Part shown: positions 1 through 64,000 of the stretch, piece by piece
Layout: every line of letters begins with the position of its first letter
How positions within the stretch are numbered: the first letter of the stretch is position 1
Program-made: the position numbers and the translations under genes
Notes under the pieces: model-generated
The model's input: the letters and a program-made list of their open reading frames with translations, nothing else
What the model was told of the DNA's origin: nothing
Database searches by the model: none
NCBI GenBank assembly: GCA_002224055.1
Contig: AZLU01000087.1
Span: 93,081 to 157,080 of the forward strand
Direction of reading: 5' to 3'
Length of the DNA: 64,000 nucleotides
From: Pezizomycotina sp. ARF18
Taxonomy: Eukaryota; Ascomycota

Positions 1-513
1 AACCTTACAAATGCGGTAAGATCCAACAACTTTCGTGAGCCGGACGGGAGATCCACAGGCACGTATACACCTTCTATTGGGCCATCGCGTGGCGGCACAG
101 AGATCTTCTAGGTTTCACGGCATGAGCAATGCAATGTATAGAAAATCATCACAAAGCTTATCCTTTTAGATGCATATGATTTTGTGAATCTCTATGTTAT
201 TGGATATCGTCTAGATCTCTGTATTACCTCACTTATTTACACTTCGGGAAAGAGCGGAGAAAGGCGTTGAGGCTCAGACTTGATTATATTGAATTCGCGG
301 TCTAACAATTCGCTCTCTATAAACTAAAATATTACAACGAAATAACTAACTAAAATTTACAAAATTCTACCTAACCAGAAATTTACAACTCCATAAGCAC
401 GAACTATCCTCTCCTACTTGTGGTCATGATCATGATGCATATGCATCGTAACGTTAATTCCAGCGAGCGACTTGTACGATGAACCTATAGTGGTTTTAAC
501 AATCGTGATTAGC
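1..513. other. intergenic, nothing recognised
   Basis: This is the stretch downstream of the UstYa-like gene, up to the window edge. It is moderately AT-rich and I see no coding pattern, RNA gene or repeat in it. The biosynthetic locus could continue beyond the left edge, so absence of other tailoring genes on this side cannot be judged. Confidence 0.5.
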
Positions 514-1576
514 TCAAATTATTGACCTTGCTGAAACAATGTTTTTCGCTTGTTTTTGTTTAAGACTCACCAAGAGTTGATGAATCAAGTACTGAGGGTC
601 ATAGATATCGATAGCCCTCTGTTTGGCCCAATTGTCAATGGCATCGAAGTTCCTACAGTCGTGCTGGACTTCAAAGTTCGGCCACGGAGCCTGGAAGTCG
701 GGGAGCCAGCTGTAGGTGACGAGCGTGATGTCGGCTTTGCACATAATGACCTGGCGGAGCATGTCTATGCAGTGGTCTAAGGGTAAAAAGTCGCCAGAGT
801 CAGTGAAAGGAGTTCTACGTTCGGAAGAGAAGAATAATGAACCAATGAACTAACCGACGTGCTCTTGATTCGGTACGTTCGTCTTGCCCATAGAGTAATA
901 CTCAGGATGTACGAAGTGACGAATATATTTTAGACAGTGGAGCTGGTGGTAAACATCCAGCGTCGCGAGGTAATCGCCTGATCCATCGGAGAGAGGTACG
1001 GATGTCCTGTTGGCTTTCCTGAGAACATCCCCAGATACCCGTATATTGGAATCTAATTGTTAAAACAGATATTAGCTTACAATGCTATGAAAATTCAGAA
1101 CTCAGATAAACACCAGAACTCACTCGCAAACAGCTTTCCCATTTCGCGTCGATCTCTTCGCTCGGTGGTCTTTATAATCGTTCGTGGTGTTGATTTTGGC
1201 GGAGATAAGTTTCCTGTCGTATTTACGCCTCTCTGGCCGGTGCTATCGGGGTTTCAAAAAGTTAGTATAACGAGCCAAAACAAAACACCAATTAAGAACC
1301 ACATACAATACAGAAGCTTCGAATTCTCATCGTTATTCCCAAGTCTGTCTAAGGCGAAGAGAAAGATGACCGTATACACCATGAATATAGTAAGGTGTAT
1401 AATAGTCGCCGCGCTGACGATAGGAAACCATCTCCTGGCACGACTTGAGGGTGATCGAGAGAGTCTTCCTCAAGATTGACCTCCGAATAATGACCCTTCT
1501 CCAGAAGAGCATCCGTAGAAGCGTCTTCCCTCTCGAAGGAAGTTCTCCTCGGTGAAGCTGATGAAGTGGACGACAT
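514..1576 (-). CDS. UstYa-like (DUF3328) oxidase
   Basis: This is a member of the UstYa/DUF3328 family, membrane-anchored proteins known to install oxidative macrocycles in fungal dikaritin RiPPs (ustiloxin, phomopsin, asperipin). The start ATG is at 1576. The N-terminus is acidic and cytosolic-looking, followed by a basic RRW and a single hydrophobic segment rich in Ile/Phe/Leu around 1340-1420. Next come an APAREA-like motif and PPSEEIDAKW around 1130-1230. Both family signature motifs are present: HQLHC (934-948) and H-V-D-H-C followed by IDMLRQ, the latter split by an intron at 777-854. A second intron is at 1053-1123. The C-terminal part has the usual CKADITLVTYSW and PWPNFEVQHDCRNFDAI stretches. 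Apparent frameshifts lie near 1450, 1225 and 1160, all next to short homopolymers. The gene is divergent from the repeat precursor at 3241, which supports a joint RiPP role. Family assignment is firm; the substrate is inferred. Confidence 0.93.
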
Positions 1577-3240
1577 AATTGTGAATTGTAAAGATGAAAG
1601 ATGAAAGCAAAAAAGTCTGGGGGGCTAGCTGACTTCGTGAAATTTTCTGGCCCGTGTATTGTTTTTATCAACCAGCTTCTGAGCGATTGCAAACAAGTGA
1701 ATCGTTCACCAATGCACGTAAATGATTAAGAATCCTAGCTCTCGCAATTCCCCAAATATCGGGGAAGGAGCTTCATTCCTGGAGCACTTCGGTCCTTGTC
1801 TTGGAAAAAAACAAAAACTACTCATTGCTTTTTTGTTACAATAAGCTGGGCATCCCCGGTCCTTGTCATGATGACATGGAACAGGCTTATGTCGCCACGA
1901 TTTCTACGACAGCGAAGGTGAACCGTTTATTCGGAAGGTGTCTCGATTAACTCTTACAGGGAACTTTGTAGAACTCAGTCTCAACAATATGATTCGTCCC
2001 TTGACGAAGGCGTCTAAAAACGCCTGTGGACCGCACCAGAACAAAAAGTTCGCCACAGCCATCTCGGAACGGACATGGGTACGAGGCTCCGAGCACCCTG
2101 ACATAAAAATCGTGTATACGACATAATCCTTTGGAATTTATTTACTTTTTATTTTTGTCTTTAATATTTTTAATATTTTCTATTTTTCCAAATTCTATCA
2201 CCGTCCATTTCTTAGCGTCCTAACGTCCTGGAAATTTCCGCAAACCCGATTTCGCTGCAGGTGGCAGTGATTTGTACGACCATTTCCGTAAAACGGATCC
2301 CACTATAGCCATACCCTGCATATAACGATATTCGCACCTTATTCGACCATATAGGCTTCAGGTTTGGTAATTCGGAAACATCATTTACTACCTTCTCCAG
2401 ATCTGTCTTACTCAAAAAATGTGTAAAACGGGATAGTGGCAAGTCCCTTCGGGTTTGCCGCTATAGAGTCCAACTGGACGCAAGGATGAGAACGGCAAAC
2501 GTTGAGGAGGAAGCCTCGCGGAACTCCTATTGAACAACGCGATCTTATCTTACCTTCTATTCCTTGCCAACTTCGCCGTCTTCAGTCCCTGGCTCTAGTT
2601 TCCTTAGAACATACTTTCCTCCTATTGTTTTTGCTTACTCTAGTTTTTTTTTTTTTTTTTTGTTAATGTATTCATGTTACAACAGATTCCGCAAAATCAA
2701 TGTCGTCCTATCACTCATAGTGACTTATCTCTGAAAAAATTAGTCTTACCGTAAACCATGGCCATTCTTCTACGGACGTTTTTCCAAATTCTACCAGCGA
2801 AGAGCGAAATAACGAAACTTCGCTCCCGTACCATCTTACATCGCCCGAATGGAAGGAGCTTTGTATCTCCTAGTAACTTTGGCTCTGGAGATTTAGACAC
2901 AAGGGTAGGAAACACAGGCTCAAGGTGCACGATTGCACGTGGAACCCATACCCAGAAGACAGCAATTGGGAAACCTCCAAGCTGGGAATGTAGATAGACA
3001 AAGGATATCTCAATTCGATCCTTCTGAAGAGCAGATCACTTCTATAAGTACGACCCTTCGCGTCCGAAATATCCTCCATCTGATCATCATCACACAACTC
3101 ATCTTCTCATCTCTACATCATTAACTCACTCTTCTCTTCTCATTCATATCTTGCCCTCCATTGATACAAAGGTCCTAATCTTTATCTCCTCACTCATTCA
3201 TTCTTTATAATATATCATTTGAAATCCCCACATCTTCACA
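1577..3240. promoter_or_regulatory. divergent intergenic region with CT-rich promoter
   Basis: This 1.66-kb region separates the UstYa-like gene from the repeat precursor and must carry both promoters. The last 130 bases before the precursor are strongly pyrimidine-rich (about 3075-3200), as in many highly expressed fungal genes. An AT-rich TATAATATAT lies at 3206-3215, only about 27 bases from the ATG, so it is more likely leader than TATA box. A T-tract lies near 2645-2661. Short open frames here show no family features and are left out. Confidence 0.5.
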
Positions 3241-4497
3241 ATGCATTACACTACCATCGCCTCCATCGCCCTTGTGGCCGCCACCGCCTCCGCTGCCGCT
3301 ATCCCCAAGCCGGTCGCAACGGACGCCGACTCCGCCCTCGGAGACTACGGTACTTTCCAGGGAAAGCGCGATGTAGCTAAGGAGACTCAGGACGCCGATT
3401 CTGCCCTTGGTAACTACGGCGTTTTCTACGGCAAGAGGTCTGAGACCGAAGACGGCGACTCCGCTCTCGGTAACTACGGAACCTTCACTGGTAAGCGCGA
3501 TACCACGGACGCCGATGCGACGCCGCTCTAGGCGACTACGGTGTCTTCGTTGGCAAGGCTAAGCGCGATACCGAGGATGCCGACTCCGCCCTTGGCAACT
3601 ACGGTACCTTCCAGGGCAAGCGTGACACTGAGGATGCTGACTCCGCCTTGGGCAACTATGGCACTTTCAGTGGCAAGGCTAAGCGCGATGCCGAGGATGC
3701 CGACTCCGCCCTGGGCAACTACGGAACCTTCACTGGTAAGCGCGATACCACGGACGCCGATGCCGACGCCGCTCTAGGCGACTATGGTGTCTTCGTTGGC
3801 AAGCGCCACGAGAGGATGGCGACTCTGCCCTTGGAAACTACGGAACCTTCACTGGCAAGGCTAAACGCTCTGAGGAGGACGCTGACTCCGCTCTCGGAAA
3901 CTACGGTACCTTCACCGGCGAATCCCCCGACGATGCCCTCGGTAACTACGGTACCTTCCACGGTAAGCGTGCTGAGGCTCCTAAGAAGGAGACCGAAGAT
4001 GCCGATTCCGCCCTCGGTAACTACGGTGTTTTCTACGGAAAGCGCTCTGAGACTGAGGACGCCGATTCCGCCCTTGGAAACTACGGTACCTTCAACGGTA
4101 AGCGCTCCGAGACCGAAGACGGTGACTCTGCCCTCGGTAACTACGGTACCTTCCACGGTAAGCGTGCTGAGGCCCCAAAGAAGGAGACCGAAGATGCGAT
4201 TCCGCTCTGGGCAACTACGGTGTTTTCTACGGAAAGCGCTCTGAGACTGAGGATGCCGATTCCGCTCTCGGAAATTACGGTACCTTCAACGGTAAGCGCT
4301 CCGAGACCGAAGACGGTGACTCTGCCCTCGGTAACTATGGTACCTTCAACGGCAAGCGCGCTGAGGCTCCAAAGAAGGAGACCGAAGATGCCGATTCCGC
4401 TCTGGGCAACTACGGCGTCTTCTACGGAAAGCGCTCTGAGACTGAGGATGCCGATTCCGCTCTCGGAAATTACGGTACTTTCACCGGCAAGGCTTAA
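3241..4497 (+). CDS. Kex2-processed repeat RiPP precursor, dikaritin type
   Basis: This encodes a secreted repeat precursor. The start at 3241 is followed by a signal peptide of about 20 residues (Ala/Val-rich, ending near ASAAAIPKP). I count 19 repeats of 13-18 residues of the type DADSALGNYGVFYGKR, nearly all ending in Lys-Arg (a Kex2 site); some end GKAKR and one ends GESPD. The Tyr-Gly-[Thr/Val]-Phe-x-Gly core is conserved while x varies (Q, Y, T, V, S, H, N). Linkers are acidic (SETE, DTTD, AEAPKKETE). There is no intron. Three single-base losses relative to sister repeats, near 3515, 3812 and 4196, shift the frame, but they sum to three so the last repeat is back in the starting frame and ends at TAA 4495-4497. 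With the UstYa-like neighbour this fits a dikaritin-class RiPP precursor. A Kex2-processed repeat peptide with another role, such as a pheromone-like signal, is the alternative. Confidence 0.93.
3322..4497 (+). repeat. 19-unit coding repeat array of the RiPP precursor
   Basis: The array consists of core-plus-recognition units of 39-54 bases separated by short linkers. The first part contains units ending YGTFQ, YGVFY, YGTFT, YGVFV, YGTFQ, YGTFS, YGTFT, YGVFV, YGTFT and YGTFT. The second part (from about 3930) is a higher-order repeat of 195 bases (65 codons): three units in a fixed order with a long AEAPKKETE linker, present three times. The anchor codon GCC recurs at 3935, 4130 and 4324, the last spacing being one base short. 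This points to recent block duplication. Confidence 0.9.
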
Positions 4498-5098
4498 GTG
4501 ATACGAGTGGTTATATTTAATATTTAGAGATCGAAGATCAGAGCTTATATTCCATATTTTCCTACGGTGCATCTTGTTTTTCTTTTTATAAATATTTTTT
4601 TTCTATTTCTTACACATGTACATCTAATGCTGCATTTTCGAGTTCGCTAGTTCCTTGAGTTAATAGATTGCTTTTTAAACTACTCCTCCTCATGTGTCTT
4701 CCAACTCGTGAAAGTGATATGTTTATACTACAGTCGTCATCTTGAGTATTTTGGAAACCAGCCACAACATTATAAAAACAATTTTTCAATTTAATGTTTC
4801 CTGAACTTTAAGCTAGCGCAGGTTAATGATGAAGCTGCAGCTGAGAGATTGTAGAAAACTTTGAATGATTGAATATTGTTAAGGTTCCTGCAGGCTTATT
4901 GACGATCTAGAACAACTCTTGGTTAAATCGAACATCTACTCAATTTAAAATAACCTCGAGACATTCTAGAACATCAAACGATTATGAGCGATTAAAAACG
5001 TATCATGCCACGCAGATATACCTTCACATCACACTACTTTATCAATATTCGAATAGAGAACATCGTCATAAGGTCTCAGAATTAATATCAAACGGGAA
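4498..5098. other. intergenic
   Basis: This is the 3' region of the repeat precursor and the promoter of the next gene. It begins with T/A-rich sequence (4500-4620) suitable for polyadenylation. I see no coding pattern in it. Confidence 0.5.
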
Positions 5099-7012
5099 AT
5101 GCAGCATTTCAGTATTACTTTACTTGTAGCACTAAGTGCTCTCAATCCAGCGTCCGTTTATGCTACGGATGTCAAAGACGCGAAGGCCGTTAATTCACAA
5201 CCGGTAAAAGCGCCCGTTAAGAATAATGTCACACCTGTTCCAGCAACTAGTCCCGGCAAGGTCAACGGCTCGGTTGTTCCAGTAGCGCAAAGCATCGAAT
5301 CGCTAGGCACTCCTGAGACTAAATCGGGTAATATTCTCGGGGACCTGACGATAGAGGTCCTGCCATTCTTTCGGAAGCTTCTGATCGATATTGGGATCTT
5401 GGATCGGATCGGATCACGGCCGGAAGATCATCTCAAACTAGATCCTAGCGAGGTGAATAAGTCGACAAAGCCAGAAGGCAAACCGGAGAAGACGGGCAAA
5501 TCAGCGAAGCCAGAGGACAAGCCTGCAGCTGCAAAACCGGACGCGGAGCTTGATGTCACCGCCGTTGCCGCTACTTTGGCCGAGATCAGGAAGCATATCG
5601 ACGAACGGTCTAACGACCTAAACCGTCTGTGGCTAGACACCGTAACTTCCGCCCGGGCTGCTACGCGCAATGCTACGCGAAAAAGCGGGAGTGACGATAA
5701 ACTCCGGGAACAATTCCACGCTGGCATCGCAAATATCACAACAGCCGTCGACAACAGCCTCGCCCATGCGAGGAAGGTTTTTATCCCTTTCAAGAAATGC
5801 CAACTCTGCGCGGGACTTATTGATTTAGGTAAGTCGCAAAGTACTGATTAAGATATAGTCATAGCTTTTATAAGACTCGGAAGACTAATCCTAACGTTTA
5901 TAGGGACCCGTAATGGCACGAATAAAATAGAGCATATTCCTCCTATCATCGAGATCGAAAACACCGCCAGTAACATCACGGCTAAGGCCAATAATTCTTC
6001 TATTCACGCCCTTCGGGTGCCGGGTACTATATTGAACGGAACCACAACGGCAATGAAACCAAGGCAGTTGTCCCTAATGTAGGCGTTGTTAAGAATACTA
6101 ACACATCTATTGCTGCCGGTCGCGATATTGTCGGCAATTCAATCACGCTCCCGACAAACTCCTCTGTGCCTAACAATGGAACTGGACCTGCGGTAAACAC
6201 GGCACAAACTAACCTCATCACTACCAACTCTTCGCCCAGCACGGGAATCCAGCCAGGTTTAGCAAATGCAGTTGTCGATAATAGCGCTCCCATCGCGTCG
6301 GCTGGTATTGCAAACCTGGTGCACAGTGGCATCCCCGGCGCCGAGGCTTCCGCTGGTGCAAGTACAGGAACCCAGCCAAGCGTAGCAAATGCAGTTGTTA
6401 ATAACAACGCTCCCGTTGCCTCGGCTGGTATTCCGAACGTAGTCCAAAGCGGTAGCGCAGGCGTCGAATCTTCTGCTGGTGCATCTCCCCTAAATGATTA
6501 CTCGGTCGGAGGCGCGGCCCAGGCGGCCGCCGCCGCTCCTACTAATTTCAATAGCAACACCAACAACGCCACTAGCTCAGCGCCTAGAGCAGTCAACGAT
6601 AACAAACGGGAGGACCGGCTACCGCCACATATAGCGCTCCGGTAGTTCGGGTACCCAAGGTGCTATTCCGGGAACCAATACCGGATCTATTAGCACCTCC
6701 GGCGGTGTCGGCGGTAACGCTAATAATATTTCAGCTGTCACCGGGTCCAATACTCCCGGCGGTATTGCCTTTCCTAATAACACCTCGGAGGTTTCTCAGA
6801 ATTCCACCGTCCCAACTGGCCTTCCCTCCAACACCAATGATTCAACAGCCATCCTCGCAGTTAACGGGACGCAAAATTCAACAACCTTTCAAGCAAAACT
6901 CCATAATATGGAAGCAAAGATCTCACATGACATTGCTTATCGCATCGCGACCGAATTCCACAAGATCGAGGACATGTTTTCCAATTCTTCCAAATCAAAT
7001 GCGACCTCGTAA
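5099..7012 (+). CDS. secreted Asn/Thr/Gly-rich protein, unknown function
   Basis: The start at 5099 gives a clear signal peptide (MQHFSITLLVALSALNPASVYA). Next is a Lys/Pro/Glu-rich stretch with KPEGKPEK-like repeats, then a helical section that ends in KCQLCAG. An intron runs 5829-5904 (GTAAGT to TATAG). The second exon encodes a long Asn/Ala/Gly/Ser-rich region with many N-glycosylation sequons (NGT, NNT, NSS) and two copies of a block containing ANAVV, SAGI and GIQP/GTQP (about 6240-6340 and 6360-6460). It ends in FSNSSKSNATS and TAA 7010-7012. Frame shifts occur near 6030 and 6635. I do not recognise the family; a cell-surface or apoplastic protein is likely. It follows the RiPP precursor in the same direction, but a role in that pathway is unsupported. 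Confidence 0.75.
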
Positions 7013-7413
7013 CTTGTAAGGATATCGGTATACGAATGACTGCAGTCTCTGTTTTTCGTTTCCATCAAAGACTTCGCGTGTTCGAATTGTATGTAATATT
7101 AAACCCTCGGTTAGGAAAATTGATCCATGTTCGTGATAATGAAAATCTTGAGATTAGGTGATTTTAGCTCCCGCCAAACTGCAATAGGAAGGCAGCTTTT
7201 GGAGGCTTTATCAGTGCAATGGAACCATTCTGTTTTAAGAATTCTATATACAGAAAAGGGGTTCAGAGCTTCAGATTACATATTCCTATGTTTTATATAT
7301 TATCAAGGCGTTTAGAATCGCCGAATTCGAGTTCACTAGGAGCCATATGGGACAAAGGTATCTCATTACGCAAAAATAAATATATAGTTGCAAATATTTA
7401 GTTTATCATTCTA
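7013..7413. other. intergenic between convergent genes
   Basis: This is AT-rich sequence between the 3' ends of two convergent genes. No feature is recognised beyond presumptive polyadenylation signals. Confidence 0.5.
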
Positions 7414-8687
7414 TCATCGTGACTTTTCGACGTCCGTCCTGGACGGCTCCGAACCTTGCGACAATGGCGCCTCCAACGCAGCCGCGGGCAATTCATTCGC
7501 GCCGCTCGAATACGCACCGTGTCTGGGTATCGTAGCTTTCTGAAACAACCTCTTAACCATCGGTAGACTCGCTACAATCTATGGAGCAGCCACCTCCGCC
7601 GTCTGAAATGCCTATGGAACCATCGGTCCCACCTCCGCGGTGGAGCAACTAAGTAACACAACCCGAGCAATCGTGATGAGGATACAAACGAAACCCGGCG
7701 AGAACATGATCCTGAGTGCGATCCTATCGCGGCGGGCTGTTTGAAGAACTGGGAGTAAGAAGAACGGAGAACGTAGACTGAGCAGAAATGTTAGTTTCAT
7801 GGATACGGATTATAGCACAAGTCAGGTAAATTTACTTGGGATGTCGCTGAGCAGGTGAACGGATATCGAGACGAGGTGCTGTAAGAATTGCAAACTTAGC
7901 ATGTCGCGACTTTCTAGAGACACGGGGTGGCTTACAACTGTAATGCTTACGGGAGCCCAGCATCTCGTAGCAGGATCCATTGACCTGTTCGCAAAACTTC
8001 AGTGTCTGTGAAAAGCAGTATTTTCTCAGTCGGTGGGAGCATATATCAATTCCTCGATACAGGCATGCAATAAAATAGTGACAGCGCGATAACTCCGATG
8101 TAGCTAACAATGACGATAGCGATCGTAGCGTTAACGGCGATATATAGCTTCCTTAGCGACGATGCCGAAAATAGTCTTCTATACGTGAGTAGAAAAGACA
8201 TTTTCAGGCAGAATAGTGCTAGGCTGTACAGCGGGAATTGTGCATAAGGAATCTGGATTATCCCGTCTGCTGTATCAGCCATCATGTTGAACTATCGCCT
8301 CAGAAGATAGGAAATGGAGAACCTTTAATCCATCCTGCAAATGTGTTTTATCCACCATTGCCTCGAAATCCGGTAATGTGCCATCCGCGGTATATACAAT
8401 CCTTGGATCATCGAAACCCCATTTCCCGGGAGTGTAATCATTTACAATTTGCACGGGAATGAAAACAACCCAAGACGCAATCAAGAAATAGTCGGATGTA
8501 TATAGCGAGCCGAAGAAGTTGCATCGCGCATAGCTATGCAAAGTTACGAAGGCCAGGGATAAAGCTCCGCAAACGCAATCGATGGCCTATTTGTGATAAG
8601 GAATTAGCTAGCGTGTATTAGGGTCCTGGGGAAACATAGTATGCTTAGACTTACAACGAGCCCCGAAGGCGAGAGATACGACAGCAT
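7414..8687 (-). pseudogene. rhodopsin-domain (SAT4/PTH11-like) membrane protein, probably damaged
   Basis: This resembles the fungal rhodopsin-domain family of seven-helix proteins (SAT4/PTH11-like). The start ATG at 8687 begins MLSYLSPSGLV. An intron then leads into a helix with LSLAFVTLHSYAR and the family-like TSDYFLIASWVVF. Next come IPYAQFPLYSLALFCLKMSF with TYRRLF, a helix around SYIGVIALSLFYCMPV, and a loop with the expected Cys pair (FCEQVNGSCY). The late part holds FFLLPVLQTARRDRIALRIMFSPGFVCILITIARVVLL, interrupted here only by description of two helices. Several introns have usable GT-AG ends. In-frame TAG codons near 7600 break the last helix, before a tail ending at 7414. Either unrecognised introns or genuine decay could explain these. 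Ligand and role are unknown. Confidence 0.7.
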
Positions 8688-9586
8688 TATAAGGTTTTCG
8701 ACCGATTTCCAACACCTTTGCGGGCTCAAAATCCAGGATTCATAGAGCCAGATGTTGCAACAACTTCCTGCAGACTAGACCCTCTTTCGAGATTAACGAA
8801 GTACTAGTTTTTCAACATCGGAGGAAGCGGGATCCATACCCTCATATATCCTCATCCCTCTCCGTCTGCTCAACTCGACGATCTTCTGCCTTAATACTGC
8901 AAATAGTAATTCTCGCGAGAACTGCAGCGCGACGCAAGTGGCGCTCTCCCTCAGAAGAAAAAGTCCGGCAAGTTTCTGGTGGCTGAAACGCCATGGTAAA
9001 ACTGAGAGCCAAGCGAACAAAAACCACTGGAGAAATTCTAGCCCAGGGCAAAGAAAGCATCAAGGCGGAAAATTTTCTTAAGGGACATTGAATTCGCAAT
9101 ATATTAGCTGTGTTTGGAAGCTCTTCTATATATAAAAAAAATTCATACCGTAGGTTTCTAAATTCTTGGTTTGGGCGGGAATAGGCAGCAAAAATTGATA
9201 CACTGACATAACGTTGGCCCCGTTGGCAGAGGAATTGTGAACCTCCAAGAATGAGAGCCTCGATTTGATATTGAAATCTCTATGACACTCGCAGCCTTGG
9301 CTGCAAAAAGGATGCTCTCATGTTCCCTTTCCCAACAAACGATAATAGCTCATCAGATAGAAGTAATAGTATCTTTAATGCATTAAGGTTTTCAGCGAGT
9401 TATTCTAGATGACGGAGGCGTAAAACTAAGAACTATAAGAAGTGTAACGTAAAGAAAGTTAATCTTATCAGCTATACTAAACCTTGCCTCTCGCAGACGC
9501 ACCAGCAACCGATTTAAGTGTTTCAGCAAGCTTCCTTTTAAGTCCGCACTTCAAAAGTCCTGGGTAATCCTATCAACGGAGATACC
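8688..9586. other. intergenic, weak open frames only
   Basis: The minus strand has two overlapping open frames of 75-85 codons at 8793-9099 with no motif, signal peptide or splice pattern that I can support. The rest is unremarkable non-coding sequence. Confidence 0.4.
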
Positions 9587-10393
9587 ATGCCTCGCTATCG
9601 CCCCAGACAAATGACACCGCATGATTACGTGCCTGCGGTGCCTAGGACGGCTCTCCATGCCACTTCGGAAACGGGTACGAAGGGCTGCGACCGGGTGCCC
9701 TATTTCCTGGAGCAGTCATCGAAATACAACGGCTATGTGCGACCCAACACCCATGAGCTCAACTTGGAGAAGCCCATTTTTGATGACGAAAAAGTCCTCT
9801 TCGTCCGCGGCATACGCTATTTTAAGGTCAGAACCAAACTTAGCAAGCTAGAGACCGTGACGCCTTATACGAGCTACATTACGATAGTTTACCAAGCTTC
9901 CTATCCCAACCTCAACAACGACTTATGTAGATCATATCCATTCTGCGACGTCGTAGGGCTATTGAGACTTAGCGACGGCGTATTATTACCGAGGTAAAAG
10001 TGGGTTCATGAAGAGCTCCAGAATGACGATGAAGTTATAACGATTTACGCGAGGGACGAAGGAATGGAGAAGGTATGGTTCGACTTTCTGTTAGGTAACG
10101 GAATAATCGTGTGGCAGCCTATTTCGGAATCGACCTCGAAGGACTATGAAGCTCTCGACCTAGAAGCATGTTTTCGCGCAGTGTTCCGCAAGCCTCTAGA
10201 CGATTGACCACCTCCCGTGTGCCTCGATGATCCGAAGATCAAAAGCGAGAATCAGACCGAAAAGGAACGACTTGATATGGAAGAGAGATGCTTTAAAGCT
10301 AGTGGAAACGACGTAAGAACAGGCTCAGAGGGAGTTATATTAGTGGAACGCTTCGAGATACCACCAATGCCGTTAAGCCCATTCCAATGCTAA
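9587..10393 (+). pseudogene. hypothetical protein with two in-frame stops
   Basis: A reading frame starts at ATG 9587 (MPRYRPRQMTPHDYVPAV) and stays coding-like for about 268 codons. It includes sections such as ELNLEKPIFDDEKVLFVRGI, VWFDFLLGNGIIVWQP and an acidic lysine-rich tail ending FEIPPMPLSPFQC before TAA 10391-10393. It is broken in frame by a TAA near 9995 and a TGA near 10205, with no shift of frame. This differs from the indel pattern elsewhere in the window and fits real point-mutation decay, possibly by C-to-T change. I do not recognise a family. Confidence 0.5.
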
Positions 10394-10910
10394 TGGAACC
10401 AAACCCTTATAAGGCTGCTATCATGCACGCAGAGGTGGCCTATATGGGATGATAATATTTTACTCGATAGGGCTGTGTATGTTCTATATACATCAGTAGG
10501 GCTTCTGTGGGAGAGATTTTCTTCTTGAGTGATGCTGTACAGTAAGATTAGATTGCCCACAACGCCGTTTCAGCCAACTCTTTCTTCGGGAAGAGCTTGC
10601 TACAGCGTAAAATGATCACGTCAATACCATTCTAATAAAATGTTAAGCGTTCAAACTCGAGAGAAAATCTCTTCCTGCCGCACATCTTTATGTATGGTGC
10701 CAGGATTACTACGTTTGCGATCTATGAGCCAGTGGGTTTGGAAAACGATTGAAGAATCAATCTTCTTCAGCCGCAATAGTCATTCACATTACTTGATATG
10801 TCGTTTTCGTACGCGGATTCAAAGTCAGAATTGCGCTCTGGCGGCATACTAAATTCCAATCGCAGGGACACTTTTGCCCGGTTTTACCTACGTCGGCGGC
10901 ATTTAGCGTA
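10394..10910. other. non-coding flank of the MITE
   Basis: There is one 70-codon open frame (10640-10852) without recognisable features. The stretch ends at the TA target site of the inserted element (10909-10910). Confidence 0.4.
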
Positions 10911-10953
10911 CAGTCGCTTGACATAATTGTTGGGTCACTTTCCTAAAACGGCA
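10911..10953 (+). repeat. left terminal inverted repeat of the MITE
   Basis: 43 bases starting directly after the TA at 10909-10910. The first 23 bases match the right end exactly, followed by a few mismatches and a second matching block, CCTAAAACGGCA. Confidence 0.92.
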
Positions 10954-11538
10954 GTTTTCCCATACAAAAGTATGACTTTTTCAATCAATAATAACGCAAC
11001 AACGACTCGATAAAATTAGCTAAAACTTAAATATGTTATAATATATATCGTAAACTAATACATATTAAAATTTTGAAAGAATCCGTTAAAAGTTTATGAC
11101 GTGATAATATTTAATATTTTATATATTTTTAAAAACACGTACTTCACGCACTTTTTACATGTAAAATACGCGAAATTACACGAAAATCGTGCGATTTTTA
11201 AACTAGTTAAAATTTAAAATAATATATATAGCTTAATTTATGATAAATCTTTTTAAAATTTTAATATGTGTTAGATTAATATATAATCTATAATATATTT
11301 TAATTTTATAAGTTTTTATTAAATATTGACGTTATAATATAAGTTTAAAAATAATATAAATTTTTTTATATATAAAAATTTTAAAAAATAATATAAAATT
11401 TAATATTTGATAAAATTTTATAAAATTTAGTATGTTATTATTATATATATAATAAACATAAATTTTCAATTTTATAAAAATCGGATAATAGTTGAGTGAG
11501 TTATCGATGATTTAAGATATTGTAGAACTTGAAGAAAT

Positions 11539-11580
11539 TGCCGTTTTAGGTAAGTGTCCAACAATTATGTCAAGCGACTG
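11539..11580 (-). repeat. right terminal inverted repeat of the MITE
   Basis: 42 bases, inverted relative to 10911-10953, ending directly at the TA at 11581-11582. Confidence 0.92.
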
Positions 11581-13169
11581 TAACAAAAAGAGGTTCTCGA
11601 GTTCTCAGCGCCGCTATATTCCAATGGTAATTCCAATCATGGTGACACGAGAAAATTATGAGAATTACTGGCAAGATACATACGTTGAGAGGAGATGGTA
11701 GAATGCTGGATTGATGTTAGTCCGAACAAGACTCGGATATACGACGACAAAACTTTGGTTCGCGATCGGAATTTTGTGAAAAATGCCGAGACGGAGAATT
11801 GTTTTAGTATCAGGGACTATAGAGGATAGGGAACTCTATAAGTTGCGCCCTTAAAGTCTACTAAAATAGGAGAAATATATTAACGAAATGTCTAAAACCT
11901 TAAGGAAATAAAGAAAACTAGAATTGAGGAATGAGATGAATAGTGTACCCGAATCAGGGTACCCGCGCTGGCTATCAGAATAGTATAATAAAGGGTCTTC
12001 GGCCTTCAGGGCAATTTATACAGACACTGACAATTTATAAAGAAATATGGAGTGCTTCTAGAAATTCGATTTTCTCTGAGCGCTAAAATCTCAACGATCT
12101 TCGCTACTCAATTCTGAAGCCTAGGATTTACCAAGAGGAACCCGAATATGAGCGGTTTCGTATAATTATTGAATAATTAGCTAAGGCTAAATCGTGATTG
12201 ACGATTGTAAATATCTCATGGCTGAGCCATATTCTACTTACGCTCTGGATCACAAGTTTGTAAACCTCACATTTGTCGTCTGGCTCTGAAAACCTGAGGC
12301 GAGTTCCTTCGCTGGCTCGACTCTCGGTTCTCGTCTCAGGGATAAGCACAGTATATCGCGACGCGCGATATCACGTGTAGCTGACGACAACGTGATCAAG
12401 TGGATCTCGGCGGCAAACAAGTTCCCGAGGAAGAAGCAATTCTCACCGATCATCATACGGTCTTACCTAATGCGATCTTACCGTTCTGTTCTATACTTGG
12501 CCTAATTTCCCTTTTCTGATTTATATATCGCAATCTTAATTTTATTCCAATTTCTTTCCCCTATTTTACGCTTCTCGCGACTTTCTCCACTCGGAAGTGC
12601 CAAAGGTCTTAACAGAAGTTGCTAAGACTGTCAAGTCAAGCATTTTTTGTCTTTCTTTTCACACACTTTTGTTGTTTCCTGTTGGTTTCCTCTCATTTGT
12701 AGCAATATTCAGGATCACCAACAACAATAATGCAAGACATTAAGGCGACATTTTATAATAGCACTTTTCATTTATAACCGTTTCCTGAATCGTGCCTATA
12801 ACCGACCTTCTTATAAACTATTATATGAAGCGGAATCCGGGTACACCTGACTTTTATCCCTAGCCATCTTATTTTCTAACACGGAAAAGTGACTGTTGTC
12901 CCTGCAGACTGCAGATTTTAGTACTATTTCAGGTATATTATTCTAGTTTTATTTATTTACTACCGGATAACCCTTGCAGATGCGCTGGCACCTCCTCACA
13001 AAGACTGTCTACTTATAAGATAGCCTTGCCGCGCTTGTCTTGCCCTTTGATTTTGGTCATTTCTGATTCGTTTTCCCCCAAAGACATTCTCCATATTATT
13101 TGTGAATCTTTACACAAGCCATCTTTTGAACATCGTACATCGTGTTCTCTTAAGATACACGACGATATC
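11581..13169. other. intergenic, possible small fragment
   Basis: Minus-strand open frames at 12128-12456 overlap but show no family motif. T-rich sequence precedes the F-box gene. Nothing else is recognised in this stretch. Confidence 0.4.
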
Positions 13170-14878
13170 ATGGATAAATTACCGACGGAGCTTCTAGTCG
13201 AGGTAAGCCCTTTTTTTTTCTCTCTTATTTTCTTTATGATCACTAAACAATTCCCCGCTAAACATTTGGTGCACCCGACCCCGCACCAACGATCGCGCCA
13301 TTGTTTCACAGTCCCCTATTTTTTTCTCACTATCGCGACAGTTCCATTGCTTCTGTGATTGTTCTCATGAACCGTTAACCGTAGTGTTTACTAATTATAA
13401 TTTCTTCATTACTTAAAGATCGCAGACTACGCTTCCTCCTCCTTCAATAAATCCTCGTTAGTTTCCCTCAGCGCGACAAATAGACATATTCGCGACGTCT
13501 GCATCCCCGTATTATTCCGAAGTATATCGCTCCACGAAGGTATCGAGAATAGCACGACGCAGATAGAAAGTTTGGTGGAGAGCGGACTCATACGACATGT
13601 GAGGGACGTGAGATTTGGGTTGTGAGCTTTTTAGCGGTTGAGAGAATACGTAAGTCTCGAAAACGGATATTTTATAAAATATTTCATAGACGAATCCAGA
13701 CTGATGGTGAACGATGTTTGCAGGTAAGATTGTCGACGAGTCTCGCCGGCGATACCATGACGACGACTGGTCTACGCCTCGAATTCGCCGTACCTGACTC
13801 CATCCGGTTGGGGCGCTTCTGTACCGGACCTACGGTGTGATCCGTACCCATCTTACCTCGAACCATCATCGACATCATCCCTCATATCCACCCTCTTTTC
13901 CCACACTCCTCGCAACTCCAAAAATCGAAATCCGAAATGTATCAACGCTCTCAACACCCTACGTTCGGTCATGGGATGCCGCCCCATCAAACAAAAAAGA
14001 AGGAACATGCGACGCGCGCGATCACATCGTGATGTCCCTCACAGCCTGCGAAGGCGACCTTTCTCATCTCTCGAATCCGCTTCCTCCTTTTATAAGTTTC
14101 CGCGATTACAAGCATTGCAGATGACCGTGTTCAAGTTCATGAACACGATGCCGCTGGTATACAATTGCAGCACGCTGTTTCAATCCGCAGCGGTGCTATC
14201 GCTCGACAGCATACACCCGCACCCCGAGTGGCTCGACTTGAACTGCGGAACGTACGATCACAACCATGTCATGTATCTCCTTTCTTCCATCGCGCTGTCT
14301 ACGTCGCCGACGAACGGCGGTAGCAGGAAAGTATTACGACTAGGATTTAAGAATTACCCGTCAAGTCCGATACACGATACTTCCATCTTACCGTTTCCAT
14401 TGGTCAATGGATTATCTGAACTTTCGCTCGAAAACGTCCTGTTACAAGAAGGAAGTCTCGACAAGACCATTGTGTCGTCACCGTCGCTGCACACGCTCCG
14501 TCTTAGGGGTATCAGGATGTGCTTGGCGCACACACTACCATCATCGTCTTCGTCGTCGGAAGGAGACGGCACGATGGTTCGCCGTACGCGGCACGCGTGG
14601 GGTTCACTATTCAGTCTATGTTCTACGAGTTTACACGGACTCGTAAATCTAGAGTTGTATAAGAACAATTATTACAACTACAGAGGAGAGAGCATGAGCG
14701 ACGAGTTTCTGGGCAGGGTATGGGCGATATGCTGAGGAGTTGTAGCAGAGCGGACTACCAGGCGCTGAAGAAGCTGGTGGAGACTGTTAGGGTGAGGAGA
14801 GTAAGAGTCCTTGGAAGTGGGAAGTATGAGAACGTAGAGAGGGGGTTGTTGGTTCCGATGGTGAGGCATTCAAGATGA
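13170..14878 (+). CDS. F-box protein with LRR-like C-terminal part
   Basis: The first exon (13170-13202) encodes MDKLPTELLVE, the start of an F-box. An intron follows at 13203-13418 (GTAAGC to TTAAAG). The second exon continues the F-box with IADYASSSFNKSSLVSLS and RHIRDVCIPVLFRSISLHEG, the helical pattern of fungal F-box domains, which recruit SCF ubiquitin ligase targets through Skp1. Further on, about 14120-14715, there are leucine-rich segments with LRR-like spacing (VLSLDSIHPHPEWLDL, LRLGFKNYP, LSELSLENVLL, LHTLRLRGI, LVNLELYKN). The end is in another frame (LKKLVETVRVRRVRVLG) and stops at TGA 14876-14878. The middle part (13620-14100) is shifted or contains introns that I could not fix. 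Substrate unknown. Confidence 0.8.
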
Positions 14879-17502
14879 ACCGAATGGACAATATTGGGCA
14901 AGGTATATGTTGGATATTGGTGAGCAGTAAATGCAGAACATGTTGGGATTAAGGCGAAGAGGCGGGCAATGAAACGGAGCGCTTCAAGAAAAGTTTTTGA
15001 TTTCTGTCTAAAGTGGTTTTCCATCACGGACGCACTAATGCAGTCTTACACGAACCTGCGATGAAACATGAAGAGTGCATATGAGGCATACATAAGGCAA
15101 ATTGGGCTGGAATTGGTTGTATAGTAACGAAATAACCATTGTACATGAATGATATTTCTCATCTATCTTTGTTGATATTTTTTATTTTCGTTTCTTTTTC
15201 CTTGTTATCGTCTCTTCTGTACATACCGATGCATAGTAATTTTTCTGTATCTTGCATTTTTATAACTAATAGGAAGGAGATATATTAAATATCGTCGAAA
15301 TCGTCGCTGCGAACAGTCTGAGCTTGAATGATGTCATTATAATTGAGCGATTAATATAAGTATATTGGCGAAGCTGGCATTCATAAAGGCACTGAGACAG
15401 TTCGAACCATGGTTATCCTAATAACGGGAATTTATCACTGACTGCAAGGGTAAAACGCTGCTGCCGCTTCCGAACTATATTAATGGTCTGATATTAATTG
15501 ACGCCTGACGTCCTGCGCTTGGCGTGGCCACGTTCACGACTTTCAAGCGACGTCCGCGACGCGTCCATTATTCCTGTTCGTGATGCATACCGTTCATTGC
15601 AAGCTAATTATAAGCTGAAATTAAATCTTCAAATGGATTGTGTTCTTCTGTACACTACGAACGAACGCAGATGTATGTTACAATACAGACATTATTACTA
15701 GTATTACTATCCTTATTAATGTAATATTTATTAAAATACATGACTCGTTCCAGCGCGATAATCAACATGCTCCCCTACAGAGAGCCTTCCTGAAAACCCA
15801 GCCCGTTCAGAATTACATTAACATAGTCGATTAATCGTCGTTTATAGCCAGCTGAAGAGGCCCTTTTCGATTCTAGAGGCGGTATATAGGTTAATTAGAG
15901 CGCAAACGAACTTTGTAACCATAGTAGGCAAATAGACCCTAGCCCACTAGTGCCCGTCATTTAATTACGGAAAGGCCTCGTTTGGTTGTTATTATAGCAC
16001 TGCCTGTAAGGAGAAGCCCCGATCGACTGCCCGAGGGGCATGATTGGCACGGCGTGTAGTTGCCCGGCTGTATAGAAACCCTACGCACAACACGCAGAGG
16101 TTGCCGCTAGGGCCGAAGCCTGCTTCGCAAGGGCCATTTTTCGTGTAAGTGTTGGTATGAGTGACGATAGGTACGCCAGGCCTCGGTGCAGGGTGGCAGT
16201 GGCAGCACTGAGGAAGCGGCTGAGCGTGATGGTGATGGGAGTAACCTTCATGGCAAAAAGAGCATTATTTTTTTTTCCCCGGTAATGATGCCAAGACGTA
16301 GGAATGAGATGAAATTTGAAGAGGGGAGTTATAACTTTATATACGCGTGTAGTGGATCGTAGACGCAAGTACAGGGCGATTCTGGATATTTGCTTCCTGA
16401 GCAACAGCGGATAAAGGAGGCGCGCGTTTAGGATGATTTAAAGGGACATTTGTGCTCTATCCAGCGATGAAGAGCCCGTTGATTAGCCGTAAACATTGGC
16501 TTTAGAGGAATAACCGGTATTATATATAGACAAACAGACTCACCGCAATGTCCTATTAGTTGAGTTCGACGAGACATGTTAGGCCGAAATCCGGCACCGT
16601 TGAATTATTGGGAAACATGGCGTATGTCACTCACTCTAGGTATCTCACTCTAGGGAACTCAGATTTTGCAGATACCGATAAAATCTTTCCCTGCGTTTAC
16701 TTATGGATTGATTCTCAGAATAAAGAAGGCCTTCATTCAGCCATAGTCCGGATACTACCCTCTGGATCGTTTACCGGCTCTCGTTCGACTAGAAAAGACT
16801 AGTACATATATAACTGCTCACTATGGCCAATTTCTTTTGTCCTTTGAATTGGCATGGGTCGTGGTGCATTAGACAAACGCACTCGATGAAACACATTCGA
16901 TAAGCAAGAGATGTAACCCTGTTTGCAGAAACGCCCCAACCTTGGGCTCGCTTGCGGAATCAGAGATGTGACCGAATCGAAGTTCTTTCCTATACGTAAG
17001 TTCTAATGATCCGTCTTGATGTTGTGTTCTTGAACATATAGAGACAACCCCACACTACCTAAATGTATCTGAAGATTGCCAAAAAAAAGAAAAAAAAAGA
17101 AAAAAAGTAGATGTATCCTATCATGATCTAGGATACTGTTGAGCTTTCCGGCATGACGCTCTTCGGAGCGAGGTTTTGACTTGTATCCTGCCTAGTATAT
17201 CAACAAGATCACGCTTAACAACAACTTTCAAAGTTTCAACAAGTATCTAGTACAACTGCAACGGTACTGGACTAATCCGTTTGAGCATAGTGAACTAGCA
17301 TTCGCTTTGCTAGTAATCGACTTTTATCCTTCATACCCTACAAGTCTTTAAAGTGCCGTGATAACTACATCATAATAACCATATGGGTTTTTAGTTGAAA
17401 CGCCGTCAATTTTTGGATCAAGAAATTAACTAGTCCGATAGTAGATGATCATATGATCTCCCCGTGCCATAACGACGGATTTTAATAGCAGCTGTTCATC
17501 AG
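14879..17502. other. long intergenic region
   Basis: No gene is supported over 2.6 kb. A minus-strand frame at 16081-16404 has one internal ATG (MKVTPITITLSRFLSAATAT) but no firm features. A-rich interruptions lie at 17080-17107. Two short copies of a CTCACTCTAGG-type motif are at 16628-16652. The rest looks like AT-rich intergenic or decayed sequence. Confidence 0.4.
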
Positions 17503-19779
17503 TTACAGGACGTTCACCCGACACACCACTTTTGACGAGGGTTTGTGCTTTTTTACTGAGACTGCGAGGCCCCTAGTAGTCGCAGCTCCAGTTGATGAGG
17601 AGTCTAATGGTGGCATATCGTTTACGGCTGATTTCTCATCGCCCAGGTGCAGAGTGTTGATGGAAGACTCCAAGGTACTTGGCGCTCGAAGCTCCTCACA
17701 TCTGATGGCCATTCGACAAAGGAACTTGGTGTATAGTATCTCGTTCTTCTCCTCAAAGATTGACACGAGAATAGCAGCGGTACTCCGAAAAGGTGTAATG
17801 GCACCCCCAACGATTAGTGCAAGTCTCATCCCCGCAAGAGGAGCAGACTGGCTCCACAACGCCATTCCATCTTCGTCTCCGAAAAAGCTTGCGTTGTACT
17901 GACGTTGATCGATGGTGTCGACAAAGCCGAAGCCTTCTCTGAGTTCTGGCTTGAGATATTCAAGGAAGATGAAACCCGGAAACTTGACCATCAGGCCCGA
18001 GCTATTCAACAAGGCCGGGCTTTGGTCGTTAATATTTCCGGTCATTTTGCCAAACGAAGAGAGCGCCCATCGCCAGCCATCTTGCTGGATCCTCGGCCCG
18101 CGGAGGAATATTATCCCGGCTGGGAACACTCTAAGCTGCGCCAAAAGATTCTTCATCCTATCTCGTGGATGGAGGTCGGACAGCTCCATAATGTCTAGTT
18201 CCAGCAGCGTGCCGGCGCAGATAGTCTCGTCGGACTTCCTGCTAGTCGAGCGCCACTGGAAGGCCTTCCATGCCTGGGCGACCAACATAGCTTTTGTCCG
18301 AACTTGCCATTCATCTTTCCAGCGGAGATCCGAGACGATCCTGAACGCCTCGAGCTGGATAGTCTGCGGTAGTCGAACTTCATCGCGACTAACGCGTTAA
18401 TAATGTCGAACGTGTCTCCCTCGAATTGCACGTGCAAATTCTGCGCTTGGACACCTTCCTGGAGCGTCCACAACCGCTTCATCCAGCTCGAACATCCGAT
18501 CCTAATCAGGAGTTCCTCCGCGGGGAGGTCTATGGGAGTTTGCTGCAGTTCTCCATCTAGGATAAGGACATCGCGCGCGTCCTTGTAGACTTGAACCATT
18601 GTTCTTATGGCGCGTTTCCGCAGCTGCCCTTCCAGCGGTACGCACAGGGTGTCTATCCAGATGCAAACGGAGTCATCTGAGTCATCTACGGCTCCTGGTT
18701 TAAGGGCGAAAATGTCCTCCATAGTGGTCGTCGTCCCCGGCATATCGAACCAGTGGTCTGTTTCTTGCCATCGTTCTGCGGACGTATAATTTCGAGACGA
18801 GCCCCTTCAATCGCAGAAGTTGACAGGTAGGAAGCGAGTTTGCTTCCGCGTTTCCTAGACCGTCAGCCCAAACATGGGATATAGCTACGTAGCCTATTCT
18901 CACTCCCCCACCCCCGATAACATCGATCGGGGTGTATCCGAACCCTCCGGCACCGCTATTTGATGATCGGCACCCCTCCGGCCGCGACGATGGCTTTGAT
19001 CTTCTCGGGATCCGGCGACATATGCTTACACTGGCAGTCTTCCGTTACGTGCTTGGTCTCGTAGGTTGCTGCATCTATCTGGTCCGCGACACATTCTTCC
19101 ATCGTGCACCTCTGATGGTTATCTCTGACGCCTTTACGGCGGAAGCAGCTTACGAAGAACATCCCCGGCGGGCCTACGATGTCCCTCAGCCTGGCGATCG
19201 AGTTGGGACACCAACCAGCGTTCAACATCCGCGAAACAGTGAGTGCGCTGGTACCCAATGAAACAGCTCCTTAGGCCCATACGGATTGAGCATGTCGATC
19301 GTTAAATCAAGGTAAGGATTAGATTTAGGAGCCTTATGAATGTGATTTTTCGCGCAGTCTAGCGTGTATCCTAGGACCATGATAGAAAGAGAGGCTTCGG
19401 GGCTTAACGGCAACACTTGCTTCGCGTCCAAGTCTCCTCCCCACGAGGCGAAAGCCATGAGCGAGCTTACCCCACCAAACATGCGTTTACTTTGGACCAT
19501 TCCTCTTTTTGTTGTTCTCGGAGAGGGCGTCGAAGCGTTTCTTCCAGTCCGTTATGTAGCGGGGAGCTCACTCGTATTTACGATCCGGTCGTTATTCTCT
19601 CCCTCGTGGACAAAATCCTCCATCTTAATGGGAATGCCCAAGACTTCGTGGAGCATCCCAAATAAAGCCACGCCTGGAGAATGATGCCGTACGGTCCGCG
19701 GGTGTTCGCTGAAATCACCACGGAGCAGCCGCTTCTTGTCCCAGCTCTCCTTTCTGGTATTCCTGGAATCCGTTGCCAT
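17503..19779 (-). CDS. heterokaryon incompatibility (HET) domain protein
   Basis: The ATG at 19779 begins [16 protein letters not shown] and the stop is TAA at 17503-17505. The HET domain is clear: [15 protein letters not shown] (about 18860-18900), followed by [40 protein letters not shown] and [14 protein letters not shown] (18440-18690). The N-terminal part carries a Cys/His-rich section (CFRRKGV, EDCQCKH). HET domains act in allorecognition and programmed cell death between incompatible hyphae. The C-terminal 260 codons are coding-like with no named domain. Frame shifts occur near 18370, 18955, 19250 and 19560, while the protein signal continues across each, so assembly error is likely but decay cannot be excluded. 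It lies in a group with ankyrin, NACHT and F-box genes. Confidence 0.88.
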
Positions 19780-20512
19780 CGTAGTCCTCCTGGGAGATAT
19801 ATCGCACCTTCAACGGCGGAAATGCCGGGTCTGAGACTGTGAAAGATGGTCCATGATCAAATTATAGTATTAAGGTAACTATTTGAAAATATTCGGTAGT
19901 ATTGGAGTTAACTGCACGTAGACTAATAGCACAGAGTATAGGATATGTAAACCGATGAGAAGGAGTTTCTGGATCCAGATTCTAACAGGAGCCCACCATA
20001 GAATACTATCTACCCCTCACCGACCCTAATTATCTATGACTATTTGTCTCGTCTTGCGAACACGTGCGCAGAGCCTCCTAGAATTCGCAAACTGGCGTGG
20101 GGTACGTGGAAGCCCAGCCAGCGTCCTATTCTATCAGCCGCATGGGGGATGATCCACTATATACCGGCGTGGTATATAATGCAATGTGACCCTCATATTC
20201 GCCCATTTCCGCGCACTCCCTGTAGACCCTCCAAAATCACTAGGCAACCGCTTTCTAGATATTTGTGAACGTTTCGAGCCCTTCAGCATTTATTTTCCAC
20301 TTCGGATTCGCAATCTATACATAGCGTTGCCTGTAGGCCTGTTGAGCCAACCCCGCAATCCTACGGACGACTTTTGGTAAGGGATCTAGACGATTTACAT
20401 CAGTATATGGGTCATCTCGTTTTCCCGATATCAACTTGCAACATCAACTGACGTTTAAGTAGACCTAGGTTGTAGGCTCACTGCTTTTCAAAAAAAAAAA
20501 AAAAAAAAAAGG
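19780..20512. other. intergenic between divergent HET and ankyrin genes
   Basis: This is the shared upstream region. It contains no supported gene. An uninterrupted run of about 21 A (20490-20510) lies immediately before the ATG at 20513. Confidence 0.5.
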
Positions 20513-21895
20513 ATGGGTCACGACCACCCGGACCTGGTGGCCGCCGTAACGAGTCTCCGAGATTACGCTTCACAGCTCAAAGAGGTCATCATGGGATACA
20601 TCGCTGCAACCAGAGTACGAAGGGCGACCAGTTCATGTTTGACTTATCCGTCCTCGGCACCGTCTTGGAATTGCTCCTCCGGTCCGTCAACGACACGGAC
20701 TCGGAAATCGAGAAGCCGGATCAGATACCCGTTCTCTCTTCGGTAATCGAAAATTTTGCTGTCGCGCTACAAGGCCTGCGAGAAAAACCTTGCGATAACG
20801 CATGGAGACGAAGGTCAGGCGCCTCGATCCCAGCAAAGTCTCCGATGGCCTTTGGACGACTTTGAAAGCCAGGAGGCGAACCGAAAACTGCGCAGATGTG
20901 TTACAACCTGTCTCTTGTCGATGTTTATCACGCTAGGGTGGGTTCTCAATTGACAAATTTTTTTAATTTTTTCTTCATCTTACACCTTTGAAAAACCAAA
21001 AGGGAAAAGAAAAAAAAGAAAAGAAAAAACTGTGCTGATGATCATGGAAATTCCACCCTCGGCTCGACTAGCGCGATACTAAGGGTGGGATCTCAAAGCG
21101 AGGACGCTTACGCTCGAGACGATAATCCCTTGTACGCGGCGGCGTTGGATGGGACGAAACCGCGGTAAGGCTGTGTTCGGGGATCGGAGCGAACATGAAT
21201 GTGCATGGGGTCTGTACGGTAACGCTCTACAGGCCGCCTCTGTCAACGGCACGAAGCGATAGTCCGGCTGCTCTTGGATTTAGGCTCCGAGGTTAACGCT
21301 GCTGGGGACACTATGCCACCGCCCTTAACGGTGCAGCGACCAGGGGCCACGGACCGGTGGTGCAGCTGCTACTGGAAAACGGCGCGGACGTTAACGCCAA
21401 GGTCGGCCGCTTTGGCAATGCACTATGTAGCGCCGTCGCGAGAGGCCACGTGGAGATCGTGGAGTCTCTGCTTGCGCATAAGGCGGACGTCAACGCCAAG
21501 GTCGGAAATTACAGCGGCGGGATTCCTCTCAGCCTTGACGAGATGGACGATGCCGACATACCAGTGATGCTCATGACGGACCCTGACTACAATTCACACA
21601 CTGCTCTCTACCTGGCGGCTGCGTATGGAGATGAAGCGATGATCGAGTTATTGGTTGATGCCGGCGCGGATGTAAATGGCCGCTGCGGTTCTTTGGCAAC
21701 GTGCTTCAGGCCGCGACAGCCGGCGGGCATGAGGGCGCGGCTAAGCTATTGGTAGAGAGAGGGGCCGACGTCCACGCGATAGGGGGCTTTTATGGTACGG
21801 CGATTGCTGCCGCATATAATAATGGGCACCAGTCGCTGGCGAAATTCATGGAGAGCATTATGAAGGAAGATCCGGAAAGTAAAAACAACACGTAA
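20513..21895 (+). CDS. ankyrin-repeat protein with helical N-terminal domain
   Basis: The N-terminal part starts at 20513 (MGHDHPDLVAAVTSLRDYAS) and continues in shifted frame as FDLSVLGTVLELLLRSVND, a helical domain like those that precede fungal STAND or ankyrin proteins. T/A-rich sequence around 20955-21030 may be an intron. From about 21220 to 21890 there are at least six ankyrin repeats with typical turns (VQLLLENGADVNAKVG, GHVEIVESLLAHKADVNAK, DEAMIELLVDAGADVNG, GHEGAAKLLVERGADVHA). The stop TAA is at 21893-21895. Frame shifts occur near 20615, 20785, 21170-21260, 21345 and 21690. Ankyrin arrays mediate protein binding; here they probably act in recognition, given the HET and NACHT neighbours. 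It could be a partial STAND gene that has lost its ATPase module. Confidence 0.82.
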
Positions 21896-22559
21896 ATACA
21901 ATAACATTACTAGTGTAGTAGCTCTGTACTTAGTAGCCTATCTTCATTGTATGGAATATATCAATTGCTTTGCAGTTCCCTTATGATATAGATTAAATTT
22001 TGAAACATTAGAGGATAGCTTTTCTGAAGATTAACTCTTACATCTGTACCGTACCTAAACATGCTGCAGGGAGCCGGGAGGGGGGACTCTATATTAGGCT
22101 ACTTCTTTACTTTCGTGTCGCTAGCACTAGTAACTTGAAAGTACCTGGCGTTATATCGTTGGCGCATCGCAATCGGGATTCACCCGCTGTTCTCCCTGAC
22201 TTCCATGATTCCCTACTTGGTAGCTATAAAATTTGGTCAGCGCTAACCTTGGGATTTTGTAAATTTTAGCTGGAGGTAAAAACGGCCTCTCGGAGAGAGA
22301 GAGAGAGTACATATGAACTCTGAGGCAGTAGGCGTTGAGCCGGGACTTTGCTCCTGGAAAAAATACCGGATGTTTCTGGAAGTCGTTCAAACAAACCCTG
22401 GACAGCACTACAACAACCGGGGGATCCGTATGGGAGCAGCCTTAGAACTTGTAAATGTGTGAATATAGAACGGAACTGCGCGATAAACAGGAACGTGACC
22501 AATCGATAAAATATTGGGTTCATGCTTACCACCTCCTGAGCTCCGGATAGCTGTCTAGG
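21896..22559. other. intergenic, short GA repeat
   Basis: A GA dinucleotide run lies at about 22293-22308. Minus-strand frames at 22151-22532 could be a tail of the F-box/LRR gene, but I cannot link them to it. Confidence 0.35.
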
Positions 22560-23500
22560 GACGCGCCCGTGAAATCTTTATTTTACAACATCGGGGCAGC
22601 TCGAACTTCCGCAAATCGCTCATGTTGACTACACAACTGTTCAGGTCGCCCCAGGTGATCCAGCTGCTTCTCTCTGCGTCAATACTACTCGCCGGTACAT
22701 CTCCTTCATATCCAGAGGCATCGCAGTCTTCCAGCGAAAGCTGCTCCAGCGTTGCCCCGTGTGCTCAGAGGAATGCGAGAATATCTCACCCGGTGACCAA
22801 CCCTTTTAGACGTATATTTCCATAATGCGCAGGTCCTCAAAGAAGAAATCGATCAGCGGCCCGGGCCATCTTTGACGGCTAACCCGCCGATGTCGAGTAT
22901 AATTCTTCCAGCGAAGTGAGGGAGGACGGCCATGAACGCGCTAGACTTGGAAAACATTCAAAAAGCTCTAGCGGACTTTCTCTGCATACGTCGAGGCATG
23001 ATGTGTGGCCGATGCACATAGACCACCTTTGGTCTGCCGGCACAACGGATACTTTCAGTGATCTTAACCGCTGCAGGAACGTATAATCCTTTTGCTGCCC
23101 TGGCGAAGGTGACGGACTATCGGCTCTCGCAGATACTTCCGAAATTTCTAGGTGTGTGATGTTACCTATCAAGCCTCTCGGGTCCTGCGGGAGCGACGGT
23201 ATCTCGGGAACGCCTACTAGCCCCACGTGCATTTTACAGACACCGGGAGCGCAGACCGTGCACCAGGACGCCATCGCTGGTGGCTAGTAGCGACGGTCCG
23301 GGTTGACCAGTGCGACGGTTGCTTTTGTTCGGCTCGGAAAATAGCGGCGGAGGTATGCGGGCGTATCTGCAAAGGAACGTAGGGTGCGACAGGTGGAGCG
23401 GAGGATCTTGTAGTGGCTTGCCGCGCCTGTGGCGGCGGTGAGAAGGTGGGATTGACGTTTCGAAAGCGGTTCACGTTATAATATCTTCCTCGGTGGTGAA
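22560..23500 (-). pseudogene. F-box/LRR-like protein, fragmentary
   Basis: The minus strand reads, over shifted frames, as a small fungal F-box/LRR-like protein. Near 23330-23440 there is a helical stretch with LRSTCRTLRSFADTPAYLRR, as in the F-box C-terminal helix. Then come a leucine-rich segment with GNITHLEIS and LQRLRSLKVSVVP (22980-23190), PLIDFFFEDLRIMEIYV (about 22840), and finally GATLEQLSLEDCDASGYEG with MSDLRKFELP (22590-22760), the closing LRR-like motif of these proteins. A TAG near 23290 and several shifts break it. The start was not found; it begins just downstream of the NACHT gene stop at 23476. Assignment rests on pattern only. Confidence 0.5.
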
Positions 23501-26500
23501 GGATGCAGTCTGCCAGATGACGTGACCGAAAAGTATCGAGACCCGGTCAATACGAGAGCGGTTCCAAGGTCGAACTGTTTCCGCTTTAGTGAATCGGGTA
23601 TGTTCCCCAGAACTTCCGGGTGGCCGTAAAATAATGCCCTCTGAAAAAGAACTTTAGAGGCGACTTCAAGTTCAGACCTCTCGGATGAGTCGGGAACGAT
23701 GAAAAGGCCTTTCACGGGGAAAGTCTCGAAGAGAAGGTCCACTGTTTTCTTTGCATCCGTTCCAGATCGCCAATCGAGCTCGAGAGTTATAATAGCTCCG
23801 CCAACTCCTGGTCCCATTCGGTTGAATACTGCCGGGTCCTTGACCTGGCTCCGTATTTCATTAATAGCCGTATCATCGCTGTATCGTTCAATATGACCGC
23901 TATGGCTAGGGGGGTGCACGAGGATTGCAGATAGTTTACTGATGATGAACCAATCGGCAAACCGTTCCAGGATTTTACTGCCACGAAAACTTCCGCTGCT
24001 CGCGCAGCAGCCTCTCTGCGACCGAAAGGTTGCCATATTTCACGCACAGGATAGTACGGTCACCCCATCACGGTCTGCAGGCAACGCGTTTACCCGCTTT
24101 CTTGTGACGAGAAATTTGTTGCCGCTTGTTTGTGTCGGTTCCCACAGAAAATGGTCTTCCTTGTATCGGAACACTAAGTAGGTAATCTATGACTTTGAGG
24201 GGCTGGTTGGCTCCGCACGCCGTTCCTCCACCCGTTATCACGCCATGCCCTCCGTCCTCGAACGTCCGGCAGCCGATGGAGACAAGATGCCACCTCATAT
24301 GCAGGTTCCCAGATTTAGCTGCGGCTTGACAAGCGGTGAGTTTGATCCTCTCGTTGGGTATATTTCCGCCAACTTCCAGGACCGCGGCGACAGAACTCCC
24401 CCCCTTGGGCCAGGGATTGGGATCGAGATTAGGCCTGAAAAAGTTCTCGTAACATCAAAAGATCGCGTCTACAACGTTTGTATTTCCGTTCGCTGCCGCG
24501 AGAACAAGCGAGACCGACAGTTCATTGAGCAAACTTTGGCCGTCATCGGGCGGGGGATGTACCCGCGTGGGCACTCGGAAAGCAAGTTTCGAATGGCCTC
24601 GACATTCCCGCTCTTAGCTGCCGCTTCGAGCGGCATGTATCCGCGGACACTCCTACCGATTGTTACATCCGCGCCGGCCTCCAGCAGCCAGCTCACGGCT
24701 TCGTGATCCCATGAAGCGCGGCGGACTGCAAAACGGTAAATCCGTTTTGAAGCGATGGTGCTCCATTTAGTTGGCTCACTGGGACGACGTCGTTATCGAT
24801 AAGGTGCCGGACGAGGTGGTGTTGCTCTCCGAGGGAAGCTGCCTGCAACGCCTTCAACCTCTGTCTTCCTCGAAGACTTGCTCGAAGCGCCAGTTTGTGG
24901 GGCAAGCGTTCTCGTCCGAAAGCAAAACCTCGACGATCGACTCGGCGCCATAAAGGCACGATAGCGCTGGAAGCGTAAGGAGACGTTCCTCGGATGCGCC
25001 GGTGGAGAATGTTTCCTCCACCGTAGCATATTCCGGGAGCTCAGCAAAACACAATCTGAAAAGGGCCTGGTGTCGTTCGCGAGCGCCATTCCAGTATCGT
25101 GTTGTCGTGAACGAGCCGGAATGTCTCGCAGGCTGAACCTCCTCCCACGGGCGTTTGAGTACAGCCGTGCAGTCTCTCGAAGACGGCGTTCATAAACTGC
25201 ATCCAGGTTTGGTCGCGCTCTCCACACGGCCGCAAGCCTTTGCAATGGAACAGCCAATTCTGTCTGACGTATGGTAATAGTGTGTAGGTCGCTGCTAGAG
25301 CGTTTAATCGCTCTTCGTCCTCATCCTCCTGGTCTGATACCTCTAGAGCCTCTTCCTCCTCTCGGGCGCTCTTTGTCCTCTTTTCGAAGCTGCCTTTGAA
25401 GGTGAGCTCCAGGCGTTTAGTAGTGTAGCAGAGACCTTTAGAATACCTGCCATAGATTTCAGAGTACACTGAGAGACCTGCTTTACCATCTCCCCCAGAT
25501 CCACGGGTTGCCGACGCTGAATTCCCGTGGTATTGTTTCGATTTACTAAAGCGGTGCTCAAATTGATGAGCCGAGATATGTCAAAGAGAAACGCGCGAGA
25601 TCCAGATTTCCTTCCCTCAAGTCGATGTTTATGGTCGTCCCTGCACGTTAAGAGAAACTCGCGAACGTGTAATGGGAAAGCTGGATCGTATCGAACGCGC
25701 GTGGTGGAAGACCAAGGAGCCACAGTTCTGCAGTATCTCTTCTCATCTATCGGAATTCGCCTTACCGAGCCGGAGTCACCGAACGGCCTCTGAGAGCTCT
25801 GATAGTGATAATAGCCTCCGCGCGCCGATTATCCACGTAAAAATCTTTTCGCGACTGCTATGTTGTGATGCTTGCGAAGCTTTGCGATGATCCTTTCAAA
25901 GATTTCGTTGATGCCTTCGGATAGTGATTCCAGGATATCTTGGATCGACTGCAGGTCGTTCTCCTCGACGCGTTCGTTCAGAAGGAGATTGGCGAGAATA
26001 AACCTTTTAATATTTACTGGTCAGAAACCTATAAGATAAATAGTAAACAGACATGACGTAATAGGAACACTTACATGCCATTTGCGCGTCTTAGGACTCC
26101 AGTGCATATTGAATCCAATATTCTTTTCGTCCAATCCGACGAAGTGATCGTGCCTTTTCAACTCTAGTTCGACCCTTTGTTTTATGTCGGGTTCGTTCCT
26201 CTCCGGGTAATCTTAAGACACAAGAAGTCCTGAGCGAGAACCTTCTCAATGTCAACCTCAGCTCGACTAGAGATTACAAGCTTAAGCTTTACGCCGCCTG
26301 CCTGGCTGATGGACTTGAATATGTTCGTCATAATCGATAGGATAGACTTCCGGTCTTTAGGGCCCGCTTCATCGATACCGTCCAGAATGATGTAGACTGT
26401 CCCCGAACCCTTCCCAATTAGCGTGTCCAAGAAACCCGCGCTGGCTTTCACATCTGGTCTGGTGAGCTTGTCTTTCGAAGCGTACAATGCGGCGTTTCTT

Positions 26501-28001
26501 CTTCTAGGTTCGGGTATTTCCTCCCCAAGATCGTCAGCAGCTGCTTCACGAGACTGTTGACGATTGTTTCCGGAGTGAGTGACGCTTCGTCCTGGTAACT
26601 GCAGAAGAAGTAGATCATGTACGTATCGCGGCCGCGCTTTTCCCAAAGGTAATCGAGCAATCCGCCATGAGCATCGATTTCCCGCTACCGGCTGCGGTTG
26701 GGCCGACTATCAGTCAGTCTCACGACACTCCTTAGAAAATTGTATTTCGTTGCGGCCGAGTACTTACGAATGCCTGTGCACCAAAGCCTGCCTTCCTCGC
26801 TTCGCTTGTTCCACTCTTGAAATTCATCAGATGCGGTGACCCATCCTGCCTTGCTTTCCTCTTGCCTGTGCAGGAGATCGTTCAAGAAAACAGAGTAGTC
26901 GTAGCCGCACACCTTCTCGAGCAGATTTTCCATCTCTGATCTGTGCACAATCCAGAAGTGTAAGCATAAATAGCAATTCTCTATGACGTTGCCGCGGTTT
27001 TAATATCCGAATTTTAAGGACGTGGTAATTTACCTTTGAGCCGGGCATTCTCTTGGAGCCTCCAATTATCGGCCTTAGTGTGATGGAGGACTTCGAAGCT
27101 CATATGGTTTCTCTGCTCGTCTCTGAACAGCGCGAACTCCTGCCACGCTCTGAGTTTAGTTTCGCTTCCGCGTAGGCGATCTGTAGAGATACCAGATCCT
27201 GTTGCTGTGTGAGGGATTCCTCGATGTCTTCAAAGTCTTTCTTCAAATCCTTCCACAGCGTTTTGACAAACTTTTTGAACTCTGTGTCGGGTCAGATTGA
27301 TCAGCTCGGAGACAGAAATTGGACATGTTTATAAGGGATTGGTTGACCTACGCGACTTTCTGTTGAAGACAATTACCGATTTGCAAAAATTCACGACGTG
27401 ACTGTAGAATATGGATAGTGCATCCTGTAACTCAGCGCTGCTAAGATACGGTTTTTCTAAATTCTCGTATATGGGACACAGATTCCCGTGCACTAGGAAC
27501 ATGGAGGAGAGCTTATCCACGTAGCTTACAAAATTGTATGCTGCCTGTCATAGGTGGAGTAATGTTAATCTCGAGAATATTATGACCGTAATCTAAACAA
27601 TTCGGTATAGAGTAATTGAATACCAGGAGAGCAAACTTCGCCGCACCCAAACAATACCCGAAACTAGACGATACTACTGAAGCCTTGCATCGCCGTCAGA
27701 AAGAGCATCGCCCTTTTGCTGAACTTTATCGCCTTTGGGTTTCCGACATTGTTCAGTTCCGCGCGAGTTTCGCGACCTCGGTGGCGGCTGGAGAGCCTGA
27801 TTGCGGGAGGTTTAGCTTCTCCTCCGGACTCAACGCCTCTTCGAATACCATGCCCGCGTGTAAAAGCTGTGCTTTCCCGTCGCTATTGAAAACGAAACGG
27901 TGTTAACTGGGGTTCATCTTGAAGTGATCTGTAGTAAAGGAATCGCAAGTATCCTCACCTAGACATGGCTCGGTAACCGGCCCTGGCACGTTAATGTTCA
28001 T
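23476..28001 (-). CDS. STAND NTPase (NLR-like): N-terminal domain, NACHT, ankyrin repeats
   Basis: This is a large fungal NLR-like protein read across several frame shifts. The N-terminal part (about 27350-27850) has AIKFSKRAMLFLTAMQ, a hydrophobic AAKFALLV and ELQDALSIFYSHVVNFCKSV, which match the helical domain that often precedes NACHT modules. The Walker A motif GPTAAGSGKS is at about 26674-26704. The NACHT region continues with LDYLWEKRGRDTYMIYFF and the Walker B motif VYIILDGIDEAGPKDRKS (26350-26400). LKLVISSRAEVDIEKVL is the sensor-like strand. The section at 24470-24700 has ankyrin-type turns (WLLEAGADVTIG, LEAAAKSGNVEAIRNLL), and 23900-24000 has TPLAIAVILNDTAMIRLLMKYGA. The stop is at 23476-23478. 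The start is uncertain: ATG at 28001 (MNINVPGPV) or 28109. Such proteins sense non-self or damage and trigger cell death. An intron near 26000-26080 is probable. Confidence 0.85.
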
Positions 28002-28880
28002 CGGAGCGGAGCTTTTGCTTGCTTTGTATTTCGAATATTTCGCAAAACGAAAGATAACGCGGGTGGGAGATTTGCGACGATAACCCGCGCTTTTTGAACA
28101 AAATATCATTCAGCCTTCTCCGTTTCTTGTTTCCCAAATTTGCGATTTCGCGGGGTGAATTTGCAAGGCTTAGACCGGCTACGCTGTCTCTAATGTCTAA
28201 TATCCAATCATATCTCTAGGATCATGAGAAAGCCGAGAGAGGAAGTGTGAGGCCAATGTCCTTGGACGAATAATGGTTGAAAGTGCAAGACTTTGTTGCC
28301 ATCTCTTTCTGCTGTAAAACTTTCTCCGCACCAGCTCCGAATCAAGGGGTTCCTTTCCACAGCGGTAGCCGGTTTATATCACCGTACGATAGGGCGGTAA
28401 ATGCAAAGAGGAATCTGCCGCATTTACCATCGGACATCATCAGGGCCGGCCTGTACAGCGATGGGGATTGATCACAAGCCAATATACTCTGGGACCCAAT
28501 AAAAATGTGCGATCTCATATATCATCCCTCGCCAATCGCCAATCGTCAATCGTCAATCGTCAATCGTCACCCTCATTTCGTGAGCTTAAGCGTTGTGACT
28601 CCATATTTTTTAGCTCGAAGTTTTTTTTTTTTTTTTTGGCTTGGCGTTTTTATTTATTTTATTATTATTTTAGCTCAACTTCAAGCCTTCTTCAATCCAA
28701 ATTCTCAGGAGTATCAGCCTACAAACAACAGATCCAACAACATCCTTTGCCTTGGGTTTAAGTAAAATACTACCTAGGAGTTGTTATATACATTAGTTCC
28801 TGAGATATAAGCATCTTTATTCATCGGTGATATCCTTCATTCGTTCTCAAATAAGCTAAAGAATAAAACAAACTTCACGC
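28002..28880. other. intergenic with heptamer repeat
   Basis: This is the divergent upstream region between the NACHT gene and the helicase gene. It contains an array of about four to five heptamers related to CAATCGT (28530-28568) and a T-tract at 28620-28638. No gene is supported in it. Confidence 0.5.
28530..28568. repeat. CAATCGT heptamer tandem repeat
   Basis: The 7-base unit repeats about five times, the first copies reading CAATCGC and the later ones CAATCGT. It is a minisatellite about 300 bases upstream of the helicase gene. Confidence 0.85.
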
Positions 28881-31800
28881 CATGAGCACCAATACAACGG
28901 ACTCGATAGCTGGTATACCAGCAGGAGACCACTATACATCGACCTCATCGGGGACTTTGGTGGCAAAGAACTCTTCGTCGTAGATGGCGACAGCTTGCTG
29001 CGTCATGTTCTTGATGACAAGCATCTTGACTTTGACGGTAAGCTTTACAGCTGGGTTTTCTAGGCAAACAACCTATCGATTTATGGCGACTGACTGGGAT
29101 ATATTTGTCTATAGAGGATTTCAGTTGTTACATGCCGTATACCTCATCGAAAACTTTCTAGCTGCCTTGAAGAGGAGAAAGTGCAACTTCCATGTTGTGT
29201 TCTTCGATGGTAAGTGCTATAACCTCAACATCAACATTGTTTGCCTCTATGGAAAGGCTCGTTAACTGACCTTACCATAGCAAACACCCTCTGCATCCCT
29301 CCCGGGAAGTCCGATCAAGCGCACAAGTTTCTGCTACTAAGGGCGTGCGCAATCCACCACCTCTGTACTTCCAAGGAGGACTTCATATACGTCTACGAGA
29401 GCCTTAAGGATGAGAACTTCCAGGATTATCTGAAGACCCACAGACCCTACTTCTTTATGGTTCACGATGGATCCTCCGCTTTGAAGCAGGAGGCATTCGT
29501 GTTGAGGGCGAACATCACGCAGATATTACGGATGGGATACATGTCGCGCTGGTTAACGAGGTTGTTTTCCAAGATAGCAGGGTATGTCACAGAGGTTTCT
29601 CAAGCATAGTACTACCCTTCAAGAGTAAAAGATATATAGACGCGATAGCGAATATCTTCTAATCGAATCTCAACTAGGTTCACACCGTTGTCTTCAACAG
29701 CGCCGGCGCGGAAAAATGGTTACCGCCGGATACATCAACCATCATCTCAAAGTCTAAGACAATCTCCTCTAAGCTTCAGAAAAGTCGATCTGGAATGTTC
29801 GATTTCAAGCGTATCCCATTCCAGTCATTCACTACCATCGAATCACTCTCGCAGAACATCGCCCTATCCGTCGTCAAAGCTCACCCGGACATCGGTCCCC
29901 TCGAACTCGTCGCAGGCCTGCTATTCCACATCGCCGTCGTCGGTAACACGCCTCTATACAGCGCGCGGAGATATGTTCCACCAAAAGGACCTTAGTTGAA
30001 AACAGTGACAAATTCAAGAATTTATAACCAAGGTTTCATCCGCGTTTCTCGCTGTCATTGAAGGCAACGAACTGGACCGCGGTAACTTAAAGCCAGATCT
30101 ATACGATCTAATCGATGGAAACGCATTCCTCTGCACCCTCGATATCCTAGCAGCTGAGAAATGGAAGACCACGACGACATTTTAACACAGGAAGTGTACG
30201 AGGGTATATACTCCTCTCGCGACACGTCCCGGCGCTCGTAGATACCCTCTTCCTGCGATACAGTGGGAGAATTACCGCTGCGTCTCAAAGTCTAACGAAA
30301 TCCACCCTTCGCCGAAGCCTTTGGAGTTAACGCATTTCTCGCATCCGCTTTTCGATAAATACTTTACCGAAATATACGGCCCGGTAACTCCTTCGGCACC
30401 TTGGGAGGCAGATGGTGGTCTTATGGAGCCGCTCGTCACGACGAAGGGGTTCACTGATTCCTACCACTGGCATAACCTCAAGAAGCTGAACGATAAACAG
30501 GTAGAGAGGGCGTCGGCGAGGAGATTGAGAAGCGAGCAATTCTATATGAAGGGGATGCACAAGTATGCCGCGAGCCTGACTGGTGCGATGGGGAACATGT
30601 TGGAACCGAAGTTGATCGTCGTTGCGGCCGGTGCTGAGGCGAAAAAGAAGAACACGAAGACCAAGGAGACTCAGAATACCAAGAAAGCTCCGAAGGAAAA
30701 GAGAAGATTTATCCAAAGCGGAGAAGATTAAAATGGAGAATCAGCGCGACTGGTCGAAAAGCGGTCGAAATCGGACCCGTTCAACAATTTATTGGCAGAG
30801 AACAGAACGACTACTATGGGCGATATAATCACGAGCATCGGCAACATGGAAAAGTTCGAAAAGAAGCTGGACGACGTCGCGAAGACGGGACTGTCGGCGA
30901 AGATCACGGCGTATAAGCTGAACCTCTTGTTCCAACTATGGTGCCGCGCCGTGGAGAATAAACAGCATCGCAGAGGATGGCGGAGGATTACGATATCGTC
31001 GGAAAATATTCTACGAGTGTACAAGCTCCAAAACTCCGCTGGAATGGATGCCGGTCTTGTCGCTTTCATCGAGGAGATAATCCACAAACTCGGCTTCTCC
31101 AAATTCAGCTTGGAAACCATCCACTCGAATGGCAAGTCCTCAATCCGAAGGACCTCCTAATGCTCTACGAACCCCTCCATGACAACTACACCATCAAGCA
31201 ACCGCTCGAGACTTCCAGCTCCTGCACTGCGGTAAGTACATGGACCGCAACATGGGCTCCACTCCCGACGACCGCGTCCCTTCCCCCCGACGCTGGCAAA
31301 GACCGTTCTCGACTCAATCGACGCCGGCAACGGTCTCCTCGTCGTCGCCCCTACCTCCGCCGGAAAAACTTTCATCAGTTTCTACGCTATGGAGACAATC
31401 CTCCGCGAATCCGACGACGACGTAATCGTCTACGTCGCGCCCACGAAGGCCCTCGTAAATCAGATCGCAGCAGAAGTCCAATCCGCTTCAGGAAACACTA
31501 CCCCAAAACGCCCGGGAAGACGGTCTGGAGCATCCACACAAGGATTACAGGATCAATAACCCGACGAATTGTCAGATATTGATTACTGTGCCGCATATTC
31601 TGCAGATTATGCTGTTGTCGCCTGCTAATGCGAATAATTGGTCGCCGAAGGTCAAGAGGATTATTTTCGACGAGGTGCATTGTATTGGGCAGACCGACGA
31701 TGGCGTTATTTGGGAGCAGCTGCTGATTTTGGCGCCATGCCCGGTAATCGCGCTTAGCGCTACGGTCGGCAATCCGGAGAATTCGGTGATTGGATCGCGA

Positions 31801-34504
31801 AGGCGCAGGCGAGCGTCGGGGTCAAGCTCGAGACGGTGGTCTGGAAACACCGGTACAGCGATCTGCGCAAGTATTTGTACACGCCGGGGAGAGCATGAAT
31901 CAGAAGAATAGCACTGCGATTACTTCCCTTGCGCAGCTAGATGATTCAAACAGTGTCAAATTAATGCATCCTATTTTCGCGATGAAGAACCCAAACTTGG
32001 CAGTGTTAAAGGATACGGGACTCGAGGCTAGGGAGTGCTACAAATTGTTTAAAGCCCTCGAGGCCGAGTATAAGCAACTGCCACGGAAACTCTATCCGAA
32101 GAAGTTCTTCAAGGGATTGGTGAAGAAGGCGGATGTCATAACTTGGGCTGAAGAGCTCAAAAATGTACTAGGCGAATTGGTTCAGACGGACCTGGAGATC
32201 TTCAGGAAGGTTAGGGCGAGGCTTGCGATCGATGGAGAAGTCAAACCTATCACTGCTCCTGCTGGTATTCACACCTCCATGGAAGATTCGAATTCAGACA
32301 GTGAGGATTTGGACAGCGAGGAATCGACACAGAAGAATCGGACTCAGAGGGATCGGACATGGAAGACCAAGAACAAAACGAAGAGGCCACTACCATAAAA
32401 GACGAGATAATCAACACCAACCTCGATGCCATAAAAAGTACTCTCCCGCTCCTCCGTACTTTGCAATCCCAAAACGCCCTACCGGCACTGCTATTCTCAT
32501 ACGACCGTGGAGTCTGCGAAGTACTCTGCAAGACGCTCATCACCCAGCTCAAAAGCAGCGAGGAAGAGTCGCGCGTCATCGCCGGATTGGGTCCAGAAAC
32601 TCAACGACTGGGAAGCGTGGAAGAAATCCGTCGAAGACTCTAAAAAGAAAGCTAACAAAGGGAGCGGGGGGAAGAGGACCGGAACGAAGGCGGAAGATAA
32701 AGTTGGTGAAGCTATGCTGAAGCAAGCCGATTCGGAAAGTTACGGTGCGGCGAGTCGCTGGCTCTTTTCGATCCTACCGATCCCGACGAAGGTTTACCTT
32801 CGCAATCCCAGGTCGTACAGTAAAGATGAGTTCGATGAGGATATGGAAGTCCTACGCAAAGCCGATATCCCCGATGTGTTTATCCGTGGTTTCAGCAGGG
32901 GTATTGGCGTGCATCACGCCGGTTTATCCAGGAAACTTCGTGAATGGTAAGTAACAAGTCTCCCTTGTTTTCCTCTGCGTTGTATGTACGTTAACGACTC
33001 CTTCCAGTGTTGAGCGCCTCTTCCGTAACGGATACCTCAAAGTCGTAATCGCGACCGGTACACTCGCCCTCGTATCAACGTGCCCTGCGCAACCACAGCG
33101 TTTATCGGGGACCATTTATACCTCACGTCGCTGAACTACCAGCAAGCATCCGGTCGTGCTGGTCGTCGTGGCTTCGACCTTGTCGGTAACGTCCTCTTCC
33201 ACGGCATCGACGTTGAGAAAGTCGCGAGGTTGATGACCGCTAAATTACCGTCCTTCATGGGCACTTCCAATTACTACGACGCTTGTCCTCCGCTTGTTCA
33301 TCCTCCTCGGTAGCTCTAACAATTCCGAGTTCGCAAAGAGGGCCGTTGAGGTTTGCTCACGCAGAGCAGGTTATACATCGGCGATGAGGAGCAAGCTTCA
33401 AAGTGGAAGTATTGCACCACCTGCGTTTTTCCATTGAGTTCCTGCAAAGGCACGGATTACTAGATTCGCGGGGTAATCCTATCGAATTCGCGGGGCTTAC
33501 GTCTCACCTATACTACACCGAAAACTCGAGCTTCGCGTTCCACGCACTTCTCCAACAGGGTGTCTTTCACGAGATTTGTAAAGGGCTAGGAGCCGGGAAA
33601 GATCCGAGGGTCGTTTGCGAGAGGTTAATGCTCGTCCTGGCGCACACATTCCGCCGACAGCCGCTGCGACAGCGCCAGACCGCTAACCTCGAGAAACTCA
33701 AAGAGAGCATCAAGCGCTCGCCGTCTATCGTCGTGCTTCCAAAACTAGAAGAGTGGATCGCAGAAGTATTACGCGAGCAGAACGAACTCACGCTGCAAAT
33801 TTATACTTCCTACGTCGAGACATTCGCGGAGAACAACTTGGGGCGTAACGCAGACAATATCCTACCATTCACGCAGACTTCCATTGGCACCTCTAAGATT
33901 TACAGGAAACCATCTTCGTTGTCCAATTTCGTCGCCTTATCCTCGCACCCAGGCTCATACTCGTCGATCGCGGACCTTGCCGCTTCTATCCGCACAGATA
34001 TCCCCCTCGAAGCATCCGCCGTTCCGTGCCTCGTTGGCAGCGAGGACCAATTTCTCAACGCGTACCTATACGACTTCTACAAGCACGGGAGCCTGCGGCC
34101 GCTCGTCGATGCGAACGGCATCCGCAGGAGCGATGTCTGGTTCGCGCTGAAAGACTTCAGCCTTGTTCTAGCCACCATCGTCAGCAGCTGAGGATACAGC
34201 TCGGCTTGGCGGAAGATGGTGACGGGGAATTTTCCGTCGAAGTGGAGGACGAGGATGACGGACCCGAAGACGACGACGAATTTGTTGTGTCATCTTATAC
34301 TGGAAGTAGTTCGTCTGCCGCGAAAGGTAATGCGAAGGCGTGGGTTGATGTTCTGAATGCGTTCACGATGCTTCGCCGTGAGTTCGATGAGAAGTTGTTG
34401 AACATCGGATCGACCAAGAAGTTCACCGGCACGAAGAGCAAGAAGCCCAGTATGCGAAGGGGCGCGAACGATACCACGACGAAGACGAGGAGTGGGAAGT
34501 ACTA
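28881..34504 (+). CDS. DDX60-like superfamily 2 RNA helicase
   Basis: This is a large Ski2-like helicase of the DDX60 group. The N-terminal exon reads [20 protein letters not shown] and, after an intron (about 29036-29117), [18 protein letters not shown] and [10 protein letters not shown] second intron ends at 29280 and leads to [18 protein letters not shown] and [11 protein letters not shown], typical of the DDX60 N-terminal region. The helicase core has motif [12 protein letters not shown] (about 31340-31375), motif Ia [13 protein letters not shown], motif [11 protein letters not shown] (31668-31690), motif [12 protein letters not shown], and motif [14 protein letters not shown] (33140-33180). 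A short intron lies near 32947-33006. The tail contains [18 protein letters not shown] and a basic end, with TAA at 34502-34504. More than ten frame shifts occur (for example near 29545, 30190, 30730, 31160, 31540, 31790, 32390 and 33310) while the protein signal continues. In animals DDX60 is linked to antiviral RNA sensing; the fungal role is unknown. Confidence 0.9.
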
Positions 34505-35599
34505 ATTTTCAAGTACATACCCTGTAATACATCTACTAGTGGGCCTCTAAGAGCTTAATTGCCCAAGGTTCCCGTTGTTTTATTCTGTTCAAGTTCCCTC
34601 CACTTCCCTCTCCTCTCTCACATCAATACAGCCTTTCTTATCAGCTTTTTACTGTTATTCTGCGATTTCACTTTAATTCCTTTTTCACACATAAAAGTTT
34701 GTTCAATTTTTTTTATTATCACGTTTATTACAAAGGATAAGCACGCGATCATCATACCAAGGCTTTCTACAGTTAGATTAATTGCGGCGGTTGTATCTTC
34801 TAGCCTTTTATATCGTGTTTCTTTCGTCCGGCAAATCGCTAGTAATGTTTAGTTCTTAATCCTTAGAAAAGTTCAAATTAATCATTCTAAACTTACACTC
34901 CATAAATCACTTTACCAAGCGGAGAGCGTCCGCAGAAGATTCCGTTGATGGTGTACCGTAATCACGCGCATCGGCCTTCACATAGGTATTGCTACTAAAG
35001 CACCAGAAACATGATCTCCATATAAGACTGCTGGTGTATATTTGGTGTGGTAGTACAGACATGTAAGGCAAATGGCCACAACGCCACGATGCATGAAGAG
35101 CTGCAACATCTCCAAATAGCTTGGTTATTTAATATTATGAGAAGAGTTAGCCTCCGCTACTAGAGCCCAGTGCAGGCCTGCTTAAAGGTGCTTTACTTTA
35201 CGACCGCACCTTTACTTCACGGTTCACGGTTTGAAGCCGGGGAGTAAGTACTCAAAAGCCATTGATGCGGTATATGAAGGCAAACTTTGGGATTTCCAAA
35301 CCCTTAATCTGCAGAACCAATAGTAAAAGGTCTGCTCAGCCTTGTGCATATTGGGACCATTGGAGGCTGGGGATACATGATAAATTCTTGTTTGCACTTC
35401 AGCGGACGATGAGAAATATTAGCAGCCTCGTTCGCATTCTTTTCAACTCATGTTTGTCACGAAGCCATGAATTTAATCATTTATCTTTACTTAAAGTCAT
35501 CACGACTTCGGTTCTGTCCAGCCTAACTAAATATATATATATAAACAAAACTAAAAGAGAAAGCAAAAAAAGAAAGGAAATAACCAAAACTTTAGAAAG
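34505..35599. other. intergenic, AT-rich
   Basis: This is the downstream region of the helicase and upstream region of the next gene. It includes a T-rich 3' region (34560-34730) and a short AT run (TATATATATATA) at 35530-35542. No gene is supported. Confidence 0.45.
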
Positions 35600-37437
35600 A
35601 TGAATAACGGAAGCCCACAGCTCGTTCCCTCCGGCGATGGCAGGAGTTCCTTCCCGTAACAAGGCCAGATAGACTGGACGGCTGCCTCGAGATCCACGAT
35701 CGCATTTACCGTCAATGCGTACGCAAGATTTGCCAACGCGAACGTAGGCATCCTCACGGCGACCGTGGCCCCAAAAGATGCTTTCTACGATGAGGATGAG
35801 CGACTCCGCCGAAGAAGACGTCCATAGCGCTGTATCCTGCCTCTGCGCATACTCGACCTTGAATAACGCTCTCTGGTTCGGATTCGGCGTAAAACACGTC
35901 ATCCGGAGGCTGGCAGAGACCGAAGGAGGCCTGAAGTGCATAGCCGTCTGCGCCTGCCTTACGGGAAAGCTACAGCAGCGTTCAGTCCGCGAAGATCTTA
36001 CGGGAGATTTACCGCTTGTACAACCCTCGCGGTTGATCTTACACCCGCACTACAGCGGTGTGTGGCGCTGGTCGAGGTTTCAGCCGGAGCGCTCTCGACG
36101 ACAACGTTCCCGACCATGCTAAACGCGATCACAAACATTTACCCTCGATGCAATTCTGAGACCTCCATGCAGCGGGCTGGCGACGCTGCTGCAGTAGCCA
36201 GCGCTCTGGTAGAGATATTCGCGCTGTCGACGCCATCAGGTTTCGCTTCGAAGGATGAGAATTTGCAGACTGTTGTGCTAGAGGGAGGTTAAGACTGTGG
36301 CTGGGTCGCGACCGTTGCTCACTGACTGCTCAGCCTGTTGCTCGTCGATTTGCATCACAATTCTCGTGCTTCCAAACGCAAATATGAACGAGTAGATTCA
36401 ACCGGTCCAGGTTGGGTTGGAAGCCTGTCACTGGTTTGTCGTTGAATGCTCCAGGAGAACGTTATTTCAGGCACCCGAGATAGGAAGCATTCTCCGGATG
36501 GGGTCTTCCACCTAAATCGATGTGAGTTAATTTTAGAGCAAGTAAGCTTTCTGGGGAGAAGAGACACCGCATGCACTGCTGTGCAGGATATTTACCGGGC
36601 AATCTCCACCCTCCCTCCAAGTCAGGAAGAGTGATGCAATGGTTTCAGCGGTGTCTCACCTGGGCACATGCTTTTATCTCAGCACTAGTGCTGTTGTCGA
36701 TATCTCGGACGATTTTGAAACCAACGGCACATTCACATTGGGCGAGGGGGGGTAGAGCCCAATGGCCATCCCTTCGGCGTTATTTCCGATTCGGAAGTTG
36801 AGGAAAGCGGCGTGTATCGTTCTTCTTGTGAGGTTCTCTCAAAAGAAGAATTAATTGGACGTTAAAACACTTTCGGACGAGTGCTCGAATGGCTTGAGTT
36901 CCCAGCTCCTCGTGGAGGAAGGACGGGGCCGACTGCACGCGGCGTACCGCATCTCAAGTAAAAGGGGCTGCTGGTTCACGATCGGTCCCGCAGGGATGCG
37001 ATCTAGTCTCCTAGAAACGGCCATCTTAAGCGGGGGCCGAGGTCGCGTTGCGGACCTGCGGCATCCCCAAAGTTCCGTCGCAGCTTTCTTCCGTACTAAC
37101 AACACCAAAATCTTGCTGCGCACGGAAGGCTACCCGCCTGCGAATTTTGGATAAGCTGTCGTGGCTGGGCACAAACATTATGCTTCTGCATCCGCGGTGG
37201 AGTGACGTACTAGCTCGGTTGGATAGCGTTAGCGGCCCCGCGAGGATAACCCAAAGCCGACCCCGTGGTATGGTTCAGAGTAAATGGTGTATTCACTGTC
37301 TTAATGAGTCGGTCCACGACCAGACGCTGTCGGTTAACGGCCAGACACGGCGGTTATCCTTATCTTTGGCAGGGAGCCGACTCCTGGTCCGAGCAATGAT
37401 CAGCAAAGGATGTACGAGAAAGAAAAAAGAAATATAA
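35600..37437 (+). CDS. fungal hypothetical protein
   Basis: The start ATG is at 35600 (MNNGSPQLVPSGDGRSSFP). The coding signal runs across frame shifts: FTVNAYARFANANVGILTATVAP, then STLNNALWFGFGVKHVIRRLAETEGGLKC (35845-35940), then SAKILREIYRLYNP, DLTPALQRCVALVEVSAGAL and ASALVEIFALSTPSG. It resembles a widespread uncharacterised Pezizomycotina family that often occurs near other accessory genes, but I recall no function for it. Downstream, LNRCELILEQVSFLG (about 36500) and CWFTIGPAGMRSSLLETAIL, AAFFRTNNTKILL (36960-37110) appear to be later parts of the same protein. The 3' end is uncertain; one frame runs to TAA 37435-37437. Confidence 0.6.
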
Positions 37438-38218
37438 GTGGAAAATAAAGAAGAGATGCGTTGGGCCGCGTGAACTTTACCCATGTATTTGTATACGACA
37501 GGAAGCTACATTATAATAGATCGACAATTTTACCCACACAAATAAAAGGTACTTATATGTAACTGAATGATGTATTCGTTGCTTCACCGCCATGTTAGTT
37601 ATACAACTCAAACAGCTGCAATAATGTCAATCAACAGGTTTTATTAAACCTGCAGTTCAAGCCCTTGCGAATCACATTTTGAGGAGAATGGATCATATTA
37701 AGTGTGAAGCTCAAATACACGAATAATCGACATTTCTTTCCTTTAAACCTAGGGATAAGCAACATTTATCGTCCCGTACTCCTCCGATAAAAGCAAAAAG
37801 AGTTGCCGAGTGGTTCGTTTATGGCTCAAAGTCGAGAGTTGTGGCCTAATACGGCGACGTCTTGAGTAACTACATCATGCGCGTGTTGGCAGACGTTTGC
37901 TGAGGAGGATCAAGCTGCCTCCGGGCTTGTACGTGAATAAAAAAGAAAAGGCCCTATCATTAAGTAAAATCCTGACTGTGGTAATTAACTTTTTCGTTCA
38001 CGCTTTCCATATCTCTATAATGCGCTGCTAGTACTAGTATCTACTTAAGTACTTACTTGACCGTTACCCGAGAAGAAGAATGTAGTAAACATAAGTTGGT
38101 CATTAAAAATAAAAACGAAACGCCCTCCTCTTCATGCTCATACCTACCTTCAAATAGCATCTTTCTCCGCTTTTCTATCACCGCTACCGAAATCCACTTT
38201 AAACCCTCCCCGTGTCTA
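37438..38218. other. intergenic
   Basis: AT-rich sequence with no supported gene. It lies between two convergent genes. Confidence 0.5.
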
Positions 38219-39166
38219 CTACTTCTCAAATTCCTCGTCAACCTCCTCCTCCTCCCTCCTCCTAATAATATACCCCTCACCGTCCTCCTTCCTCTCCTTC
38301 TCGTCCAACGCCATCTCCTCCTCAACCATCGCCTGATACCTCCCATCCCCAACAAGCCCCTCAACATCGATGCAGTTCCCCTGACTGATCAACCACCCAT
38401 TAACAATCTCCAACGGCGGCGGCCCCAAAACACACACAACACCAATCCTCAACTCCCCCCTCTAACCATCGTAACCGGAACAAACGGCCAATCCGTATTC
38501 TCAAACATCTCCATCTTCGGCCTCCCCTCTTCAATCCTCGTCGTAGCAGCGAATTTCCACAGTTTCGTGTCGTTATACGGCGCCGTAATCCTCATTTTTC
38601 CAGTAACCAGACTCGCGAGATACGCGGTCACAGAAGACGCCGTAGGGTGCTTCGACGTGGATAAGTACGCTTCCGCTTCGAAGTACTTTTGGAGGGGGCG
38701 ATGTAGTAGGGTGAGTGGCAGCGCAGCAAGAACGAAAAGGTGAACTTGCAGAACGGGGAGCAAGGAGCAAAGACTGTCAGGGGGAGAAGAACGTCGGTGG
38801 GTTTTTGACGGTTGTAATATCTGCGGCGGCGGTGGTGGAAGCGGCAGGGTGCGGCGAGAGCGCGGGTTGGTAGTACGGCGCTGGTGGTTGGTTGGGGTTT
38901 TTGTAGATTGGGTGCTGCTGGTACGCGTACGGAGACGGATTCAGAGGAGGAAGGAGGGTTGGTTGTACTGCGCGTAAGGCGCCGATTTAGGCGAAGGAGG
39001 GTGGGTTGTGCTGCTGCTGCTGCTGCTGCTGCTGTTGAGGTACGTCGGGAGAGCTGTAGGAGTGGTAGGTGCGGTGCTGCGGCCCGTTGAAGGGGCTGTA
39101 CGTGTTGCTCTGATTGTATGGAGGACCCGTAGAGGAGGAGCGGTTGTCCGTGTATTGGTTGTCCAT
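38219..39166 (-). CDS. Pro/Gln/Tyr-rich N-terminus hypothetical protein
   Basis: The ATG at 39166 begins MDNQYTDNRSSSTGPPYNQS. The N-terminal third is disordered: a glutamine run coded by a CAG repeat (about 39006-39032) and PSPYAYQQHPIYKNPNQPP-type sequence. The folded part reads LQKYFEAEAYLSTSKHPTAS, VTAYLASLVTGKMRITAPYN, DTKLWKFAATTRIEEGRPKM and LGPPPLEIVNGWLISQGNCI. It ends in an acidic lysine-rich tail (REEEEVDEEFEK) with stop at 38219. Frame shifts lie near 38450 (G run), 38760 and 38985. I do not recognise the family. A 228-codon frame on the opposite strand is its shadow. Confidence 0.7.
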
Positions 39167-40039
<873 letters not shown>

Positions 40040-40886
40040 ATGGAACCCCGCGACGACTTCTCCTTCGAGGACCCGCTCCTCCCCGACGTGCGGCTGTACT
40101 TTCACGAACTAAGTCGGGGAACAGAAGACGACGACGAGCTAATCCGGGAGGAAGTCCTCTCCCGCAAGTACTCCGACTACGGTACCCTGCACATCCTCGG
40201 CGTCAAACCGCACCCGCTAGCCCGCCAGAAGTACGAATTCGAAACCGGCAAGGCTAATTTATTTCACATGACTACGGAAGCGCGGCTGAAAAGGCAACTC
40301 TGTATGAGAACTGCGGGTGATTGCGATGCGGAAGATCCGCCGCCGTATAACGCGCTGGAAGAGGATATATTCCAGCGGATGAATTTTGCCCCGCTCCGCG
40401 GCGTCGTCGCGTTCTTGAGGCATGATGTGGGCGAAGTTGTTTTGAGGAAGGATTGGAGCGAGGAGGTCCTGAGGAACGATATCGTTGTTACGGCTGTTTA
40501 CCCTGCGCGCGCTTCGAGTGGGGGGCTTCTGAGGCGACCGGGGGTGAAGACCGGTTGCCACCTCGCCCGCAGGCTTCGGCGAGGCAAGGAGCGAAGGGGT
40601 TGTTAGTAGCTCAACCAACCTTGATGCGGAAAAAGCAGCCGACGAGGTTGAACCGTCCGGTATAAAATGGATGCGGAGGATCCTGCGCTCAGCTTTCGTT
40701 TCCGAAGATCGGACGAGTGCCTCGCGCAACCGATTATTGAAGAGGAAGAAGAAGCCGATGACGCAGTTCCCCGCTGAGGCCGAAGTGCTCGCGCTACGCG
40801 AACCCAGCGATTTACCTCAAAGATCTCGGGCCGGACGTAACTTATTCCACTTCCCCACGTGGGGAGATATCGGCTCGAAGATATAA
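40040..40886 (+). CDS. hypothetical protein
   Basis: The ATG at 40040 begins MEPRDDFSFEDPLLPDVRLYFHEL. A good coding stretch of about 170 codons follows (VLSRKYSDYGTLHILGV, RQKYEFETGKANLFHMTTEARL, LRGVVAFLRHDVGEVVLRKDWSEE), with even charge and no membrane segment. A frame shift near 40555-40580 leads to SSTNLDAEKAADEVEPSGIK, RILRSAFVSEDRTSASRNRL and an end at LFHFPTWGDIGSKI, TAA 40884-40886. No family is recognised. The start lies directly after an A-rich run. Confidence 0.65.
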
Positions 40887-42698
40887 ACCGTGACGCTCAC
40901 GTCCCCGTCCCCATGCGTGGAACCCGATGTTTTCGAGTTTTTATTTATTTACTTATTTCTTTGGATTTTTTTTTTTTTTTTTTTTTTCAACAAGATCAAA
41001 ATTCCGAGCGCATTATTCATGATGCAAGAAGTTTTGCGTGCTTCGGTACTGACTTTTGGCTTGACATTTTTCCTGCTTTCTCTGCCTTTTTTTGCCCCTT
41101 CCTTTTTTTTTTTTTTTTTCTTTTTTTCCCAAGCCCTCTTTGGATTACGGAAAATTGTTCTCCGCGATCATATTCACTACTCTTACCTTGCAGCAAAAAA
41201 GCGATCAAACGTGTCCGCACGTCGCCGCGTTCACGAACTTCCTACCAGCAACTACCAGCAGACGAGAGTCAGCCGCTGCAAACAAGCGGATCGCCGCCGC
41301 CTACTACTTCCAAACTCCATCCCGTTCTAATAATTTGTGTACCACGGCCGCTCCTCGACCACGTACGCCTATAAAAGCAAATCAGCCTCCTATCCTTCTC
41401 TATTCACACCCGAGACGTTCATCCTCCCCCACATCTATCGTCTTCTTTCTCGGTTTCAGGTGCTTCGGGTTCCCGGAGACGTATCCTATAGCGGTGTTGC
41501 TCGTTGACCATTTCATTGTAACGGCGAATTAAAAGCCCGCCTGGCGAGGGCTCCGATGAAAGCCAAACTATAATATAAATTTTTTTCTTTATCCACTCAA
41601 GTTTATAATCTTATAGTGTCTGTATTTGATTTGGATTTTAAGCCTTCACTAGGAAGTCGTATTATGCAATTTCGTATACCTCCCAAAGGAATAGTGGAAG
41701 TTGATCACATTGAAACAGGAAGAGAGAGGGAAAGGGGGGAACGAGAGGAGACACCTCCGAGCAGGAAAATATTTACTTAACTAGTACGCGGTTGCGTTAA
41801 CTTTTACATATCTGCGCCGCCCCTCAGCTCTGAGGATTAATATTAGGACTTATACGTAGCAAGTACAGGCTTAATTTAACCCGTAATATCGATATCTAAG
41901 CTGGGATTCGACTTCTAGAAAGTAATGGCGCTCTGAAATCAATGAGTTTGATTGCTTTTTTGCTGGATCCCAAGGGATGCTTGTATAGCTTTCGACAAAA
42001 CTACACGTAATACTTTGTATTAATGCAGTGGTAGCTACCCATTTATCACGAAAGCTATGAAGATAGATATGTCTCCATCGGTAGTTATTCACGAATCGAT
42101 TCCTTGATTCGTTTATTCCAAGCCCAATAATCAAGAATCCACAGTGAAAACACTTCAAAGCTCCGATTAACACCCATCGATACGAAGCAAGCGGGTGTAT
42201 TGCACAGAATCAATCGCAGAGGTGCGCAAACGGATCGTTCGCAAGGCACATCCCCTCCCCGCTGGAGCTTATGAGGCACCAATTCTTTCCTTCATCCACC
42301 AAACAATCGGTTATAGGCCGAGATAATATTCCGTTCGAACCGCATATCCAAATCTGCAATTAAAATAGAAAAAAAAAAAAAAGACCGATTTAGACTAATT
42401 ATGATCTTTCAGAAAAAAAGGTGGTGGATCGAAAACCATCATTTCAGACCCAAACGTCCTGGATATTCTGACATAAATGTGCCAATACCATCCCAGAAAA
42501 AAAAATCACATACTCTCTCTCGAGCTATACCCGTCTAGTTCGTACTAGAAAAGAGACAGGCAGACCGGCTTTATGATTCGCGAAAGACGTGTGGTGAACA
42601 ATTTATACGCGGGATCCATACAAAAAGGAATCATTGTGTCCCATTTCCTCAACCACCACGACTCGGATCGAAGAACTAAATTAAAAAAAAAAATTTGC
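40887..42698. other. intergenic, pyrimidine tracts
   Basis: T-runs lie at 40966-40987 and 41103-41120, and an A-run at 42367-42381. No coding pattern is supported; open frames over the T-runs encode only poly-Phe. Confidence 0.5.
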
Positions 42699-42801
42699 TG
42701 ATGAGAGTGGGATTCGAACCCACGCGGTTTCCCACCACGGTTTTGGATCTCAAGGAATCGGGTCCTTAACGTGGCGCCATAGACCAACTGCGATGTTTGT
42801 T
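42699..42801 (-). tRNA. tRNA-Leu(AAG)-like, with intron, atypical 5' acceptor
   Basis: Minus-strand sequence has a perfect T-arm (GTGGG-TTCGAAT-CCCAC) followed by TCTCATC and A, and a leucine-type variable arm (GGGAAACC core). The anticodon loop is TTAAGG, giving anticodon AAG, with the stem CCACG/CGTGG closing around an intron. The intron contains CCTTGA, which can pair with the anticodon region as in canonical tRNA introns. The D-arm (CGC with GCG) is present. The 5' acceptor strand should read GATGAGA, but the seven bases before the D-arm do not pair with TCTCATC. A T-rich Pol III terminator follows on the minus strand (plus-strand A-run 42683-42693). It is either a damaged gene or mis-assembled at the 5' end. 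Confidence 0.7.
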
Positions 42802-44547
42802 AGTGACTGTGTTGTTGTGTCTCGAGTTTGTTGGGGATGTGGAGTATTTACCTCGGCCACTATTAAGCATTGTTAGTATTATGAAGAATAGCTTAGTAAA
42901 GCAGATGGTTTAGAAGCTGGTAACTTACTCTCACCGTTGAGTGTGGAAACCTGGTGCTAGTTGAGGCTATTAAAATGGGACTTCCATTGTGTAGCTCGGC
43001 CGTGGGTTTTTTTCGTGCAACGAGTTCGCGACCGAATATTTTTATTTTTATTTATTTTTGCTGCAAGGTACATTACACGACAGTCACAAAGGGAAAGCCC
43101 TGGTGGTGACAGGGGTTCTGCTCAGGATGACATGGGGTTGAGTGCTAGAGCTAAATCTGTATCATGCAAGGTACGAATCGAGCTCCTATTCTGATTTCAT
43201 TGTCAAAGACCATGAAACACAGCCCAGAAAACAAACATCCATTTATATTCTATAAAGACATCTTATCCGTGTTGAATGAACGAAAATAACAATCATTCGG
43301 AATCATAACTTAAGATACGTAACAGTTTCTCGATCTTATATTTATTTCTCCTTCAATCGTCTAAATATCGGAGTATTGACCCTCGCAAGACGAAGTATGT
43401 TTTGCAAAACAGTAGTTATAAAGACTCTTGCGGCCCGTGGGAAACCCCCGATGTACGTAGCATTCGGGCCGTCTTATCTTTGCGAATGTCGGCGGTGTAC
43501 TCGGTGATTCCAGGAACGTGCTCGTTCGTAAGCGGTAACTACTGCAATTTATAACCGCCAGATTCACGATTTGATGTTATCTCAATACATCCGTTTGAAA
43601 TATAATAATCCAGAACTTGGGTGCATTTTGATTTATTTCAGTGAAAATAAGTTCGGGAGCTTGTCCGCTTTGATATGTCTCACTCTCGCCGGAATCTCGA
43701 AAATGCGAGTCTCGGAATTGGAATATAGCGTGAGAGCTTGATGAGCACCAGCATGTCGCACGCCAGAGCCCCAGACTTCGTGGATTCTCGCCAGTACTTT
43801 TTCCCCAAAATTCTGGCATTTAAACGTCCGAAATACTCGCCGGCTGGATTACTTTTTTCGCATCCTTTCTCCTTTCATTTCCGTGACCGACCAAGTTTAC
43901 GCTATGACCAAAGTTTTATTAACAATCGCGGCCGCCATGGTTTCCTTGTTCTTTTATATCACTCCTCCCCAACCGACCCGTCTAGGACGCCAACGAAAAA
44001 TGCACGCCGGGTCACTACTACTGCGCCCGAAACATCCCTCGTAGGATATGGGACATTATCCACTTCCCTCCGTCTCGAGAGTTCATGCCGGATTCATTTA
44101 TAAGTTAGGACAAATCATCGTCAAGATATACGTCTTCCTTCGCAATGTGATAATGATTTGGCTGTACAATCCTTAGCATCGGAAATGCAAAAGGGAAGGT
44201 ACCCTCAATGCTATCCCGGCGGGTGATTGCAACGACGGCGACTTCGACATCGAGATGTGGTGCGTATCGTCGGGTTTGCAGTGCAGTGTTTGGAGATTGA
44301 TCCGTTCGAAATAGTACTCTCGGACCGTCGAGGGACGTTCAGCAACGGTGGAGGATATGGAGTCGCACGCGGTAGATACTAGTTCCACTCAGTGGTAATT
44401 AAAGACCTAAGTGTGGTAGTTTCTGCTTGTATTCGAAATAGAGAAGTGAAGAATAGAATTTCCCGGAGCTAAATTAAAGGAGTGAGGCATACATACATAT
44501 ATAGTGACTGGAATCTGGCGAAGACAAGCCTTCTAGAAATGATTCAA
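42802..44547. other. intergenic
   Basis: No gene is supported. Several 60-120-codon frames (43577-43819 minus, 43738-44103 plus, 44173-44388 minus) show no motif. Confidence 0.4.
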
Positions 44548-45464
44548 TCAAATCAGAAACCGCAGAAAGACGAAGACCTGGAGGGCAATCTCTAATGAAA
44601 AAACTATCCTTGGTCTTGAAATGTTCTTTATCTTGTCCTCATATCGGTAGCGAGGACCTCTACTTCTGGACGTCATCGAACTCCCTCTGGCTATCCAACG
44701 CGCGCTGATGCTCGCTTCAATCCTCTCTAACCTCTTCTCGATCCCACCCGCAGCAGGGTCAATGTGAGAACCATCTGTTCTAACCTTCAACGTTTTCTCC
44801 ATTCTTTCGAGCCTCTGCAATATACCGTAGGTACCCTTGTCGACCGGACCAATCTCCACGCCTGCAAGCTTCGGAAGGTCAAGGTTTCCGTCGATACCCT
44901 CAAGGCTAGTCATCTTTGTAGCCGCAAGGTACCTCGCGGCGAAAACGACGCAGGCGCTGAGTGCAACAGCAGTGAGGCACAATGCAAGAACAACATCGAC
45001 TTTCATCCTATACCCACGAGTGTCCTCCACGTCTTCGATCCCTACCTCCGTTTTATATTCCTCCCGCTCTTCCACGTGAACCTTCTCGATGATAGTAAAC
45101 TCGTCACCTTCCTTATGGACCAGGATAATACCCCACCAGCCACCACACCGTCCTCCACGACCTCCCCGCCAGGCAAAACAACAACTCCTTTCTCCTCCGG
45201 GACGTAACCGAGCGCATCCGTATCTCCATCGACGAAAACATACCCTCTATCGATCGGCCCGCTTGGACGCGGTGGTATTTCGTGACTGTAGTATCCCCAT
45301 GCAGCGAAGTGGAGTTCCTCGTAAAATGCGCATAGGAAAGCTTTGAAGACGTGCCCAACGACGATGACGCAGGCGCCGCCGACGTAGACGAGGCAGATCT
45401 CAAGTATGTTGTAGGAGGGGTTTCGGTCGAGATGCGGTCGGACGATGGAATTGACATTACCCAT
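44548..45464 (-). CDS. two-helix membrane protein with N-myristoylation-type start
   Basis: The ATG at 45464 gives MGNVNSIVRP, which fits the N-myristoylation consensus (Gly2, Ser6). A hydrophobic segment follows (ILEICLVYVGGACVIVVGHVF). A hydrophilic part contains YYSHEIPPRPSGPIDRGYVF and PEEKGVVVLPGGEVVEDG. After a frame shift near 45115-45145 the protein continues with DEFTIIEKVHVEEREEYKTE, a second helix (VVLALCLTAVALSACVVFAARYL) and a predicted coiled coil (ILQRLERMEKTLK, IEKRLERIEASI). The stop is at 44548-44550. The function is unknown; a peripheral and integral membrane anchor role is inferred. Confidence 0.65.
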
Positions 45465-47177
45465 TTTTTGAAGAAGTGTTTATGTTAGGACACTAGGAGC
45501 GTATGAAACGTCAGCACACTAGATTCTTTTTATTTCTCCTTGGACGAAGACATCTGGAAGCTTACAATGCGGTTTAGGTTTATTTGTATACTGGAAAGAG
45601 GTATGGCAACACTTATATGATTATTCGCCTTGCTTTGTTTGCTTTGTTCGCTTTGCTAAAATCCGGAAGACACCGGTTTACGTCGATGACAACTGTGAAA
45701 GTAAGGCAAACTAGGTCAATATTTTTAGAAGGGAATGAATGACTGGGAGGCAAAGAGTCTACTAGTACGGGCCTATCGATAGGATCGTATATAGAAGGAA
45801 CTGATTTGATAGAAGCCTTCTGGTCCTTATACTGCGGAAAATCTTTATAACAAATCCGTGGTGCGCTCCCTTGGCCAAAATAATTATTTTTTTTTCTTTC
45901 CAAAAAGGCTGACCGTGTATGAAGGCTCAAGGGACATCAATGTATCACCGCAAGAGACCCAGAAGATCACATTCTCATTGGTAGTGTAGAAAACATGTTT
46001 TCGTGACAAGCGCGCTTAAGCGTTCCATTCATACGCCAAGCAACCTCAAGCTCGGGCTTTTAGAAATGAATAGAAATGGTTCGGCGCTTTAGTGAATTGT
46101 CTTTGCGTTTCTTGGATCACAGGCCTCGGCTCCCAGAAATGTAGCCAGCTGAATCCCGGCTTGTGGAGATTAGTATAAACAAATCTCTAGATATGACAGC
46201 GCAACAACCATGAGATGAAAACTGAAGTACTTCAGCATACTCAAGATTGAAAGCCCAACATATAGACATAAGCAAGGAATGGTGCCGCGACCACAAATAG
46301 TTTGAAGCTACAGCTTAACTACGAGATACAGTATCTGATACTGAGTCTATACATTAAAGGAAATTGATAGAACCATTTTGTTATCCTCTTGTTATGGTCT
46401 AGCATATACGTTTTTCTCGTAAGCTCGTTCTACTAGTATTCCACAAGGCATAGCATATCTGCCCCTTTCAGGTGAATAGGCGGTCACCAAGGTTAACAAG
46501 CTCAACTTCGTGAAGGGCAGTTTTCGGCACAATTTTAACATTAATTCTTTTCTTTCCCTGCTCTTGCAAATATCGAAGCGCCACGCGAAACTGACGTTGT
46601 TTCGTGACGACAAACCTGTCGTCAAACAGAATCGCATCCTACTCAAGGGAGCACTCATATCTGACTCGTCTAGAAGCTGGCTTTGCAAATGGACAAGTCT
46701 CCGGGGAAAAAAAGAAAAAAAAAAGAGGATTACAAACCTTAGGAATATTAAAGTCTGAAAAGTATAAACTATAGAAATTATTCACTTGGATTGATAGAGC
46801 AAGAAGAAAGGACGTATGTAACAAATACATACCTGCAGGTGCTGTTACCAACAGAACTTGAACGCACCACTAAGGCCGTCATCCATCAAGCTGAAGATCA
46901 TAATAACGTTAAGACTGTACTCTATTTTATAAGATCCTAATATCTTTTTCTCAAAAAGCAGATTCAAATTCTCCTAGATACTGTACGATACTAAGCCAAC
47001 GTAGCTAAATTCATAAACTTTGAAATCTCAACCCTTAATAGCCTCCTAGTATTATGGATTACGCCTGATTCTATATTTAGTTGACGCGCGCTCTTGACAT
47101 TTTGATATCCTCGACATCTCGCTTAATTTTCTCAATAACACCTCTATGCCCATCTCGATCGTTGAATAGAGCAACGG
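45465..47177. other. intergenic
   Basis: No gene is supported. A short array of TTTGCTTTG-like units lies at 45633-45657. A-rich runs lie around 46707-46722. Confidence 0.4.
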
Positions 47178-50100
47178 CTATACGCTCGATATTAGCGACC
47201 CTATCGACGAGCTCGTGGTAAAGGGCGCTAACACCCTGCCGATATGATTCACCGTGGTAGTCGTGGCATCTATCTTGGCAGTTATACGAGAAAGGCCGTT
47301 TGACAATTTCTCTATATTGTCTTGATGCACTGGGACATGGTTCCTCTGCTGAATCAAAAACCTAGATTTGAGGTTATTAGCGTAGTCCAAAAACATTTGC
47401 TGCATCTCGCCCAGTTTCGTCGAGAATTCTGCCAATAGTTCACTGCTTTCCTGACGATCAGCGTCGCTTTCGGCTTCTTTTTCTTTGGCGGAGTCGTGGA
47501 GGATTTGCTTGGCGTGCTGCTGCGCGCGGACGATAGCTGGGGCGACCACTCGATCCCACCAATCTTTCTTCTCGCTCTCTCGTTCCTTCACGGCCTCTTT
47601 CTCCGTCTTTTGTGCCTTCTCCTCGAGCTTTTTCAAGGTTATTTCAGGGGCGTCCTCCGCTGCGTCGGCTACTCGTTTAAGATCCTCTTCAAGTTTGAGA
47701 AATTTCTCCAGGATGTTCAAGTTCCCCTGTTCGACGTATTGTACGTGGTGAAGCAAAGTGTGATGAGACCTCGCAGCGAAATTCACGGCGGCCCGGAGTT
47801 CAGCGCTAGAACGTGCACGTGTCGGGCTTGAAGTAAGAATTGCGGTGCCGAAGAGGAATAACAGCATGATGGTCGTGAACAAGGTCATAAACCTGACATG
47901 CAAGTTCGTATCGGGATTATTAAAGGCATCTTGAATGGCGGTGAAAAAGTCGTGGATTGAATAGATGTTCAACGGCGTTGTTTGAGATTGAGTCCGCGTC
48001 TTCTTGCTTTTAGAGCCATTCATTTTAAAAGATTCTTCCGAACGAACATTGCCCTTTTGTGAGCCTGAGGCTAACTTCGTTTCACGTTTCGCATGGTCAT
48101 TCTTCACGGCATTGTCAGACTTTAGTGAAGTAGTAGTATCGTGTTTTTCGCCCCTCCCATCGCGCCTTACTACCTTGGCATCCGATTCACACCTCGCGTC
48201 TCCGGAGCTTTCTTAAGGGCGGCCGTTGTCACCTCTTCTCGCTTTTTAATTTGCTCCCGCCCTGATAAACCACCGCTTGTGACTTCTGGCGATTATCGTC
48301 GATCGCGTCGAGCTGTTCCTCGACGCGACTGCTGATAAAATCTGCGATGTATACAGTCCACTCATCGGCCGGGTAAAGTTTCGGCCATTCGTCATCCTCA
48401 CCTTCGACATCATCTTCTCTTTGCTCAACTTCGGCATCGCCATCTTCCTCATCACTATCGACATCTTCAAAAGGGAACACCTTATGAGCGCGCCGTCTCC
48501 AGTAGTCTCCATTACCGAATTCAGGACAATTTTCGCATACGAGTCCTAGAAACGCGGAGGCGGCTGCAACTATTTCATTGCCGCCCGTGCGCGATTCCAG
48601 GCGCACATCCCCAACAATTTCCTTTACAGAGAAGAGGCTCGTACATTCCGCAATATCCTTCTTCTCATCGTTCCACATGCTGTACCTGGCGAAGACGTGG
48701 AGCATCTCCAACGAGAAGATCATGTTATCATGAATCTCCGCCCGCGCGAACTTCAAGTAAGGCTCGTCGCGTTTCGGGTTATAATACGGTTTCGTCAACA
48801 GGGTATTCTCCAAAGAGTTGTAACCTTTGCTCTTCGTCGGATTAGACGAACGCTCAAAATATGAGGCAAGCAGTATCTTTTCCGTGTACTGAGCTATCCC
48901 TTCCCAATCTTCAGCTTCCATGAGAATATCCAGCAAAATATCTTGCAGCGGGTTCCTCATCTTCGTAGAAAACATCGTCGTACATAATCTCCAGGACATC
49001 GCTGATCCTGTCGACGCACGCGCGCCAGCTTCTTTCGTCGGCATTTCTTTGATCGAATGCAATTCTGGCAGAAACCCTGCGTATGTCGATGCGCTCGTCC
49101 GTGAGCCTCTGGGATAGGGCACCCAGTTTGTCGACCTCCGCGATCAACGCCGCGTTGATCTTACATCCGCAGTTTGCGTCCTCCAAACGTTGCCTCAAGT
49201 TGAATGTATCTTCGAGTTTATTGATCTTGAGACTAAAGACTTCCGGGTCAGCATCCTCGGCAGGGTACCTTCGATAGTTCGATTTATCAACGGCCTTGAT
49301 AACGTTGTCGACCGCTTTGCTGAAGGTTTCCTGGACAATATGACAGTCGCAGGTCTGAGAGGAGCTGCAAATGCTGGGTTTATCCTCGCTGACTGCCGAG
49401 TCTTGGGCGGCTGTCATTGCTTTAAGCTCTTTCTTGACCCTTCTTTTCTCCTCCGCCCACAGCTCGGCCCGCTCCTTCCATAGTTCTTTCCTCTCGGCTT
49501 CGAGCTCTGCCTCGCTTTGGACATGGAGATCCCGGCCCTTTGAAATTCTTCCTGGCGTGCTGTCGCGTCAGCGAGCAGTGCCTTCGCCTCCGCCGCAGTG
49601 CGCTGAGCCTCATTGTACGCCTGCTGGATCTGCGCCTGTTGCGCGTGCAGATCATCCGATGGCGATTGTCTCAGCAAATAATCCATGGACTTGTCCATAT
49701 TCAAGGTCTCGTCATCGACAGGCGGAGCAGGCCATTCGAGTGCAGATAGACGGGAGTATTCCAATCGGTCTGGGCAGCCTGCCTGACCTCAGCAGAAATA
49801 TTGCTTAGGAGGGATCAGACGGGAACGACATCGAGACCGCTCCGGTTGCGGGATAATTGGGAGCACTATTTCGCGCCAAGACATCGGCTGGAACAGAGTA
49901 ATATTCCCTCGGGATTGGAAAAGGGTGCAAATAACCGGTATGTGCGGCTCCGAGGCCATAGAGATCTTCAGGTGTTTGCTGAACATCTTTCTGCTCATCA
50001 AGTGCTTCATCTCTTGCCTGATCATGACTACTATTTTCCATTCCTGAGAAGGAGTTCAGATGGGTGTTGTTCTCAAGCTCCAGATCGTTATCGCTTTCTT

Positions 50101-50254
50101 CCTCGCTGAGTCCATCAAAAGAACAGATAGAAAGTCCGTCGCTGGAAGCGTACGATTCAGAATCCGAGCAAGACTCGTACGCAGGCCCAGCGTCGACAAT
50201 CGTTCCGAGGTAAGGTCTCTGTTGGTTTGAACCCGAAGTTTCCGATGCGTCCAT
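47178..50254 (-). CDS. large acidic coiled-coil protein with C-terminal membrane anchor
   Basis: The ATG at 50254 begins MDASETSGSNQQRPYLG. Read across frame shifts, the signal is continuous to the stop at 47178. It comprises an acidic disordered N-terminus (SCSDSESYASSDGLSICSFD), a coiled-coil stretch (AQIQQAYNEAQRTAAEAKAL, then EAELEAERKELWKERAELW), a middle region (DNVIKAVDKSNYRRYP, LEDTFNLRQRLEDANCGCKI), a helical region (LLDILMEAEDWEGIAQYTEK, LEMLHVFARYSMWNDEKKD) and an acidic patch (DEEDGDAEVEQREDDVEGE). Next is a membrane helix (VRFMTLFTTIMLLFLFGTAI) and a last coiled coil with KERESEKKDWWDRVV. Shifts are near 49800, 49520, 48960, 48220 and 48190. It could be two genes meeting at about 48200; the reading signal across that gap favours one. 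No family is recognised. Confidence 0.65.
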
Positions 50255-53200
50255 TGTTTCGAGATCAATACAGGGCTCTTTGGTAACTAAGAAAAGCTTT
50301 GACAATTACTAATAAGGTAAGCAGTGCAGAGGACGAGAGCCAGGTTTGTTTCTACTAAATGATGGTAAATGCTGAAATGGAGATTTATCAAAGTACTAAA
50401 AGATCGTTCTTGAGTCTGGGTTCCAATTAAAATAACAGCATGTCATCTCATACCCAAGTCCCGCTAGAGTTTCCCATAAGGTTCAGCTTGCGCACGAGAT
50501 ACTGTCGTAACTCTGAGTTCGAATTTCAGTCATTGGCCTCAGATGTTATGTACCTATAGAATACAAGCTTTCTTTTACGCCTTGGCTATCAAAAAGCACA
50601 TCACTAACACGTTATCAATCAGCTAGAGGTTTGAAAATGCGGACCGATTCCAGAACTACCTGGACCAGCTTTACAACCTCATCATTTCAACTTTAATTGG
50701 TATTATTACTGCTCGTGATACCAGTATGCCGCGCTCCAAAGCCACTATCTATTGCCCCGTATTAGAAAAGAAGGACGTATTTTCACAGGGATTTGATACA
50801 GGCGCACGGGACGGTTGACAAAACAGCTGTCCTCGGACTCGTGAGAGTTTTCTTCGCAGAGTTTCTACACGCGCGAGGAGTCGCAATGCGCATCGATACA
50901 CCTCAAAGCCCTGGTGAATTGAGATCAAAATTACTATTTAGACTTTCGGACCCTTTGAGTTGTGCTCGTAAAGCTAAATGTACGCAACAATACAGTTTCA
51001 TTTTATAATATATCTAAGCTCAAGTTGCCGACACGCCTCCTAAGAAATCTTCGCATCTCGGCTGGGATAGTAGATATTTGGTATCAGCCTCTCAGACTTA
51101 TACATAAGCTAGAGAATATTTCATTATAAGAAGTTGTTTGTAGACTGAATTAAACGCACAGAATGGGGTCTTAAGGGTTAGAGATATTCATCTGCTTAAC
51201 AATCACAAACGCGCATCGTTGAAACCCATATAGCGGCGTGTAGTTAAACGAGTAGATTTATCCGTCACCTGCTAAAAGATGGCCAAAGTATTTACCTGTT
51301 ATTGATGTGATCTGGGACAACGAAAGTAGGTGCGGGTTTGTCCGTAAATGGTATAACACCGAATTCTTAAGGGTCTATGGTATCATATCCCAACGAGGAC
51401 GCGAGAGGTTGAAGAAATTGGTGATGGAAGTATAGAAAACATAGCGTTTTGACTTTCCAAAACGCAGTCTTCGGTCTGGTAGATCAACCGGGTCATCGCG
51501 ATCGGTGTTTCGAGATGCAATTGCCTTGATCAAGGCTTCGTCCAAAAAACGAAAGTGAGATCGCATCGATCTCCAAATGCCGCCGAAATGTAATCATCAC
51601 CAAAAACGTCGAAGGACTGCGTGTACAAGGCGAAGCAGACGCCGTTACTTAAAATAAAATAAATAAAAATAAAAATAAAAACAACACATTCAAACTCAAA
51701 TACGAATCTTGCAAGTTCGCGATGTGCTAGTGGTCGTCTGCATGTTACATCGCAATCAGGGAAAAGTCTGAGATCCATTTACTTAACTATCTGACCTGTC
51801 ACCTCGTCTTCATCACCGCGAAGTATCCTGGAGCTTTTCTGGATGTCCTAAATCTGTACTGGATCTCAGGCCCAACCGGGGAGGGGCGAATCAACTGGCG
51901 AACTAAACGACAAGCCGTTCTGCGAAGAGGCTCGCGCTGGATTTTCGAGATCTGTTATTAATGTACTATCCCAAGATGGTTTCGGTCGCCACCTAGGTAT
52001 CCCAGAACATTTTGACGCTGTATTTAAAGAGTGTAAACTAGCTTGCGGTTTCTGGATCGAAATCCGAGTTTCGGGCAGGGAGATCTAAAGGTTAACGCCA
52101 ACGTTAAAGTTCTGTAGACTAATGATACCCTAAAATGAACAATAATATTATTAAAGGGTTATGATACTCTCGATCTGGGAGACTTGGTTGAGTCTATCGA
52201 GGTTCTGTTGCCCATCGATACAAAACCTCCATTCACGATACTAATTTTACATGTCATTGCCCCTAATTTTTCATGTCTTATCTTTGAGCTCCAGCCAAGT
52301 TACCGAAAGTCGATACTCCGTAATAGAAATCGACCTATAATATCTTTCCTAAAAATAAATCACCCTAAGAGACGAAAGGAGCTCAATTCCAAGTTCGTAT
52401 TTGAGAGCACGATTACAGAGTATCCACTAAAAGATAACGCTTCGGATCGCCCCGTTCGGTTAGTCTTCCATGGAGCCCGCAATTTCGGAGACAATAATAG
52501 TGAACATTCATTCCCTTGGTAAATTTCTGATCGAGCTCACTGTTCACGATAGCCATGAAAGTCTGGAAGTAGAGCACCACCGAAGATGTGTCTCGTGATA
52601 CACCTTACACACACTCATATGCGTTGCGTGCCTTGAATCGTTTAGCTTCATAAATCCTGTCTGAGGGAAGGAGGCCGGAGGAAAACAAACACACAAAATG
52701 CAAGTATGAGCTGTAAAAACCTGAATGGCACAGCAAAATTTTTTCAATTGCCCCCTCTTATCGATAATGGGCTGTGATGGCTGAAAAATAGCTGACTTCA
52801 ATATGAGTGTAGAAGGAAAAAGAAACGAAAGCAAATTTTCACCACGGTCGATGCACGGGCGACCCCTTACCTTTCAACAGAAATAGCTTTGTTTGCAGAA
52901 AAAAAATGTTTTATGTCCACGTTTACTATCGTAGGCAGATAGAAGCTTCAGGAAATGATGTCAAGGGTAAGTCTTAATCTTTCGCTATCTAGCTTTTCTT
53001 TTTGAACTTTTTATCCTATCAATCGTTCGCTGCGAAACATTTTTTGTTGTAAACAAAGTTTAATTCGTTCCCTGAACATAGCTTAGCTGGCATGTTTACG
53101 TGGTTCTATTTTTAGCTTGTCAAAATCGTCCAACATTCTCAATAATAATGATATTTCGAAGCTTAGCTCTTAGCTGCTGTTGACTATAACTGCATTTCAG

Positions 53201-53721
53201 AATGTAATTAAAAAGGCTATCCGGCTTAGGAGATGCACAGGATGCTTCTAATTATCACGTCGCAGATTTCGTGTTATAATATCATCAATAATATAAGCAA
53301 GGATACGGAAACGTTTTTTTTTTTGAGTGTTATAATAGTGGTATCTATTAGGTATATTCTCCGAAATTGAGAGTTATTTACAATAGGGGTAGAAAATTGA
53401 AAAAGAGAACCAAAACAAACTCGCTGTGCTGTGAACTAACTAAGAAATATAAATGCGACCGCCCAGTTCGAACAAATGAGATCATGAACTTGAAAAAGCA
53501 AAATGTATACGTTATCATTATACAGTAAAGGGAAAGGAGTGCAAAAAGGAGATTGTTTATACAGAATGAAAAATGAAGGTGTAGACATTGTCATGAGAAG
53601 TCGTAAAATTTGTGATCGTGATGACCAGATGCATTCTTGATCGAGCTGTCGTGAAAAAAAAGGAAAAATTCGATAAGTCGGGGATCTTCACATGACCCAG
53701 CAGGCACTCTGATCCTCGACC
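50255..53721. other. long intergenic region
   Basis: No gene is supported over 3.5 kb. Short frames (51375-51778 minus, 52184-52522 plus, 52544-52834 minus) lack motifs. An AAATAA-type run (51650-51680) explains an apparent IFIFIF hydrophobic segment. Confidence 0.4.
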
Positions 53722-54805
53722 TTATTCGCGGGACCTAACCCTTTCCACATCCCTCTGCCGCCTCTTCTTGTCCCGGATTTCGAGCGTTTCCTCGGTGAAT
53801 CTCGAAATATACCTCGCGCTCGGCCGATCTCGGGTTTTCGGCGATGCAAAGGCCGATGAGCGTCCGCAATTTCTCGCTGTAACGCGCCCTATCTCTCTTA
53901 TCCATCCTAGCACTCGAGCATCGTAAGGCCCAAAGCGTAAATGTCCGACTCGCCGATTATGCCTTGCGTCTTCCCTTTTTAATTGCGCGTGGATTTCGGG
54001 GCGAGGTAGAACATCGTTCCGAAGGTTTTTGTGCCTTTCCGCTACCGCCGACGGCACCATGCCGAAATCTGCGAGCTTTAGGTGGTAATCACCAATACGA
54101 CTCCACGTTTTGGGTATCCTATTGGCAAAGAGTACGTTCGCGGGTTTTATGTCGCGGTGGATGATGTTGTTGTGGTGTAAATACGAGACGCCGACGCGAC
54201 TGGCGGAAGATGTACCACACAAAATCTTCGCCGAGTAAGCGTTGTCCCTGTTGAGATTGTCGATTGCCTTTTCTAGGGATCCGCCAGCGCAGTACTCCAT
54301 GTAGAGGCGAGCGAGGCCGGCCCGGGACAATGCGGACGTCGTAGAGGCGGACAATGTTAGGGTGTCTAGGACGCGGAGGAGGGCGGCTTCTTTTTTGCGG
54401 AGGCAGCGATGGAGTGGTTTATTTGTATCGAGCCGTGGGAGGTTTTCAGGTAGGAGATGTCTTTCCGGCGAGCCACTTTTTATGAGACTTACGTTAGTTA
54501 TTGTGATTCTGCTGTAGAGGGTAAAACTCGAACATCAGATGAAGAAATTGTGGGATCTAACCTTATTGTCTGACCGCGTGAACCTTACTTACGACGCCGA
54601 AGGCACCGTGTCCGAGTTCTTGAAGAACTCGTGGTCCCGGTCGGATAGGAAATTTTTTTGACAACCATTGTGTATGTGCTTGTGCTTTAACGAATTGCAA
54701 AGTTTCGATTCGATAAGGACTTTGAGCTATGAAGAACGGATCACGATTTCGATGAGACGGTGGAGGGGTTCTTATAGACAAAATCATAACGTCTCTCGAA
54801 CACAT
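53722..54805 (-). CDS. serine/threonine protein kinase (NIMA/NEK-like pattern)
   Basis: The ATG at 54805 begins MCSRDVMILSIRTPP. The glycine loop ELGHGAFGVVSK is at about 54585-54622 and an intron probably starts there (GTAAGT). After it the N-lobe continues with EAALLRVL and NIVRLYDVRIV, then LYMEYCAGGSLEKAIDNLNR. The catalytic loop HRDIKPANVLF is at about 54130-54162 and DFG at 54059-54070. The APE-like region is shifted in frame (PEIHAQLKRED); SDIYALGLTMLE follows in another frame. The C-terminal tail is basic and ends in VERVRSRE at 53722. The hinge MEYCAGGSL and LGLTMLE resemble NEK-type kinases, though I cannot fix the subfamily. Several one-base shifts occur near 54320, 54020 and 53960. 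Confidence 0.82.
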
Positions 54806-57800
54806 CACATATTAATATTGTTATATTCCGGAATTGGGATAGTCCTTCTATTCCATGTGTTCGAGTGGGGTTAAGGCACGTTAGGGCGTTGTGCCATGGC
54901 GGCTACCCTGCGATATCGCAACGGGGGTGGTATATTTTCGCTGGCGTTATTACTGATGTGGACTCATGCACGCAAGAAAAAAAACAAATAGCTAAATTAG
55001 AAAAAGAAAAGAAAAGCAGAACGAAAAAAAAAAAAAAAAAAAAAAAAAACTACAAGTCTAACAACGGAGGATGCGGGAGGACGGGACTGGGGGAATAGAA
55101 GGAAGGAAGTCCTATAATAGAAATTACTGGTCAAAAGGGTAGAGGAGCCTTGGGTACATTCGTTGTCTACTTTGCTGGCCACGACCGTAAGAGAAGCTCC
55201 AAGACTTTGGGGGCAGAGGAGAAAAAATTTTTCGTCGTCAATAAGTAATCTTTGCTACCAAATTGGGCCTCTTAGCAATAGCAATCCTTCCTATGCCTGT
55301 TCATGCATGATTTAGGTAGGGAAAAAGGTACCCCGTGAAAAAATTTTCTCTCACGGTTTACTGCCCTTTGAAAATTTATCTTACATGTATGGCTGACTTC
55401 TTGGAGCTCTGTTTTTTCGCCTGCCCAATGAGACGATCTCAGATACTAGTACGGGTAAGTATACCGCCTATTCTCTTCGATATAGGGAAGGGAAACTGCT
55501 GTCGAGACGGTGGTATACACCGCTCGGGCAATGATGCGATGGCTGATGATCTGTCATCCATTTATGCATGCAGCGTAAGTTCCCGCTGCTGTCATTGTGC
55601 CACGCACAAGCGAGAAAAAATTTTTTTTTTCGTCGGAAGTCTAGTCACGAAAACCGTACACTAAAGCGTGATACTAGTAACTCTTTAAAACCGTTGAAGC
55701 TATTGGATATTTGTTTCGTCCATTCTAGGTCCATATTGACGGCTAAAGAGGAGAATTTCGGAGGAGAGTCGGATTCTTGTCGGTGGGATCAACGCAAACG
55801 CTGCAAGTGACAATGCAGGCAGACTCTAAACTACCTGTCAATCCTGATTTACTCACATATATCCTCTAGCGTTTAAGTTTTAGCAAATCAATAAGAAAGC
55901 AGATTAGGAATAGTAATTACAATTGCTATCTCTGCGGGCTCCACGTTGCGCCATCGGCCAGACATTCCACGTTGTTTCTTATTCGTTTACGTTTTATTGA
56001 AAGATAGTAGACTTAACTTAGCCGGTCTAGCCATTATCACTTTTCCCCGCGCTATTTTCGTTTATTGAAGCCCTCTAAAATTGGGGATCATGGAAGCTAG
56101 ACTACGAGCAAATACAAGGGAAACGAATAGAAGAATTTATAACTCACCGCCATCATATTTTTCAGCCACTACCGATACAGAATGAGAGCTAGTTCTGGCC
56201 CACAGCCGACGCCCGACTGGCAATCTAAAAACATTCGATATTCAATTGTACATGGGCGAGATTCTTTCCTGATATCCAGGACAATACGCTATAGACCCAC
56301 AGTTATTCCGCAGAAAGATATCAGAGCTAAAATTGAATGGATGCTTTCATCGGTGTAGAGGCCGCCATTTGTGCTCGTATCAGGTGGAACTAACGGATAA
56401 CGGCATCAGTATTTATTATTTCACAGCCAATTATCGTCATATCCCTCGAGAACTCTCTCGAATTCAGTACAGTTTCACGCACCGAAGTCGATATCCCTCG
56501 AGGAACTCTCTCGAATTCAGTAGAGTGTTCACAGCACCGAAGTCGATTGTTGTGATTGTTTGCGGACTGATAACGCACCTCCGAAATGTTTCCCTAACTC
56601 GAATCGTAAAGCATCTACCCAGATTCTGCTGATTCGTTGCCTTAGAATAATACATTGGCGGTTGTAGCGTGTAGCGCTAAAAATATATTTCCCCAGTTAT
56701 GCTTTGTCACGCTCCAAGTTTCTGCTCATTCTTTTTGTCAGACTGAAACGTGTACTGCAGCGAATAAACATTATTGATGCTTGGCCCGAGCTTTTACAAC
56801 AAATTTGTCTTGAATCACCGTCTGCTGGCAAATTGATCTAGAACAATAGAGTTTTACGCAACAAGCCCCTGGAATTCTCAAACCTCGGTTTTTCCAACTA
56901 CGACTTGGGTATTTCCTTGAAGAATTTTTTCGATCCAGATATCGATACCGCTCTTCGGCCAGCGACGGGTACACACCACCCTCCCCGGTCGCCAGCCGCC
57001 CCCACTACGAGCTTCCATGGGTTTGCTTTTTAGTGGTGTTATTCATAATAATACACACTCGAACTCGAGGATTCTATTTTTATATAGGACAACAGTCTAT
57101 ATTTTTTCTTCGTACGCCGACTGGATCCGATAATTCTTCAATTCTCGCCAGGCGGAGCGCATGAGATCATCACAGATCTTCCGCACATCTTTGGTGGCAA
57201 AGAAAACAGAAGAAAATTTTTTTTTCGCTTCTTCCTATTGGAACTCGATTCTCTTCGGAGATACCTTAGTTTTTCCGGCGGTGAAGAAAATACTTCCCCG
57301 CCGCGGGGCGATGGTTGCGCGAACTTAGTGTTTGTTATGTCATCAGTACTATGTTAGTAGTATCGAAAATTTTGGCAAAATTCGTAATCGACGGGATTAG
57401 CTCCTTAGGCAATTTAAGCTTATTGTAGAAGTAGAAGTGAAGGTTTCTGAGCGGGGCTTTCTTTCTTCTTCTTCTTTCTTTTTTTTTTTTTTCTTTTTTT
57501 TTTTTTTTTTACTACGCGTAAATTTCGTTGTGAGGCCTAAGATTTTGGTTAACTGCTGGCAATGTTGCTTCGTCTCGAATGCTATACTCGTTGTGTAGGA
57601 TTCTTCCGTAGGCAGATGCAATATTATCTCCCTCGATCTTTCGCATTGCAATAACTCCGCTCTTCCCTTCGAAGCTTTCTCGTTTTCCTAATAACCATCT
57701 TTTCGCGAACTGTGCGAGCAAATTATTCAATTTTCCACGCCTAAAGATCATCGTCCGATCCGAAGATAACAATTACCAATTAATACTAACATAGATTCCG

Positions 57801-59273
57801 GTGTTACGTTAACCATTTACTCGATAACCGAGCCAAAAAAAAAAAAAAAAAAAAATCTCCTAGAAACCCCTTCCATGGAACCTTCGCTGCAGATATCGAA
57901 AGCATGGTAGCATGAGCACGGTTTGCGCAACGGGTGCGACGTCGGACGCGAGTTGTTGTCGATCACGGTTGATCATGTAAGATGTACCTGTTCGGCGGAT
58001 TCTTCGAGGAGAGAATATGTATACACATTCCCGACACCGTGAGCTCACGGGTTTCCTGTTAGGCAAGTCCAATCATAAGGTATAATGCGGCAACTTCTGT
58101 CTTATTTTTTCAATATACCGCGGAAAGTAGTGAGCTGCAAAATCCCTCAACGAGGAAGAAAAATTTGGGGGCTCTTCCTATCGTCTTCTTTTTCTTGTTA
58201 TTCTTTTGCGCTGTCGTTTGTATTAATTTCGCTTAGATTTCGAGAACCCTGAAGGATCCATCGTGATTCATGCGGCATGAATGCTCCCTGATTAATCATC
58301 GGGATACTGTGAACCTGAGCTCGAGAGGGCGTGCACAGACGTTCTAGGAAAAATGACCAAGGACGAAAAGCGAAGATGGGTGATTTCAGAGGTTTCTACC
58401 TACAGTATTTCTCTCGTAACTAGCTGTAGGACTTACATTTGGATCTAGTATAATTCGTGCGCCACGGAAACTCGAATTGCGGCTCCGGCCCGTGGTACGA
58501 TGGGGGAAGTTTCCTTCAAAGAGTCGCTAACATTACTCAAGAATATGTCACGGGTATCGGCGCGGTGGACGCTGTAGAGTTCTCGAACCGGATGATTGTA
58601 AGGATTAGGACTAGACGGATACTGTTAACTAGTTTTGAAAAAAATTTGAAATGAAAGCAAAGTTAAAGTATGAATTATACAAAAATAATACACCATGATG
58701 ATGCTTATAGCCTTGAAAAATGCTATCAAAAATCCCAATGAACAAATAGAGACCATTGATGAGGACCCAAAGATGATGTAGAAAACCAGTATGAACAGAT
58801 AATAGACCCTCTCTCAAAGAAAATGCAAAAAACCGGCGAAAGGAGCAAAAGCCAAAAAAAAAAAAAAAAAAAAAACAAAAAGAAAAGAAACACCAAAGAG
58901 CTAATGAAAATATATACAAGAAAGTTAAAGCTGCTATTAAATGTGAGGAAAAGAGGAAATGCGAATGATTAGGAAGTATGACGAGAATGCAGTCGAAACA
59001 GTTTTTCTGGTCCAGTGTCATTGGCTGTTAAGAAGTGGAAGAAAATAAAGCACCGCCGACGAGGTTTGTTGAAATGGGCTTCTAAAAAGATTTATTGAGT
59101 TGACGCGCGTTTACCCGATGGTCGTTTGAGCATGCTTCCGAGAACGCTACTCCGGAATTTGTCGGTCGAGTCTAGTTCCTCCCACAGTAAGCCTCCGCAT
59201 AGTATTAACCATTAGTGTAGAATAAGACCGAAAACTAACCTCTTATAATCCCGAAGCGCGCGTGCTCAGCGAT
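54806..59273. other. long region without a supported gene; homopolymers and a tandem duplication
   Basis: A-runs lie at 55025-55049, 57835-57855 and 58855-58875; a T-rich stretch lies at 57478-57510. Minus-strand frames at 57397-57772 contain some coding-like sequence (MIFRRGKLNNLLAQFAKRWL), but no domain is identified and I do not call a gene. The 56.4-kb duplication is given separately. Confidence 0.4.
56439..56545. repeat. imperfect tandem duplication, 52 and 55 bp
   Basis: The two copies start ATATCCCTCGAG and end CACCGAAGTCG. Copy 1 is 56439-56490 and copy 2 is 56491-56545. They differ by three small insertions and one or two substitutions. Confidence 0.9.
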
Positions 59274-60180
59274 CTACGGAAGCCGGGAAACCTGCTGGTA
59301 GGGGTCGAGCTCGACCAGCGGGAGACGCAGCGCGGCATGTAGTCGTCTACGCTTTCGATCTCGATCGCCTCGCGGTGTCTTCCTCGGTGAGGGACTGTAG
59401 TGTTTCTACTGGTTGTTAGCTTGTTTCGTTGAAGGCGACGTTCCAGGATATTGCGTGAAAACTTACCCTCGAGCTTCGGTGCGTGCTTGCCGACCGATGA
59501 GCGCCACTGGAGGATCTTAGAACGGCGGAGGTACAACTTGCTCTGCGCCTCTTTCTCTGGTTGATGTTCTGTCGGAGGCGCGTTGGCTCCTGTTTCAAAC
59601 TGACGAAACTATGGTCAGTGTTGTTTTCCACTTTGACGTTATCCATGAAGGATTGTTGCTTATCCGGCGTACCGTAATCCTTCCTGCCGCTCATTATATC
59701 CTGTCCATCGCTCGCAGTCTCAGTCTCAGCAGCCCCAGTCTTCGTGTTTACTTGTCGCGTAGTACTCTGCTATCGGAAGGTACGCAGTCGGCAGCGTTTG
59801 GAACCTTAAGCACCGGACTCTTCCGCTCGACTTCATTCGAGTACAGCGAGAGATCGGAACTAATAACGCTAACAAGCGACGGTAAGCGCCGTAGACTGGG
59901 CGTGCTGCCAGATACAAACTCTTCGAAGGGTTTGATGTTGTCTATAATACAATAGTTTTTCAGCCAATGAAACCACGACATGAAGTAAAGGAAGAGGTAT
60001 ACACTGACCTTCGACGGGCGAATACAGCTCGATGACATCCATTATCTCTTCGATAACCTCGGCCTCGTCGCACGGGATTGCCATCTGCAGCCGGAGCATC
60101 TTCGGAAGCGCGGCGAGCTGGTCTTCCGTCCAAGCCCCGGAGGCGCGCCGCTGCAGCTGCAGCTTCTTGTCGGGTTGCAT
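59274..60180 (-). CDS. hypothetical protein, three exons
   Basis: The ATG at 60180 begins MQPDKKLQLQRRASGAWTED. Exon 1 includes LPKMLRLQMAIPCDEAEVIE and ends at 60009. Intron 1 is 59942-60008 (GTCAGT to TATAG). Exon 2 reads DNIKPFEEFVSGSTPSLRRL, SLVSVISSDLSLYSNEVERK. After an apparent frame shift near 59750 it continues with SGRKDYGTPDKQQSFMDNVK and ENNTDHSFVSLKQEPTRLRQ. Intron 2 begins at GTAAGT near 59465. The final exon reads SPSPRKTPRGDRDRKRRRLH and ALRLPLVELDPYQQVSRLP, with stop at 59274-59276. The basic RKRRR and the acidic/phospho-like context suggest a nuclear protein, but no family is recognised. Confidence 0.6.
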
Positions 60181-60372
60181 TTGGCACCCCTTCACCTGGG
60201 ATTTTTTTCGCGCGAAAGGGATTGAGGAAGGAAAATCCGGGGCGCAGGCGAGGCTAATATATTAATATATATAAATAGTATGCTAATAATTTTGGTTGTC
60301 GATGATTGTGGTGGTGAGGTTTTTTTAAAATGAAAAAAAGGATTTTTGAAACTTTGCAAAAGTGCTATTTTG

Positions 60373-60411
<39 letters not shown>

Positions 60412-61694
60412 ACAGCAGCAAAATCCATGGGCAAGAAGAAATGTGCCTAAAAATAAATATGAATAACATGCAACGAAAATCGCGAATATTCACTATTAAG
60501 TCTCAGACAACTACCTTTTAGCCTAAACTATAGCCTAATTTACCCCTTCTAGCTGAAGATTTCGTCGTCATGTATCACAGGGTTTTTATCAAGGAACTTC
60601 TCATTGCGAAATACTGGATATCGCCCTTGGTTCGTTGGTGTTAATTGCGCTGGGATCAGGGAATATGCTTCCAGAAAAGCGCAGAACTTGGACGAGCCAC
60701 GTGTGAGAACGCTATGCAGGGACCCCTCGAGGCAGAGGCCCTGTCGGTTTTAGAGTGAGTTGATCGTAGAAGAACATGCATGGAAGGTGCTAGCCGAGAC
60801 ATATTCCTACCAGTCCTGCTTGAGCAGACTTATATTTTTTTGTTATATCGGCCGCGGGATTCGCTCATTCACGAATATAAGGCTGTGTTAAAATGCACCA
60901 GCTTTGGTAACAAAAAGACTCTTGCTGGACCCGTTACTCCTATAGGAAACGTTGGGTACACGCAACCAGATTGTCGAAGTCCGTTACCGGGTTTAAAGTG
61001 CTACGCGGCCGAATATCCAGAGGTGCAACAAGACGCTCCTACTTGATTTTACTGACATGCTCTTGGTGAATACGAGACGAACGTGAAAGTACGTACAAGA
61101 TACCTGTGCTGCTAATGGCCAACCTGTTCGAATTTAGGCGATGTGGAAACAATGACCAAGATGCTGTTAGATATTTCGAATCGTCAATGGCGTTTCATCT
61201 CTTGCTGCGCTGTTTCGGCTTTCAATATATGAAATTTACCTATGCCTTATCTCGGATACCGTCATCAATAAAATGAAAATACTGAACCCATAAACATGCT
61301 CACAGCGCTTCGAAATATATACCTTCAAATGGGGCACCGTGGATACAAGAAGACCTTTTTAAACCCTCTTCCTTTTCGGAGTATGTTTCAAATCGACTAT
61401 GTGCCGAATTGGCTCCACAAACCTTCGGACAGACATGCACTCTTGACGTGAGTTTGTATGGCCGTGTTTCTTTGTTATGTTTCATCTACAACCGTGGACG
61501 GAAAGAAACAGTACAAGATACACGCAAGAAAAACGTAATCCAAACGCAACCGAGCCGGCTCCGTATCCTAGATCTTCAAGTTCACTATCCAACATGAACC
61601 AAATCTCCCAGCGTGGGTCCAAGTAGAAGGATATCGGCACTGGCATCAAAAACACTCTCGGAGACCTCGAAATACCCCTTCCCCCCCCCCCCCC

Positions 61695-61730
<36 letters not shown>

Positions 61731-61762
61731 GAGAGGAAACGTATAAAATCCAGCTACAAACA
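60181..61762. other. intergenic with long homopolymer runs
   Basis: An A-run of about 33 lies at 60376-60408. A C-run followed by an A-run lies at 61681-61729. No gene is supported; the 88-codon frame at 60780-61046 has no features. Confidence 0.45.
61681..61729. repeat. compound homopolymer: C-run then A-run
   Basis: About 15 C are followed directly by about 34 A, with no other base between. Run lengths are unreliable in any sequencing technology. Confidence 0.9.
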
Positions 61763-62041
61763 ATGAAGTGGCAAAAAAAGACAGACCAAACCCCACTCTT
61801 AATACAAGCCTCAACGCAAACCACGGCTCATGGACAGAAGAAGAAGACGTCGCGATCGTTTCGCCAAACTACACGGCTGGCACCACGACAACGTCGCCCT
61901 CGCGGCATCCGTCGTCAACGTATCCAAGGCCGTGCGTCAGACTCGCGGCTACAAGTCCTGCGATACGAGATCGAGTAGGCTGGGGAGAGAGGTACCTGAT
62001 GTATTTGGTAGTTTGGCTGTGCTTAGTGAGCATCCGCTGGT
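61763..62041 (+). CDS. candidate Myb/SANT-like first exon
   Basis: Shortly after the C/A run, the plus strand reads NHGSWTEEEDVAI in one frame. After an apparent one-base shift it continues as RFAKLHGWHHDNVALAASVV and NVSKAVRQTRGYKSCD, then SEHPL before a GTAAGT donor at about 62041. The W-x-E-E-D start with a helix after it recalls Myb/SANT domains, but the later Trp positions do not fit well. Downstream exons could not be assigned; a 222-codon plus-strand frame at 62060-62728 partly overlaps the better-supported minus-strand gene and may not be real. Confidence 0.3.
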
Positions 62042-62577
62042 AAGTTCCAAACCTGTGGAGTGGGGTTAATTGTACGTGAAGCTCATGGTAAAGTTGCAGT
62101 ACCGATCGTCGTACAGACGCGGTCGATAATGGCTTCAAGGCGCCGGGATTGCCAAACACCTACCATCGTGATTCCTAATACGTCGGCTACCGCGCCCCTC
62201 GTCTCGCGCCCGGCTAACAGACCTGCGATTACTTCCAAAATTCCGAGGTCTACTAAAACTCCAAAAGCCAACACTCAACGCTGGGAATATAGAACCTTGG
62301 CCATCAACCTCCCGTTTTGTGTTCTCATGTTGGTCCTCCCAAGCTACGATCCTTGCTCTAGACCATGGCATCCGGCGGTCGAATGGGAAACTATTGTGCG
62401 GATGCTACGGTTCTTCCGTATAGCGGTTAACCCTAGACCGCCGGGTGGCAAAGAAGCGGGTGCTAAGACGGTGGGGATCGAAGAATATAACCCGAACGGA
62501 TTTATCTATTATAAAAAATTTAAAGTCATAAGAAGCAGGGGGCAATCTAGGAGTATATCTAAAGCAGTAAACACGCT

Positions 62578-63393
62578 CTATTCCAAATCATCGAGCCTTT
62601 TAGCAGCTTCAAGTAGCCTCTGGTTCGATTGCTCAAACTGCTTCAAGAATATCCCAACATCCCATTGTTTCTCCATCGAATTTCCAGAACCGATGCTTGA
62701 ACGGGATAGCGAACTTGAATCCTCTTGAGATTTTGTACTGTCCGATGATACTCACCCGTCTCTCCGTACCACTCACGTCGACATCCTGAATAGACTCCGA
62801 ATACGCGCAAGTCCTCTCAATTTCTCCATCGCTCATTTATCTCTCTAATTCTTCTTCCTGCCCTTTCCCTCAACTCTCAACTCTCTTCAAAGTCTTCATC
62901 TTCAGCGCTCACTCGGAGCGACACTCCTCCTCCTCTAAGTCTCCGTCACTCCCACTTGAACTCTCCGAATGTCCAAACCTCCTTATCCTCCTCCTCCAGC
63001 AATCGCTCATCAAATTGACCCGCTCCAGTTCCCTCATAACGAGGCTAGATCACGTTCCCTCGCTTCTAGCACGTTGCGGTACATGAGCTTCAGCCTTATC
63101 GCGCTTATGAGCCTTTTTCCTTGACGTCGAGGTGGCTAAGGGGATGGCTTTTCGCTGTCGATGATGGTTGAGTTTGTTGTCGAGTTTGAAGGCGTGCGAG
63201 TGATGTAGGACAGGAAGGGATGCCTCTGCCGGAAGAACCCGAGGAAGAGGAAGAGAGGAGGAGGCGTCGTCCGCTATATTTGAAAATTAGATGTTAGAGA
63301 GTAGAGGTGAAGAAGGGGACGATAGAGTTTAGAGCTTGTTTGCCACTTGCCTTCATAGACTTCACCTATGTTATCGAGGTTGTAGTCTGCCAT
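62578..63393 (-). CDS. small hypothetical protein with coiled-coil C-terminus
   Basis: The ATG at 63393 begins MADYNLDNIGEVYEG. An intron with an unusual GC donor (GCAAGT) may follow, ending in AAATATAG. The next part is Ser/Pro/Arg-rich, with RKKAHKRDKAEAHVPQRARS (basic, nuclear-like). An acidic stretch follows (SSSGSDGDLEEEE), then MSDGEIERTCAYSESIQDVD. The last part, in another frame, reads SSSLSRSSIGSGNSMEKQWD and FLKQFEQSNQRLLEAAKRLD, a heptad-like helix ending DDLE with TAG at 62578-62580. Frame changes around 62990, 62870 and 62750 may be introns or indels. No family is recognised. Confidence 0.5.
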
Positions 63394-64000
63394 AGGCCTG
63401 GAGACAGAGGCGTTCCGGAGCGGTACTTGTGGCTTGAAAATCGCCTCAGGTCGACTGTTAAGGCGCCAGTTGGTTAACAAGACTCCGAGAAACAACAGAT
63501 TGTGTGACTTGAACAGGATATTGATACTTCATCGAAGTCGTAAGAACTATATTCGACCGAATCCTCGCTTTTCCTTTCCGCCATAATTAAAAGTACCGCA
63601 GTTGATTGATTTAACAGCGGTGTTGGTGAACAATTGAAGTTTTTTTTTTTCGGTCTTTGAGTTGGTTTATATCAGTCAACAAAGAGTGAGGGGAAATTCT
63701 TATTTTGTTTTTTTTTTTTTATTCTTATTTTGTTTTTATTTTATTTTTTATTTTTTATTTTTTTTATAATTTCAAAGTGAAGATGTATAAAAATTATAGA
63801 GTATTTCTTTCTAATGCATATTCCACAGCCAAGTATAGAATATCTATATCAGTCTCAGTAGAGAGATTTCATGCCATGCTATCTAAACCCCTCATAAATC
63901 CGTTTAGTGAAATATATAAATTTTATTAGCCTAGGATGTCGATTCCATAGGAATTCGAAGCGTCGGTTCAAGCTCCAAGGCTGTGAAAAAAAAAAAAATA
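63394..64000. other. right edge, AT-rich
   Basis: T-rich runs lie at 63642-63651 and 63709-63770, and an A-run at 63984-63998. No gene is supported. Confidence 0.5.

What the first reader, a model, noticed from the sequence alone, without database searches (positions are those of the whole stretch)
514..4497. Minimal dikaritin-type RiPP locus: UstYa-like oxidase divergent from a 19-repeat Kex2 precursor
Seen directly: a signal peptide, 19 repeats bounded by Lys-Arg with a conserved Tyr-Gly-[Thr/Val]-Phe-x-Gly core, and a divergent DUF3328 gene with both HxxHC motifs. Known: ustiloxin, phomopsin and asperipin pathways use this architecture, with UstYa proteins cyclising a Tyr- or Phe-containing core. 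Inferred: this locus makes a family of macrocyclic peptides whose core differs from the ustiloxin, phomopsin and asperipin cores I know. No tyrosinase, methyltransferase or peptidase gene is evident in the window, so the pathway may be very small or continue to the left.
Basis: partly seen in the sequence, partly recalled or inferred. Interest (0 to 1): 0.93.

Follow-up and report, generated by a model that had tools for sequence, protein, structure and literature searches.

The report
Fungal repeat-peptide gene with peptide-cyclising oxidases
A fungus carries a gene encoding 19 near-identical short peptides beside three oxidase genes of the kind that tie such peptides into rings; the arrangement is a known and common fungal one, but this peptide sequence was not found in the searches made here.

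Summary
Best read as a dikaritin-type RiPP cluster: a Kex2-processed repeat protein plus UstYa (DUF3328/PF11807) oxidases. All 19 Y-G-[T/V]-F-x-G cores are present and match nowhere else in the window. Corrections: (1) the cores lie in three reading frames (four blocks), so there is no single open frame; an HSP70-family gene in the same assembly is as frame-broken, so sequencing error is likelier than a dead gene. (2) 17 of 19 cores are followed by Lys-Arg. (3) Two more UstYa genes lie just left of the window, so it is not a one-oxidase locus. Relatives of the window's UstYa and of the third UstYa carry consecutive locus tags in Diplocarpon mali, so the pair looks conserved. No tyrosinase, P450 or S41-peptidase match lies on the contig. 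No homologous precursor and no printed copy of the core was found, within limited searches. Repeat precursors with UstYa neighbours are common (1758 of 7878 in a published survey), so this is a new member of a known kind with an apparently unreported core. Cyclisation, and the Tyr-to-Thr/Val link I think likeliest, are inferred.

The parts
3241..4497 (+). Kex2-processed repeat precursor, 19 cores; as assembled in four frame blocks (about 3241-3531, 3495-3800, 3818-4199, 4171-4497)
3241..3300 (+). signal-peptide-like N-terminus (hydrophobic, Ala-rich), end approximate
   Evidence: read from sequence; no predictor run
3343..4488 (+). 19 cores [N/D]YG[T/V]FxG: YGTFTG 5, YGVFYG 4, YGTFNG 3, YGTFQG 2, YGVFVG 2, YGTFHG 2, YGTFSG 1
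514..1576 (-). UstYa-1, UstYa/DUF3328 oxidase gene, divergent from the precursor; frame-broken in its N-terminal half
934..948 (-). first HxxHC motif (HQLHC)
777..854 (-). 78-base GT-AG intron; splicing it forms the second HxxHC motif (HVDHC)

Best explanation
A dikaritin-type RiPP cluster. The precursor enters the secretory pathway by its signal peptide. Kex2 cuts after Lys-Arg and releases about 17 peptides of the form (acidic/Ala linker)-A-L-G-[N/D]-Y-G-[T/V]-F-x-G. UstYa oxidases (three genes here) then oxidise the conserved Tyr-Gly-[Thr/Val]-Phe, most likely joining the Tyr phenol oxygen to the beta-carbon of the residue two places on (Thr/Val), as in the Tyr-Ile ether ring of phomopsin, or else to Phe; trimming then gives a family of small cyclic peptides that differ at x. 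Shown: gene anatomy, repeats, motifs, three UstYa genes, one UstYa pair that looks conserved. Inferred: processing, cyclisation, site of the bond, secretion, and that the gene is intact in the living fungus.
For: 19 of 19 cores keep Y, G, F, G and have T or V two places after Y, while codons vary mostly at third positions: pairwise differences 266, 183, 791 at positions 1, 2, 3, and in each of the four frame blocks synonymous codon differences exceed the others, so the peptide and not the DNA is conserved. UstYa Pfam hits over cut-off in 2 pieces of UstYa-1, 1 piece of UstYa-2 and 1 of UstYa-3; both HxxHC motifs conserved in all 11 aligned rows (UstYa-1 part, UstYa-3 and 9 of 44 hits). UstYa-1 relative JHW43_001292 and UstYa-3 relative JHW43_001293 are consecutive tags in Diplocarpon mali; the two relatives in Leptodontidium lie on contigs of the same listed length; these are the only 2 named species in both hit lists. 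In a survey of fungi, 1758 of 7878 such precursors have DUF3328 genes nearby, the count peaking at the next position, and 65.6% of the repeats in those 1758 contain Tyr (PMC7329392 section 7). UstYa-type enzymes are needed for the Tyr-ether links of ustiloxin, phomopsin and asperipin-2a (passages of PMC6514808).
Against: As assembled, neither precursor nor UstYa-1 is one open frame. No precursor homologue: 0 of 6953 candidates at E 0.01, so conservation of the precursor with the UstYa pair is untested. No tyrosinase on the contig, although ustiloxin and phomopsin need one; the four listed asperipin-2a genes include none. The two UstYa relatives' adjacency is read from tags and contig lengths only. 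No expression or mass data.
Confidence: 0.8

Rival explanations
1. A decayed cluster: precursor and UstYa-1 are pseudogenes with real frame shifts.
For: Three frame breaks in 1257 bases of the precursor and several frame changes in UstYa-1 and UstYa-2, read by eye.
Against: An HSP70-family gene at C49:53036-54818 reads in 7 successive pieces with 6 frame changes in 1783 bases; model positions run on from piece to piece but for one gap of 11 positions over 31 bases, too short for an intron. Chaperonin genes are also matched in pieces, there without separating introns from breaks. The precursor's rate (1 per about 420 bases) is no higher. Repeats downstream of every break keep their peptide sequence. 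UstYa-3 shows no break (by eye).
Confidence: 0.12
2. A linear signalling or pheromone-like repeat peptide whose UstYa neighbours are coincidental.
For: Kex2 repeat precursors include alpha-pheromones; a Pleosporales pheromone motif PYG[L/M]P[I/V]G is loosely similar (PMC6339444 passage).
Against: Pheromone-type precursors are, with three exceptions, not accompanied by DUF3328 genes (PMC7329392 abstract); here three UstYa genes lie within about 8 kb of the precursor's start; the Leotiomycetes pheromone type carries two conserved Cys, absent from these cores.
Confidence: 0.06
3. A repetitive secreted cell-wall or surface protein that is cut but not modified.
For: A cleaved repeat protein with a role in hyphal wall properties exists (Rep1 of Ustilago maydis, PMC6339444 passage).
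Against: Strict Y-G-[T/V]-F-x-G in 19 of 19 and three UstYa neighbours fit a modified core better.
Confidence: 0.05

Closest known systems
Ustiloxin B cluster (ustA, ustYa/ustYb, ustQ)
   Same: signal peptide, many (16) Kex2-bounded repeats, two UstYa homologues beside the precursor; Tyr with a beta-branched residue two places on (YAIG)
   Different: core Y-G-[T/V]-F-x-G; no tyrosinase, P450 or S41-peptidase match on this contig; methyltransferase and flavin enzymes not searched
Asperipin-2a cluster (aprA, aprY, aprT, aprR)
   Same: small cluster, no tyrosinase among its four listed genes, Tyr-containing core
   Different: FYYTGY core, one UstYa gene; here three UstYa genes; a reductase was not searched for and no transporter was seen in a weak search
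Phomopsin cluster
   Same: several UstYa genes (five), Kex2 repeats, Tyr-Ile ether ring
   Different: requires a tyrosinase; EDYxI-type core
Kex2-processed repeat protein with DUF3328 neighbour (class of the survey PMC7329392)
   Same: same architecture: repeats, Kex2 sites, DUF3328 gene in the next position
   Different: which of its 838 types it would join could not be checked (sequence logos and supplements not available here)

Membership tests
dikaritin-type RiPP cluster | precursor with N-terminal signal peptide | tested here: inconclusive
   N-terminus at 3241 read by eye as signal-peptide-like; no predictor run
dikaritin-type RiPP cluster | repeated cores bounded by Kex2 sites | tested here: met
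   19 cores, 17 followed by KR or KAKR; not in one frame as assembled
dikaritin-type RiPP cluster | neighbouring UstYa/DUF3328 gene with two HxxHC motifs | tested here: met
   PF11807 over cut-off; both motifs in UstYa-1 and UstYa-3; UstYa-2 shows the second, its first lies across a frame change (by eye). The motif criterion is from PMC12048977 passages
dikaritin-type RiPP cluster | Tyr in the core (usual, not universal) | tested here: met
   19 of 19; 65.6% of repeats in DUF3328-accompanied precursors
dikaritin-type RiPP cluster | product cyclised by UstYa | not testable with these tools
   needs gene removal and mass spectrometry
ustiloxin/phomopsin subtype | tyrosinase gene in the cluster | tested here: not met
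   18 tyrosinase matches in the assembly, 0 on contig C87
ustiloxin/phomopsin subtype | S41 peptidase gene | tested here: not met
   1 weak match in the assembly, on C321
asperipin subtype | reductase and transporter beside precursor | tested here: inconclusive
   reductase not searched; MFS search scored 9 of 127 candidates, none on C87

The most novel reading that the evidence does not exclude
A tyrosinase-free dikaritin pathway in which three UstYa oxidases alone turn a Y-G-[T/V]-F-x-G core into a cyclic peptide with a Tyr-O-to-Cbeta(Thr/Val) ring like that of ustiloxin and phomopsin, possibly with a second change at Phe, giving seven variants from one precursor.
Probability: 0.3. Interest if true: 0.55.

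Novelty: new member of a known kind. Interest (0 to 1): 0.33.

Why it matters
If the core is cyclised it adds a peptide scaffold to a class of which a 2022 review counted only five reported members (PMC10512285, passage), and a cluster with three UstYa genes and no linked tyrosinase would be a test of which steps UstYa proteins can do alone. The class itself and the way of finding it are established.

Tried and rejected
Precursor homologues: a 253-residue open stretch (window 3740-4498, residues 23-157 scored) gave 0 hits of 6953 candidates at E 0.01; candidates for a repeat protein are limited by length and shared words, and only this piece was searched, so this is weak evidence of absence.

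Introns as the cause of the precursor's frame breaks: a GT-AG pair can be drawn over the first break, but nearly the same stretch is read through in frame in a second copy, so I rejected it (sequence, by eye). No splice prediction was run.

Looser DNA pattern for the Y-G-T-F-x-G-K core: 16 places in the assembly, 12 here and 4 single ones elsewhere; the control (pattern reversed) gave 10, so single places mean nothing; only the cluster of 12 does.

Solved structures: the profile of 11 UstYa rows gave one match at E 0.033, to an unrelated protein. Structure prediction was not run. Neighbour ORFs: 9 of 10 without a Pfam hit, one LRR match below cut-off. P0036 was fetched but left out of the alignment.

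Literature: six core strings (five literal, one written with x), 0 papers, main texts of 5.39 million open-licence papers only; supplements and figures were not searched. Six short core strings are absent from the text of PMC7329392 and two of them, with one more, from PMC12048977. Papers seen: PMC7329392 abstract, sections 6 and 7 and passages; PMC6339444 section 10 and passages; PMC12048977, PMC10512285, PMC6514808, PMC9632046, PMC6941272 passages; all others only as search listings.

Full report
What is there. The window is bases 93081-157080 of contig C87 (157,080 bases) of a 46.4 Mb, 408-contig assembly. On the + strand, 3241-4497 encodes a signal-peptide-like start and 19 copies of A-L-G-[N/D]-Y-G-[T/V]-F-x-G, set in acidic, Ala-containing linkers. 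The motif [ND]YG[TV]FxG occurs 19 times in the window's six frames, all in this stretch, and a composite repeat query matched 7 stretches in the assembly, all at this locus. A looser DNA pattern found 16 places, 12 here and 4 single ones elsewhere, against 10 for the reversed control pattern. 14 cores are followed by KR, 3 by KAKR, 2 by neither.

Frame breaks. The cores lie in frames 1 (3 cores), 0 (5), 2 (6) and 1 (5). So the finding's '19-repeat precursor' is not a single open frame in this assembly. As a control I looked at HSP70: one HSP70-family gene at C49:53036-54818 is matched in 7 successive pieces over model positions 5-597, with 6 frame changes in 1783 bases; the positions run on from piece to piece but for one gap of 11 over 31 bases. 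Chaperonin genes are also matched in pieces, though there introns were not separated from breaks. A conserved housekeeping-type gene is thus broken at least as often as the precursor (3 in 1257 bases), so sequencing error is the likelier cause; real frame shifts are not excluded. Pairwise codon differences among cores are mostly at third positions (266, 183, 791) and synonymous changes exceed the others in all four blocks (13/7, 34/21, 39/18, 43/14). Repeats are related by duplication, so these counts show constraint but are not independent events.

The oxidases. UstYa-1 (514-1576, -) is divergent from the precursor; the two start codons are 1.66 kb apart. Its exon pieces hit PF11807 at 48 and 81 bits. 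HQLHC is at 948-934; a 78-base GT-AG intron (854-777) interrupts the second motif, HVDHC. Its N-terminal part changes frame in ways not all of which introns explain; at least one change, near 1165, has no room for an intron (by eye). Left of the window, on the same strand, lie UstYa-2 (C87 about 91991-91004, several frame changes by eye) and UstYa-3 (89443-88675, two exons, no break seen), with PF11807 at 47.5 and 43.7 bits. A fourth UstYa match lies on another contig (C96). The histidines and cysteines of both motifs (H36, H39, C40; H65, H68, C69) are invariant in all 11 rows aligned: the UstYa-1 part, UstYa-3 and 9 of the 44 hits; UstYa-2 was not aligned.

Relatives. UstYa-1's best hits are Leptodontidium sp. 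BKA61DRAFT_485707 (63% identity), Diplocarpon mali JHW43_001292 (61%) and Penicillium digitatum (57%) (22 proteins). UstYa-3's include Phlyctema, Oculimacula, D. mali JHW43_001293 and D. rosae, at 37-39% identity (22 proteins). Two named species are in both lists. In D. mali the tags are consecutive; in both species the two proteins come from contigs with the same listed length (302,658 and 2,668,938). I take this as a conserved UstYa pair, inferred from tags and lengths because fungal contigs cannot be read here. By recall several of these fungi are Helotiales, which suggests the source is one too; this was not tested.

What is missing. No match on C87 for tyrosinase (18 in the assembly), S41 peptidase (1) or P450 (66); the tool calls such counts lower bounds for large families. 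MFS scored only 9 of 127 candidates, so it says little. Methyltransferases, reductases and regulators were not searched.

Mechanism. Kex2 release and UstYa oxidation of the Tyr-containing core is the model for this class (section 7 of PMC7329392, passages of PMC6514808). Ustiloxin's core is YAIG, and phomopsin has a 13-membered ring formed by an ether between Tyr and Ile; that the Ile is two places after the Tyr in both rings is recalled. Here the residue two places after Tyr is always Thr or Val, so the same link is possible. That it is made is my inference, at about 0.4 given that the peptide is cyclised at all.

Comparison and novelty. In the published survey 1758 of 7878 Kex2 repeat proteins had DUF3328 genes nearby; Venturia inaequalis alone was given nine dikaritin clusters (PMC9632046 passage). 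The architecture is therefore ordinary. The core was not found: 0 papers for six strings, 0 protein homologues of the piece searched. PMC6339444 reports a core DADAATxYV[A/V]D (section 10), whose DADA-type start resembles the DADSALG here, but the rest differs. I rate it a new member of a known kind.

Noticed in passing
whole assembly, e.g. G000:C49:53036-54818: Frequent frame breaks even in an HSP70-family gene: the assembly looks indel-rich, so any 'pseudogene' call in this window needs caution.
   Followed up: partly
window 5101-7009: Secreted-looking low-complexity protein(s), with a 123-base duplication at 6244-6483 and no Pfam hit in 3 ORFs scanned.
   Followed up: partly
window 18198-26706: HET domain (18198-18806, -), ankyrin repeats (21297-21752, +) and an NPHP3_N match (26185-26706, -): possibly incompatibility-type genes.
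   Followed up: partly
window 39576-39744: Array of about 42 TATT units.
   Followed up: no
G000:C87:86023-87824: Pro-kumamolisin activation domain (86023-86745), followed by two more frames, one with a subtilase match below cut-off and one without a hit; probably a secreted protease gene, in several frames, just left of UstYa-3.
   Followed up: partly
G000:C96:141603-141797: A fourth UstYa match on another contig, which also bears tyrosinase pieces at 3355-4123, 137 kb away; not searched for a precursor.
   Followed up: no
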